Positions 1 to 36,571 of a stretch of 36,571 nucleotides of DNA are shown here, piece by piece; the stretch's first letter is position 1; every line of letters begins with the position of its first letter. The translations under genes and the position numbers were made by a program. The notes under the pieces are model-generated. The model was not told the origin of the DNA and did not search any database. It saw nothing but the letters and a program-made list of their open reading frames with translations. Source of the stretch: a virus; the IMG/VR virus record IMGVR_UViG_3300028025_000005, positions 1 to 36,571 of that record. The stretch is one strand, 5' to 3'.

Positions 1-60
1 CTATTAGGGTAAACCCTAGGTAGCCTAGCTTGGTGCAGCTAGGCCCTAATCTGAGGGCAT
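1..60. repeat. 60-bp terminal direct repeat, left copy
   Basis: Bases 1-60 are identical to the last 60 bases of the window. The copy ends immediately before a run of nine G (61-69). It means either that the assembled molecule is circular (unique length 36,511) or that the virion DNA has a short direct terminal repeat. From sequence alone I cannot separate an assembly overlap from a physical end. Confidence 0.95.
3..50. other. Nested inverted repeats inside the terminal repeat
   Basis: GCCTAGCT (23-30) and AGCTAGGC (37-44) form an 8-bp stem with the 6-base loop TGGTGC. Outside it ATTAGGG (3-9) pairs with CCCTAAT (44-50). A third small palindrome, AGGGT-AA-ACCCT, overlaps the left arm. Such a structure next to the terminase genes and the origin could be a packaging (pac/cos), origin or resolution signal. 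The function is inferred only. The same structure is present in the right-hand copy. Confidence 0.6.
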
Positions 61-199
61 GGGGGGGGGTAGGACCGGGGGGTACCGGTCATATGTGCAG
101 GAGGTATCACGAACAATTTTTTTTCTTTTATGGAATCCGCAAACAGCCCCCTTGTTTTTTGATTTTTATTTTTTGCAAAAATGTTTTACACTCACGCTT
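61..199. other. Non-coding leader: G-run, hairpin, orphan SD, T-rich tracts
   Basis: The stretch opens with nine G. It then has the inverted repeat GACCGG (73-78)/CCGGTC (85-90) with a 6-base loop. At 99-104 there is AGGAGG, a perfect anti-16S match, but no start codon follows at usable distance, so it looks orphaned. Bases 114-190 are strongly T-rich, with several runs of five to eight T. Read around the circle, this T-rich DNA lies about 150 bp from the DnaA-box-like array at the right end and could be an unwinding element. No promoter stands out. Confidence 0.45.
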
Positions 200-658
200 A
201 TGACATTCCTCAGCTTTCCCTACGAACCCCGTACGTTGCAAGCCACAGAGTCACGGCTCAAAGCAATCATGGACGCTGCGCGTCTTGGGCTTAAAGGCGA
301 CAGGCTCGCCATCGCCGCAGGCATGATGCCCACCGAGTACCGGCAACTGTGCCAGTTCGACCCCATCGTGGAGTACGCCGAACTCAAAGCTAGAACAGAG
401 TCCGAGATGCAGATGAGCCAAGTGCTACACGCCGCCGCGCTCGAGGGCGACATCAAAGCAGCCACTACCATCTTGCAGAACCAGCACGACTGGGTAGCCA
501 AGCAGCAGATCAACGTCGAGATCGACCAGCGCATCTCCATCAGCCAAGCGCTTGAGATGGCGCAGCAACGCACAGCCAAGGCCATCGAAATGGAAGCTCA
601 AGATGTGAGCTACACCGAAGTCAAACAACCAACTAAAGAAAAGCAAAAAGCCGCCTAA
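200..658 (+). CDS. terS: Terminase small subunit (terS)
   Basis: 152 aa. The first convincing start is the ATG at 200. The frame is open back to 59, but those codons translate G-run and T-rich DNA into a composition unlike a protein. The N-terminal half (MDAARLGLKGDRLAIAAGM onward) resembles the helix-turn-helix DNA-recognition region of phage small terminases, followed by a helical, acidic oligomerisation region with repeated Ala-Ala-Leu-Glu patterns. The protein would bind the packaging site and regulate the large subunit. No strong Shine-Dalgarno precedes the ATG. It overlaps terL by one base (TAATG), the usual terS-terL coupling. The family is assigned from position and overall pattern, not from a diagnostic motif. 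Confidence 0.8.
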   Translation: MTFLSFPYEPRTLQATESRLKAIMDAARLGLKGDRLAIAAGMMPTEYRQLCQFDPIVEYAELKARTESEMQMSQVLHAAALEGDIKAATTILQNQHDWVAKQQINVEIDQRISISQALEMAQQRTAKAIEMEAQDVSYTEVKQPTKEKQKAA

Positions 659-2187
659 TGCAAGAACCCCGCTACTCCGCGCAAGACGAGATGGAACTCA
701 TGGCGCGACTGTGGGCGCCAGCCATTAAAGACAACCCCCTCGCGTTCGTGATGTTTGCGTTCCCGTGGGGCGAACCTGGCACACCGCTAGAACACTTCAG
801 CGGCCCACGCAAGTGGCAGCGCCAGGTATTGCAAGACTTGGCAGACCACATCAAACGCAACGACGGCAAGATCGACTACGACGTACTGCGTCTAGCGATT
901 GCGTCAGGGCGCGGTATTGGCAAGTCAGCCCTAGTCAGTTGGTTAGTGTTGTGGATGATGACCACCCGCATCGGGTCAACGGTCATCGTAAGTGCTAACA
1001 GTGAATCACAGCTACGCTCGGTCACATGGGCTGAGATTACCAAGTGGTCGTCCATGTCCATCAACACCTACTGGTGGGAGATCAGCGCAACCCGCGTCAT
1101 GCCTGCCAAATGGCTGACGGAACTGGTCGAGCGTGACCTCAAGAAAGGCACGCGCTACTGGAACTTAGAGGGCAGGCTTTGGTCGGCTGAGAATCCTGAC
1201 GCGTTCGCGGGAGTCCACAACTACGACGGGGTAATGGTCGTGTTTGACGAGGCATCAGGTATTGACGACTCCATCTGGGCGGTGACAAGTGGCTTCTTTA
1301 CGGAGAACACACCGAACCGCTTTTGGTGTTGCTTTAGCAACCCACGGCGTAATACGGGCTACTTCTACGAGGCGATCGAGGGTAGCAAACGTGACTTTTG
1401 GCAATCGAGGCAAGTGGACGCTAGGGATGTCGAAGGCACGGACAAAAACGTCTACAACCAGATCATTGAAGAATACGGCGCTGATTCGTACCAGGCGCAC
1501 GTTGAGGTCTACGGCTCGTTCCCCTCGGAAGGCGACGATCAGTTCATACCGTCAACGCTAGTTGACGAAGCCATGAAACGGGAAAAGCACAAGGACGATA
1601 CCGCGCCCCTAGTGATTGGGGTAGACCCCGCTAGGTTCGGTTCGGACAGTACCGTAATTGCAGTGCGGCAAGGGCGGGACATCGTGGAGATCCGCAGGTT
1701 CAAGGGCGACGACACCATGACGGTGGTCGGCCACGTCATTGAAGCGATCGAGCAGTACCAACCCGCGGTAGTAGCCATCGACGAGGGCGGGTTAGGCGCA
1801 GGGGTTGTGGATAGGCTAAAGGAGCAGCGCTACAAGATCAGGGGTGTGAACTTCGCAAACAAGAGTAAGAACCCCATGATGTACGGCAACCTGCGGGCGC
1901 AGATTTGGGGGACTATGAAGGATTGGCTCAAGACGGCTAGCATCCCAAACGAGAAGATGCTCAAGACCGACCTCATCTCGCCAATGATGAAACCCGACAG
2001 CAAAGGGGCGATCTTCTTGGAAGGCAAGAAAGAGATGAAGGCTAGAGGACTCGCCTCGCCAGACAGTGCAGACGCCATCGCTTTGACCTTTGCGTTTCCT
2101 GTTGCACACCGCGAATATAAGGGTACAATTCGCAAATCATCGTACTCAAGTCAGGGCGCTGCCCTTAACTCATGGATGGGAAGCTAA
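658..2187 (+). CDS. terL: Terminase large subunit (packaging ATPase-nuclease)
   Basis: 509 aa, a normal length. It translocates DNA into the prohead and cuts it. The ATPase domain has Walker A GRGIGKS (residues 84-90) and Walker B VMVVFDE (192-198, catalytic Glu198). The C-terminal RNase H-like nuclease has its acidic residues at Asp323 (VIGVDPARFGSDST), Asp375 (VVAIDEGG) and Asp472 (SPDSADAIALTF). All motifs are intact. The gene starts at the ATG that shares a base with the terS stop and ends with the same TAATG arrangement into the next gene. Because the motor and nuclease are complete, the phage should package for itself. The packaging strategy cannot be decided without a phylogeny of this protein. 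Confidence 0.96.
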   Translation: MQEPRYSAQDEMELMARLWAPAIKDNPLAFVMFAFPWGEPGTPLEHFSGPRKWQRQVLQDLADHIKRNDGKIDYDVLRLAIASGRGIGKSALVSWLVLWMMTTRIGSTVIVSANSESQLRSVTWAEITKWSSMSINTYWWEISATRVMPAKWLTELVERDLKKGTRYWNLEGRLWSAENPDAFAGVHNYDGVMVVFDEASGIDDSIWAVTSGFFTENTPNRFWCCFSNPRRNTGYFYEAIEGSKRDFWQSRQVDARDVEGTDKNVYNQIIEEYGADSYQAHVEVYGSFPSEGDDQFIPSTLVDEAMKREKHKDDTAPLVIGVDPARFGSDSTVIAVRQGRDIVEIRRFKGDDTMTVVGHVIEAIEQYQPAVVAIDEGGLGAGVVDRLKEQRYKIRGVNFANKSKNPMMYGNLRAQIWGTMKDWLKTASIPNEKMLKTDLISPMMKPDSKGAIFLEGKKEMKARGLASPDSADAIALTFAFPVAHREYKGTIRKSSYSSQGAALNSWMGS

Positions 2188-2474
2188 TGGCTACGAAGAA
2201 GCACGACAAACCGATCCCGCGTACTACCAAGGGCAAAGACGCCAACTACAAACCCACCGAAAAAGGTGCGGGTATGACTGCCAAAGGAAGGGCTGAATAC
2301 AATGCAAAAAATAACGCAAATCTTAAACCGCCTGCTCCAAATCCTAAGAGTAAGGCTGATGCTGGTCGAAAGGCCAGCTTCTGTGCAAGAATGTCAGGAG
2401 TTGTTAAAAACGCCAAAGGCGACGCCCCGCGTGCGAAAGCCGCGCTCAAAAGTTGGAATTGCGGTAAAAAATAA
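2187..2474 (+). CDS. Small basic phage protein (DUF6321-like)
   Basis: 95 aa, Lys/Ala-rich, beginning MATKKHDKPIPRTTKGK. The C-terminal block RKASFCARMSGVVKNAKGD resembles a small family that I recall as DUF6321, common next to terminase or portal genes in environmental phages. No enzymatic motif is visible. High positive charge suggests nucleic-acid contact or packaging into the capsid, which is inference. The start is the ATG overlapping the terL stop by one base. A frame reading upstream from 2172 exists, but it would lie inside terL. Confidence 0.75.
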   Translation: MATKKHDKPIPRTTKGKDANYKPTEKGAGMTAKGRAEYNAKNNANLKPPAPNPKSKADAGRKASFCARMSGVVKNAKGDAPRAKAALKSWNCGKK

Positions 2475-2484
2475 GGAGAAAACT

Positions 2485-2661
2485 GTGGCTACTAAACCTG
2501 GATTGTATGCAAATATTAATGCAAAAAAAGCACGTATCGCTGCGGGATCTGGCGAAAAGATGCGTAAAGTTGGTTCACCTGGTGCGCCTACTGCGAAGGA
2601 CTTTAAAGAATCAGCTAAAACGGCTAAACCCGTCAAGGCTGCGACTAAGAAAGGCAAATGA
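2485..2661 (+). CDS. 58-aa Lys-rich phage protein, GTG start
   Basis: The start is the GTG at 2485, because AAGGAG (2473-2478) lies six bases before it and overlaps the end of the preceding gene. The protein runs MATKPGLYANINAKKARI, then AAGSGEKMRKVGSPGAPTAK, and ends in KKGK. I recognise the YANI-AK-RIAAGSGEKMRK-G pattern as a conserved hypothetical family of phage head-gene neighbourhoods with no known function. It is short, basic and lacks membrane segments. It is translationally coupled to the next gene (TGATG). Confidence 0.75.
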   Translation: MATKPGLYANINAKKARIAAGSGEKMRKVGSPGAPTAKDFKESAKTAKPVKAATKKGK

Positions 2662-2804
2662 TGCCACTCAAGAAAAGCACAAGCAAAGAGGCGTTTCGTC
2701 AGAACATCAAGGCTGAAGTGAAAAGTGGCAAACCAGTCAAACAGGCGGTAGCGATTGCATACGCAACCAAACGCGCTGCGGCTAAACCTAAAATGAAAAA
2801 ATGA
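2661..2804 (+). CDS. 47-aa basic phage protein
   Basis: The frame runs from the ATG that overlaps the previous stop by one base to the TGA at 2802-2804. It reads MPLKKSTSKEAFRQNIKAEV, then KSGKPVKQAVAIAYATKR, with a Lys-rich tail. The pattern of a KxGKPxKQAVAIA segment followed by a basic C-terminus recurs in tiny proteins beside phage portal and terminase genes. The function is unknown and DNA binding is plausible from charge. The next gene starts inside its last codons (ATGA overlap). Its position in a tightly coupled series supports it as a real gene. Confidence 0.75.
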   Translation: MPLKKSTSKEAFRQNIKAEVKSGKPVKQAVAIAYATKRAAAKPKMKK

Positions 2805-3076
2805 GCTTACAACCCCTATCCAATTGTGTTCTAATCAGGCAAGATATTGAAAAGTTATCTGACCTAATAGTTTTACCCCAAAATAAATTATTTAGCGGTA
2901 TCATTGTGGCAGCGGGAGAAGGCAAAAAAAGTCCGAAAGGGCATATTGAGCCTATGAACGTCAAAGTCGGCGACCGTGTGCTATTCGGTGAGTTTTCCGG
3001 GCAAAAGGTTACCGTTGACGGCGAAGAACTGCTGATGATGCGCGAGCCAGACGTGATTGGAATATTACATGAGTGA
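2801..3076 (+). CDS. groES: Phage-encoded GroES-like co-chaperonin
   Basis: 91 aa, close to the ~95 aa of bacterial GroES. It caps the GroEL ring during folding. Visible family features are the N-terminal strand LSNCVLIRQD, a mobile loop carrying the hydrophobic Ile-Val-Leu that contacts GroEL (residues 23-25 in SDLIVLPQNK), GIIVAAGEG (33-41), VKVGDRVLFGEFSGQ (55-68) and the ending DVIGILHE, matching the usual D-hydrophobic-A/G-I terminus. The mobile loop looks shortened relative to bacterial GroES. Placement directly before the portal and in the capsid region suggests it helps host GroEL fold coat or portal subunits, as T4 Gp31 does; this is inference. ATGA overlap with the upstream gene. 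Confidence 0.9.
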   Translation: MSLQPLSNCVLIRQDIEKLSDLIVLPQNKLFSGIIVAAGEGKKSPKGHIEPMNVKVGDRVLFGEFSGQKVTVDGEELLMMREPDVIGILHE

Positions 3077-5321
3077 CCCAACAGGCATAAACAAGGTAGG
3101 TCAAGTAGCCAACGTAGGTAGTAATCCTACTGGCCCAGACGATCATCGCGACAAACTGGCTGAAATGCGTCATCGGTACACGATGGCAATTTCTGCGTAC
3201 AGCGACAGCCGCGAAGATGAGCTAGACGACCTGCGTTTTATGGCGGGTAGCCCTGACAATCAATGGCAATGGCCTGCGGATGTACTGCAAACGCGCGGTT
3301 CGGTGCAAGGTCAAACGATCAACGCCCGTCCATGCCTCACAATCAACAAACTGCCACAGCACGTCCGTCAAGTCACGAACGAACAGCGTCAGAATCGCCC
3401 ATCAGGTAAGGTTATCCCCGCGGATGACAAGGCTGACGTGCAAGTAGCCGCTATTTATGATGGTATGGTTCGTCACATTGAGTACCTGTCAGACGCCGAC
3501 GTAGCGTACGACACCGCTTGCGAGAACCAGGTCACCTACGGCGAAGGTTACATTCGCATTTTGACCGAGTATTGCCACGACGACAGCTTTGACCAAGACC
3601 TTAAAATTGGTCGGGTACGCAACAGCTTTAGTGTGTACATGGATCCAATGTCCCAAGACCCTACGGGCGCTGATGCCTGCTGGTGTTTTATTACCCAGGA
3701 CATGACCAAAGAGGAATATGAACGTGAGTTTCCTAACGCCGCGCCCATTAGTTCTATGTTGGCTAGCGGTGTAGGCGATCAGTACCTCAGCCAGTGGTTA
3801 GATGAGAACACCATCCGTATTGCCGAGTATTTTTATTACAAATACAACGATGCAACCCTGAATTTGTACCCTGGCAACGTCAGTTTGTTTGACGGATCGC
3901 CTGAAGATAAAGAAATGAAAACGATGGGGCTAAAACCCATCAAAAGCCGTAAAGTACAGCAAAAAACCGTGATGTGGATGAAAACAAACGGGTATGAAGT
4001 GCTTGAAGAACAAGAATGGGCAGGCAAATATATTCCTGTTGTACGCGTAATTGGTAACGAATTTGAAGTAGAAGGTCAGATTTACATATCGGGCCTTGTG
4101 CGTAACGCCAAAGATGCCCAGCGTATGTATAACTACTGGACTAGCCAAGAGGCAGAGATGCTTGCTTTGGCGCCAAAAGCACCATTTATCGGCTACGGCG
4201 GTCAATTTGAGGGTTACGAGCAACAGTGGAAAACTGCAAACACGACCAATTGGCCGTATTTGGAGGTCAATCCCGACGTAACCGATGGCATGGGCGCTGT
4301 TTTGCCTTTGCCACAGCGCGCACCACCCCCATTACCCCAGACTGGCTTGATTCAAGCCAAGATGGGCGCGTCAGACGACATCAAGTCCACAACTGGACAG
4401 TACGACTCGAGCTTAGGAGCCACAAGTAACGAACGCTCAGGTCGGGCTATTCTGGCACGGGAAAAACAAGGTGATACAGGTACGTATCACTATGTTGACA
4501 ATCTGTCCCGTGCAATTCGTCACATCACCCGCCAACTCGTCGATATGATCCCCAAGATTTACGACACCGAGCGCATTGCTCGTATTGTTGGCCTTGATGG
4601 TGAAGTCGAAATGGTCAAGATTAACCCCGAACAGCCAGAACCAGTCCGGGAAATCCGCGACGAAGCGGGTATGTTGATCGAAAAAATATACAACCCAGGC
4701 GTAGGCACCTACGACGTAGTAGTTACTACTGGCCCAAGCTACATGACCAAGCGTCAAGAGTCCTTGGATGCTATGAGTCAGCTATTGCAGGGTAACCCCC
4801 AACTTTGGGCGGTTGCGGGCGATCTGTTTGTTAAGAACATGGATTGGCCTGGCGCTCAAGAAATGGCAGCTCGGTTTGCTAAGACGATTGATCCTAAACT
4901 GCTAGAAGATGGCGATAAAGACCCTGCCTTGCAAGCTGCTGAACAGCAAATGCAAGCAATGGGGGCTGAAATGGATCAAATGATGGCTATGATGGATCAA
5001 TTCCAAAAGTCCGTTGAGGTTCAAGACCTAGAGCGTAAGAACTTTGAAGCTGAAATTAAGGCGTACCAAGCTGAAACCCAGCGGATTAGCGCTGTTCAAG
5101 CAGGTATGACTCCTGAGCAGATCCAAGACATTGTGATGGGTACTATAGCGGCGGCGTTAGATACAGGCGACCTTGTTGGTAACGAATTGCAGCGCGAACC
5201 CATTGAAATGCCTGAAATGCCACAAGAGCAGATGCCACCCGAGATGATGCCACCCGAGATGATGCCCCCCGAGATGATGCCCCCAGAACAAATGCCACCT
5301 GAAGGGATGATGCCACAATGA
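3069..5321 (+). CDS. Portal protein (P22 gp1-like)
   Basis: 750 aa from the ATG at 3069, which overlaps the co-chaperonin end by eight bases; an upstream TTG (3057) is less likely. It would form the dodecameric ring at the capsid vertex through which DNA enters and leaves. The N-terminal region has an RYTMAISAYSDSREDELDDL helix and a QWPADVLQTR/RPCLTINKLPQHVRQVTNEQRQ pattern typical of P22-type portals, with LVDMIPKIYDTERIARIVG in the stem-wing part. The C-terminal third (about residues 610-700) is helical and Gln/Met-rich, as in the P22 barrel. It finishes in a Met-Pro-Pro-Glu repeat tail (annotated separately). A length above 700 aa matches P22 gp1 rather than the ~500-aa siphophage portals. 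Confidence 0.93.
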   Translation: MSDPTGINKVGQVANVGSNPTGPDDHRDKLAEMRHRYTMAISAYSDSREDELDDLRFMAGSPDNQWQWPADVLQTRGSVQGQTINARPCLTINKLPQHVRQVTNEQRQNRPSGKVIPADDKADVQVAAIYDGMVRHIEYLSDADVAYDTACENQVTYGEGYIRILTEYCHDDSFDQDLKIGRVRNSFSVYMDPMSQDPTGADACWCFITQDMTKEEYEREFPNAAPISSMLASGVGDQYLSQWLDENTIRIAEYFYYKYNDATLNLYPGNVSLFDGSPEDKEMKTMGLKPIKSRKVQQKTVMWMKTNGYEVLEEQEWAGKYIPVVRVIGNEFEVEGQIYISGLVRNAKDAQRMYNYWTSQEAEMLALAPKAPFIGYGGQFEGYEQQWKTANTTNWPYLEVNPDVTDGMGAVLPLPQRAPPPLPQTGLIQAKMGASDDIKSTTGQYDSSLGATSNERSGRAILAREKQGDTGTYHYVDNLSRAIRHITRQLVDMIPKIYDTERIARIVGLDGEVEMVKINPEQPEPVREIRDEAGMLIEKIYNPGVGTYDVVVTTGPSYMTKRQESLDAMSQLLQGNPQLWAVAGDLFVKNMDWPGAQEMAARFAKTIDPKLLEDGDKDPALQAAEQQMQAMGAEMDQMMAMMDQFQKSVEVQDLERKNFEAEIKAYQAETQRISAVQAGMTPEQIQDIVMGTIAAALDTGDLVGNELQREPIEMPEMPQEQMPPEMMPPEMMPPEMMPPEQMPPEGMMPQ
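5232..5306 (+). repeat. 15-bp tandem repeat encoding MPPEM units in the portal tail
   Basis: Five consecutive 15-base units starting at 5232, 5247, 5262, 5277 and 5292. The first three are ATGCCACCCGAGATG with one silent difference and the last two are degenerate. Frame is kept, so unit number can change without breaking the gene. The encoded Met/Pro/Glu tail is likely flexible and lies at the extreme C-terminus of the portal. Confidence 0.9.
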
Positions 5322-5680
5322 GCTGCGAAAAATTTATAGGAATGTTGTTTTTGGCACGGGATGTGACCCATTCGGCGCACCTTAACACCCGTAGCTACTC
5401 CAAGCACAAGGCGTTGCAGAAGTTTTACGAGAACATTATTGAACGGGCAGACGCGTTTGCTGAGGCTTATCAAGGTCGTAAAGGTTTAATTGGCCCGATT
5501 GCGCTAGCGTCAGCCAAAAAAACCAATAATGTTCTTGAATTTTTAGAAGATCAACTTGCCGAACTTGAAGTGATGCGTTACGATGTCTGTGACAAGACAG
5601 ATGCGCCATTACAGAACTTAATTGACGGTATCATTGAGTTATATTTAAGCACTTTGTACAAATTACGCTTTTTAGCATAA
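5318..5680 (+). CDS. DUF5856-like protein with ferritin/Dps-like helical pattern
   Basis: 120 aa, starting at the ATG that overlaps the portal stop (ATGA). The segment RDVTHSAHLNTRSYSKHKALQKFYENIIERADAFAEAYQG spans two helices with His, Glu and Asp residues spaced as in ferritin/Dps-like helical bundles. I recognise it as the phage family DUF5856. Predicted helices cover nearly the whole chain. No biochemical function is established to my knowledge; metal or DNA protection is only suggested by the fold resemblance. It lies between portal and small virion proteins. Confidence 0.7.
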   Translation: MSCEKFIGMLFLARDVTHSAHLNTRSYSKHKALQKFYENIIERADAFAEAYQGRKGLIGPIALASAKKTNNVLEFLEDQLAELEVMRYDVCDKTDAPLQNLIDGIIELYLSTLYKLRFLA

Positions 5681-5690
5681 GGAACCAAAC

Positions 5691-5996
5691 ATGGAACTTT
5701 TAAGACCCCTAGCCGACGCTGAATTCCCTGCCGCCTCTGCTGCCAGTGGCGCTGCGGCAGCTACTGTTGGCACATGGAACCAAGGGCCACAAGGCGTTAT
5801 GATTTGGTCAACTGAACCCGTTTATGTGGCTGTCGGCGTAGGTGCTACGGCGACTAGCGCAAGTACACCAATCCCAGCATTTACCCCAATCCCATTTTTT
5901 GCACCACAAACAGGCTCAGGCGCTCCTTGGCGTGTTAGCGTGTTGCAAGTATCTGCGGCTGGCACTGTGTACGCTAAACCGATCAATATTCGATGA
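5691..5996 (+). CDS. Small virion-associated protein, unknown
   Basis: 101 aa preceded by AAGGAAC about seven bases before the ATG. It is rich in Ala, Gly, Thr and Pro, with no charge clusters: a low-complexity Ala stretch early, then beta-prone segments (GVMIWSTEPVYVAVGVGATA; WRVSVLQVSAAGTVYAKPI). This composition is usual for phage structural accessory or fibre-related proteins. No catalytic motif is seen. It overlaps the next small gene by four bases. Confidence 0.65.
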   Translation: MELLRPLADAEFPAASAASGAAAATVGTWNQGPQGVMIWSTEPVYVAVGVGATATSASTPIPAFTPIPFFAPQTGSGAPWRVSVLQVSAAGTVYAKPINIR

Positions 5997-6151
5997 GCTT
6001 TGGTGTCGGCCTTCGCAACGGCGTAGCCCTTGGGCTAGGTAGTATTATTTCGCTTTTTTCAGGCTACAACGGTGACGTAGCGCTTAGTAATCTTGAAACC
6101 GAATCTGGTGCAAACCTCGTCCAAGAGGACGGCGGGTTTATTTTAGTTTAA
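5993..6151 (+). CDS. 52-aa conserved small protein of tail/fibre region
   Basis: The frame begins at the ATG overlapping the previous stop and ends TAA at 6149-6151. It starts MSFGVGLRNGVALGLGSI, and the second half has NLETESGANLVQED followed by GGFILV. I recognise the pattern FGVGLRN...LxxESGxxLxQEDGGFIL from small ORFs beside tail-fibre genes of other phages, with no assigned function. The Gly-rich hydrophobic N-terminus (residues 6-23) could be a membrane-interacting or buried helix. Confidence 0.7.
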   Translation: MSFGVGLRNGVALGLGSIISLFSGYNGDVALSNLETESGANLVQEDGGFILV

Positions 6152-6160
6152 GGATAAGGT

Positions 6161-6664
6161 ATGCCAACAGTTACCCTTTCAATATTTGCTGGCGTAGGCG
6201 CTCAACTTTTTGACGATGCTGGAAACGTATTAACGGGCGGTAAAATTGTTACTTATGAAGCTGGCACAACTACGCCGCTTGCAACGTACACTTCTAGCGC
6301 GGGGGACATTGCACACCCTAACCCTATTATTTTAAACGCCGCAGGTAGAGTACCTACGGGCGAAATTTGGTTAGATTACGCGTATTTATACAAATTCGTT
6401 GTAACTACGGCTGACAACGTTTTAATAGCTACTTATGACAATGTTGGCGGTAGCTTTAACGCCTCGGCTATTATTGCTAATTTTACAGGTACGGGATCGC
6501 AAGTAAACTTTACTTTAGCATCAAACCCCGCTAGTGAAAACAGCACACAGGTGTACATTAACGGGGTGTACCAGCAAAAAAATACGTATTCTGTTGCAGG
6601 CTCTGTTATTACGTTTTCAGAAGCCCCGCCATTTACATCAACAATCGAAGTTAATTATGTTTAA
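6161..6664 (+). CDS. Head-binding-domain-like tail fibre protein
   Basis: 167 aa with AGGATAAGGT just before the ATG. The first ~100 residues follow the pattern of phage tailspike/fibre adaptor domains: QLFDDAGNVLTGGKIVTYEA, then GTTTPLATYTSSAGD, NPIILNAAGRVPTGEIWLD and YLYKFVV. This is the arrangement of P22 tailspike head-binding-like domains (short beta strands holding the fibre on the tail). The C-terminal ~60 residues (FTGTGSQVNFTLASNP...NSTQVYINGVYQQKNTYSV) are a beta module often found in fibres. It probably acts as adaptor or short fibre beside the following fibre and spike genes. Confidence 0.7.
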   Translation: MPTVTLSIFAGVGAQLFDDAGNVLTGGKIVTYEAGTTTPLATYTSSAGDIAHPNPIILNAAGRVPTGEIWLDYAYLYKFVVTTADNVLIATYDNVGGSFNASAIIANFTGTGSQVNFTLASNPASENSTQVYINGVYQQKNTYSVAGSVITFSEAPPFTSTIEVNYV

Positions 6665-6675
6665 AGGAATCCATC

Positions 6676-7380
6676 ATGGCTGACGTTAAAATTTCAGGCT
6701 TACCCGCATCAACCGTACCTTTAGCGGGTACTGAAGTACTGCCAATCGTTCAAGGTGGCGTAACTAAACAAGTTAGTGTTGCAGATTTAACGGCAGGGCG
6801 CACAGTCACCGCCGCCACTTTTTCAGGTGCAGGAACAAGCCTAACAGGAACTGCCTCTGGCTTGACTGCTGGTAACGTCACAACTAACGCTAACCTGACG
6901 GGTGCAATTACCTCAGTAGGTAATGCCACTTCTTTAGGTTCATTCACATCTGCTCAACTTGCAACAGCATTAACAGATGAAACAGGTACAGGCTCTGCTG
7001 TATTTGCTACAAGCCCAACTCTGGTAACGCCTAATCTTGGTACTCCCTCTGCTTTAGTTGGCACAAACATTACTGGAACAGCCAACTCTTTAAACGCTGG
7101 TTTTGGCGTTAATCAGTCTTGGCAAGCCCCATCTAGGGCAGTAGGAGTTACTTATACCAATTCAACTGGCAAACCTATTGAAGTGGCAATATTAGTGACG
7201 TGTACTAGTGGCGCGTCAGCGCAAGGGTTAATAGTTAACACTGCAACTATTTATGCGGGCGCTGTTGCCACCGCAGGTCAGGCTACTGGTTTTGCTTTAA
7301 CTGTGCCTAATGGCGCAACTTATGTAACAACAACAAACGTTGGAACTTTATCAATAGTATCTTGGGCGGAGTTAAGATAA
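6676..7380 (+). CDS. Tail fibre protein
   Basis: 234 aa after AAAGGAAT. The N-terminus MADVKISGLPASTVPLAGTE followed by VLPIVQGGVTKQVSVADL is a widespread phage fibre start. The middle contains the Thr/Gly/Ala repeat style of fibre shafts (VFATSPTLVTPNLGTPSAL; VGTNITGTANSL). The C-terminus (SWQAPSRAVGVTYTNSTGKP, later GTLSIVSWAELR) is a small beta domain that could be the receptor-contact or trimer tip. The stop overlaps the next gene by one base. Receptor specificity cannot be read from it. Confidence 0.85.
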   Translation: MADVKISGLPASTVPLAGTEVLPIVQGGVTKQVSVADLTAGRTVTAATFSGAGTSLTGTASGLTAGNVTTNANLTGAITSVGNATSLGSFTSAQLATALTDETGTGSAVFATSPTLVTPNLGTPSALVGTNITGTANSLNAGFGVNQSWQAPSRAVGVTYTNSTGKPIEVAILVTCTSGASAQGLIVNTATIYAGAVATAGQATGFALTVPNGATYVTTTNVGTLSIVSWAELR

Positions 7381-7553
7381 TGAAATTATTTAAAGACACA
7401 GAAAACAATGTATTTGCCTACGAATTAGATGGCTCACAAGACCATTTAATTGGCGATAAAACACCAATTACGCAAGAAGAAGCTGATGAAATTATTGCTA
7501 GCCGACCAGTAATTGAAATTCCATTAAGCCAGATTTCTAGGCAACAAGCATGA
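7380..7553 (+). CDS. 57-aa fibre-neighbour protein
   Basis: It starts at the ATG that shares one base with the fibre stop. It is acidic: MKLFKDTENNVFAYELDGSQ, then DHLIGDKTPITQEEADEI. The LYKDxxNNVFAYExDGSQDxxI pattern is common in small ORFs that follow fibre genes, where some relatives are labelled fibre assembly proteins; the evidence for chaperone function is weak. No membrane segment or cysteine. Confidence 0.7.
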   Translation: MKLFKDTENNVFAYELDGSQDHLIGDKTPITQEEADEIIASRPVIEIPLSQISRQQA

Positions 7554-7596
7554 CCACTCAAAAACTAGCACTTGAATCAATCTTAAGGAAACCATT

Positions 7597-9279
7597 ATGG
7601 CTTTGACAAAAGTTTCTTACTCAATGATTACAGGTGCTATATCTAACGTGCTTGATTTTGGAGCTGATGATACTGGTGTCACAAGTTCAACGGCTGCGTT
7701 TAATTTAGCTAACGCCGCTGGAAAAGGAATTGTTATTCCTAAAGGTAACTATTTAATATCTACCAATGTAACTTTTACCGTACCTGTTCAAATGGACTTC
7801 GGCGCTATTATTACAGTGCCTAATGGCGTAACTTTAGCTTTTAATAGAGGCTTTGAAGCAGAGGCGTCAAAAACTTTCAACACTACAGGAACGGGCGTAG
7901 TTACGTTCAATCCTCAATACACAGTTGAAGGCTTTGCTGAATGGTGGGGGGCAGAAGGCGGGTCTACGACAGACTCTGGCCCAGCGATCAACGCTGCTAT
8001 TGTTGCGTTATTAAAAGTACAACTGTTAGGTAAAGATTATTTTTCTAGTCAAACAATTAAAATACAACTCCCACACAGAGAATTGTGCGGCGTTGGCTAT
8101 GCTTTCTCCGACACTACAGACCAGGTAACTCGTCTTTTAGTATTCGATGGTTCATCTACCGTAGTTCAAATTGGGCCTGACGCTCAACCGCCAGCAATTA
8201 ATGATTTTCAACAGCAAAATGCGCTACGTAATATTTACATTGCAAGAGCCTCGGTGCCTGTAATTTCAAGCGCGTGTACTAGCGTTTTGGTTAAATTTAC
8301 CCTTTTTGCACAAATTGAAAACGTAAAAGCTACCGAATCAATCTATGGGTTTCAATTTGCTGGCACTGTTTATACAAATGTCACAAATTGTCAATCTAAT
8401 CGTGTTGCCTCTGGATCTGGCGCTGGTACAGACATTTGGTATGGATATTACATTAATGGGCTGCCTAATATTGGAGCCGCAGGTGGAAACGCGTCTGTGT
8501 ATATTAACTACTGCACTGCTGGGTGTAATAACCCAGCTTTATCCGCGTCTGGTAGCGTAGGTTTTTATGCTGATAATGCGTTTTCAGACGTATTTATGGA
8601 AAGCCCAGAAACAGTTACTTGCACAACCTCTATAGCAATATTTGGAAATGCTAGCCCATTGTTGCCCGCATCAAATGTGAATTTCATGGTAAAAAATCCT
8701 ATCAGTGACCAATTTAGCGAATTTGGCATTTATGTCCGCGATGCTAACGAATACGGCTCAGTTGCAATTAATGGGGGATACTATGGGCCAAAAGCAGGCG
8801 CAACAGCGTGCGTTTTTATACAAAATAGCGATGGCTCTGTCCGTGTAGACGGAGGACAATTTGTAATGGTTGGCGCTCCAACTACTGTTGGTATTGGGTT
8901 ACTTAATGCAAAAAACGCAATTATTGACACACCGCAAATTTTAGAATGTAGCACCGTGGGCATAGACGCAACTAACGCCGTTAGTTGTTATTTAACCCCA
9001 TTTTGCAAAAACTATCAAAACGTATTAACTAGCGCAGCGGTTCGATTCCTTGGTGGCTGTAACGCAAACTACGTTGCTCCGTTTGTTAACGGCGACGTTG
9101 GCGTTTCGTTTGGGGTTCAACTTGTCGGCACTACAAATGGTCGAAATGAAATAAATTGCACAGGCATCAATTCTTCAGCTATTAGTGGCGGCAGCGGAGA
9201 TAAGTTAGTAATTAACGGCTCTCAAGTTACTACTACAGGTCTGTCAGGGTCTAACCTTGTCAGCGGCGTGATGACATGA
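7597..9279 (+). CDS. Tailspike with right-handed beta-helix (pectate lyase-like)
   Basis: 560 aa with AAGGAAACC before the ATG. After a short adaptor, residues ~17-70 hold the classic signature of beta-helix depolymerases: VLDFGADDTGVTSSTAAFNLANAAGKGIVIPKGNY (written across two segments). The long central part is rich in Asn, Ile, Val and Gly with regular turns, as in pectate-lyase-type solenoids (for example NIYIARASVPVISS; VNFMVKNPISDQFSEFGIYV). The last ~60 residues change character and may form a trimerisation cap. By family, it should recognise and possibly cut a surface polysaccharide (capsule or O-antigen). Catalytic residues cannot be named from sequence alone. Confidence 0.85.
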   Translation: MALTKVSYSMITGAISNVLDFGADDTGVTSSTAAFNLANAAGKGIVIPKGNYLISTNVTFTVPVQMDFGAIITVPNGVTLAFNRGFEAEASKTFNTTGTGVVTFNPQYTVEGFAEWWGAEGGSTTDSGPAINAAIVALLKVQLLGKDYFSSQTIKIQLPHRELCGVGYAFSDTTDQVTRLLVFDGSSTVVQIGPDAQPPAINDFQQQNALRNIYIARASVPVISSACTSVLVKFTLFAQIENVKATESIYGFQFAGTVYTNVTNCQSNRVASGSGAGTDIWYGYYINGLPNIGAAGGNASVYINYCTAGCNNPALSASGSVGFYADNAFSDVFMESPETVTCTTSIAIFGNASPLLPASNVNFMVKNPISDQFSEFGIYVRDANEYGSVAINGGYYGPKAGATACVFIQNSDGSVRVDGGQFVMVGAPTTVGIGLLNAKNAIIDTPQILECSTVGIDATNAVSCYLTPFCKNYQNVLTSAAVRFLGGCNANYVAPFVNGDVGVSFGVQLVGTTNGRNEINCTGINSSAISGGSGDKLVINGSQVTTTGLSGSNLVSGVMT

Positions 9280-9297
9280 TTAAAAAACAAGCACCGC

Positions 9298-9326
9298 TTG
9301 ACGAATTTGCTGTTTAAGAATATATT
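9298..9326 (+). promoter_or_regulatory. Sigma70-type promoter for scaffold/capsid genes
   Basis: TTGACG (9298-9303), a 17-base spacer, then TATATT (9321-9326): five of six matches at each box with optimal spacing. Transcription would start near 9333 and read into the scaffold gene at 9379. It lies in the only gap of this region, just after the tailspike stop. It probably gives coat and scaffold extra transcript over the rest of the late operon. Confidence 0.75.
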
Positions 9327-9340
9327 TTGTATCAATCGTA

Positions 9341-9357
9341 CTGGTGCGACACACCAG
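9341..9357 (+). other. 5'-UTR hairpin of the scaffold transcript
   Basis: CTGGTG (9341-9346) and CACCAG (9352-9357) with loop CGACA. It lies about eight bases inside the predicted transcript start and ends before the ribosome site AAGGAAAC. There is no U-tract, so it is not a terminator. A hairpin at this place could protect the abundant capsid mRNA from 5' end decay; this is inference. Confidence 0.55.
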
Positions 9358-9378
9358 GGTTTCTAAGGAAACATCGAA

Positions 9379-10167
9379 ATGGACGAAAGTCAAGAAGTAG
9401 TACTAGCGGATGTACCCGCGCCGGAACTGGAAGCTACGGCAGCACCAGAACCCGAAGTAACTGCGCCGGAAGAAGCGTCAACTGAGGCATCTAAAACCTT
9501 CACACAAGAAGAATTAGACGCAGCTATTGGCAAACGCCTTGCAAGAGAACAACGTAAGTGGGAAAGAGAACAGGCAGCAAAGCAAGCGGAAACGCAAGCC
9601 AAGCGCGCAATACCAGCCGAACTCCCGCCCGTCGATTCGTTTGAATCGCCTGAAGCCTATGCCGATGTATTGGCAGAACGTAAGGCAGAAGAACTAATCG
9701 CTCGGCGTGAACAAGCTAGATTGCAGTCTGAGATTATTGAGTCCTATCACGAACGTGAAGAAGAAGCACGGAACAAGTACGATGATTTTGAACAAGTCGC
9801 CTACAATTCCAAGCTACCAATCACCGACGTTATGGCTCAAACGATCCAATCTTCCGATATTGGCCCCGATATGGCTTATTACCTAGGGTCTAATCCGAAA
9901 GAAGCGGAACGTATTTCTCGCCTAAGTCCAATGTTGCAGGCAAAAGAAATTGGTAAGTTAGAAGTCAAATTGGCTTCAAACCCACCAGTTAAAAAGACAA
10001 GTAACGCTCCGGCGCCTATTGCTCCGGTAACGGCACGATCCACTAGTGGATCACCTGCGTACGATACAACTGACCCTCGTTCGGTGAAAACCATGACGAC
10101 ATCAGAGTGGATCGAAGCAGAACGCCTGCGCCAGATCAAGAAGTACGAAGCACAACGAAACCGCTAA
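9379..10167 (+). CDS. Capsid scaffolding protein
   Basis: 262 aa, located directly before the coat gene. The first ~40 residues are acidic and Pro/Ala-rich. Residues ~45-130 are a charged coiled coil (GKRLAREQRKWEREQAAKQA; EELIARREQARLQSEIIESY). The C-terminus is basic (EWIEAERLRQIKKYEAQRNR), as in P22 scaffolding protein, where a basic helix-turn-helix contacts coat subunits. This profile of an acidic head, coiled coil and basic tail is typical of scaffolds that leave the prohead before packaging. AAGGAAACATCGAA lies before the ATG. No protease gene was seen, so release without cleavage, as in P22, is likely. Confidence 0.88.
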   Translation: MDESQEVVLADVPAPELEATAAPEPEVTAPEEASTEASKTFTQEELDAAIGKRLAREQRKWEREQAAKQAETQAKRAIPAELPPVDSFESPEAYADVLAERKAEELIARREQARLQSEIIESYHEREEEARNKYDDFEQVAYNSKLPITDVMAQTIQSSDIGPDMAYYLGSNPKEAERISRLSPMLQAKEIGKLEVKLASNPPVKKTSNAPAPIAPVTARSTSGSPAYDTTDPRSVKTMTTSEWIEAERLRQIKKYEAQRNR

Positions 10168-10184
10168 CTATTTAAGGACTTAAT

Positions 10185-11393
10185 ATGTCAAATTCGATCT
10201 TAACCATCGACATGATTACAAGAAAAGCCCTCGAAATCCTCGAGAACAACCTTGTACTCACACGTAACGTAAACCGCCAGTATGACGATTCTTTCGCTGT
10301 TGAAGGCGCAAAAATCGGTTCTACTCTCCGTATCCGCTTACCAGACCGCGCTTTGGTAACTGACGGTGCCGCCCTGCAAGTTCAGGACGACAACGAGCAG
10401 TTCACCACTTTAGCTGTCAACAACCAAAAGCACATTGGTGTTAACTTCACCACAGCCGAATTGACAATGCAGATGGACGACTTTGCAGAACGTGTACTAA
10501 AGCCACGTATCTCCCAGTTGGCCTCGTCTATTGACGCTGACGTAGCTAACAGCTTCAAAACCATTTTCCAATCTGTTGGCACACCAGGCACAACGCCTTC
10601 AACTTCTTTGGTGCTGTTACAAGCCCAGCAGAAGCTGAACGAAGCCGCTGCCGTTATGTCACCACGCTACGCTACTGTTAACCCAGCAGCGAACGCAGGT
10701 TTGGTAGAAGGCATGAAAGGCCTGTTTAACCCAACTGACACCATTTCTAAGCAGTTCAAGAATGGCATGATGGGCGTAGGCGTTTTGGGCTTTGACGAGA
10801 TCAACATGAGCCAATCCATTAAACAGTTCACTACAGGTTCACGTAATGCAACTGGTACAACTGGCGCAGCCGTAACTACCGAAGGTTCAAACACCATCGT
10901 ATTGGCAGGTGTTGGTAACGCATTGACCATCCGCGCTGGCGACGTATTTACGGTTGCTGGTTGTTTCTCTGTTAACCCACAAACCCGCGAGTCTACTGGT
11001 TCACTCCAGCAGTTCGTAGTATTGGCTGACGTAACATCGTCCGCTGGTGGCGCTGCAACAGTAACAGTTAGCCCAGCTATGTTTAGCGCAAGCCAAGCAT
11101 TAGCTACGGTTACCTCACTGCCAGCAAACGGCGTAGTAACAACCTTCATTGGCGCCGCTTCTAGCCAGTACGCACAAAACTTGATTTACCATAAAGATGC
11201 GATCACTTTTGCGACCGCTGACTTGTTGGTACCACAGGGCGTAGATATGGCTTCACGTCAAGTTCACAACGGCATCTCGATGCGTATTGTTCGCCAATAC
11301 GACATCAACAATGACCGTTTGCCTTGCCGTATTGACGTACTCTATGGCTACAGCACGATCCGTCCACAAATGGGCGTTCGTATGTGGGGTTAA
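10185..11393 (+). CDS. Major capsid protein (P22 coat-like)
   Basis: 402 aa, close to P22 gp5 (430 aa). It starts MSNSILTIDMITRKALEILE, then NNLVLTRNVNRQYDDSFA and GAKIGSTLRIRLPDRALV, the characteristic opening of the P22 coat family (HK97 fold). Later come the spine-like HIGVNFTTAELTMQMDDFAE, an inserted Thr/Val-rich region (~220-320) where P22 carries its I-domain, and the end YDINNDRLPCRIDVLYGYST. A good ribosome site precedes it and a strong terminator follows, both consistent with very high expression. It is the best single marker of the phage's P22-like capsid lineage. Confidence 0.94.
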   Translation: MSNSILTIDMITRKALEILENNLVLTRNVNRQYDDSFAVEGAKIGSTLRIRLPDRALVTDGAALQVQDDNEQFTTLAVNNQKHIGVNFTTAELTMQMDDFAERVLKPRISQLASSIDADVANSFKTIFQSVGTPGTTPSTSLVLLQAQQKLNEAAAVMSPRYATVNPAANAGLVEGMKGLFNPTDTISKQFKNGMMGVGVLGFDEINMSQSIKQFTTGSRNATGTTGAAVTTEGSNTIVLAGVGNALTIRAGDVFTVAGCFSVNPQTRESTGSLQQFVVLADVTSSAGGAATVTVSPAMFSASQALATVTSLPANGVVTTFIGAASSQYAQNLIYHKDAITFATADLLVPQGVDMASRQVHNGISMRIVRQYDINNDRLPCRIDVLYGYSTIRPQMGVRMWG

Positions 11394-11403
11394 CCCTAAT
11401 TGT

Positions 11404-11426
11404 CCCCGCTACGGCGGGGGCTTTTT
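11404..11426 (+). terminator. Rho-independent terminator after the coat gene
   Basis: Stem CCCCGC (11404-11409)/GCGGGG (11414-11419), loop TACG, then GC and five T. It sits 10 bases after the coat stop. It should end most transcripts from the capsid promoter, with read-through serving downstream tail genes. Confidence 0.85.
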
Positions 11427-11452
11427 AACATTTATTTTTAAAGGAATTTATC

Positions 11453-11851
11453 ATGGCTCTCCCAAATGGTGCAGGTGGTTATCAATTAGGCGACGGCAAT
11501 ATCGGCGAAGCTCAATTATTTGTACAAGGCGCTCCAACGCTTTTGTCTGCTGATGTAACAGTTACTGCTGCTCAGTTATCCAACGGTCTATTCACAGTAG
11601 ATCCTGCGGCTGACATCACAGCAACTCTGCCAACTGTTGCGCTTCTCGAAGCCGACATTAGCAGCGCAGCTAAGACAGACATCGCGTTTGACTTTGCGGT
11701 TGTTAACATTGATGCAGGCTTTCAAGTAACGTTTGCAGTCGGTACAGGCTGGTCAATCGTGGGCAACGCTGTTGTTCTCGAGGCTACTTCAGCCCAGTTC
11801 CGCGCTCGTAAAACAAGCGAAACTACTTGGACTTTGTATCGTATTGCTTAA
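11453..11851 (+). CDS. Capsid-adjacent structural protein, possible decoration/head fibre protein
   Basis: 132 aa with AAAGGAATTT before the ATG. It starts MALPNGAGGYQLGDGNIGEA and continues as a beta-rich, acidic, cysteine-free protein ending SAQFRARKTSETTWTLYRIA. ORFs with this MALPxGAGGYQxGDGN opening commonly follow the coat gene in podoviruses. A capsid surface or fibre role is inferred from position. It is isolated between two terminators, suggesting separately tuned abundance. Confidence 0.7.
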   Translation: MALPNGAGGYQLGDGNIGEAQLFVQGAPTLLSADVTVTAAQLSNGLFTVDPAADITATLPTVALLEADISSAAKTDIAFDFAVVNIDAGFQVTFAVGTGWSIVGNAVVLEATSAQFRARKTSETTWTLYRIA

Positions 11852-11859
11852 TGTAATAT

Positions 11860-11882
11860 CCCGCCCTTCGGGGCGGGTTTTT
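11860..11882 (+). terminator. Rho-independent terminator with UUCG tetraloop
   Basis: Perfect 7-bp stem CCCGCCC (11860-11866)/GGGCGGG (11871-11877) closing a TTCG loop, followed by five T. It lies 9 bases after the preceding stop codon. Confidence 0.92.
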
Positions 11883-11895
11883 AAAGGAAACTATT

Positions 11896-12132
11896 ATGTC
11901 AAACACTAAAGCCGTAGGTGTTGCTTTTGCTGACCCGTTATTTGACGATGTTCAGTTTCAGGCATACACCGTAGCACAGTTGCCTACCGCGTCTACTGCG
12001 TTACTTGGCACACGTTCAGTTGTTACCAATTCCAACGCGGCTTTAACCGCTGGCATTGGCGCTGTTGTTGCTGGTGGTGGCGCAAACGTTGTACCAGTCT
12101 TTTGCGATGGTACAAATTGGCGTATCGGGTAA
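11896..12132 (+). CDS. 78-aa small virion protein, unknown
   Basis: AAAGGAAAC lies seven bases before the ATG. The sequence is hydrophobic and Ala/Val-rich with little charge (AYTVAQLPTASTALLGTRSV; AALTAGIGAVVAGGGANVVP) and ends PVFCDGTNWRIG. The C-terminal FCDGTNWR pattern is frequent at the ends of small phage tail or fibre-associated proteins. No function is assignable. Confidence 0.65.
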   Translation: MSNTKAVGVAFADPLFDDVQFQAYTVAQLPTASTALLGTRSVVTNSNAALTAGIGAVVAGGGANVVPVFCDGTNWRIG

Positions 12133-12138
12133 TTTAAT

Positions 12139-12156
12139 GGGGGACTTCGGTTCCCC
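12139..12156 (+). other. UUCG hairpin at a gene junction without a U-tract
   Basis: GGGGGAC (12139-12145)/GTTCCCC (12150-12156) around TTCG, a 7-bp stem with one G-U pair. No T-run follows, so termination would be weak. The next ATG is eight bases downstream with no visible Shine-Dalgarno in between, so the hairpin may influence translation start or mark an mRNA processing end. Confidence 0.6.
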
Positions 12157-12164
12157 AACTAACT

Positions 12165-12380
12165 ATGCCCATAATCTACTTAGAACACCCTGACCACGGA
12201 CACAAGATTGCTACGATGGAACAGGAAGCCGAATTTGATGAACAAAACGGTTGGACACGGTATACTGTTGACACACCAACTCCCGTAGTTGAAGTGGTCG
12301 AAGCTGCGGTTGAAGAACCAGTTGCTATCGAATTAGTTGCTAACGCGCTAAAACCAAAGACACGACGTAAATCTGCTTAA
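12165..12380 (+). CDS. 71-aa acidic protein, unknown
   Basis: MPIIYLEHPDHGHKIATMEQ at the start, then a Val/Glu/Pro-rich linker (PVVEVVEAAVEEPVAIELVA) and a basic end KPKTRRKSA. The N-terminal HPDHGHKIATMEQEA pattern with xxGWTRY resembles a small family found between coat and head-completion genes. The low-complexity acidic linker ending in a positive tail suggests a flexible connector. It has no Shine-Dalgarno; see the hairpin before it. Confidence 0.65.
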   Translation: MPIIYLEHPDHGHKIATMEQEAEFDEQNGWTRYTVDTPTPVVEVVEAAVEEPVAIELVANALKPKTRRKSA

Positions 12381-12393
12381 TTAAGGGGTAGCT

Positions 12394-13104
12394 ATGACCA
12401 CGGCTAACGAACAAATCAACGGCGCCCTGCGCTTACTAGGTGTGTTAGCCGAAGGCGAAACGCCCTCTGCCGCTACGTCACAAGACGCTTTAGTTGCGTT
12501 AAATCAAATGATTGACAGTTGGAATACCGAACGTTTGTCGGTGTTCAGCACCCAAGACCAAGTACGCACATGGCCCCCTGGCAGTATTAGCCAGACATTA
12601 GGCCCTACAGGTACGCTTGTTGGTCAGCGCCCTATATTAATTAACGACGCTACTTATTTCCGTGATCCAGCGAATAATATCTCGTATGGCATTAAGCTAA
12701 TTAACCAACAGCAGTACAACGGTATCGCCGTTAAAACCGTTACATCCACGTACCCACAAGTGATGTGGGTCAACATGACTTACCCTGACATTGAAATATA
12801 TGTCTATCCCGTACCTATTAAGCCACTTGAGTTTCATTTTGTATCGGTTGAGCCGCTTATGTCGGTGCCTAGCTTGTCTACCGACATCACTATGCCGCCA
12901 GGCTATCTACGGGCGTTTAAATACAACCTCGCCTGCGAGTTTGCGGCTGAGTTTGGGGTTGAGCCTAGCCCACAGGTTTTGCGCGTCGCTATGACCTCTA
13001 AACGCAATCTGAAGCGCATTAACAACCCTGACGACATTATGTCGTTGCCATACAGCTTAGTAGCGACACGGCAGCGATTTAATATTTTTGCGGGTAATTT
13101 CTAA
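12394..13104 (+). CDS. Head-completion/tail accessory factor (P22 gp4-like)
   Basis: 236 aa after AAGGGGTAGCT. It begins with a helical segment NEQINGALRLLGVLAEGETP, then ALVALNQMIDSWNTERLSVF. The later part has YLRAFKYNLACEFAAEFGVE and LKRINNPDDIMSLPY. This matches the P22 gp4 family of connector proteins, which bind below the portal ring after packaging and provide the site for gp10 and the tail needle. The gene order gp4-like then gp10-like, overlapping by one base (TAATG), is conserved in P22-type phages and supports the call. P22 gp4 also has a muralytic activity, but that cannot be claimed here. Confidence 0.85.
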   Translation: MTTANEQINGALRLLGVLAEGETPSAATSQDALVALNQMIDSWNTERLSVFSTQDQVRTWPPGSISQTLGPTGTLVGQRPILINDATYFRDPANNISYGIKLINQQQYNGIAVKTVTSTYPQVMWVNMTYPDIEIYVYPVPIKPLEFHFVSVEPLMSVPSLSTDITMPPGYLRAFKYNLACEFAAEFGVEPSPQVLRVAMTSKRNLKRINNPDDIMSLPYSLVATRQRFNIFAGNF

Positions 13105-14633
13105 TGAAAACCCCAATTCTGGGGCAGGCGTATGTAGCCCGTAGCGTTAACGCGGCAGACAACCGCATGGTTAATCTGTTTCCTGAAGCTATACCCAACG
13201 AAGGTAAAGAAGCAGGGTTTCTTAACCGCGCCCCCGGGTTGCGTCTACTGACTACTGTTGGTACAGGCCCCGTACGCGGTTTGTGGTCATTTAACAATAA
13301 TATGTACGCCGTATCTGGCAATGAGTTATACAAAATTAGCAGCGCTTACACGGTTACGTTACTTGGCGCCATTGTTGGCACTGGCCCAGTTTCTATGGTT
13401 GACAACGGTACGCAGCTATTTATCGCCGCTAATGGCCCTAGCTACGTCTACAACTCAGTTACTAACGTATTCCAACAAGTTACTGACCCTGACTTTCCAG
13501 GTGCTGTTACGGTATCGTATTTAGATGGCTACTTTATATTTAACGAGCCAAACAGCCAAAGAATATGGGTTACAAGCCTATTAGACGGCACGCAAATTGA
13601 TCCGCTTGATTTTGCAAGCGCAGAAGGCAACCCTGACGGCTTAGTAGCGGTCATTGTTAATAATCGTGAGGCATGGCTGTTTGGTACTAATTCAATTGAG
13701 GTTTGGTACGACGCTGGTACGCCTGATTTTCCTCTTGCGCGTATTCAAGGCGCGTCTAACGAGATTGGTTGCGCCGCCGCATTTTCGGTAGCCAAATTAG
13801 ATAACTCGGTGTTTTGGCTAGGCAAAGACGCCCGCGGGCAAGGTATTGTGTACCGTAACAACGGCTACACGGGCATCCGCGCGTCTAACCATGCAATTGA
13901 ATGGCAGATTCAACAATACGGCGATATTAGCAATGCGGTTGCGTATACCTATCAGCAAGACGGTCACAGCTTCTATGTGCTGACGTTCCCTACAGTACAA
14001 AAAACGTGGGTGTACGATGTGGTAACCCAGTCGTGGCACGAACGGGCTGGTTGGTCAAACGGCGACTTTGTACGCTATCGTCCTAATTGCCAAACGGCAT
14101 TTAACAACGAAGTAATCCTTGGCGATTACGAAAACGGCAATTTGTATGCTTATGATTTAGAAGTGTATTCGGAAAATGGAAAGATACAAAAATGGCTGCG
14201 TTCGTGGCGCGCTATCCCTAGCGGTCAAAACAACTTACGCCGTACCGCCCAACACACTATGCAACTTGATTGCGAAACGGGCGTGGGTTTAAACGGCGTT
14301 GACCCACAAGACGTTATTGTTAATTACCTGCTTACCGAATCAAATGACATTATTGACACTGAAAACGGTGACAATATCGTATTAGATTACGCAACCGTGC
14401 AAGGCGCTAACCCACAAGCCATGTTGCGTTGGTCAGACGATGGCGGTCACACTTGGTCAAATGAACACTGGGCATCTATGGCTCGCATTGGTCAATATGG
14501 TCGCCGGGTGTTTTGGCGTCGCCTTGGTATGACGCAAAAACTCCGCGATCGCGTGTACGAGGTGTCTGGCACCGATCCAGTTAAGGTTGTTATTCTTGGT
14601 GCTGAACTACTATTAAGCCCAACCCGTGCCTAG
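13104..14633 (+). CDS. Packaged-DNA stabilisation / tail hub protein (P22 gp10-like)
   Basis: 509 aa, close to P22 gp10 (472 aa). The N-terminus (TPILGQAYVARSVNAADNRM, then VNLFPEAIPNEGKEAGFLNR and APGLRLL) and repeated beta-propeller-like blades (LWSFNNNMYAVSGNELYKIS; IAANGPSYVYN; WLFGTNSIEVWYDAGTPDFP) are characteristic of this family. In the particle it sits under gp4 and holds the tailspikes and needle while closing the DNA channel. The last ~120 residues (WSDDGGHTWSNEHWASMARI) are a conserved beta block. It is coupled to the gp4-like gene upstream and overlaps the next gene by eight bases. Confidence 0.9.
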   Translation: MKTPILGQAYVARSVNAADNRMVNLFPEAIPNEGKEAGFLNRAPGLRLLTTVGTGPVRGLWSFNNNMYAVSGNELYKISSAYTVTLLGAIVGTGPVSMVDNGTQLFIAANGPSYVYNSVTNVFQQVTDPDFPGAVTVSYLDGYFIFNEPNSQRIWVTSLLDGTQIDPLDFASAEGNPDGLVAVIVNNREAWLFGTNSIEVWYDAGTPDFPLARIQGASNEIGCAAAFSVAKLDNSVFWLGKDARGQGIVYRNNGYTGIRASNHAIEWQIQQYGDISNAVAYTYQQDGHSFYVLTFPTVQKTWVYDVVTQSWHERAGWSNGDFVRYRPNCQTAFNNEVILGDYENGNLYAYDLEVYSENGKIQKWLRSWRAIPSGQNNLRRTAQHTMQLDCETGVGLNGVDPQDVIVNYLLTESNDIIDTENGDNIVLDYATVQGANPQAMLRWSDDGGHTWSNEHWASMARIGQYGRRVFWRRLGMTQKLRDRVYEVSGTDPVKVVILGAELLLSPTRA

Positions 14634-15492
14634 CCCGCTTAACCTTACAACCATACCAGCGCCGCGCACGCCGCTGACTGACCCCGCTACAGGGCTATTA
14701 TCCCGTGAATGGTATAGGTTTTTTCTAAATCTGTTTAATTTAACAGGCGCGGGTAGCAACGACGTTAGCTTAGATGAATTGCAGATTGGGCCACCGTTTG
14801 CTACGGTAGACGAGATCAACAACTCCACTGACACTAAGATTCAAGGTTTTGCTACGGCGCCATCGCAAGACGGGCTACTAGCGCAAATTGCTCAGTTGCA
14901 GAAACAAGTCCAAGCGGCAGAACTTAGCGCTGAAGGCGCTGTCATGGCGCTACAGGCGCAACTAGCCAACTTAGCCACCGATGTGCAAGGGTTAGCCTTA
15001 TCGCCGTCTGCAACACCCCAGTTACAACGGGCGAGGTACGGGTCGTTTTACGACACTACCACGCAGACAGGCACGGTCATTAACACGGCTAAAGCCATTA
15101 CGTTTAACACAACTGACCTAAGCAACGGCGTATACCTTGGTACGCCGACCTCACGGGTTACGGTTGATACGGATGGAATTTACAACTACGATATGTCGTT
15201 TCAGTTAGACAAGACTAGCGGCGGCGTAGGTAACTTTTACATTTGGTTTAGGCTTAACGGCGTAGACGTACCCAACAGCGCTAGTTACATACGGATTCAA
15301 GGCAACAACGCAGAGATTTTTTCGTCTTTAAACTACTTTTTTGACTTAAAATCAGGCGATTACGTAGAGATAATGTTTTCGGTTTCGGATCTTAGCGTTG
15401 AAATTGCGGCTTTTCCCGCTGTTGCGCCTGTCCCAGCCATACCATCTATCATTCTGACCGTTGCAAATAATATTGAAGGAGCATCAACATGA
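14626..15492 (+). CDS. Virion protein with helical N-terminus and C1q/TNF-like C-terminus
   Basis: 288 aa. The start is GTG at 14626, eight bases inside the gp10-like gene, because the protein then begins MPSPLNLTTIPAPRTPLTDP as in relatives. Residues ~80-125 form a coiled coil (LAQIAQLQKQVQAAELSAEG). From ~140 the chain reads RYGSFYDTTTQTGTVINTAK...ITFNTTDLSNGVYL...GIYNYDMSFQLDKTSGGVGN...NFYIWFRLNGVDVPNS, then SGDYVEIMFSVSD and a PSIILTVAN end. This is the jelly-roll pattern of C1q-like domains in phage fibres, which trimerise and often bind ligands. Role at the tail tip or needle is inferred from the neighbours. Confidence 0.8.
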   Translation: MPSPLNLTTIPAPRTPLTDPATGLLSREWYRFFLNLFNLTGAGSNDVSLDELQIGPPFATVDEINNSTDTKIQGFATAPSQDGLLAQIAQLQKQVQAAELSAEGAVMALQAQLANLATDVQGLALSPSATPQLQRARYGSFYDTTTQTGTVINTAKAITFNTTDLSNGVYLGTPTSRVTVDTDGIYNYDMSFQLDKTSGGVGNFYIWFRLNGVDVPNSASYIRIQGNNAEIFSSLNYFFDLKSGDYVEIMFSVSDLSVEIAAFPAVAPVPAIPSIILTVANNIEGAST

Positions 15493-15827
15493 CTGTAACC
15501 GTACGGGTTCTAATCCCCGCCAAAACCGCTGAGGCAACCCAGCAAACCCAATACACTGCCAATAACGTAACCACAATTATTGACAAGTTCACCGCTACCA
15601 ATTACAGCGCAACTGCTGCGTCGATCAGTGTTAACTTGGTTACATTGTCAGGCGGGGCGGGTAACGACAACTTAATTGTTAAGCTCAAAGTGTTACAGCC
15701 AAGCGAAACTTACACGTTTCCTGAGATTGTGGGCGCTGCCTTACGTTCAGGGGATTTTATCTCCACTATCGCTGGTACAGGCTCTGCCATCAATATTCGG
15801 TCTAGCGGACGTGAGATTACAAGCTGA
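15489..15827 (+). CDS. 112-aa virion-associated beta protein, unknown
   Basis: Starts in the ATGA overlap with the C1q-like gene, after AAGGAGCATCAAC, a good ribosome site. It is all-beta and Thr-rich (MTVTVRVLIPAKTAEATQQT; ATNYSATAASISVNLVTLSG), with an Ile-rich end SAINIRSSGREITS. Such proteins occur beside tail genes of podoviruses without an assigned function. It overlaps the next gene by one base (TGATG). Confidence 0.7.
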   Translation: MTVTVRVLIPAKTAEATQQTQYTANNVTTIIDKFTATNYSATAASISVNLVTLSGGAGNDNLIVKLKVLQPSETYTFPEIVGAALRSGDFISTIAGTGSAINIRSSGREITS

Positions 15828-16657
15828 TGAATTTAGTAGCTATTACCGAACAAAAAGTTCAGGCTTTAGAAGCTGAATTTTTAAAACAACCGCAGGTAGA
15901 CTGTTCGGTAGTGCATCGGTTTGGCCCTAATATTTACATCCGTGAGGTAACCATCCCCGCAGATACGTTTTCCATTGGGCATTGCCAAACTACAACGCAC
16001 CTCAACATTATGTTGGCGGGGCGCGTTACGATGGTAAACCCTGATGGCTCACATACTGAGCTAGTAGCACCCCACACGTTTGTAGCTGGCCCAGGACGCA
16101 AGATTGGCTATATTCACGAAACAATGGTTTGGCAAAACGTCTACGCAACAGACGAAACTGATATAGAAAAGCTAGAAGCGATGTTTTTAGATAAAAGCGC
16201 TACTTGGCAAGAAAACCACAAAAATCAACAATTATTGTTAAATTTTAATCATTCTGAAGATATTGCAGACTATTACGCTGCGATTGAAGAATATGGGTTT
16301 GACCACGAAACAGTGCAAGCGCAAACGTTAAACCTTGACGATCAAATTGACTTACCATACGGTAACTACAAGATGATGGTAGCGCCTTCAAAAATTGAAG
16401 GTAAAGGCGTTTTTGCCACTGGAAACATTAAAGCAAACGAAATAATTGCACCTGCACGGGTTAACGGTAAACGTACGCCCGCAGGTCGATACACCAACCA
16501 CGCAAAAAATCCAAACGCAGTTATGGTTTTATTGGATAATAACGATGTAAACTTAGTGGCAACACGGGCTATTACAGGCTGTAAGGGCGGTGATTTAGGT
16601 GAAGAAATTACTATTGATTACCGCCAGGCTATCAGCCTTGCAATAAGGAGAATTTAA
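15827..16657 (+). CDS. Cupin-SET domain fusion protein
   Basis: 276 aa. Residues ~30-110 look like a cupin barrel (NIYIREVTIPADTFSIGHCQ, TTTHLNIMLAGRVTMVNPDG, HTFVAGPGRKIGYIHETMVW) with His53-type metal-ligand candidates at His52, His58 and His97. Residues ~183-266 match a SET methyltransferase: APSKIEGKGVFATGNIKANE (substrate/SAM entry), RYTNHAKNPNAV (224-231, the NHxxxPN pseudoknot motif) and GEEITIDYR (258-266, catalytic Tyr265). SET enzymes transfer a methyl group from S-adenosylmethionine to lysine. Placement among virion and ejection genes suggests that the target is a virion protein or an injected/host protein; this is inference. Overlap of one base with the gene before; AAGGAG follows for the next gene. 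Whether the SET core is active needs testing because it is compact. Confidence 0.8.
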   Translation: MNLVAITEQKVQALEAEFLKQPQVDCSVVHRFGPNIYIREVTIPADTFSIGHCQTTTHLNIMLAGRVTMVNPDGSHTELVAPHTFVAGPGRKIGYIHETMVWQNVYATDETDIEKLEAMFLDKSATWQENHKNQQLLLNFNHSEDIADYYAAIEEYGFDHETVQAQTLNLDDQIDLPYGNYKMMVAPSKIEGKGVFATGNIKANEIIAPARVNGKRTPAGRYTNHAKNPNAVMVLLDNNDVNLVATRAITGCKGGDLGEEITIDYRQAISLAIRRI

Positions 16658-16658
16658 T

Positions 16659-17387
16659 ATGTCAGGAGTCGCAACCGCCGTCGTAGCTAGCGCTGCTATT
16701 GGGTATGTAGGATCACAGCAAGCGTCTAAAGCACAACAATCCGCAGCCAACCGCGCAACAGACGCGCAAGGCGCTATGTTTGAACGCCAAGTTGAACTGC
16801 AAGAACCGTTTAGAGAAGCGGGGCTTAAAGGTCAAAACCGCCTATTAGAGCTATTAGGTCTTAGCGAAGATAAAGGCGCGGAAGGCTTTGGCAAGTACGC
16901 TACGGCTGAGTTTGGCGCTGACAAATTTAAAACAGATCCTAGCTACGCTTTTCGTATGTCTGAAGGCATGAAGGCATTAGAGCGCTCGGCAGCGTCCCGT
17001 GGCGGGCTGTTGTCAGGTGCTACATTAAAAGGCATCCAGCGTTACGGTCAAGATTTAGCATCAACAGAATACCAAAACGCGTTTAACCGCTACCAAGCTG
17101 AACGTACAGGTACGCTTAATCCATTTCAATCTCTCGCTGGCGTAGCGCAATCTAGCGCCAATACCCTAGGGCAACAAGCTGGAGCTTTTGGTAACGCAAT
17201 GGCGTCTAACATCATTGGCGCAGGTAACGCACAAGCGTCTGGCTATATGGGCGGCGCTAACGCAATCGCTGGCGGCGTTGGTCAAGGAATTAATTTTTAT
17301 CAAAATCAACAGCTTTTGAACAGACTGCCTAATTATGGAAGCGCAAGCACACCTGTGTCGGCTGGCCCAGAACTTTTAGCGGGATAA
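16659..17387 (+). CDS. Ejection (DNA-transfer) protein, P22 gp7-like position
   Basis: 242 aa after AAGGAGAATTTAAT. It has a hydrophobic Ala/Gly-rich N-terminus (GVATAVVASAAIGYVGSQQA), a Gln/Ala-rich helix, the core DPSYAFRMSEGMKALERSAA with SRGGLLSGATLKGIQRYGQD, and a Gly/Ala/Gln-rich C-terminus. The DPSYxFRxxEGxKALxRSAAxRGGLLSG pattern marks a family of internal virion proteins in P22- and T7-like phages. These leave the capsid ahead of the genome and help make the conduit through the envelope. It is the first of three consecutive ejection-type genes. Confidence 0.85.
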   Translation: MSGVATAVVASAAIGYVGSQQASKAQQSAANRATDAQGAMFERQVELQEPFREAGLKGQNRLLELLGLSEDKGAEGFGKYATAEFGADKFKTDPSYAFRMSEGMKALERSAASRGGLLSGATLKGIQRYGQDLASTEYQNAFNRYQAERTGTLNPFQSLAGVAQSSANTLGQQAGAFGNAMASNIIGAGNAQASGYMGGANAIAGGVGQGINFYQNQQLLNRLPNYGSASTPVSAGPELLAG

Positions 17388-17399
17388 CAAGGAATAATC

Positions 17400-18539
17400 A
17401 TGGCACAAATTGATCCATCTATTGCGCTAGGTTTTAAACAACCGCAGATTCAAGACCCTGTCGCAGCCACCATGCGCGCACAAGAAGTCGGCGTTAACGC
17501 GTTAAAAATGCAAGAAATGCAACGCGGTGTTGAATCGCAAAACAAATTGCGTGAATTGTATTCGCAAGGCGTGGACATCAGTACGCCTGAAGGCTTTAAA
17601 CAAGTTGCAGCTATTGACCCTGCAACAGCGTTAAAACTGCGTACAGACGCTTTACAAGGGCGCAAACTTGAAGGCGATATTAAGAAAACAGGCGTTGAAA
17701 CTAATCTTAAACAACTAGAAGTTCAACGCGAACAGTTTGGCAATTTGGTCTTTAACCCGTCTAACGAGAACATTACCGCGCACATTCAAGATAGCGTACT
17801 AAAAGGCAATATTCCACCTGCTCAAGCGCAATCGTTGCTTGCTCAAGTAATGCCGTTGAACACCGCGCAGCGTAAACAATTCTTTACTGATATGGCTGTT
17901 AAAGCCGAAACACGTTTTCAAGGCGATATTACTAAACGTGGTCAGGACATCAGCGCAGCTACAACCCGCCGTGGCCAAGACTTGCAGTTTAACCCTGAAC
18001 TACAAAGCACTATTGCGCAAGCTAAAGAGTACGGTCAAACATTAGGTAAAAACCGCGCGCTTGCAGAAGCTGCGTTGCCAAGCGCAATTCAAACTGCTGA
18101 CGAAAGCATCCGTCTTATTGACGAAATGGTTGGTAAAGCACCTGTTAAAGATGCAAGCGGTAAAGTTATTCAGCAAGGTACTAAACCTCACCCTGGCTTT
18201 TCTAGTTATGTGGGCGCTACAGTTTTGCCTGGACAACGCTTTATTGAGGGTTCCCCTACCGCGTCGTTTGAAATTCGTCAGAAACAGATTGAAGGTAAAG
18301 CGTTCTTGGAAGCGTTTAACGCCCTTAAAGGCGGCGGTTCTATTACTGAAAAAGAAGGCGAAAAAGGTACTGCCGCAATTATGCGTATGAACAAAGCGTC
18401 TAGCGAACGTGAATACGTTGCAGCTGCGCGGGAACTGCAAGACATTATGCGTAAAGGTGTTGATCGGGCTAAGGCTAAAGCTGGCGGTGCTTCTGCGGCG
18501 CCTAGCGGCGGTGTTATTGACTTTAACTCATTGAACTAA
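17400..18539 (+). CDS. Internal virion / ejection protein, middle gene
   Basis: 379 aa with AAGGAATAATC before the ATG. It starts MAQIDPSIALGFKQPQIQDP, continues as a long helical, Gln-rich protein (ALKMQEMQRGVESQNKLREL; LEGDIKKTGVETNLKQLEVQ) and has a conserved stretch RQKQIEGKAFLEAFNALKGG followed by GSITEKEGEKGTAAIMRMN. That last block is found in phage proteins annotated as DNA-transfer or internal virion proteins. The coding position between the gp7-like and the large internal protein corresponds to P22 gp20. Assignment rests on order and composition. Confidence 0.75.
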   Translation: MAQIDPSIALGFKQPQIQDPVAATMRAQEVGVNALKMQEMQRGVESQNKLRELYSQGVDISTPEGFKQVAAIDPATALKLRTDALQGRKLEGDIKKTGVETNLKQLEVQREQFGNLVFNPSNENITAHIQDSVLKGNIPPAQAQSLLAQVMPLNTAQRKQFFTDMAVKAETRFQGDITKRGQDISAATTRRGQDLQFNPELQSTIAQAKEYGQTLGKNRALAEAALPSAIQTADESIRLIDEMVGKAPVKDASGKVIQQGTKPHPGFSSYVGATVLPGQRFIEGSPTASFEIRQKQIEGKAFLEAFNALKGGGSITEKEGEKGTAAIMRMNKASSEREYVAAARELQDIMRKGVDRAKAKAGGASAAPSGGVIDFNSLN

Positions 18540-18547
18540 GGCGCGCC

Positions 18548-20713
18548 ATGGACGTACGTTTGCCGGATGGAACAATCCTAAAAAATGTGCCTGACGGTAC
18601 AACCAAAGCGCAATTAACCGAAAAATTAGCTGCAAATGGCTACAACATTGGTATGTTAGGTGGCGCCCCTGTTGCTGATACTAGCGCTCGTCAAAACGTT
18701 GCGCCTGAAATGGCTCCAGCATGGGCTAAAGAATACCCTCGCTTATATGAAGCTGCGGTCAAAACCCGTCAAGTCGTTGGGCCAACCGTTGAGATGTTAG
18801 GCGCAGTCGGCGGCGGCGTATTAGGCGCAGGCGCAGGTACAGTCGCTGGGCCGGTTGGTACAGCCACAGGCGCCGTAGGTGGTGCAGGCCTAGGCTACGG
18901 CATGGCTAAAGAAGCGCTTGAACAAGCCGACGTTGCGCTAGGGCTAAAAGCCCCACGTACTAAAGAACAACTCGTCACCGAACCAATTAAAAACGTCTTA
19001 GAAGGCGCTACGTATGAGGCTGGCGGTCGTGTAGCTGGCCCTATTATCCAAAAAGGCGCTGAAAAAGTTGGTGAAGTTGTTAGTAAAGTCGCAGGTAAAG
19101 TTGCGGACATTCGTCAAATACCTAAGCAAAAAGCCGCTAATATTCTGCGTCAATCGGTCGGCGGGGATGTGGACGAGGTTGTAAACGCCTTGCGTAGCGC
19201 CAAGCCAGGTCAAACGCCTGCTGAAGCGTTAGCCGAAGCAGGGCTAAACGAGCCTACCGCGCAAGCCCTACTTAAACGGTCGGCAGCTAAAGATCCTAAA
19301 TTTTTTACTGACTTGCTTAAAAACCAAGACACTCAAACAGCTAACGCCTTGGCTAAGATTGCTGGCGGTGAAACTGAAACGGCTAGCCGTGGCACCTTAG
19401 AGAACATGAAAAATGCGCTCAACACCATGACAGGGCCACAACGTGAAGCTGCGTTAAACCGTGCTAATTTAGGTAAAGCCGTCGCTGAGTATGAAACCGA
19501 AGCAGGTCAACTTAGCAAGGCAGCGGGCGCTGAAGTACAAAAAGTCCGTGATCTAATTAGCGCAGGTAACTCCGCAGAAGCATGGGCGCGGTTGCAGATG
19601 ATTAAACGTGACCTACCTGTAGGCGCAGTTAAGTACACTTACGCTAACGAACTAGCGGAAAAAGCCTTTGGTGAATGGTCAGATAGGGCGGCACAAGCCT
19701 CGTTAGACTTAGGTCAAGGCGCTCAGTTCCGCGACGCGGCGGCTCAAACGTTACGCAACTACGGCATTAAACCAATTGAAGGCGCACCGTTGGTTCAGAA
19801 CATCCAAGCCATCGCACAAAACCCTGCGTTTGCAGGTAACGATATTGTTGCTGTTTCCGTACGCAACGTAGCTGACGACATTGCCAAGTGGACAAACAGT
19901 GGTGGTGTAGTGGACGCTCGCGCCCTTGACGCTATCCGTAAGAATTCCGTTAACGCGGCGATCCGTCAATTGCAGCCTACGTTAGATGCAACATCACAGA
20001 AAAAGCTAGCGGCGCAAGTGTTAAATGACATTAAACCGTTAATCGTAGACGCTATTGAAGGCGCTGGTGGCTCAGGCTACCGCCAATATTTAGCCGACTA
20101 TACCAAAGGTATGCAGCGTATTGGTCAAACCAAGTTAGGTTCTGAAGCGATGAAGCTGTATAAACAGTCACCCGATCAGTTTGTGAAGCTAGTTGAAGGC
20201 AATTCACCCGATGTAGTTGAAAAAATCTTTGGCCCAGGCAGTTACGATGTAGCGGTTGAAATGAGTAACGACGCGTTCAAAACACTTAAATCTGCGGCGA
20301 CGCAACAAAAAGTTCGCCAAGAGATTGCAACGCAAGCAAGCGCAGGCGAAACCGCTTTGGTTGACCTACTTAAAGACAACATCATTTCGATGAAGTTGCC
20401 AAACGTCTTTAGTATCGTAGCGACCACAACCAACAAAGCATTGGATATTCTTGAGAAAAAGCTAGGTAAAGCGGTTATGGCAGAACTGACCGCCGCCGCA
20501 AGAGATACCAAAACGTTTGACGAGTTACTAAAAACTTTACCTGCGTCGGATCGCGCGGTAGTTCTTAAAACTATTAAAGACCCAAAAACATGGGAAACTA
20601 TCGGCAAAGGAATTGAGAAAGCATTGCCAACCAAAGCAAGAGGCGGTGTAACTGCGGGTGCTGTTAATGCGCTAGCCCCTGAAGAACAAAATGAAAACGC
20701 GCTTGCGAGATAA
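18548..20713 (+). CDS. Large internal virion / ejection protein (P22 gp16 position)
   Basis: 721 aa. The N-terminus (MDVRLPDGTILKNVPDGTTK, AQLTEKLAANGYN) is a small module also found at the start of other large internal virion proteins. Residues ~80-125 are Gly/Ala-rich and hydrophobic (LGAVGGGVLGAGAGTVAGPV), a candidate membrane-inserting segment of the ejectosome. The rest is helical with several coiled regions. Size and place as last of three match P22 gp16, which is injected and needed for genome transfer. I see no lytic transglycosylase motif. The predicted function is conduit formation in the cell envelope. Confidence 0.75.
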   Translation: MDVRLPDGTILKNVPDGTTKAQLTEKLAANGYNIGMLGGAPVADTSARQNVAPEMAPAWAKEYPRLYEAAVKTRQVVGPTVEMLGAVGGGVLGAGAGTVAGPVGTATGAVGGAGLGYGMAKEALEQADVALGLKAPRTKEQLVTEPIKNVLEGATYEAGGRVAGPIIQKGAEKVGEVVSKVAGKVADIRQIPKQKAANILRQSVGGDVDEVVNALRSAKPGQTPAEALAEAGLNEPTAQALLKRSAAKDPKFFTDLLKNQDTQTANALAKIAGGETETASRGTLENMKNALNTMTGPQREAALNRANLGKAVAEYETEAGQLSKAAGAEVQKVRDLISAGNSAEAWARLQMIKRDLPVGAVKYTYANELAEKAFGEWSDRAAQASLDLGQGAQFRDAAAQTLRNYGIKPIEGAPLVQNIQAIAQNPAFAGNDIVAVSVRNVADDIAKWTNSGGVVDARALDAIRKNSVNAAIRQLQPTLDATSQKKLAAQVLNDIKPLIVDAIEGAGGSGYRQYLADYTKGMQRIGQTKLGSEAMKLYKQSPDQFVKLVEGNSPDVVEKIFGPGSYDVAVEMSNDAFKTLKSAATQQKVRQEIATQASAGETALVDLLKDNIISMKLPNVFSIVATTTNKALDILEKKLGKAVMAELTAAARDTKTFDELLKTLPASDRAVVLKTIKDPKTWETIGKGIEKALPTKARGGVTAGAVNALAPEEQNENALAR

Positions 20714-20715
20714 TT

Positions 20716-21006
20716 ATGGAACAGGATATTTTCAATTGGGCAGTCGCCCTAGTAGGCGCGTTGGGTGGCTGGATATTGAAAGTAATCTGGGATATGTTGC
20801 GAGAAATGCGAGTTGAAATGCAAGGTCGTGACACTCGTATTCAAGACGATCTACGCAAGCTAGATACCAAGATGCACGACGATTTTGTACGCCGTGATGA
20901 CTTTAAAGATGCCGTCAAAGAAATTAAAGACGATATGAGGGTTGGGTTTGCCAATGTGGACTCCACACTGCGTTTAATTTTTAAAAAGCTCGACACAAAG
21001 GAATAA
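20716..21006 (+). CDS. Small membrane-anchored coiled-coil protein
   Basis: 96 aa. One hydrophobic helix near the N-terminus (IFNWAVALVGALGGWILKVI) is followed by a highly charged amphipathic helix (VEMQGRDTRIQDDLRKLDTK; RRDDFKDAVKEIKDDMRVGF). The arrangement resembles small proteins of phage lysis cassettes, such as XhlA-like or holin-accessory proteins, but no diagnostic motif is present. It stands directly before the holin (AAGGAATAAT between them), so it may assist lysis timing. An alternative is a virion-associated membrane protein. Confidence 0.65.
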   Translation: MEQDIFNWAVALVGALGGWILKVIWDMLREMRVEMQGRDTRIQDDLRKLDTKMHDDFVRRDDFKDAVKEIKDDMRVGFANVDSTLRLIFKKLDTKE

Positions 21007-21007
21007 T

Positions 21008-21409
21008 ATGTTTCCAATAGGCGCAATCCTTGACATTGGCGGCAAGATACTAGACAAGGTATTCCCAGACCCAGCACAAGCTGAACAAGCCAAACTCAAG
21101 CTACTTGAGATGCAACAAAATGGCGAACTAGCCAAAATTCAAGCTGATACTGTGGCTATGCAAGAAACTAGTAAACGCTGGCAAGCAGACATGGCATCCG
21201 ATTCTTGGTTGTCAAAAAACATTCGCCCCATGACATTAGTGTTTATTTTGCTCGTTTATTGTGCTTTTGCTTTAATGTCAGCGTGGAAAATTGATGTTAA
21301 TGAAACCTATGTCAAACTGCTAGGCGAATGGGGTCAACTCATCATGCTGGCGTATTTTGGCGGCAGGACAGTAGAAAAAATCATGGACATGAAATCTAAA
21401 GAAAAATGA
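21008..21409 (+). CDS. Holin of the GTA three-transmembrane type
   Basis: 133 aa. It starts with a short hydrophobic/amphipathic region (FPIGAILDIGGKILDKVFPD), then a charged helix with PAQAEQAKLKLLEMQQNGEL, and WQADMASDSWLSKNIRPMTL followed by membrane segments around LVFILLVYCAFALMSAW (~77-93) and LGEWGQLIMLAYFGGRTVEK (~105-124). The DSWLSKNIRPxTL motif is the signature of the 3-TM GTA-type holin family (PF11351). It would permeabilise the inner membrane so the muramidase can reach peptidoglycan. It overlaps the next gene by four bases. Confidence 0.85.
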   Translation: MFPIGAILDIGGKILDKVFPDPAQAEQAKLKLLEMQQNGELAKIQADTVAMQETSKRWQADMASDSWLSKNIRPMTLVFILLVYCAFALMSAWKIDVNETYVKLLGEWGQLIMLAYFGGRTVEKIMDMKSKEK

Positions 21410-21996
21410 AGGATTTAGTACCGCAAATACTAGCTTATGTTTCAAGCCCGTTTAAGCTGTTTGCAATAGTGGTAATGGCGGTACTTGCCTTTAGTGGGCA
21501 TTTTATCTACACAAATCAATCGTTTTTGCTATCCGCATACGATAAAAACAAGTCCCTACCTCGCATTGATGTATCTAAAAGCGATGATGTAGCCAAATTC
21601 CTAATTAAAGAAACAAACGCTGATGTAGTGGCTATATTTGAAGTCGACATTATGTTGGGTACAAGGGTTTTAGTACGGGCATACACCAAAGAAGGCAGGG
21701 ATAAAGCCCATGACGGCATAGATGTAGGGATGCTTTCAGCCAACCAAGACAACAACGCTGACCTGTTAAGCCTTTACGGTGGCTCTATCCCATGCGGAAA
21801 CTACACAAGGGCGCAATCTTTAGTTGGTTTTTGGTACTTGCAGCAAGGGGCAACTTTTCTTTGTCGGTCTAGTATGCCCACAACCGCAGGGCTATTCGCT
21901 GGACAGCTAACAGTAGGCTGGAAATCACCGCCTGAAAACATCCATAAAGTACAGGACATGATGGCTATTGGCGCTAACATGATGGTTAAAAAATGA
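21406..21996 (+). CDS. Membrane-anchored protein of the lysis cassette, unknown
   Basis: 196 aa. One N-terminal membrane segment (FKLFAIVVMAVLAFSGHFIY, residues ~17-36), then a soluble domain likely in the periplasm: VSKSDDVAKFLIKETNADVV, AIFEVDIMLGTRVLVRAYTK, and a C-terminal half with PCGNYTRAQSLVGFWYLQQG and two cysteines. The ADVVAIFEVD...TRVLVRAY stretch looks like part of a GAF-like fold, but I cannot confirm it. Position between holin and a lipoprotein is where an inner-membrane spanin would sit, yet the expected coiled coil is missing. Spanin function is therefore only a possibility. Confidence 0.6.
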   Translation: MKDLVPQILAYVSSPFKLFAIVVMAVLAFSGHFIYTNQSFLLSAYDKNKSLPRIDVSKSDDVAKFLIKETNADVVAIFEVDIMLGTRVLVRAYTKEGRDKAHDGIDVGMLSANQDNNADLLSLYGGSIPCGNYTRAQSLVGFWYLQQGATFLCRSSMPTTAGLFAGQLTVGWKSPPENIHKVQDMMAIGANMMVKK

Positions 21997-22157
21997 AGTG
22001 GATTGCCATTTTATTGCTGACAGGCTGCCAATCTAGTTATGGCGTATTAGTGCCTACCGTAGCCCCAAGAGGTGCAAACTGCCTTGTGCAACGAGCCGAT
22101 TTAACCTTTGAACTAACTATTTGCAACCCAAAACCAACCAAAGAAATCCGAACATGA
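21993..22157 (+). CDS. Small lipoprotein (candidate outer-membrane spanin)
   Basis: 54 aa, beginning in the ATGA overlap with the upstream gene. MKWIAILLLTGC is a short lipoprotein signal with lipobox LTGC, giving Cys12 as the acylated residue. The mature part (~43 aa) contains Pro residues and two more cysteines (Cys30, Cys44), as in many o-spanins, which often dimerise by disulphides. The TGA overlaps the muramidase start (ATGA). In Gram-negative phages a small lipoprotein in this place usually completes lysis by disrupting the outer membrane. Confidence 0.65.
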   Translation: MKWIAILLLTGCQSSYGVLVPTVAPRGANCLVQRADLTFELTICNPKPTKEIRT

Positions 22158-22681
22158 AAGACAATTTTGACAAGTGCTTGGCGTTAATGCTTGCCCACGA
22201 AGGCGGCTTTGTAAACCACCCGCAAGACCCAGGTGGCATGACTAACCTAGGTGTAACTAAGCGTGTATGGGAAGAATGGACAGGGCATGAAGTTGATGAG
22301 AAGCAGATGCGCGCCCTTACCCCTGAGCTAGTTGCGCCGCTTTATAAAAGGAAGTACTGGGATGCTGTACGCGCTGATGATGGTCTTGTGGATGGTGTTG
22401 ACTACTGCGTTTTTGACGTTGCTGTTAATTCAGGCCCCGGACGAGCCATTAAGTTTTTGCAGTCGTGTGTTGGCGTTACTGCTGACGGTGGTTTTGGGCC
22501 TGCTACTTTGGCTGCCGTAAACAAAGCACAAGAAGATCCAAAACGTTTAATTGAGTTGTACTCTGCCAAACGCCTTGAGTTTCTGCAATCCCTAAAGACC
22601 TTTGAAACCTTTGGTAAAGGTTGGAGCCGTCGGGTTGCAGAAGTCAAAGACAAAGCCTTAGCTATGGTCGACGGGGTCTAG
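22154..22681 (+). CDS. GH108 N-acetylmuramidase endolysin
   Basis: 175 aa from the ATG at 22154, chosen because it overlaps the lipoprotein stop. The GH108 catalytic motif is HEGGFVNHPQDPGGMTNLGV (catalytic Glu16), followed by YKRKYWDAVRADD and the structural helices VDYCVFDVAVNSGPGRAIKF. The C-terminal region ADGGFGPATLAAVNKAQEDP ... FETFGKGWSRRVAEV is the usual peptidoglycan-binding extension of this family. It cuts the glycan strand of murein after holin action. No signal peptide is evident, so the holin should be required. The 3' end overlaps a convergent gene by 24 bases. Confidence 0.92.
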   Translation: MKDNFDKCLALMLAHEGGFVNHPQDPGGMTNLGVTKRVWEEWTGHEVDEKQMRALTPELVAPLYKRKYWDAVRADDGLVDGVDYCVFDVAVNSGPGRAIKFLQSCVGVTADGGFGPATLAAVNKAQEDPKRLIELYSAKRLEFLQSLKTFETFGKGWSRRVAEVKDKALAMVDGV

Positions 22682-22858
22682 GTACTTCTCTAGCCTAGCA
22701 ATCCGCTGCGTTTCAAAGCTGCACAACGTAGTGTAATACTCAGCGTGGGTCTTATTGACAAGGTAGCTACGCTTGGCGTTCTCTAACTCCCTAGCGGCTA
22801 GTTCTTGCGCCTTGGGTGGGTAAGTAAAATACTGCCATAGGGTTCTAATCTTGTTCAT
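22658..22858 (-). CDS. 66-aa coiled-coil protein, unknown
   Basis: Last gene of the minus operon, convergent with the muramidase and overlapping it by 24 bases. The sequence is helical and charged (PPKAQELAARELENAKRSYL; VNKTHAEYYTTLCSFETQRI). It is similar in style to small phage proteins that follow DNA-modification operons. No function is assignable. The short gap to the repeat protein upstream supports co-transcription. Confidence 0.6.
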   Translation of the reverse strand: MNKIRTLWQYFTYPPKAQELAARELENAKRSYLVNKTHAEYYTTLCSFETQRIARLEKYLDPVDHS

Positions 22859-22861
22859 GGT

Positions 22862-23179
22862 TTACCTTCCAAATACCGAATCAAACATCGGGGTTAGTGA
22901 TTGCGTAGGCGGCGTATACATCGGGATCGGCGTATAGATCGGCACGGCTGAATTCATCACGGTACCTGCCGACTGCCCTTGTGGGCCGTACAAATAGGTC
23001 GAGTTGCCTGACTGTATAGCGGTGCCTACTGACTGCCCTTGTGGGCCGTAAAAGTAGGTGCTGTTGCCCGACTGTATTGCTGTGCCTGTTGACTGCCCCT
23101 GTGGGCCGTAAAAGAACTGCGTCTGAGCCATTGCACCACTACTAATCAGCGCTAATATTGTTAAAAGTGTCTTGTTCAT
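22862..23179 (-). CDS. Secreted protein with three 20-residue GPQGQS repeats
   Basis: 105 aa. A clear signal peptide (MNKTLLTILALISSGAMA, cleavage after Ala18) leads to three tandem units of about 20 residues (residues 23-42, 43-62, 63-82), each YGPQGQS-x-GT-x-x-x-S-x-x-x-x-Y. A Pro/Tyr/Thr-rich tail (YTPIPMYTPPTQSLTPMFDS) follows. The ribosome site GGAAACTACAA is strong. The export and repeats suggest a periplasmic or outer-surface protein; the function is unknown. The repeats are also visible as 60-bp DNA units at 22935-23114. Confidence 0.75.
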   Translation of the reverse strand: MNKTLLTILALISSGAMAQTQFFYGPQGQSTGTAIQSGNSTYFYGPQGQSVGTAIQSGNSTYLYGPQGQSAGTVMNSAVPIYTPIPMYTPPTQSLTPMFDSVFGR

Positions 23180-23309
23180 TTGTAGTTTCCTTTATGTTTA
23201 ATTGTTCGGCTGTATAAACTGGGACTAACGTTGCGTTAAATATATCGCTCGGGGTTAATTCTTTAAAAAAGATGTTTTTTTCATTGATGTACCCAACTGG
23301 CTTAATCAT
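23142..23309 (-). CDS. 55-aa small protein, PLYT-type
   Basis: Read on the minus strand from the ATG at 23309 to TAG at 23142-23144. It begins MIKPVGYINEKNIFFKELTP and later has LVPVYTAEQLNIKETTNEQ. The opening Lys-Pro-Val and later PVYTAEQ resemble the widespread small phage proteins of the form PVAW...PLYT. AAAGGAAACTACAA precedes the start. It overlaps the secreted repeat protein's start by 38 bases, because its 3' end carries that gene's ribosome site. Confidence 0.65.
   Translation of the reverse strand: MIKPVGYINEKNIFFKELTPSDIFNATLVPVYTAEQLNIKETTNEQDTFNNISAD
23176..23204 (-). repeat. Gene-junction repeat B, copy 1
   Basis: 29 bases nearly identical (one mismatch) to 23306-23334. On the minus strand it encodes QLNIKETTN of the 55-aa protein and at the same time supplies the AAAGGAAAC ribosome site and ATGA start of the secreted repeat protein. 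Confidence 0.85.
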
Positions 23310-23448
23310 TTGTAGTTTCCTTTGTGTTTAATTGACGATACGCCGCTATTGCCGCTTTTAAATCGGCTTTCAACTCTAAAATTTCTTTATGGCTTTGTTG
23401 CGCAAAAGCAACAAGATTCTCATGGCTCCAAGTATTAAAGTCGTTCAT
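23302..23448 (-). CDS. 48-aa small helical protein
   Basis: Starts at the ATG at 23448 and ends TAA at 23302-23304. MNDFNTWSHENLVAFAQQSH at the start, then KEILELKADLKAAIAAYRQ, and an end QLNTKETTND. The NTWSxxNLxxFA opening and the coiled helix after it are seen in small proteins of many phage early operons; the role is unknown. It overlaps the gene upstream by four bases and the 55-aa gene downstream by eight. Confidence 0.65.
   Translation of the reverse strand: MNDFNTWSHENLVAFAQQSHKEILELKADLKAAIAAYRQLNTKETTND
23306..23334 (-). repeat. Gene-junction repeat B, copy 2
   Basis: Second copy of the 29-base junction (one mismatch). It encodes QLNTKETTN of the 48-aa protein and provides the ribosome site and start of the 55-aa gene. 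Confidence 0.85.
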
Positions 23449-23639
23449 GGCTTAACAGCCTCCTTGAGTAGCTCAATACGCTCCCTAGCGCACCGCAACA
23501 TGGTGTAGCGCTGGTGCAGGCGTTGTAGCATCGACACGCGGCGACTGCCTGTACGCTCCTCGTTTAACATGGTTAGTACCTGTTCTTCGCTTAATTGGCT
23601 AAGAATGTCATTCAGCTTGCGCCAGCTTAGATCGCTCAT
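23445..23639 (-). CDS. 64-aa charged helical protein
   Basis: MSDLSWRKLNDILSQLSEEQ followed by VLTMLNEERTGSRRVSMLQR and a long basic helix. A ribosome site AAGGTAGAG lies before the ATG at 23639. The LxxLSEEQVLxMLxEER pattern resembles small regulatory-type phage proteins; DNA contact is possible from the RR-rich second half but not shown. It overlaps the upstream gene by 32 bases. Confidence 0.65.
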   Translation of the reverse strand: MSDLSWRKLNDILSQLSEEQVLTMLNEERTGSRRVSMLQRLHQRYTMLRCARERIELLKEAVKP

Positions 23640-23784
23640 ATTGCTCTACCTTGGTTTGTAAGTTAATTACTTCTTTAGTCACCCGTGCTAACGCTCGCAT
23701 GGCTTGGTTGTACTCTTTGACGCGGATTGTTTCCTCTGCCTGCGCCGCCTTGAGCTTGGCTTTAAAGTGAATAAGCCTGTCCAT
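23608..23784 (-). CDS. 58-aa coiled-coil protein
   Basis: Start chosen at 23784 (MDRLIHFKAKLKAAQAEETI), whose ATG overlaps the TAA of the preceding gene; two further codons upstream would also be open. Almost the entire chain is one coiled coil (KEYNQAMRALARVTKEVINL, QTKVEQYERSKLAQ). Function unknown. Confidence 0.65.
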   Translation of the reverse strand: MDRLIHFKAKLKAAQAEETIRVKEYNQAMRALARVTKEVINLQTKVEQYERSKLAQAE

Positions 23785-23939
23785 TAGCACCGTCCGTCCA
23801 TGTCAAACTTATCTTCGTCGTTTAGCCGGTCAATCTCAGCCACCAAACGGCGAAGCATTACTTCGATGTTCGTGTCAGGCGCGTATTCAGCGATGTCGTC
23901 TGCTAGTTGTAGCGCTTCTTCTGTTAATTTAACTGTCAT
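23784..23939 (-). CDS. 51-aa acidic protein downstream of the SNF2 helicase
   Basis: From ATG 23939 (inside the helicase stop, ATGA) to TAA 23784-23786. It reads MTVKLTEEALQLADDIAEYA, then PDTNIEVMLRRLVAEIDRLN, ending in an Asp-rich tail DEDKFDMDGRC. It is coupled on both sides. No family is recognised. Confidence 0.65.
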   Translation of the reverse strand: MTVKLTEEALQLADDIAEYAPDTNIEVMLRRLVAEIDRLNDEDKFDMDGRC

Positions 23940-25270
23940 TTCAATTCCTCCAATGCTATGTCGCTAATCGCCCGTTTGTCCTTCAGGGCGTCCCAAATCC
24001 TCAAATCAATCGTTTTATTAGTCAATAAAAGGTAAACCCATACGTCATGTTTCTGACCGCTGCGGTGCAGGCGCCCTACTGTTTGCTCGTATAGCTCAAG
24101 GCTCCACGGCAACGATACAAAGACCATTTTATTACCACCATGCTGTAAGTTCAGACCATGCCCTGCGCTTTTAGGGTGGATCAAGAGTAACTCAATCTTG
24201 CCCTCGTTCCAACGCTCGATAGCCTTGGGGTCGTTAATTGTCTGTGCGGTAGGATACCGACGCTTGAGTTCAGCCAATTCTTCAACGTAGTTGTAGACGA
24301 TGATGGTGTTGTCGTGCTGATTTTCCTCAATCAGTTCGTCTAGCATATCGAACTTGTGGGTACTAAACCAAATGGGCGTCTTGCTCACGTTCATGCGCCC
24401 AGGTGTGCTAGACGCCGTTGTAACCGTTTCGTAGACCCAACCCCCTGCCATCTGCTGCAACTTGCCTGTGACCACGCCTGCGTTGACGGCAGTGATCTCC
24501 ACGTCCTTGAACTCAATAACAAAATCCTTCTTCATCTTTTCGTATGGCGCGCGGTCTTGCAGGTCGCACTTCATCTCAACCGTATGGCAGGGTGGCAGCT
24601 TGTCAGCGTACTCGCCAGCGTCAAGCAAGAAGGTTGCAGGCTTGATCCGAGCCATGACCTGCGCTAGCGATCCTATGCGTGGCTCCCACTCACCAAAGTC
24701 CTTGTTGACCAGGACAAAGTACTGTTGCATAAACGCGCCTTTAGCCCGTCCAAGCAGGTCTTGGTTGACGATCTTGCATTGCCCAAACACATCCTCAAGG
24801 CCGTTGCTAGTAAACGAACCCGTCAAGCCCCAACGAATGTTGATCTTATCGACAATCTTAGCCAAGGCTTTGTAGCGTTTGCCTGATGGGTTCTTGAGCT
24901 TAGTCAACTCGTCAAACACGATGCCGTCAAAGTCTAGCTCTTGGTCAGCAAGCCATTGGATGTTGTCGTAGTTAGTTACTACTACGGGAAAACCCGAATG
25001 TAGGGCTTGGCTGCGTTGGATGGGCATACCCACCGCTACGGCGATGGGCGTGTCAGTTGCCCACTTGGGTTGCTCTACAGGCCATACGTCGGTGCAGACG
25101 CGTTTAGGGGCTAGCACAAGCCATCGTTTGACGAACTTGTAGCGCAACATATCTTGCATGGCAGTCAACGTCAGGGCGGTCTTTCCCGCGCCCACAGGCG
25201 CAAGAATCATGGCTCTGTTGTTTTCATACAAAAAGTCAGCGGCTTTTTCTTGGTAGTCACGTAGCTTCAT
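23936..25270 (-). CDS. SNF2-family DEAD-like helicase
   Basis: 444 aa. Superfamily 2 ATPase: motif I APVGAGKTALT (Gly26-Lys30-Thr31), motif Ia LVLAPKR, motif II FDELTK (Asp120-Glu121, with Leu-Thr in place of the common Ala-His), motif III GLTGSFTSN, motif V LLLIHPKSAGHGLNLQ and motif VI EQTVGRLHRSGQ (Arg400, Arg403). This is the small phage SNF2 helicase that often travels with a VRR-NUC nuclease. It likely translocates on double-stranded DNA during replication or recombination. It overlaps the methyltransferase gene by four bases (ATGA). All motifs are complete. Confidence 0.93.
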   Translation of the reverse strand: MKLRDYQEKAADFLYENNRAMILAPVGAGKTALTLTAMQDMLRYKFVKRWLVLAPKRVCTDVWPVEQPKWATDTPIAVAVGMPIQRSQALHSGFPVVVTNYDNIQWLADQELDFDGIVFDELTKLKNPSGKRYKALAKIVDKINIRWGLTGSFTSNGLEDVFGQCKIVNQDLLGRAKGAFMQQYFVLVNKDFGEWEPRIGSLAQVMARIKPATFLLDAGEYADKLPPCHTVEMKCDLQDRAPYEKMKKDFVIEFKDVEITAVNAGVVTGKLQQMAGGWVYETVTTASSTPGRMNVSKTPIWFSTHKFDMLDELIEENQHDNTIIVYNYVEELAELKRRYPTAQTINDPKAIERWNEGKIELLLIHPKSAGHGLNLQHGGNKMVFVSLPWSLELYEQTVGRLHRSGQKHDVWVYLLLTNKTIDLRIWDALKDKRAISDIALEELK

Positions 25271-26388
25271 AGCTTATCTACCAAGTCGATTCCATCGCCA
25301 ATCCACTGCATACACGGTACCGCCATGGAGTTACCAAGGGCTTTGTAGCGTAGTCCTTCAGGTGAAGTGTCTTTTTTACGCCACGGAATGTTAGTAAAAC
25401 CATCAGGGAAACCCTGTAAACGTTCGCACTCAGTAGGTGTTAAACGACGTACTTTGACTGAATCAGCAACAAATGTTTGAGCATGGTGCGATTGAACCGA
25501 CGGGCGCAACGCTTGCAGGGCAGGCGTTACAGTCAACGGTGTAGCGCTAAATGTATTGGCGCCTGCGTCCTCACGAATGCTGTACGCCTCGACAATAGGT
25601 ACGTTGCCACCACCTGTACCCCAACGGCTAGTCACGGTTTGACAGGTTTCACCCATCTCTTTAACACGGCTGTCAGCAGGGTGGGTTTCATAAACCTTTT
25701 GAACTAAAAAGGTTTCGCTTCCTCCACCGAGGACTCCACCGCTTGCCTTAAGGGTTCCTCCAATATCTCCCTCGCGGTATTGAGCAAGGCTACTTTCAAA
25801 GTATGCGGAAGGTTCTTTCCCCTGCGGTGCGCTCGGCGCAAGATCCCGGCGCAAGCTATGTCGCTCAAATAATACTGCGGCGGCAGGTCGCCAATCTCCA
25901 AGGTGTCCGACAACAAAGACACGACGCCTGCGCTGTGCCACTCCGCAGTACTGAGCGTCAAGCACTCGGTAGGCGAACCCATACCCGAGTTGAGCCACCG
26001 CCCCGAGGAAGGAACCAAAGTCCCGTCCTCCTGAGCTTGACAGGACACCGGGGACGTTTTCCCAGACAAACCAGTTCGGTCTAAAGTGGTCAAGCATCCC
26101 GCAATAGACGAGGGCCAAGTTACCACGTGGGTCATCCATTCCTTTCCTGAGTCCTGCGACTGAGAAGGATTGACAGGGGGTTCCTCCAACGAGAAGGTCA
26201 ATTGATCCATCTAAATTCCACTCCTTATACTTGGTCATGTCACCAAAATTAGTGACGTTGGGATAGTGATGCGCTAATACGGCTGATGGAAACGGCTCAA
26301 TCTCGGAGAACCCCGCAGGCGTCCATCCTAGGTCATGCCAAGCCATCGTGGCGGCTTCGATACCGCTACAGACTGATAAATACCTCAT
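25267..26388 (-). CDS. dcm: DNA (cytosine-5) methyltransferase
   Basis: 373 aa from the ATG at 26388, which overlaps the VRR-NUC stop (ATGA); six codons upstream are open but overlap more. All C5-methyltransferase motifs are present in order: I (LSVCSGIEAATMAWHDLG), IV (GGTPCQSFS, catalytic Cys72), VI (WENVPG, Glu110), VIII (AQRRRRVFVVG, 152-156), a target-recognition region (~165-300), IX (RRLTPTECERLQGFPDGF) and X (YKALGNSMAVPCMQWIG). It transfers methyl to C5 of cytosine. No cognate restriction enzyme is recognisable, so self-protection against host restriction is the likely role. A second open frame lies inside it (see 25704-26210). Confidence 0.95.
   Translation of the reverse strand: MRYLSVCSGIEAATMAWHDLGWTPAGFSEIEPFPSAVLAHHYPNVTNFGDMTKYKEWNLDGSIDLLVGGTPCQSFSVAGLRKGMDDPRGNLALVYCGMLDHFRPNWFVWENVPGVLSSSGGRDFGSFLGAVAQLGYGFAYRVLDAQYCGVAQRRRRVFVVGHLGDWRPAAAVLFERHSLRRDLAPSAPQGKEPSAYFESSLAQYREGDIGGTLKASGGVLGGGSETFLVQKVYETHPADSRVKEMGETCQTVTSRWGTGGGNVPIVEAYSIREDAGANTFSATPLTVTPALQALRPSVQSHHAQTFVADSVKVRRLTPTECERLQGFPDGFTNIPWRKKDTSPEGLRYKALGNSMAVPCMQWIGDGIDLVDKL
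25704..26210 (-). CDS. Candidate overprinted ORF inside the methyltransferase gene
   Basis: 168 codons on the same strand, shifted one base from the methyltransferase frame. The ATG at 26210 has AAGGAG ten bases upstream (26221-26226). The translation starts MDQLTFSLEEPPVNPSQSQD and contains SGMGSPTECLTLSTAEWHSA and YLSDIACAGILRRAHRRGKN. I have seen very similar proteins predicted beside or within phage methyltransferase genes. The similarity may be forced by the conserved PCQS, ENV and QRRRR codons of the main frame, so a real product is uncertain. If made, it would be a small basic-C-terminal protein. Confidence 0.35.
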   Translation of the reverse strand: MDQLTFSLEEPPVNPSQSQDSGKEWMTHVVTWPSSIAGCLTTLDRTGLSGKTSPVSCQAQEDGTLVPSSGRWLNSGMGSPTECLTLSTAEWHSAGVVSLLSDTLEIGDLPPQYYLSDIACAGILRRAHRRGKNLPHTLKVALLNTAREILEEPLRQAVESSVEEAKPF

Positions 26389-26672
26389 TGGTTGTCCTTC
26401 ATCCATGTGTCAATGTGTTCAATTGACCACAAGCAGGCGTAATTCTGATTGAGTTGTTTGAGGTTGCGAGCGTGGATCTGTTGCAAGGCTGACAGCTTAC
26501 CGCCATCGGTCTTGAGCTCCACGAACCAAGTCACACCGCCTGGCAAGCAAGCGATGCGGTCGGCTACGCCGCGCTGGGTGGGGGACTTGAACTTGTACGC
26601 TACGCCGCCAAGGTTTTGGACAGCCCATACAAAGTACTTTTCAATTTCTTTTTCGGATATTTTTGAGTTCAT
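26385..26672 (-). CDS. VRR-NUC domain nuclease
   Basis: 95 aa, the usual length of stand-alone viral VRR-NUC proteins (PD-(D/E)XK superfamily). Motifs: Glu in SEKEIEKYFV, GVADRIACLPGGV (Asp38) and TWFVELKTDGGKLSALQ (Glu52-x-Lys54, Gln64). Family members cut branched or single-strand-containing DNA and often accompany a SNF2 helicase, as here two genes downstream. First gene of the minus operon. No Shine-Dalgarno precedes the ATG, and a -10-like element ends only eight bases upstream, so the mRNA may be nearly leaderless. Confidence 0.92.
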   Translation of the reverse strand: MNSKISEKEIEKYFVWAVQNLGGVAYKFKSPTQRGVADRIACLPGGVTWFVELKTDGGKLSALQQIHARNLKQLNQNYACLWSIEHIDTWMKDNQ

Positions 26673-26679
26673 GTAAAAA

Positions 26680-26687
26680 AGTTTAGC
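26680..26687 (-). promoter_or_regulatory. Putative extended -10 promoter for the nuclease-methylase-helicase operon
   Basis: On the minus strand the sequence reads TG-C-TAAACT, an extended -10 form. Expected transcription start is about 26673, next to the VRR-NUC ATG (26672). A -35 is weak. The hexamer AGTTTA occurs three times in the divergent gap (26680, 26691 and 26710) and may belong to an operator. Confidence 0.35.
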
Positions 26688-26703
26688 ACAAGTTTAAAAG
26701 CTG

Positions 26704-26712
26704 TGGTAAAGT
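26704..26712 (+). promoter_or_regulatory. Putative extended -10 promoter for the replication operon
   Basis: TG-G-TAAAGT on the plus strand, giving a start near 26719 and a 27-base leader with ribosome site AAAGGAAATTAA before the ATG at 26746. It mirrors the divergent minus-strand element. No convincing -35 hexamer is seen at 17 bases. Confidence 0.35.
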
Positions 26713-26745
26713 TTAATCTCAGTCAACTAAAGTAAAGGAAATTAA

Positions 26746-27885
26746 ATGAACGAAGTAGTCCAACATTCCCGTGTAGTCGGTGGCTCTACAGCCAAGCGGG
26801 TTATCAGTTGCCCAGGCTCTGTAGCCTTGTGCGCTAAGATGCCCCCTAAGCCTTCAAGCAAATACGCTGACGAAGGCACCCTTTTACACAACGTCATGGA
26901 TTTAATCCTGACCACCAATCAAACACCTGAGTCATTCGCTGGTATGGAATACGAAGGTATTAAGTTAACCCAAGAGCTAATAGACGAGAAGGTTTACCCC
27001 GCCTTGCGCGCGTTAGACGAAATTGACCCAAATAAGGAGATGGAATATGCGACTGAAACAAAAGTGGGCTTCGGAAGTTTTCTTCCAGGCGTCTTTGGTA
27101 GCACTGATCTTCTTGGTCGTATTGGCAGGCGCGCTTTTATTTTGGATTGGAAATTTGGTAGCGGAGTTGCTGTGGATGCTACCGATAATCCTCAGCTAAT
27201 GTTCTACGCAGCCGCCGCCATGCGTACGCCCGAGGTGCAATGGGTGTTTGACGAGTGCGATGAGGTCGAGTGCATCATCGTTCAGCCCCCATCTGTAAAG
27301 CGTTGGGTTACAACTACCAAGCGCATCAAGGCGTTTGAACAAGAGTTGGCGATGGCGGTCAAAATCAGCCAATCGCCTGACGCGCCCCTAAACACAGGCG
27401 ACCATTGCCGTTGGTGCGCTGCAAAGCCCACCTGCCCCAAAATGACAGGCTTGGTTGAACGCAGCTTACACGCCCAACTTGACATCCTTGACGTAGCGCA
27501 AATCGCTGACTATCTCAAGAAAGCCGATATGCTTGAGCAGTGGATTACAGACGTACGCGCCCTAGCGCATCAAGTCCTTGACGCGGGCAAGCCCGTGCCA
27601 GGCTTTAAATTGGTCGCCAAGCGCGCTACACGCCAATGGGCTGACGACGATCAGGCTTTGGTCACAATGCTCAATCAGGGTATTCCTGAGGATGAGCTAG
27701 TGACAAGTAAGGTAATATCACCAGCCCAAGCTGAAAAAGTATTGAAAAAGCACGGCAAGCAATTGCCTGCCAATCAAGTAGTAGCAGTAAGCAGTGGCAG
27801 TACGCTAGTTGAGGACTCCGATCCAAGACCCGCGGTATTACAAATCGGGCAGCAACTCACCGCAGCCCTTTCTAAACTTCAATAA
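26746..27885 (+). CDS. DUF2800 Cas4/AddB-like nuclease
   Basis: 379 aa. Exonuclease-type PD-(D/E)XK protein with a likely iron-sulphur cluster: Cys22 near the start and Cys221, Cys224 and Cys230 (DHCRWCAAKPTCP) at the far end, the arrangement seen in Cas4/AddB/DUF2800. The nuclease core has EGTLLH (His48), GVFGSTDLLG (Asp121), FILDWKFGSG (Asp134-x-Lys136) and NPQLMFYAA (Gln150). It sits at the head of the replication operon, as usual for this phage module, and would resect DNA ends for recombination-linked replication. The C-terminal ~120 residues (WADDDQALVTMLNQGIPEDE) are conserved but of unknown role. Confidence 0.92.
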   Translation: MNEVVQHSRVVGGSTAKRVISCPGSVALCAKMPPKPSSKYADEGTLLHNVMDLILTTNQTPESFAGMEYEGIKLTQELIDEKVYPALRALDEIDPNKEMEYATETKVGFGSFLPGVFGSTDLLGRIGRRAFILDWKFGSGVAVDATDNPQLMFYAAAAMRTPEVQWVFDECDEVECIIVQPPSVKRWVTTTKRIKAFEQELAMAVKISQSPDAPLNTGDHCRWCAAKPTCPKMTGLVERSLHAQLDILDVAQIADYLKKADMLEQWITDVRALAHQVLDAGKPVPGFKLVAKRATRQWADDDQALVTMLNQGIPEDELVTSKVISPAQAEKVLKKHGKQLPANQVVAVSSGSTLVEDSDPRPAVLQIGQQLTAALSKLQ

Positions 27886-27896
27886 GGACTTCAATA

Positions 27897-28550
27897 ATGT
27901 CAAATATCACAACTTTCTCAGGTGCAAACCTTCCTTCTGTTAAGTCATTGGCTACAGCCTTGCGTACCATTGAGGCTGATGTCGGCGGTGCTGGCACCGT
28001 CATCATCAAGATGGACAAGACAGGTCATTGGGTATTCGGTGCAGATCAGACCGAGATCGAGGATGACTCGACTTGGGCTGTTAACCCTTTCTCGTTCGTT
28101 CACGGTTTCATTGCGTGGGGCGACGGTGAAGTGTTAGCCGAGAAGATGGTCAACGTTAGCCAACCATTGCCTGAACTCGATACAGCGCCTCCTGGTGCTA
28201 AAAAGGGTTGGGAAACGCAGGTTGGTATGTCGATCAAGTGCCTAACTGGTGCTGACACAGGCATGGAAGCGCGCTACACCACCACGTCTGTGGGCGGTAA
28301 GAAAGCGGTTCAAGCCTTGGCAGTAGCGATTGCCACGCAGGTGGACAAAGACCAATCTACGCCAGTTCCTGTCGTTGAGCTAGGCAAAGAGCATTACACT
28401 CACAAGTCGTACGGCCGTATCTACACCCCAGTATTTAAAGTAGTTGAGTGGGTTGGTATGGACGGGGATGCAGTACAAGCAGAAGCAGCGCCTGCAATCG
28501 AGGCGCCTGCCGAAGCAGAAGCCGCGCCAGCACGTCGCCGTCGCGGGTAA
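27897..28550 (+). CDS. Conserved replication-module protein, possible ssDNA-binding
   Basis: 217 aa after AAGGACTTCAATA. It begins MSNITTFSGANLPSVKSLAT, then MDKTGHWVFGADQTEIEDDS, WAVNPFSFVHGFIAWGDGEV and KSYGRIYTPVFKVVEWV. The middle is mixed alpha/beta; the last 30 residues are an Ala/Glu/Pro linker ending ARRRRG. It occupies the place where phages of this type put a single-strand-binding (DUF2815-like) protein between the DUF2800 nuclease and polymerase. The sequence itself does not resemble DUF2815 and I do not recognise an OB-fold, so the function is only suggested. Its tail is basic, unlike classical SSB. Confidence 0.65.
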   Translation: MSNITTFSGANLPSVKSLATALRTIEADVGGAGTVIIKMDKTGHWVFGADQTEIEDDSTWAVNPFSFVHGFIAWGDGEVLAEKMVNVSQPLPELDTAPPGAKKGWETQVGMSIKCLTGADTGMEARYTTTSVGGKKAVQALAVAIATQVDKDQSTPVPVVELGKEHYTHKSYGRIYTPVFKVVEWVGMDGDAVQAEAAPAIEAPAEAEAAPARRRRG

Positions 28551-28657
28551 CAAATAGGGGTGAACGTGCGTCTTATTCAGCCAGTATGGTATCTAGTCAC
28601 CGAACGCTAAGAAACGCACCAGTAGCCCCACCTACGCTACAGTAAAGGATAAAGAAA

Positions 28658-28927
28658 ATGAACAATAAACCAGTAGCGTGGGCTATTAAAGCCGACAACG
28701 ACTTTACCGAGATTGGTTTTGATAACCAATTGCTTGAAGAAATTGAGCAAATGTATGTAATGGAAGGCTGGAAATATGAGGTTATTCCACTCTATACCCA
28801 TCCAGTAAAAGAACTAACAGATGAGGAAATATATGAAACTTGGTTTAACTATGGATGTGGCATGCCTTGGACTGCAAACACAAAGACTTTTGCAAAAGCA
28901 ATACTAAGAAAGGCACAAGAGAAATGA
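28658..28927 (+). CDS. 89-aa small protein with PVAW...PLYTHP and C-terminal RKAQEK module
   Basis: AAAGGATAAAGAA before the ATG. N-terminal MNNKPVAWAIKADNDFTEIG, then WKYEVIPLYTHPVKELTDEE, the signature of a widespread small phage protein family of unknown function. The C-terminal region (FAKAILRKAQEK) also closes the 118-aa gene further on, so the two share a swapped or duplicated C-terminal module. First of five small genes before the polymerase. ATGA overlap with the next. Confidence 0.7.
   Translation: MNNKPVAWAIKADNDFTEIGFDNQLLEEIEQMYVMEGWKYEVIPLYTHPVKELTDEEIYETWFNYGCGMPWTANTKTFAKAILRKAQEK
28905..28927 (+). repeat. Gene-junction repeat A, copy 1
   Basis: 23-base repeat ending GGCACAAGAGAAATGA. 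It encodes RKAQEK at the end of the 89-aa protein, and the same bases contain the ribosome site (AAGAAAGG or AAGAG) and ATGA start of the next gene. With the copy at 29721 it is identical over 31 bases (28897-28927). Confidence 0.95.
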
Positions 28928-29091
28928 AAGATGCTTGCGGTATAGAAGAAGTAATCCTTCAAGAAAACGGAATTATTCGCAATGAAGATGGAATGATTAT
29001 TGGCAGACTTGTACAAGATATAAATGCGTTTGCTGAAAAACATTACCAGCGTGGTTATGAAGATGGTTTAAGAAAGGCACAAGAGAAATGA
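28924..29091 (+). CDS. 55-aa acidic protein ending RKAQEK
   Basis: Starts in the ATGA overlap. MKDACGIEEVILQENGIIRN, then EDGMIIGRLVQDINAFAEKH and YQRGYEDGLRKAQEK. The AFAEKHYQRGYEDG pattern recurs in small phage proteins. Its role is unknown. Its 3' end is again the junction repeat that starts the next gene. Confidence 0.65.
   Translation: MKDACGIEEVILQENGIIRNEDGMIIGRLVQDINAFAEKHYQRGYEDGLRKAQEK
29069..29091 (+). repeat. Gene-junction repeat A, copy 2
   Basis: Identical over 23 bases to copies 1, 3 and 4. It closes the 55-aa gene and starts the 100-aa gene. Confidence 0.95.
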
Positions 29092-29390
29092 AACCACATA
29101 AACACGCAGAACTAATCAAAGCATGGGCTGATGGTGCTGAGATTGAATGTAGAGATTGCAGGGTTTGGTATCACGCCAAAGACCCAAGATGGCAAGAAGA
29201 TATGGAATACCGCATAAAGCCTGAGCAAAAGCCTGATGTTTTTAGAAATTTTTTGTTCGTAGAGAAAATGGCTTGTGCTTACACATTTATAGATGTTACT
29301 GGGCTTCCTAGAAACGAGGGAGAGCAGTGGATTCGAGTTTATATGGATGGCGAAACAGGTGAACTTAAATCAGCAGAGGTGTTGAAATGA
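29088..29390 (+). CDS. 100-aa KHAELIKAWADGAEIE-family protein
   Basis: Starts MKPHKHAELIKAWADGAEIE and continues CRDCRVWYHAKDPRWQEDME and YRIKPEQKPDVFRN, a small domain common in phage accessory genes (HAELI-x-WADGA ... W ... EYRIKP). The second half has VTGLPRNEGEQWIRVYMDGE. Function unknown. Its end (SAEVLK) lacks the RKAQEK junction, the one exception in this block. ATGA overlap with the next gene. Confidence 0.75.
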   Translation: MKPHKHAELIKAWADGAEIECRDCRVWYHAKDPRWQEDMEYRIKPEQKPDVFRNFLFVEKMACAYTFIDVTGLPRNEGEQWIRVYMDGETGELKSAEVLK

Positions 29391-29743
29391 CCGCAAACGA
29401 GTTAGCAGATTTAATTGAATGTGCTTGCTGTGCTTATCAAAAAGAAGCCGCCACCATGCTACGCCAGTTCCATCTTGCTGAAAGCATTATCAAGCAGCAA
29501 CAGCTTGAAATAGAAGCGTTGAAAAAGCAATTTGCTATTGACCAAACAAGCCCCTATTTAAATGAATTGGCTAACTTAATTAAAAAACAAACAAAAGAAT
29601 TGAGTGACGAAGAAATACTTGAATTAAGTGATAAGCATTTAGTTTTAGTAAATGAATACATAGGCTGTGGTGATTATGTATCTAATATTGAGGGCGAGAT
29701 TGAATTTGCTAGAGCAATACTAAGAAAGGCACAAGAGAAATGA
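29387..29743 (+). CDS. 118-aa coiled-coil protein ending RKAQEK
   Basis: N-terminal MTANELADLIECACCAYQKE and a coiled coil SIIKQQQLEIEALKKQF are typical of phage proteins of the form NELAD...AATMLRQ. The second half KQTKELSDEEILELSDKHLV and EFARAILRKAQEK parallels the C-terminus of the 89-aa gene, so it looks like a chimera of a MTANELAD head and a shared tail. Role unknown. ATGA overlap with the next gene. Confidence 0.7.
   Translation: MTANELADLIECACCAYQKEAATMLRQFHLAESIIKQQQLEIEALKKQFAIDQTSPYLNELANLIKKQTKELSDEEILELSDKHLVLVNEYIGCGDYVSNIEGEIEFARAILRKAQEK
29721..29743 (+). repeat. Gene-junction repeat A, copy 3
   Basis: 23-base copy, extended to 31 identical bases with copy 1 (29713-29743). 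It closes the 118-aa gene and starts the 58-aa gene. Confidence 0.95.
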
Positions 29744-29916
29744 TTGATTGGCATAAAAAACCACCAAAATCTGTGCGCTCAGTAGAACAAGCGATGGATA
29801 GGGCAGAACAAAAAAAGCATGACCTTCCATTAGTGGTTCAAGTTTATGCAAGGGATTGGGACTTGGTAATTCTTGCAGACGAAATTAAGCGATTAAGAAA
29901 GGCACAAGAGAAATGA
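29740..29916 (+). CDS. 58-aa basic protein ending RKAQEK
   Basis: From ATGA overlap to TGA at 29914-29916. MIDWHKKPPKSVRSVEQAMD, then RAEQKKHDLPLVVQVYARDW and DLVILADEIKRLRKAQEK. It is basic and mostly helical with one beta-prone stretch. It is coupled to the polymerase gene, whose ATG lies inside its last codons. No family is recognised. Confidence 0.65.
   Translation: MIDWHKKPPKSVRSVEQAMDRAEQKKHDLPLVVQVYARDWDLVILADEIKRLRKAQEK
29894..29916 (+). repeat. Gene-junction repeat A, copy 4
   Basis: Fourth 23-base copy. It closes the 58-aa gene and supplies the ribosome site and start of the DNA polymerase. Confidence 0.95.
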
Positions 29917-31880
29917 TCTTGTGGATGGATTTCGAAACAAAATCACGCTGCGACTTACCTAGTCGTGGCGGTTACAACTACGCACAAGACCCTAGCACTG
30001 AGATTCTTTGCATGGCCTACGCGATTGACGATGAGGAGGTGTCCTTGTGGACGCCCGATCAGCCGTTTCCGCAGCAGGTAGCCGATCACATCCGCGCAGG
30101 CGGGCAGATCAGGGCGCACAACGCTGGCTTTGACCGCTTGATTACCGAGTACGTCCTATGCCCTGACTTCGGCGTACCAACCCCTAAACTTGAGCAGTGG
30201 TACTGCACAGCAGCGCAAGCCCGTGCCAACTGCGCTCCAGGCTCCCTTGAGGACGTTGGGCGCTTTGCTAGTAGTAGCATGAAGAAAGACCATCGTGGCA
30301 AGCAACTGATCCGTTTGTTGTGCATACCCAAAGCGGATGGTACATTTAGTACAGACCCCACCTTGATGGCAGAAATGGCTAACTACGCCCTGCAAGACGT
30401 GCGGACAATGCGTGCCATCTCACAAGCCATGCGCCAGTTATCCCCCGATGAACTCCTTGATTACCACGTCAATGAGCGTATCAATGACCGCGGTGTGATG
30501 TTAGACAAGCCCTTGGCGCAGGCGGCGATCCGCTACGCAGGGGAAGAATTAGAAGAAATACAGACGCTCGTTACCGAGATCACCGAAGGCGAAATCACCT
30601 CTGTCCGCAGCCCCCGCATGAGAGAATGGGTCTTGGCTCGGGTCGGTGACGAAGCTAAAAAGTTAATGGAAATGTACAAAGATGGCGATAAAAAATATTC
30701 GATCGACAAAACAGTTCGAGCTAACCTACTTATTCTTGCTGAAGAAAACCCCGATGAAATACCAGCGGAAGTTGCTGATGTTATCCAATGTGCGGACGAC
30801 CTATGGGCGTCTAGTGTTGCAAAATTCAAGAGATTAACGGAGTTAGCTGATGATGAAGATAATAGGGTGCGAGGTGCTTTCGTATTCGCAGGAGGAAGCG
30901 CAACAGGTCGCGCAAGCTCTTATGGCGCTCAAGTCCACAACTTCACCCGCAAGTGCGCTAAGGATCCTGATGCCACTCGACAAGCTATGGTTAGAGGCCA
31001 CGCAATTGTCCCTGCCTTTGGACGCCGAGTCACCGACGTCCTCAAAGGTATGCTCAGGCCAGCTTTGGTACCCGCTGTGGGAAAGTCCCTCGTCGTCGCC
31101 GACTGGTCAGGAATCGAAGCAAGGGTCAACCCCTGGCTCTCCAATTCCGACGCCGGTATTCAGAAGCTATCGCTTTTTGCAAGAGGGGAAGATGTCTATA
31201 AAGTTAACGCTTCCGCAACCTTCCACGTCCCCGTCGCTGACGTTGACGGTGAACAGCGGCAAATTGGAAAAGTCCAAGAGTTAGCCTGTGGTTTTGCAGG
31301 TGGTGTGGGCGCGTTTGCTGCGATGGGCAGGGCGTATGGCATCTTGCTACCTGAACCCCAAGCCAAGCGCATGGTGGCAGGGTGGCGCCTTGCGAACCCG
31401 TGGGCTGTCCCGTATTGGCAGAACCTCGAGTCAGCGTACACCCGCGCTATGCGTAACAAAAACCATGAGTTCTCGGCGGGTAGGGTTACCTATATGTACG
31501 ATGGTCAGCATCTTTGGTATGCTCTACCTTCTGGGCGCGTTCTCTGTTATCCGTTTGCCAAGTTAGACGCCGATGGTGTCACTTACGCCAAGGCAGCATG
31601 GAAACCCGCAGCCGATGCGAAGGAATGGCCCAGAGCAAGACTATGGAAAGGTTTAGCCTGTGAAAACATCACCCAAGCGGTTGCCAATGATTTACTTCGA
31701 TATTCTTTGCGTCAATTGGATGGTGTGGTACTACACGTCCATGATGAAATTGTGGTCGAAACAGATAGACCCGAAGCAGTAGCCCTTGAGATGGAGCGCG
31801 TCATGTGTACCCCACCTGATTGGGCGCAGGGCATCCCTTTGGGTGTAGAAATAGCAACAATGCAGCGGTACGGAAAATAA
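29913..31880 (+). CDS. Family A DNA polymerase with 3'-5' exonuclease
   Basis: 655 aa, typical for phage PolA. Exonuclease: Exo I MDFET (Asp6, Glu8), Exo II RAHNAGFDR (Asn70, Asp74), Exo III NYALQDV (Tyr158, Asp162). Polymerase: template grip SATGRASSYGAQVHNFTR (~329-346), motif A VVADWSGIEARV (Asp397, Glu402), motif B RQIGKVQELACGFAGGVGAF (Arg449, Lys453), motif C LHVHDEIVVE (His610-Asp611-Glu612). All catalytic residues are present, so it should be a proofreading replicative polymerase. The start shares the ATGA of the 58-aa gene and is read from the junction repeat's ribosome site. Confidence 0.96.
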   Translation: MILWMDFETKSRCDLPSRGGYNYAQDPSTEILCMAYAIDDEEVSLWTPDQPFPQQVADHIRAGGQIRAHNAGFDRLITEYVLCPDFGVPTPKLEQWYCTAAQARANCAPGSLEDVGRFASSSMKKDHRGKQLIRLLCIPKADGTFSTDPTLMAEMANYALQDVRTMRAISQAMRQLSPDELLDYHVNERINDRGVMLDKPLAQAAIRYAGEELEEIQTLVTEITEGEITSVRSPRMREWVLARVGDEAKKLMEMYKDGDKKYSIDKTVRANLLILAEENPDEIPAEVADVIQCADDLWASSVAKFKRLTELADDEDNRVRGAFVFAGGSATGRASSYGAQVHNFTRKCAKDPDATRQAMVRGHAIVPAFGRRVTDVLKGMLRPALVPAVGKSLVVADWSGIEARVNPWLSNSDAGIQKLSLFARGEDVYKVNASATFHVPVADVDGEQRQIGKVQELACGFAGGVGAFAAMGRAYGILLPEPQAKRMVAGWRLANPWAVPYWQNLESAYTRAMRNKNHEFSAGRVTYMYDGQHLWYALPSGRVLCYPFAKLDADGVTYAKAAWKPAADAKEWPRARLWKGLACENITQAVANDLLRYSLRQLDGVVLHVHDEIVVETDRPEAVALEMERVMCTPPDWAQGIPLGVEIATMQRYGK

Positions 31881-31908
31881 AAAAACCCCCTAGTGTTGAG
31901 CTAGGGGG
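31879..31908 (-). terminator. Hairpin with U-tract only on the minus strand
   Basis: CCCCCTAG (31886-31893)/CTAGGGGG (31901-31908) with 7-base loop. The A-run 31879-31885 becomes a run of T only when read on the minus strand, so it is a proper terminator for antisense transcription. On the plus strand no T follows the stem. No minus-strand gene is near; it may stop antisense RNA or act as an mRNA-end hairpin for the polymerase message. Confidence 0.6.
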
Positions 31909-31931
31909 CTATCCCTCACGAAAGGAATTAA

Positions 31932-34232
31932 ATGAACTTTTTAGAATATATCACGAACCTAGCCCCTGAGGGCGAAACAGCCTTAATTGTGCGTCAAAAG
32001 CCACAATTGGACGGTAACGGGCTGATGCAGAGCCATGCCGATGGCACGATCAAGTGTACGTGGCCTGCCTTTTTGCCTACCGCCAAGACCAAGCCCGACT
32101 GGGCTATCTACGGCAATACAGGCTCGTTTATCCTTGACCGCTTTGCTGATGGCAAAGTGTCGGCATCCGCAGCCAATTGCGAGTACGTGTTAGTGATGAT
32201 GTTAGATGACATCGGCACCAAGTCCAAAGAGCCACCGCTTGCGCCTACTTGGATCATGGAAACGTCTGAAGGCTCGTACCAATGGGGCTACGCCTTCTCG
32301 GATCAGCCATCCAAGGGCGACTTTACCGCAGCAATCAAGGCGATTGCTAATGCAGGCTACACCGATCCAGGCGCGACCAACGCCGTTCGCAACTTCCGTC
32401 TGCCTGGTTCTGTAAACCTCAAGCCTGGGCGCGGTAATTTTGCGTCCGTGTTGGTTGAGTTCCACCCCGAGCGTGAGTACACCCTAGCCGAGATATGCAC
32501 CGCCCTAGACGTGGTGCCTGACCCAACCGACACCGCACAAAACAACCCCATTCGCCTTGCTGACACTGGCAAGGACTCGGTAATGACGTGGCTCAACGAG
32601 CAGGGCTTGGTACTGTCCGCGCCCAATGGCGAGGGCTGGATGGGTGTGGTCTGTCCTAACAACGGTGAGCATACTGATGGCAACATCGAAGGGCGTTACA
32701 AGCCACTCGATCGTAGTTACTGTTGCCTGCACGGTCATTGCGTCGACTTTAGCTCGCAGATGTTCCTTGATTGGGTAGCTGACAACGGTGGCCCTGAGGT
32801 CGATCATGGCTTGCGTGACGAACTGATCGCCGAGAAGATGACCCTTGCTCTGTCCAAGATCACACCGAATGAAATCTACCGTGACACCGCAGCCGAACTG
32901 ATCGCTGAAGTCGAGCGCAAAGAGCTTGGACGCATTGAGAAGGCTGATTGGTATCAGCGCTTTGCGTACATTCAAGACGATGAGTCCTACTTTGATATGC
33001 AAGACAGACGTGAGGTCAGTCGCCAGACGTTCAACGCTCTGTTCCGTCACATCCCCTGCAAGTCGATTCACACCGCCCGCAAGGTTGAAGCGTCGATCTG
33101 TTTTGACGAGAACAGGCAAGCGATGGGCGCCAAGGCTCTAGTTGGCGTCACCTACGCTGCGGGTGAGGATGTAATCGTGACCCGTGACGGTGACCTGTTC
33201 GGTAATCGTTGGCGTGACGCCCGTCCTGATTTGTCAGGGGTGCAAACCGGTGACATCGCCATGTGGCTAAATCATTGCCGAGAGCTAGTCCCTGAGCCTG
33301 CCGAGCTAGATCATATCCTTGATGTGATGGCTTTCAAGGTGCAACACCCTGAGATCAAAGTTAATCATGCGATCCTGCACGCGGGGGATGAAGGTAGTGG
33401 CAAGGATACATTCTGGGCGCCATTCATTTGGGCCGTCTGTGGTGACCACTTGAAAAACAGGGGCATCATGGACAACAACTCCGTGAACAGTCAATGGGGC
33501 TACCAACTCGAGTCCGAGATCCTGATTATTAACGAACTCAAAGAGCCTGACGCAGCCACCCGTAGGCAACTCGCCAACCAACTCAAACCGATCATTGCGG
33601 CCCCGCCTGAGATGTTGCCAATTAATCGCAAGGGCCTACATCCCTATTACATGGCGAACCGCCTGTTTGTGTTGGCTTTTAGCAACGACCCTGTGCCTAT
33701 CTCGCTTGCATCGCAAGACCGCCGTTGGTTCTGTGTGTGGTCTACCGCACCAAGAATGGACTCCCGCCAAGCCAAGAAAATTTGGGATTGGTACAGGGCA
33801 GGCGGTTTTGGCATGATCGCCCGCTTTTTGCGTGACCGTGATGTGTCCCAATTCAACCCGTCTGCACCTCCGATGTGGACAGAGTTCAAAGCAAACCTAG
33901 TCGAACACGGTATGTCCATGGCTGAGTCGTATTTGGTTGATATGTTACGAGAGCGCAAGAGCGAATTCGCCCGTGGTGTCATTGGCTCGCCTTTCCATTC
34001 TTTGTGCGATCGCCTGGCGGGCCAAGCCCCGAGTGGTGTCAAAGTGCCTCAGGCTGCGTTACTCCATGCACTCAAGGAAGCGGGTTGGGTTGATTGTGGG
34101 CGCATCAAATCAAGGGACTATGACACTAAGAAGCACATCTTTGCCTGTCCTGAGATGGCAGACCTTAGCAAGTCGGAACTGCGTAGGATGGTGGAGGAAA
34201 ACCCACCGCCCAAAATGGTTCTAGTTAAGTAA
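31932..34232 (+). CDS. Primase-SF3 helicase (PrimPol/DUF5906-like)
   Basis: 766 aa with GAAAGGAATTAA before the ATG. The N-terminal part has the archaeo-eukaryotic primase pattern YVLVMMLDDIGTK (Asp92-Asp93) and RNFRLPGSVNLKPG (~153-166). A putative zinc site follows (Cys241, His247, Cys264/265, His267, Cys270 in VCPNNGEHTDG ... SYCCLHGHC). The C-terminal helicase has Walker A HAGDEGSGKDTFWAP (Gly485-Lys491), Walker B ILIINELKE (Glu535), motif C LAFSNDP (Asn585) and an arginine finger region QDRRWFCVW. This is the NrS-1/DUF5906-like arrangement. It should prime and unwind at the origin and work with the polymerase upstream. No frameshift. Confidence 0.92.
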   Translation: MNFLEYITNLAPEGETALIVRQKPQLDGNGLMQSHADGTIKCTWPAFLPTAKTKPDWAIYGNTGSFILDRFADGKVSASAANCEYVLVMMLDDIGTKSKEPPLAPTWIMETSEGSYQWGYAFSDQPSKGDFTAAIKAIANAGYTDPGATNAVRNFRLPGSVNLKPGRGNFASVLVEFHPEREYTLAEICTALDVVPDPTDTAQNNPIRLADTGKDSVMTWLNEQGLVLSAPNGEGWMGVVCPNNGEHTDGNIEGRYKPLDRSYCCLHGHCVDFSSQMFLDWVADNGGPEVDHGLRDELIAEKMTLALSKITPNEIYRDTAAELIAEVERKELGRIEKADWYQRFAYIQDDESYFDMQDRREVSRQTFNALFRHIPCKSIHTARKVEASICFDENRQAMGAKALVGVTYAAGEDVIVTRDGDLFGNRWRDARPDLSGVQTGDIAMWLNHCRELVPEPAELDHILDVMAFKVQHPEIKVNHAILHAGDEGSGKDTFWAPFIWAVCGDHLKNRGIMDNNSVNSQWGYQLESEILIINELKEPDAATRRQLANQLKPIIAAPPEMLPINRKGLHPYYMANRLFVLAFSNDPVPISLASQDRRWFCVWSTAPRMDSRQAKKIWDWYRAGGFGMIARFLRDRDVSQFNPSAPPMWTEFKANLVEHGMSMAESYLVDMLRERKSEFARGVIGSPFHSLCDRLAGQAPSGVKVPQAALLHALKEAGWVDCGRIKSRDYDTKKHIFACPEMADLSKSELRRMVEENPPPKMVLVK

Positions 34233-34235
34233 AAG

Positions 34236-34260
34236 AAAAGCCCCTTAATCGGGGCTTTTT
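34236..34260 (+). terminator. Bidirectional terminator between replication and right-arm genes
   Basis: GCCCC (34240-34244)/GGGGC (34251-34255), loop TTAATC, flanked by AAAA on the left and TTTTT on the right, so it can stop transcripts from both sides: the replication operon (plus) and the right-arm small-gene operon (minus). Confidence 0.88.
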
Positions 34261-34262
34261 AG

Positions 34263-34325
34263 TTAGAGGTCGAGAAGTATGACCAAAAGAGCGCCTATGG
34301 CTACGGCGCAGACGGCTATAAGCAT
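34263..34325 (-). CDS. 20-aa putative membrane peptide
   Basis: Minus strand from ATG 34325 (inside the end of the next gene upstream) to TAA 34263-34265. The product MLIAVCAVAIGALLVILLDL is a single hydrophobic helix. No separate ribosome site; translation would depend on coupling. It lies just before the terminator. Tiny membrane peptides occur in this operon (see 35246-35332), which gives some support. Confidence 0.35.
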   Translation of the reverse strand: MLIAVCAVAIGALLVILLDL

Positions 34326-34516
34326 GGTTCACCCCCTTGTGCTTTCCAATCGGCTAGATCATCCTCAGCCTGAAACCGTGCATCTGATACCTGTTCAACG
34401 TAGGCGGGGCGCCCTGTAGCGTGCTGATATATCAAAGCGTGCTTGAGGGCTACGCTTGGGCTATCGTGCGCGCTAATCAGCGTATTGTGCGCGCTAAATA
34501 CTTGGTATATGTTCAT
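34316..34516 (-). CDS. 66-aa protein, unknown
   Basis: Start taken at 34516 (MNIYQVFSAHNTLISAHDSP), where the ATG overlaps the stop of the preceding gene (ATGA); the frame is open upstream but overlaps a real gene. Then SVALKHALIYQHATGRPAYV and an acidic end DDLADWKAQGGEPCL. It has an alpha/beta look with His and Tyr residues. No family recognised. Confidence 0.6.
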   Translation of the reverse strand: MNIYQVFSAHNTLISAHDSPSVALKHALIYQHATGRPAYVEQVSDARFQAEDDLADWKAQGGEPCL

Positions 34517-34647
34517 TTGAATATCCGTTTCTCGACTGTCCCGCCCACTTTGCGGGCGAAGGTTGTAGCATGGGCTTTGGTTGTAAAGCGTCTGCAAGCA
34601 AGGGACTCAATGCCCCCGAGGTAGGTTGTATAGGTAACTGACCACAT
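34513..34647 (-). CDS. 44-aa basic protein
   Basis: ATG 34647 with an excellent ribosome site AAAGGAAAC about seven bases upstream; TGA 34513-34515. MWSVTYTTYLGGIESLACRR and FTTKAHATTFARKVGGTVEK. Basic C-terminus. It overlaps both neighbours, so it is a real member of the operon even though very small. Function unknown. Confidence 0.65.
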   Translation of the reverse strand: MWSVTYTTYLGGIESLACRRFTTKAHATTFARKVGGTVEKRIFK

Positions 34648-34787
34648 TATTCTGTTTCCTTTATGAAGTGTTCACAGACGCGCTTGAGAATGTCAACCGC
34701 CTCAGCGTAATCAATAGCGCCCTCATCCCATTGCGTATAGATGTCGTTCACAGACCCGTGCAGGTCGTCTAGGGGGTTGGTAATCAT
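34647..34787 (-). CDS. 46-aa acidic protein
   Basis: Start set at 34787 (MITNPLDDLHGSVNDIYTQW), overlapping the upstream stop (ATGA). The rest is DEGAIDYAEAVDILKRVCEH followed by FIKETE. Acidic and helical. The ribosome site for the next gene is encoded in its last codons. No family recognised. Confidence 0.6.
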   Translation of the reverse strand: MITNPLDDLHGSVNDIYTQWDEGAIDYAEAVDILKRVCEHFIKETE

Positions 34788-35002
34788 AGTTCGCTCCGAT
34801 CTCTGTAAGGGGTGTCTAGTTCGTATGAGTCGCACTCGATGCCATCCGCATCACCAAACATGAACCAATCAGGCTCAAGGCTCAATTGTTTGGTGTGCAG
34901 ATGTAGCGCTTCAAGGCATCGGCTGCGGGCGGTCTTTTCGGACTTGGAATAAGCCTCAAAGCTGAAATTGCGACTGTCATAATATGCGCGGTAGATTTTC
35001 AT
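34784..35002 (-). CDS. 72-aa protein, unknown
   Basis: MKIYRAYYDSRNFSFEAYSK followed by SEKTARSRCLEALHLHTKQL and a C-terminal half with DWFMFGDADGIECDSYELDT. The opening strand, then an EAYxxSEKxARxxxLxAL helix, is a pattern I have seen in small early proteins of other phages, without function. Coupled on both sides by ATGA. Confidence 0.65.
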   Translation of the reverse strand: MKIYRAYYDSRNFSFEAYSKSEKTARSRCLEALHLHTKQLSLEPDWFMFGDADGIECDSYELDTPYRDRSEL

Positions 35003-35235
35003 TCGGTCACCTCTAAGATGGTGGATTGGTCAAAGCCTACGGGCAATTTGCCCCCTACTATTTCCCATTCGCCTTGAAAGAAGGGATATGACTCGACATA
35101 GCCCGCCCCAAGGTTGGGGCTTTCTTCCATTTGATACTTGATGAGTTCCCGCGCCGTTTCAACGCTCTCGAGCGTTCCAAGGCTTAGGGATAAGTGGATT
35201 TCACAGTCGTCTAAAAATATGGCATAAGTTTTCAT
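34999..35235 (-). CDS. 78-aa acidic protein
   Basis: Ribosome site AAGGGG lies before the ATG at 35235. MKTYAIFLDDCEIHLSLSLG, then TLESVETARELIKYQMEESP and an aromatic, acidic C-terminus (YVESYPFFQGEWEIVGG). Alpha/beta, isoelectrically acidic like many small anti-host proteins, but no family is recognised. Confidence 0.65.
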   Translation of the reverse strand: MKTYAIFLDDCEIHLSLSLGTLESVETARELIKYQMEESPNLGAGYVESYPFFQGEWEIVGGKLPVGFDQSTILEVTE

Positions 35236-35245
35236 TATTGACCCC

Positions 35246-35332
35246 TTAAATATTGAAGGCTATAAACGCGCCCAAGATTGCGCCAAAGATGCAAGCGCCT
35301 ACGATGTCCCAAAAAGTTGGTTGTTTGTTCAT
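35246..35332 (-). CDS. 28-aa single-pass membrane peptide
   Basis: From ATG 35332, with AAGGGG six bases upstream, to a stop at 35246. MNKQPTFWDIVGACIFGAIL followed by GAFIAFNI: a short polar head and one Gly-containing hydrophobic helix. The good ribosome site and tight spacing support expression. Function unknown; membrane location is likely. Confidence 0.6.
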   Translation of the reverse strand: MNKQPTFWDIVGACIFGAILGAFIAFNI

Positions 35333-35342
35333 GGTCAGCCCC

Positions 35343-35669
35343 TTAAAATTGTAAAAATACAAACGTGCCTTGCGGAGTGTCACCGCAATATGAGCCGTTA
35401 TCGTTGAGGTAATCGACCACGATCGAATAGGTTGATTCACGAGGGCGATCCATGTCGATCAAGTCCATGACATCGGGATAAGCCTTAAAAATCTCATCCA
35501 TGGTCATTTCGGCGTACTCGCAACAAATCGCGATTGGATCGAATTCCATGGTTGCGTCGATTTCTTCAAAGTAATCAAACAGGGTTCCAAGCGCTTCGTA
35601 TGAGAATTGATTGGGGCGAACTTGATCCATTTGAAAGCGGAACTGATCTTTATTTAGAGTCATTTTCAT
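35343..35669 (-). CDS. 108-aa acidic protein
   Basis: Start at 35669 (MKMTLNKDQFRFQMDQVRPN) because AAGGGG lies six bases before it; the longer frame upstream overlaps another gene. Central part LFDYFEEIDATMEFDPIAIC, CEYAEMTMDEIFKAYPD, and a C-terminal DRPRESTYSIVVDYLNDNGS. Strongly acidic, mostly helical. The pattern FxYLEEx...DxIAICCxYxE is seen in small proteins of other phages and plasmids; I know no verified function. A DNA-mimic or inhibitor role is speculative. Confidence 0.7.
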   Translation of the reverse strand: MKMTLNKDQFRFQMDQVRPNQFSYEALGTLFDYFEEIDATMEFDPIAICCEYAEMTMDEIFKAYPDVMDLIDMDRPRESTYSIVVDYLNDNGSYCGDTPQGTFVFLQF

Positions 35670-35682
35670 GTGTAGCCCCTTA

Positions 35683-35961
35683 TTAAACAGGTTTGCCGTA
35701 GAGATAAGTAACACCCTTGCGAGTCGTAACATCAACACCCAAAGCACGTAAACGGCTCTTGGTTGTGTTGGTTGGATACGCTTTGAGGGTGTTTTCATTG
35801 ACCATAACCAAACCCGAACGCTGATTGATTAGGGCGATTTCGTGACCATGTAGATAAATGGCGCAATTTACGTCATCAATTGGGCTTACAGAAGTATTAT
35901 CCAAGCGCCATTTGGCAAGATTTTGAACCGCAGCCACCATCTGTTTTTCGATTTTTCTCAT
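35683..35961 (-). CDS. 92-aa protein, first gene of the right-arm operon
   Basis: Start at ATG 35961 (MRKIEKQMVAAVQNLAKWRL), chosen because AAGG lies eight bases upstream; a GTG three codons earlier is open too. Then DNTSVSPIDDVNCAIYLHGH and a basic C-terminus KSRLRALGVDVTTRKGVTYL. The pattern of an N-terminal helix and beta strands with YLHGH...IA and a C-terminal RLRALG is common in tiny early phage proteins of unknown role. Transcribed from the promoter at 36015-36044. Confidence 0.7.
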   Translation of the reverse strand: MRKIEKQMVAAVQNLAKWRLDNTSVSPIDDVNCAIYLHGHEIALINQRSGLVMVNENTLKAYPTNTTKSRLRALGVDVTTRKGVTYLYGKPV

Positions 35962-36014
35962 GCTTTTCACCTTAATTTAGTTTATGAAATGGGTAAAACC
36001 TAGCCCATAAATAG

Positions 36015-36044
36015 ACTGTAAAACATTTCTTTACATCATGTCAA
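36015..36044 (-). promoter_or_regulatory. Sigma70-type promoter for the right-arm minus operon
   Basis: On the minus strand: TTGACA (36039-36044, perfect), 18-base spacer, TACAGT (36015-36020, four of six). Transcription would start near 36008, leaving a leader of about 45 bases to the first ATG (35961). The transcript would open with an inverted repeat ATGGG...CCCAT (35989-36008). Confidence 0.65.
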
Positions 36045-36073
36045 GCGATATTTGCAAAAAAGATACAAAAAGA

Positions 36074-36097
36074 TTTGTGGGTCATTTTGTGGGTCAT
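36074..36097. repeat. Tandem 12-bp repeat TTTGTGGGTCAT
   Basis: Two perfect tandem copies (36074-36085 and 36086-36097); a third copy stands at 36356-36367. The second and third copies are both followed by GTGGA, giving a 17-bp direct repeat (36086-36102 and 36356-36372). They flank and interleave with the DnaA-box-like array and may be part of the origin. Confidence 0.85.
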
Positions 36098-36107
36098 GTG
36101 GATAGCG

Positions 36108-36482
36108 TGTGGACAATTTGAAAAGGGGCTGAATTGTCCACAAATCGAGGGTAGAGAGCCTTATAAAACCTAGCTTTTGCTTGGTTTGTGGACAATGTGG
36201 ACAATAGTTTTAAGGTTATTCAATGGATATCACATATTTATATGTCAGTAGGGCGCACGGTTACAAGTCAGCGACTTAAAAGGGGGTGTCCACATTGTCC
36301 ACATTGTCCACAATTCGCGCCCCTGCTCTCCGCAATTTGCCAAAAAGTTTTGGGGTTTGTGGGTCATGTGGACAACCTAAAAACTAATTGTCCACATTGT
36401 CCACATTGTCCACAAGTACCGCGCCCGCGCTTGTTGGCTACCAACTAAAAACACATTGTCCACATTGTCCACATTGTCCACG
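36108..36482. other. Putative replication origin: array of DnaA-box-like 9-mers
   Basis: The 9-mer TTGTCCACA occurs eight times on the plus strand (36134, 36295, 36304, 36388, 36397, 36406, 36456, 36465) and four times on the minus strand (36108, 36187, 36196, 36367), plus two imperfect copies (36286, 36474). Most lie head to tail with no gap, in three tandem blocks of three. It differs from the E. coli DnaA box TTATCCACA by one base and equals the form favoured in GC-rich actinobacteria. The region has no gene, is flanked by AT-rich stretches and adjoins the terminal repeat. Host DnaA or a phage initiator is likely to bind. Origin function is inferred. Confidence 0.75.
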
Positions 36483-36511
36483 CTCTGCCTGGGAGAAGCT
36501 CACGCCATGAG

Positions 36512-36571
36512 CTATTAGGGTAAACCCTAGGTAGCCTAGCTTGGTGCAGCTAGGCCCTAATCTGAGGGCAT
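36512..36571. repeat. 60-bp terminal direct repeat, right copy
   Basis: Exact copy of bases 1-60, including the nested inverted repeats. It follows the origin-like array by about 30 bases. Confidence 0.95.

Follow-up and report, generated by a model that had tools for sequence, protein, structure and literature searches.

Self-encoded initiators and their iterons

Initiator-iteron pairs, together with the covariation of both partners, are already known. Among the described systems, the following can be compared with the locus studied here: (i) P4, whose alpha protein binds origin repeats via a winged helix (PMC4234260); (ii) PICIs, in whose origins two iteron sets flank an AT-rich region (PMC6092414); (iii) the Vibrio PLE, where initiator and iterons covary, module swaps being selected by a nuclease directed at the origin (PMC8263062); (iv) begomoviruses, in which strains differing in the iteron and in a Rep residue are replication-incompatible (PMC2974675); (v) NrS-1, which recognises an 8-nt single-stranded template site (PMC8718748); and (vi) pRN1, whose ORF904 protein ends in a winged helix (PMC4234260).

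The window analysed here (i.e., the whole stretch of viral DNA, 36,571 nucleotides) corresponds to a circular assembly, as deduced from its 60-bp terminal repeat, and the families of its portal, scaffold, major head and tail-fibre proteins indicate a podophage. The nearest phage records are environmental (MW202483, with 54% identity in the primase, and DSL-LC05, with 67% identity in TerL), and no relatives were found in contigs of cellular genomes. On the leftward strand, the gene at 35683-35970 matches Kyano_Gp96 (5.8e-17), otherwise known from cyanophage-type genomes, and a block at 23936-26672 encodes an SNF2-type helicase, a C5 DNA methyltransferase and a VRR-NUC-like endonuclease. Between the leftward gene that ends at 35970 and TerS, which starts at about 200, across the circle junction, there is an intergenic array of 9-bp repeats. 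This array is very probably the replication origin of a P22-like podophage, whose own P4-alpha-like primase-helicase would bind the iterons through its wing. New features with respect to the systems listed above are a podophage family as carrier, gapless 9-mers and a wing pattern that extends over many natural variants.

As in P4 alpha, primase, helicase and a winged helix binding the origin repeats (PMC4234260) would be joined in a single protein, here by prediction. Nevertheless, P4 alpha has a primase of the Toprim (bacterial) type and belongs to a satellite, whereas the protein of this complete podophage has a RepB/AEP-like N-terminal part; it does not belong to the P4 alpha family proper, as that part matches RepB_primase, not Toprim, and the profile of its winged helix has no sequence match among solved chains, origin-binding domains included. 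The PICI / SaPI Pri-Rep-ori modules share with this locus a self-encoded primase-helicase and the existence of several initiator alleles with different iterons (PMC6092414). They differ in that (i) they reside in chromosomal islands, not in a free phage; (ii) here, single wing residues pair with single unit bases across dozens of natural variants; and (iii) here, a core element is common to all classes. The Vibrio PLE uses another initiator family (RepA_N) and three iterons of approximately 30 bp, and only two module types have been reported, with swaps of whole domains instead of the residue-to-base pattern found here. In the iteron-related domain of begomovirus Rep, a short protein stretch likewise predicts an iteron base (PMC2974675), but that Rep acts by rolling circle in plant viruses with single-stranded DNA, and neither its protein nor its mechanism is related to those considered here. 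As for NrS-1, its primase chains match residues 464-601 of the primase-helicase (E 2.5e-4), which thus contains an NrS-1-type helicase domain, but its single-stranded site contrasts with the iteron array of this phage. Finally, pRN1 ORF904 shares the C-terminal winged helix, while the pRN1 origin is a stem-loop without iterons.

Organization of the array and its counterparts in related phages

An exact-match scan of the window located 12 copies of TTGTCCACA within 36108-36473, four on the minus strand (starting at 36108, 36187, 36196 and 36367) and eight on the plus strand (starting at 36134, 36295, 36304, 36388, 36397, 36406, 36456 and 36465), and no exact copy elsewhere in the window. Only 0.26 copies are expected in the whole genome from its base composition, which confirms the original prediction that twelve perfect copies on both strands lie far beyond chance. 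When up to one mismatch was allowed, the window held 21 matches, compared to 8.7 +/- 2.9 in shuffled sequences, and none of 100 shuffles reached 21. The gapless tandem triplets described in that prediction do exist, but of the three only the one at 36388-36414 is perfect, since GTGTCCACA (36286-36294) and TTGTCCACG (36474-36482), which are members of the other two, each carry one mismatch. Three TGACCCACA and one TATCCACA (36076-36104, 36358-36366) lie in register with the TTGTCCACA copies, so that the array, with its 12 exact and six related units, spans 36076-36482; it is intergenic, as previously proposed for 36108-36482, but starts approximately 30 bp further to the left. The sole open frame over it (36188-36448) is built of the repeats themselves.

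From left to right, the array begins with the outer left iterons (36076-36116, minus strand), which comprise two TGACCCACA (36076-36084 and 36088-36096), one TATCCACA (36097-36104) and one TTGTCCACA (36108-36116), at positions kept in other unit classes. A single forward TTGTCCACA follows at 36134-36142, and several classes have a forward unit at -114 to -124 from the core. The inner left pair (36187-36204), gapless and in reverse orientation, lies at -73 and -64 from the core and is kept in all unit classes compared. Next come an AT-rich spacer (36205-36259), which is the candidate melting site, and, on the plus strand, the conserved core element GTTACAAGTCAGCGACT (36260-36276; consensus GTTAYAAGYCAGCGAYT), nearly invariant in all unit classes. 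To the right of the core, the gapless forward triplet at 36286-36312, whose first unit is GTGTCCACA, occupies +28, +37 and +46 and is kept across classes. It is followed by a gapless reverse pair of TGACCCACA and TTGTCCACA (36358-36375), kept in most classes, by the perfect forward triplet (36388-36414) and by the outer right forward triplet (36456-36482), whose last unit is TTGTCCACG. Two opposed iteron sets are thus arranged around an AT-rich region, although the enrichment is modest (65% AT vs 52% in the genome); the spacer is AT-rich in an alignment of 32 sequences as well. The T-rich DNA at 114-190, formerly suggested as the melting site, was rejected as such, as it falls outside this conserved layout, beside TerS, the AT-rich stretch inside it being the spacer. 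The GC-skew analysis advised at that time was carried out and turned out to be uninformative: the skew follows gene orientation, and its detrended minimum (27971) and maximum (5649) do not mark the region, so it was discarded as an origin marker.

Hundreds of related phages, gathered by scans with the primase-helicase and TerL, were compared. Their arrays sit at the same intergenic spot, upstream of TerS/TerL, but with a different unit sequence: among others, TTGTCCACA, TGACTNACA/TGACTACA, TGACAATTTGACC, TTGCCTACA, TTGTCCATA, TGACCCACA, TGACAATT, ACTGCCGAA, ATAGCCTAA and TGCCGAA were observed. Three main classes (GTCC, TGACT and AATTTGAC) can be distinguished, and they are scarcely mixed inside one genome. 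While the unit varies, the layout is fixed: reverse units at about -73/-64 and a forward triplet at about 28/37/46 relative to the core are present in all classes compared, and in most classes two reverse units near 97/106 and forward ones near 130/139 are added. In the TTGTCCACA, TGACT and TGACCCACA classes the core-relative positions recur within a few bp, and the TGACAATT class shares those of the left side and of the first triplet to the right. Such changes of unit occur between very close relatives, the primase-helicase being up to 95% identical and TerS, TerL and PolA up to 99% identical in phages with other units; across unit classes, identities of up to 98-99% are seen for TerS, TerL, PolA and portal. 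At the level of DNA, the array region had no match in phage records, and many distant relatives have no array detectable by the method used. In distant relatives (L384, L376-L379 and L382), other short repeats (GCTAACAGC and GCCCCTAGC, in 7-13 copies) occur downstream of the primase gene.

Since all iteron classes retain the core, its binder is probably not the variable wing but something else. A hairpin in the core (AAGTC-AGC-GACTT) was considered and rejected: it is perfect in the window, but one of its pairs holds in just 11 of 32 sequences.

The primase-helicase and its covariation with the unit

The proposed initiator (31932-34232, plus strand) is a primase-helicase of 766 amino acids with a RepB-primase-like N-terminal part, a DUF5906 / NrS-1-like helicase and a C-terminal winged helix. 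Against Pfam, it matches DUF5906 (1.7e-9) and, just below the cut-off of that family, RepB_primase (6e-5); it also matches phrog_1156, a DNA primase (2.7e-15). Among viral proteins, the best match by fold (E 1.7e-14) is to a protein with an NrS-1-like helicase domain, and other phage primases and primase-polymerases are found among the viral fold matches. A primase, a helicase and a C-terminal DNA-binding domain, the latter predicted as a winged helix, are therefore united in one phage protein. The winged helix (residues ~688-754; 33993-34193, plus strand) is assigned from AlphaFold2 models. The full-length model (pLDDT 82) has helices at 688-698, 707-716 and 747-754 and strands at 720-725 and 734-738, and a model of residues 632-766, built from 62 sequences, adopts a winged-helix topology with pLDDT 92-95 over it. 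In a fold search against the PDB, the domain had no significant match (best E 0.08); winged-helix proteins, RTP and SarA among them, made up most of the top ones. The modelled wing turn comprises residues 726-733 and hence residues 726, 728 and 731. The codons of residues 726-731 (K726 S727 R728 D729 Y730 D731) lie at 34107-34124 on the plus strand and, judging from covariation with the unit, contain the putative specificity residues; S727, placed between the specificity residues 726 and 728, is nearly invariant.

Regarding which protein tracks the unit, the segment ~711-744 of the primase-helicase was the only one of the tested features to do so. In the 41 relatives with both a primase-helicase gene and an array, residue 726 separates the three main classes at every locus (K in 24/24, M in 12/12 and A in 5/5), and of all 766 positions it has the highest mutual information with class, followed by residue 731. 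Nearest-neighbour agreement with class reaches 0.97-0.98 for residues 711-744, compared to 0.59 for residues 697-716 and 0.65 for residues 753-766. Simple linkage between the array and the 3' end of the primase gene is consequently insufficient as an explanation, because the agreement decreases (from 0.97 to 0.65) towards the end of the protein, whose final residues are encoded closer to the array. The agreement of TerS, PolA and portal with class lies within shuffles (for TerS, 0.546, with shuffles up to 0.599), and that of TerL slightly above; PolA, a family A DNA polymerase (29913-31880, plus strand; PF00476, 3e-16), belongs to the same replication module and does not track the unit class.

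Writing the unit as T-T-G-n4-C-n6-A-n8-A, the pattern can be followed base by base over 96 arrays. K726 goes with n6=C in 57/57 arrays, D726 with G in 2/2, Y726 with T in 3/3 and M726 with T in 5/6, while A726 goes mostly with A (17/24). R728, in turn, goes with n8=C in 64/66 arrays, as opposed to 0/30 when residue 728 is not Arg (Fisher p 7e-23, kinship being ignored). Both exceptions are detection artefacts: in L366 the sequence stops before the array and holds a low-complexity CTGGTCTGGT run, and L375 shares its contig with L055, where the array does end in ACA. At the contig end of L366, positions 10500-10777 are a low-complexity CTGGTCTGGTGTCTGG run. Further scans brought new wing types, and these came with new units. 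Residue 731 shows no more than a tendency with respect to n4 (for D731, T in 35, C in 9 and A in 1), given that the strict class rule, according to which K726+D731 corresponds to GTCCACA, agreed with the modal unit of only roughly half the new KRD loci; the remaining ones had [GA][CA]CCACA instead, with n6 and n8 unchanged. In the 51 loci fetched after the class rule had been written, K726 agreed with n6 in 31/31 and R728 with n8 in 36/36 (0/15 for non-R728), a test which is partly post hoc and not cleanly blind, since the per-base n6/n8 rule was framed after part of these loci had been seen.

The effects of both residues are separated in nature: KSD wings go with TTGTCCATA and KRD wings with TTGTCCACA, which contrasts S728 with R728, while ARS, YRA and MRT wings keep ..ACA and have an altered n6. 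As a phylogenetic control, a quick tree of residues up to 690 was used, leaving out the C-terminus; its reach is limited by recombination between phages. On this tree, 9 independent pairs bear on K726 and n6=C and 8 on R728 and n8=C; 7.9 and 7.6 of them, respectively, are concordant and none is opposed (median p 0.008). The crossed pairs (K726/n8 and R728/n6) were not significant.

What the comparison of sequences shows, then, is a unit that varies in step with particular wing residues within a constant layout. The suggestions that the region is a phage origin and that a phage initiator such as the primase-helicase binds it are both strongly favoured by this tracking of three wing residues and by the constancy of the layout. 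Covariation places iteron specificity in the DNA-binding domain of the initiator, and from it we infer physical binding, base contacts, melting and origin activity. The mechanism would be as follows: (i) the C-terminal winged-helix domain of the primase-helicase would bind the 9-bp iterons, the wing turn (726, 728 and 731) reading the variable positions of the unit; (ii) protein on the left pair and on the right triplet would flank the AT-rich spacer and the core; (iii) the helicase part would open the spacer at 36205-36259; and (iv) synthesis would be started by the primase part, the scheme as a whole resembling that of P4 alpha and of PICI Pri-Rep replicons.

Alternative readings and biological meaning

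Among the other readings, the one that survives best, although it is unlikely, is that the array does not act as an origin: the primase-helicase, or some other protein, would bind it as an operator or enhancer of the divergent early genes. Initiators often repress nearby promoters too. The array lies between the leftward small genes and the rightward TerS, and the comparative data name its reader, not the outcome of binding. That this reader is the primase-helicase argues against a role as operator only, and the small leftward genes, in which Pfam detects none of the known DNA-binding families, were rejected as binders of the array. Moreover, in its geometry, with opposed iteron sets on either side of an AT-rich spacer and a core, the array corresponds to known primase-helicase origins (PMC6092414).

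Still less probable is that the repeats are host DnaA boxes, through which the array would load DnaA on the phage DNA or titrate it from the host origin. As far as the letters go, the resemblance is genuine: TTGTCCACA differs from TTATCCACA by a single base and is listed as the high-affinity DnaA box of the actinobacteria Mycobacterium and Streptomyces (PMC4285127). Nevertheless, neither TTATCCACA nor TTATNCACA occurs as an exact copy in the window, and the DnaA-box-like string is only one of the many unit types in this phage family. The TTGTCCACA array is missing in some close relatives, one of the outcomes named at the outset as refuting DnaA, but a different unit stands there instead: in relatives with the same replication genes (primase-helicase up to 95% identical, and TerS/TerL up to 99%), the box is replaced by non-DnaA-like units (TGACTNACA, TGACAATT and others) and the layout is kept. 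With the unit swapped in such near-identical phages, and tracking wing residues of a phage protein, neither the loading of host DnaA nor its titration, both raised initially, is supported. In any case, dual use with DnaA may occur in the TTGTCCACA class alone. A 99-aa protein annotated as a DnaA helix-turn-helix is encoded in a distant relative (L400:7083-7379; MW202483) and is absent from the window; tblastn matches to it were obtained in L096, L205, L207, L208, L212-L218, L220, L229, L231 and L232.

Terminase sites are often located near TerS/TerL, and the array is just upstream of both genes, but a packaging site with repeats bound by the small terminase TerS is highly improbable, given that the unit does not track TerS (whose agreement with class, as stated above, is inside shuffles), that this phage and L049, which has TGACAATTTGACC as its unit, share 99.3% identity in TerS, and that relatives have a different conserved stretch between array and TerS. 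Positions 61-130 of the window, where a G-rich run precedes a CACGAACAATTTTTTTT-like stretch, are similar in many relatives between array and TerS and constitute a candidate terminase site or TerS promoter.

Returning to an origin read by the phage's own primase-helicase, it seems probable, if with clearly less confidence than for the origin itself, that the origin of this lytic phage lineage is specified by an evolvable residue-to-base code, in which residues 726, 728 and, less clearly, 731 set single iteron bases, giving many mutually incompatible replicon types in near-identical phages. If such a code is true, the origin sequence would be predictable from the protein, and the driver would be escape from origin-targeting parasites or from cross-talk between co-infecting relatives. 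A cluster that looks like textbook DnaA boxes can be something else, which matters for the automatic annotation of phage origins. Metagenomes provide dozens of natural wing/iteron combinations within one phage family, in near-identical backgrounds and with clean single-residue contrasts, and these combinations make it testable how origin specificity evolves and whether this specificity delimits incompatibility groups in lytic phages.
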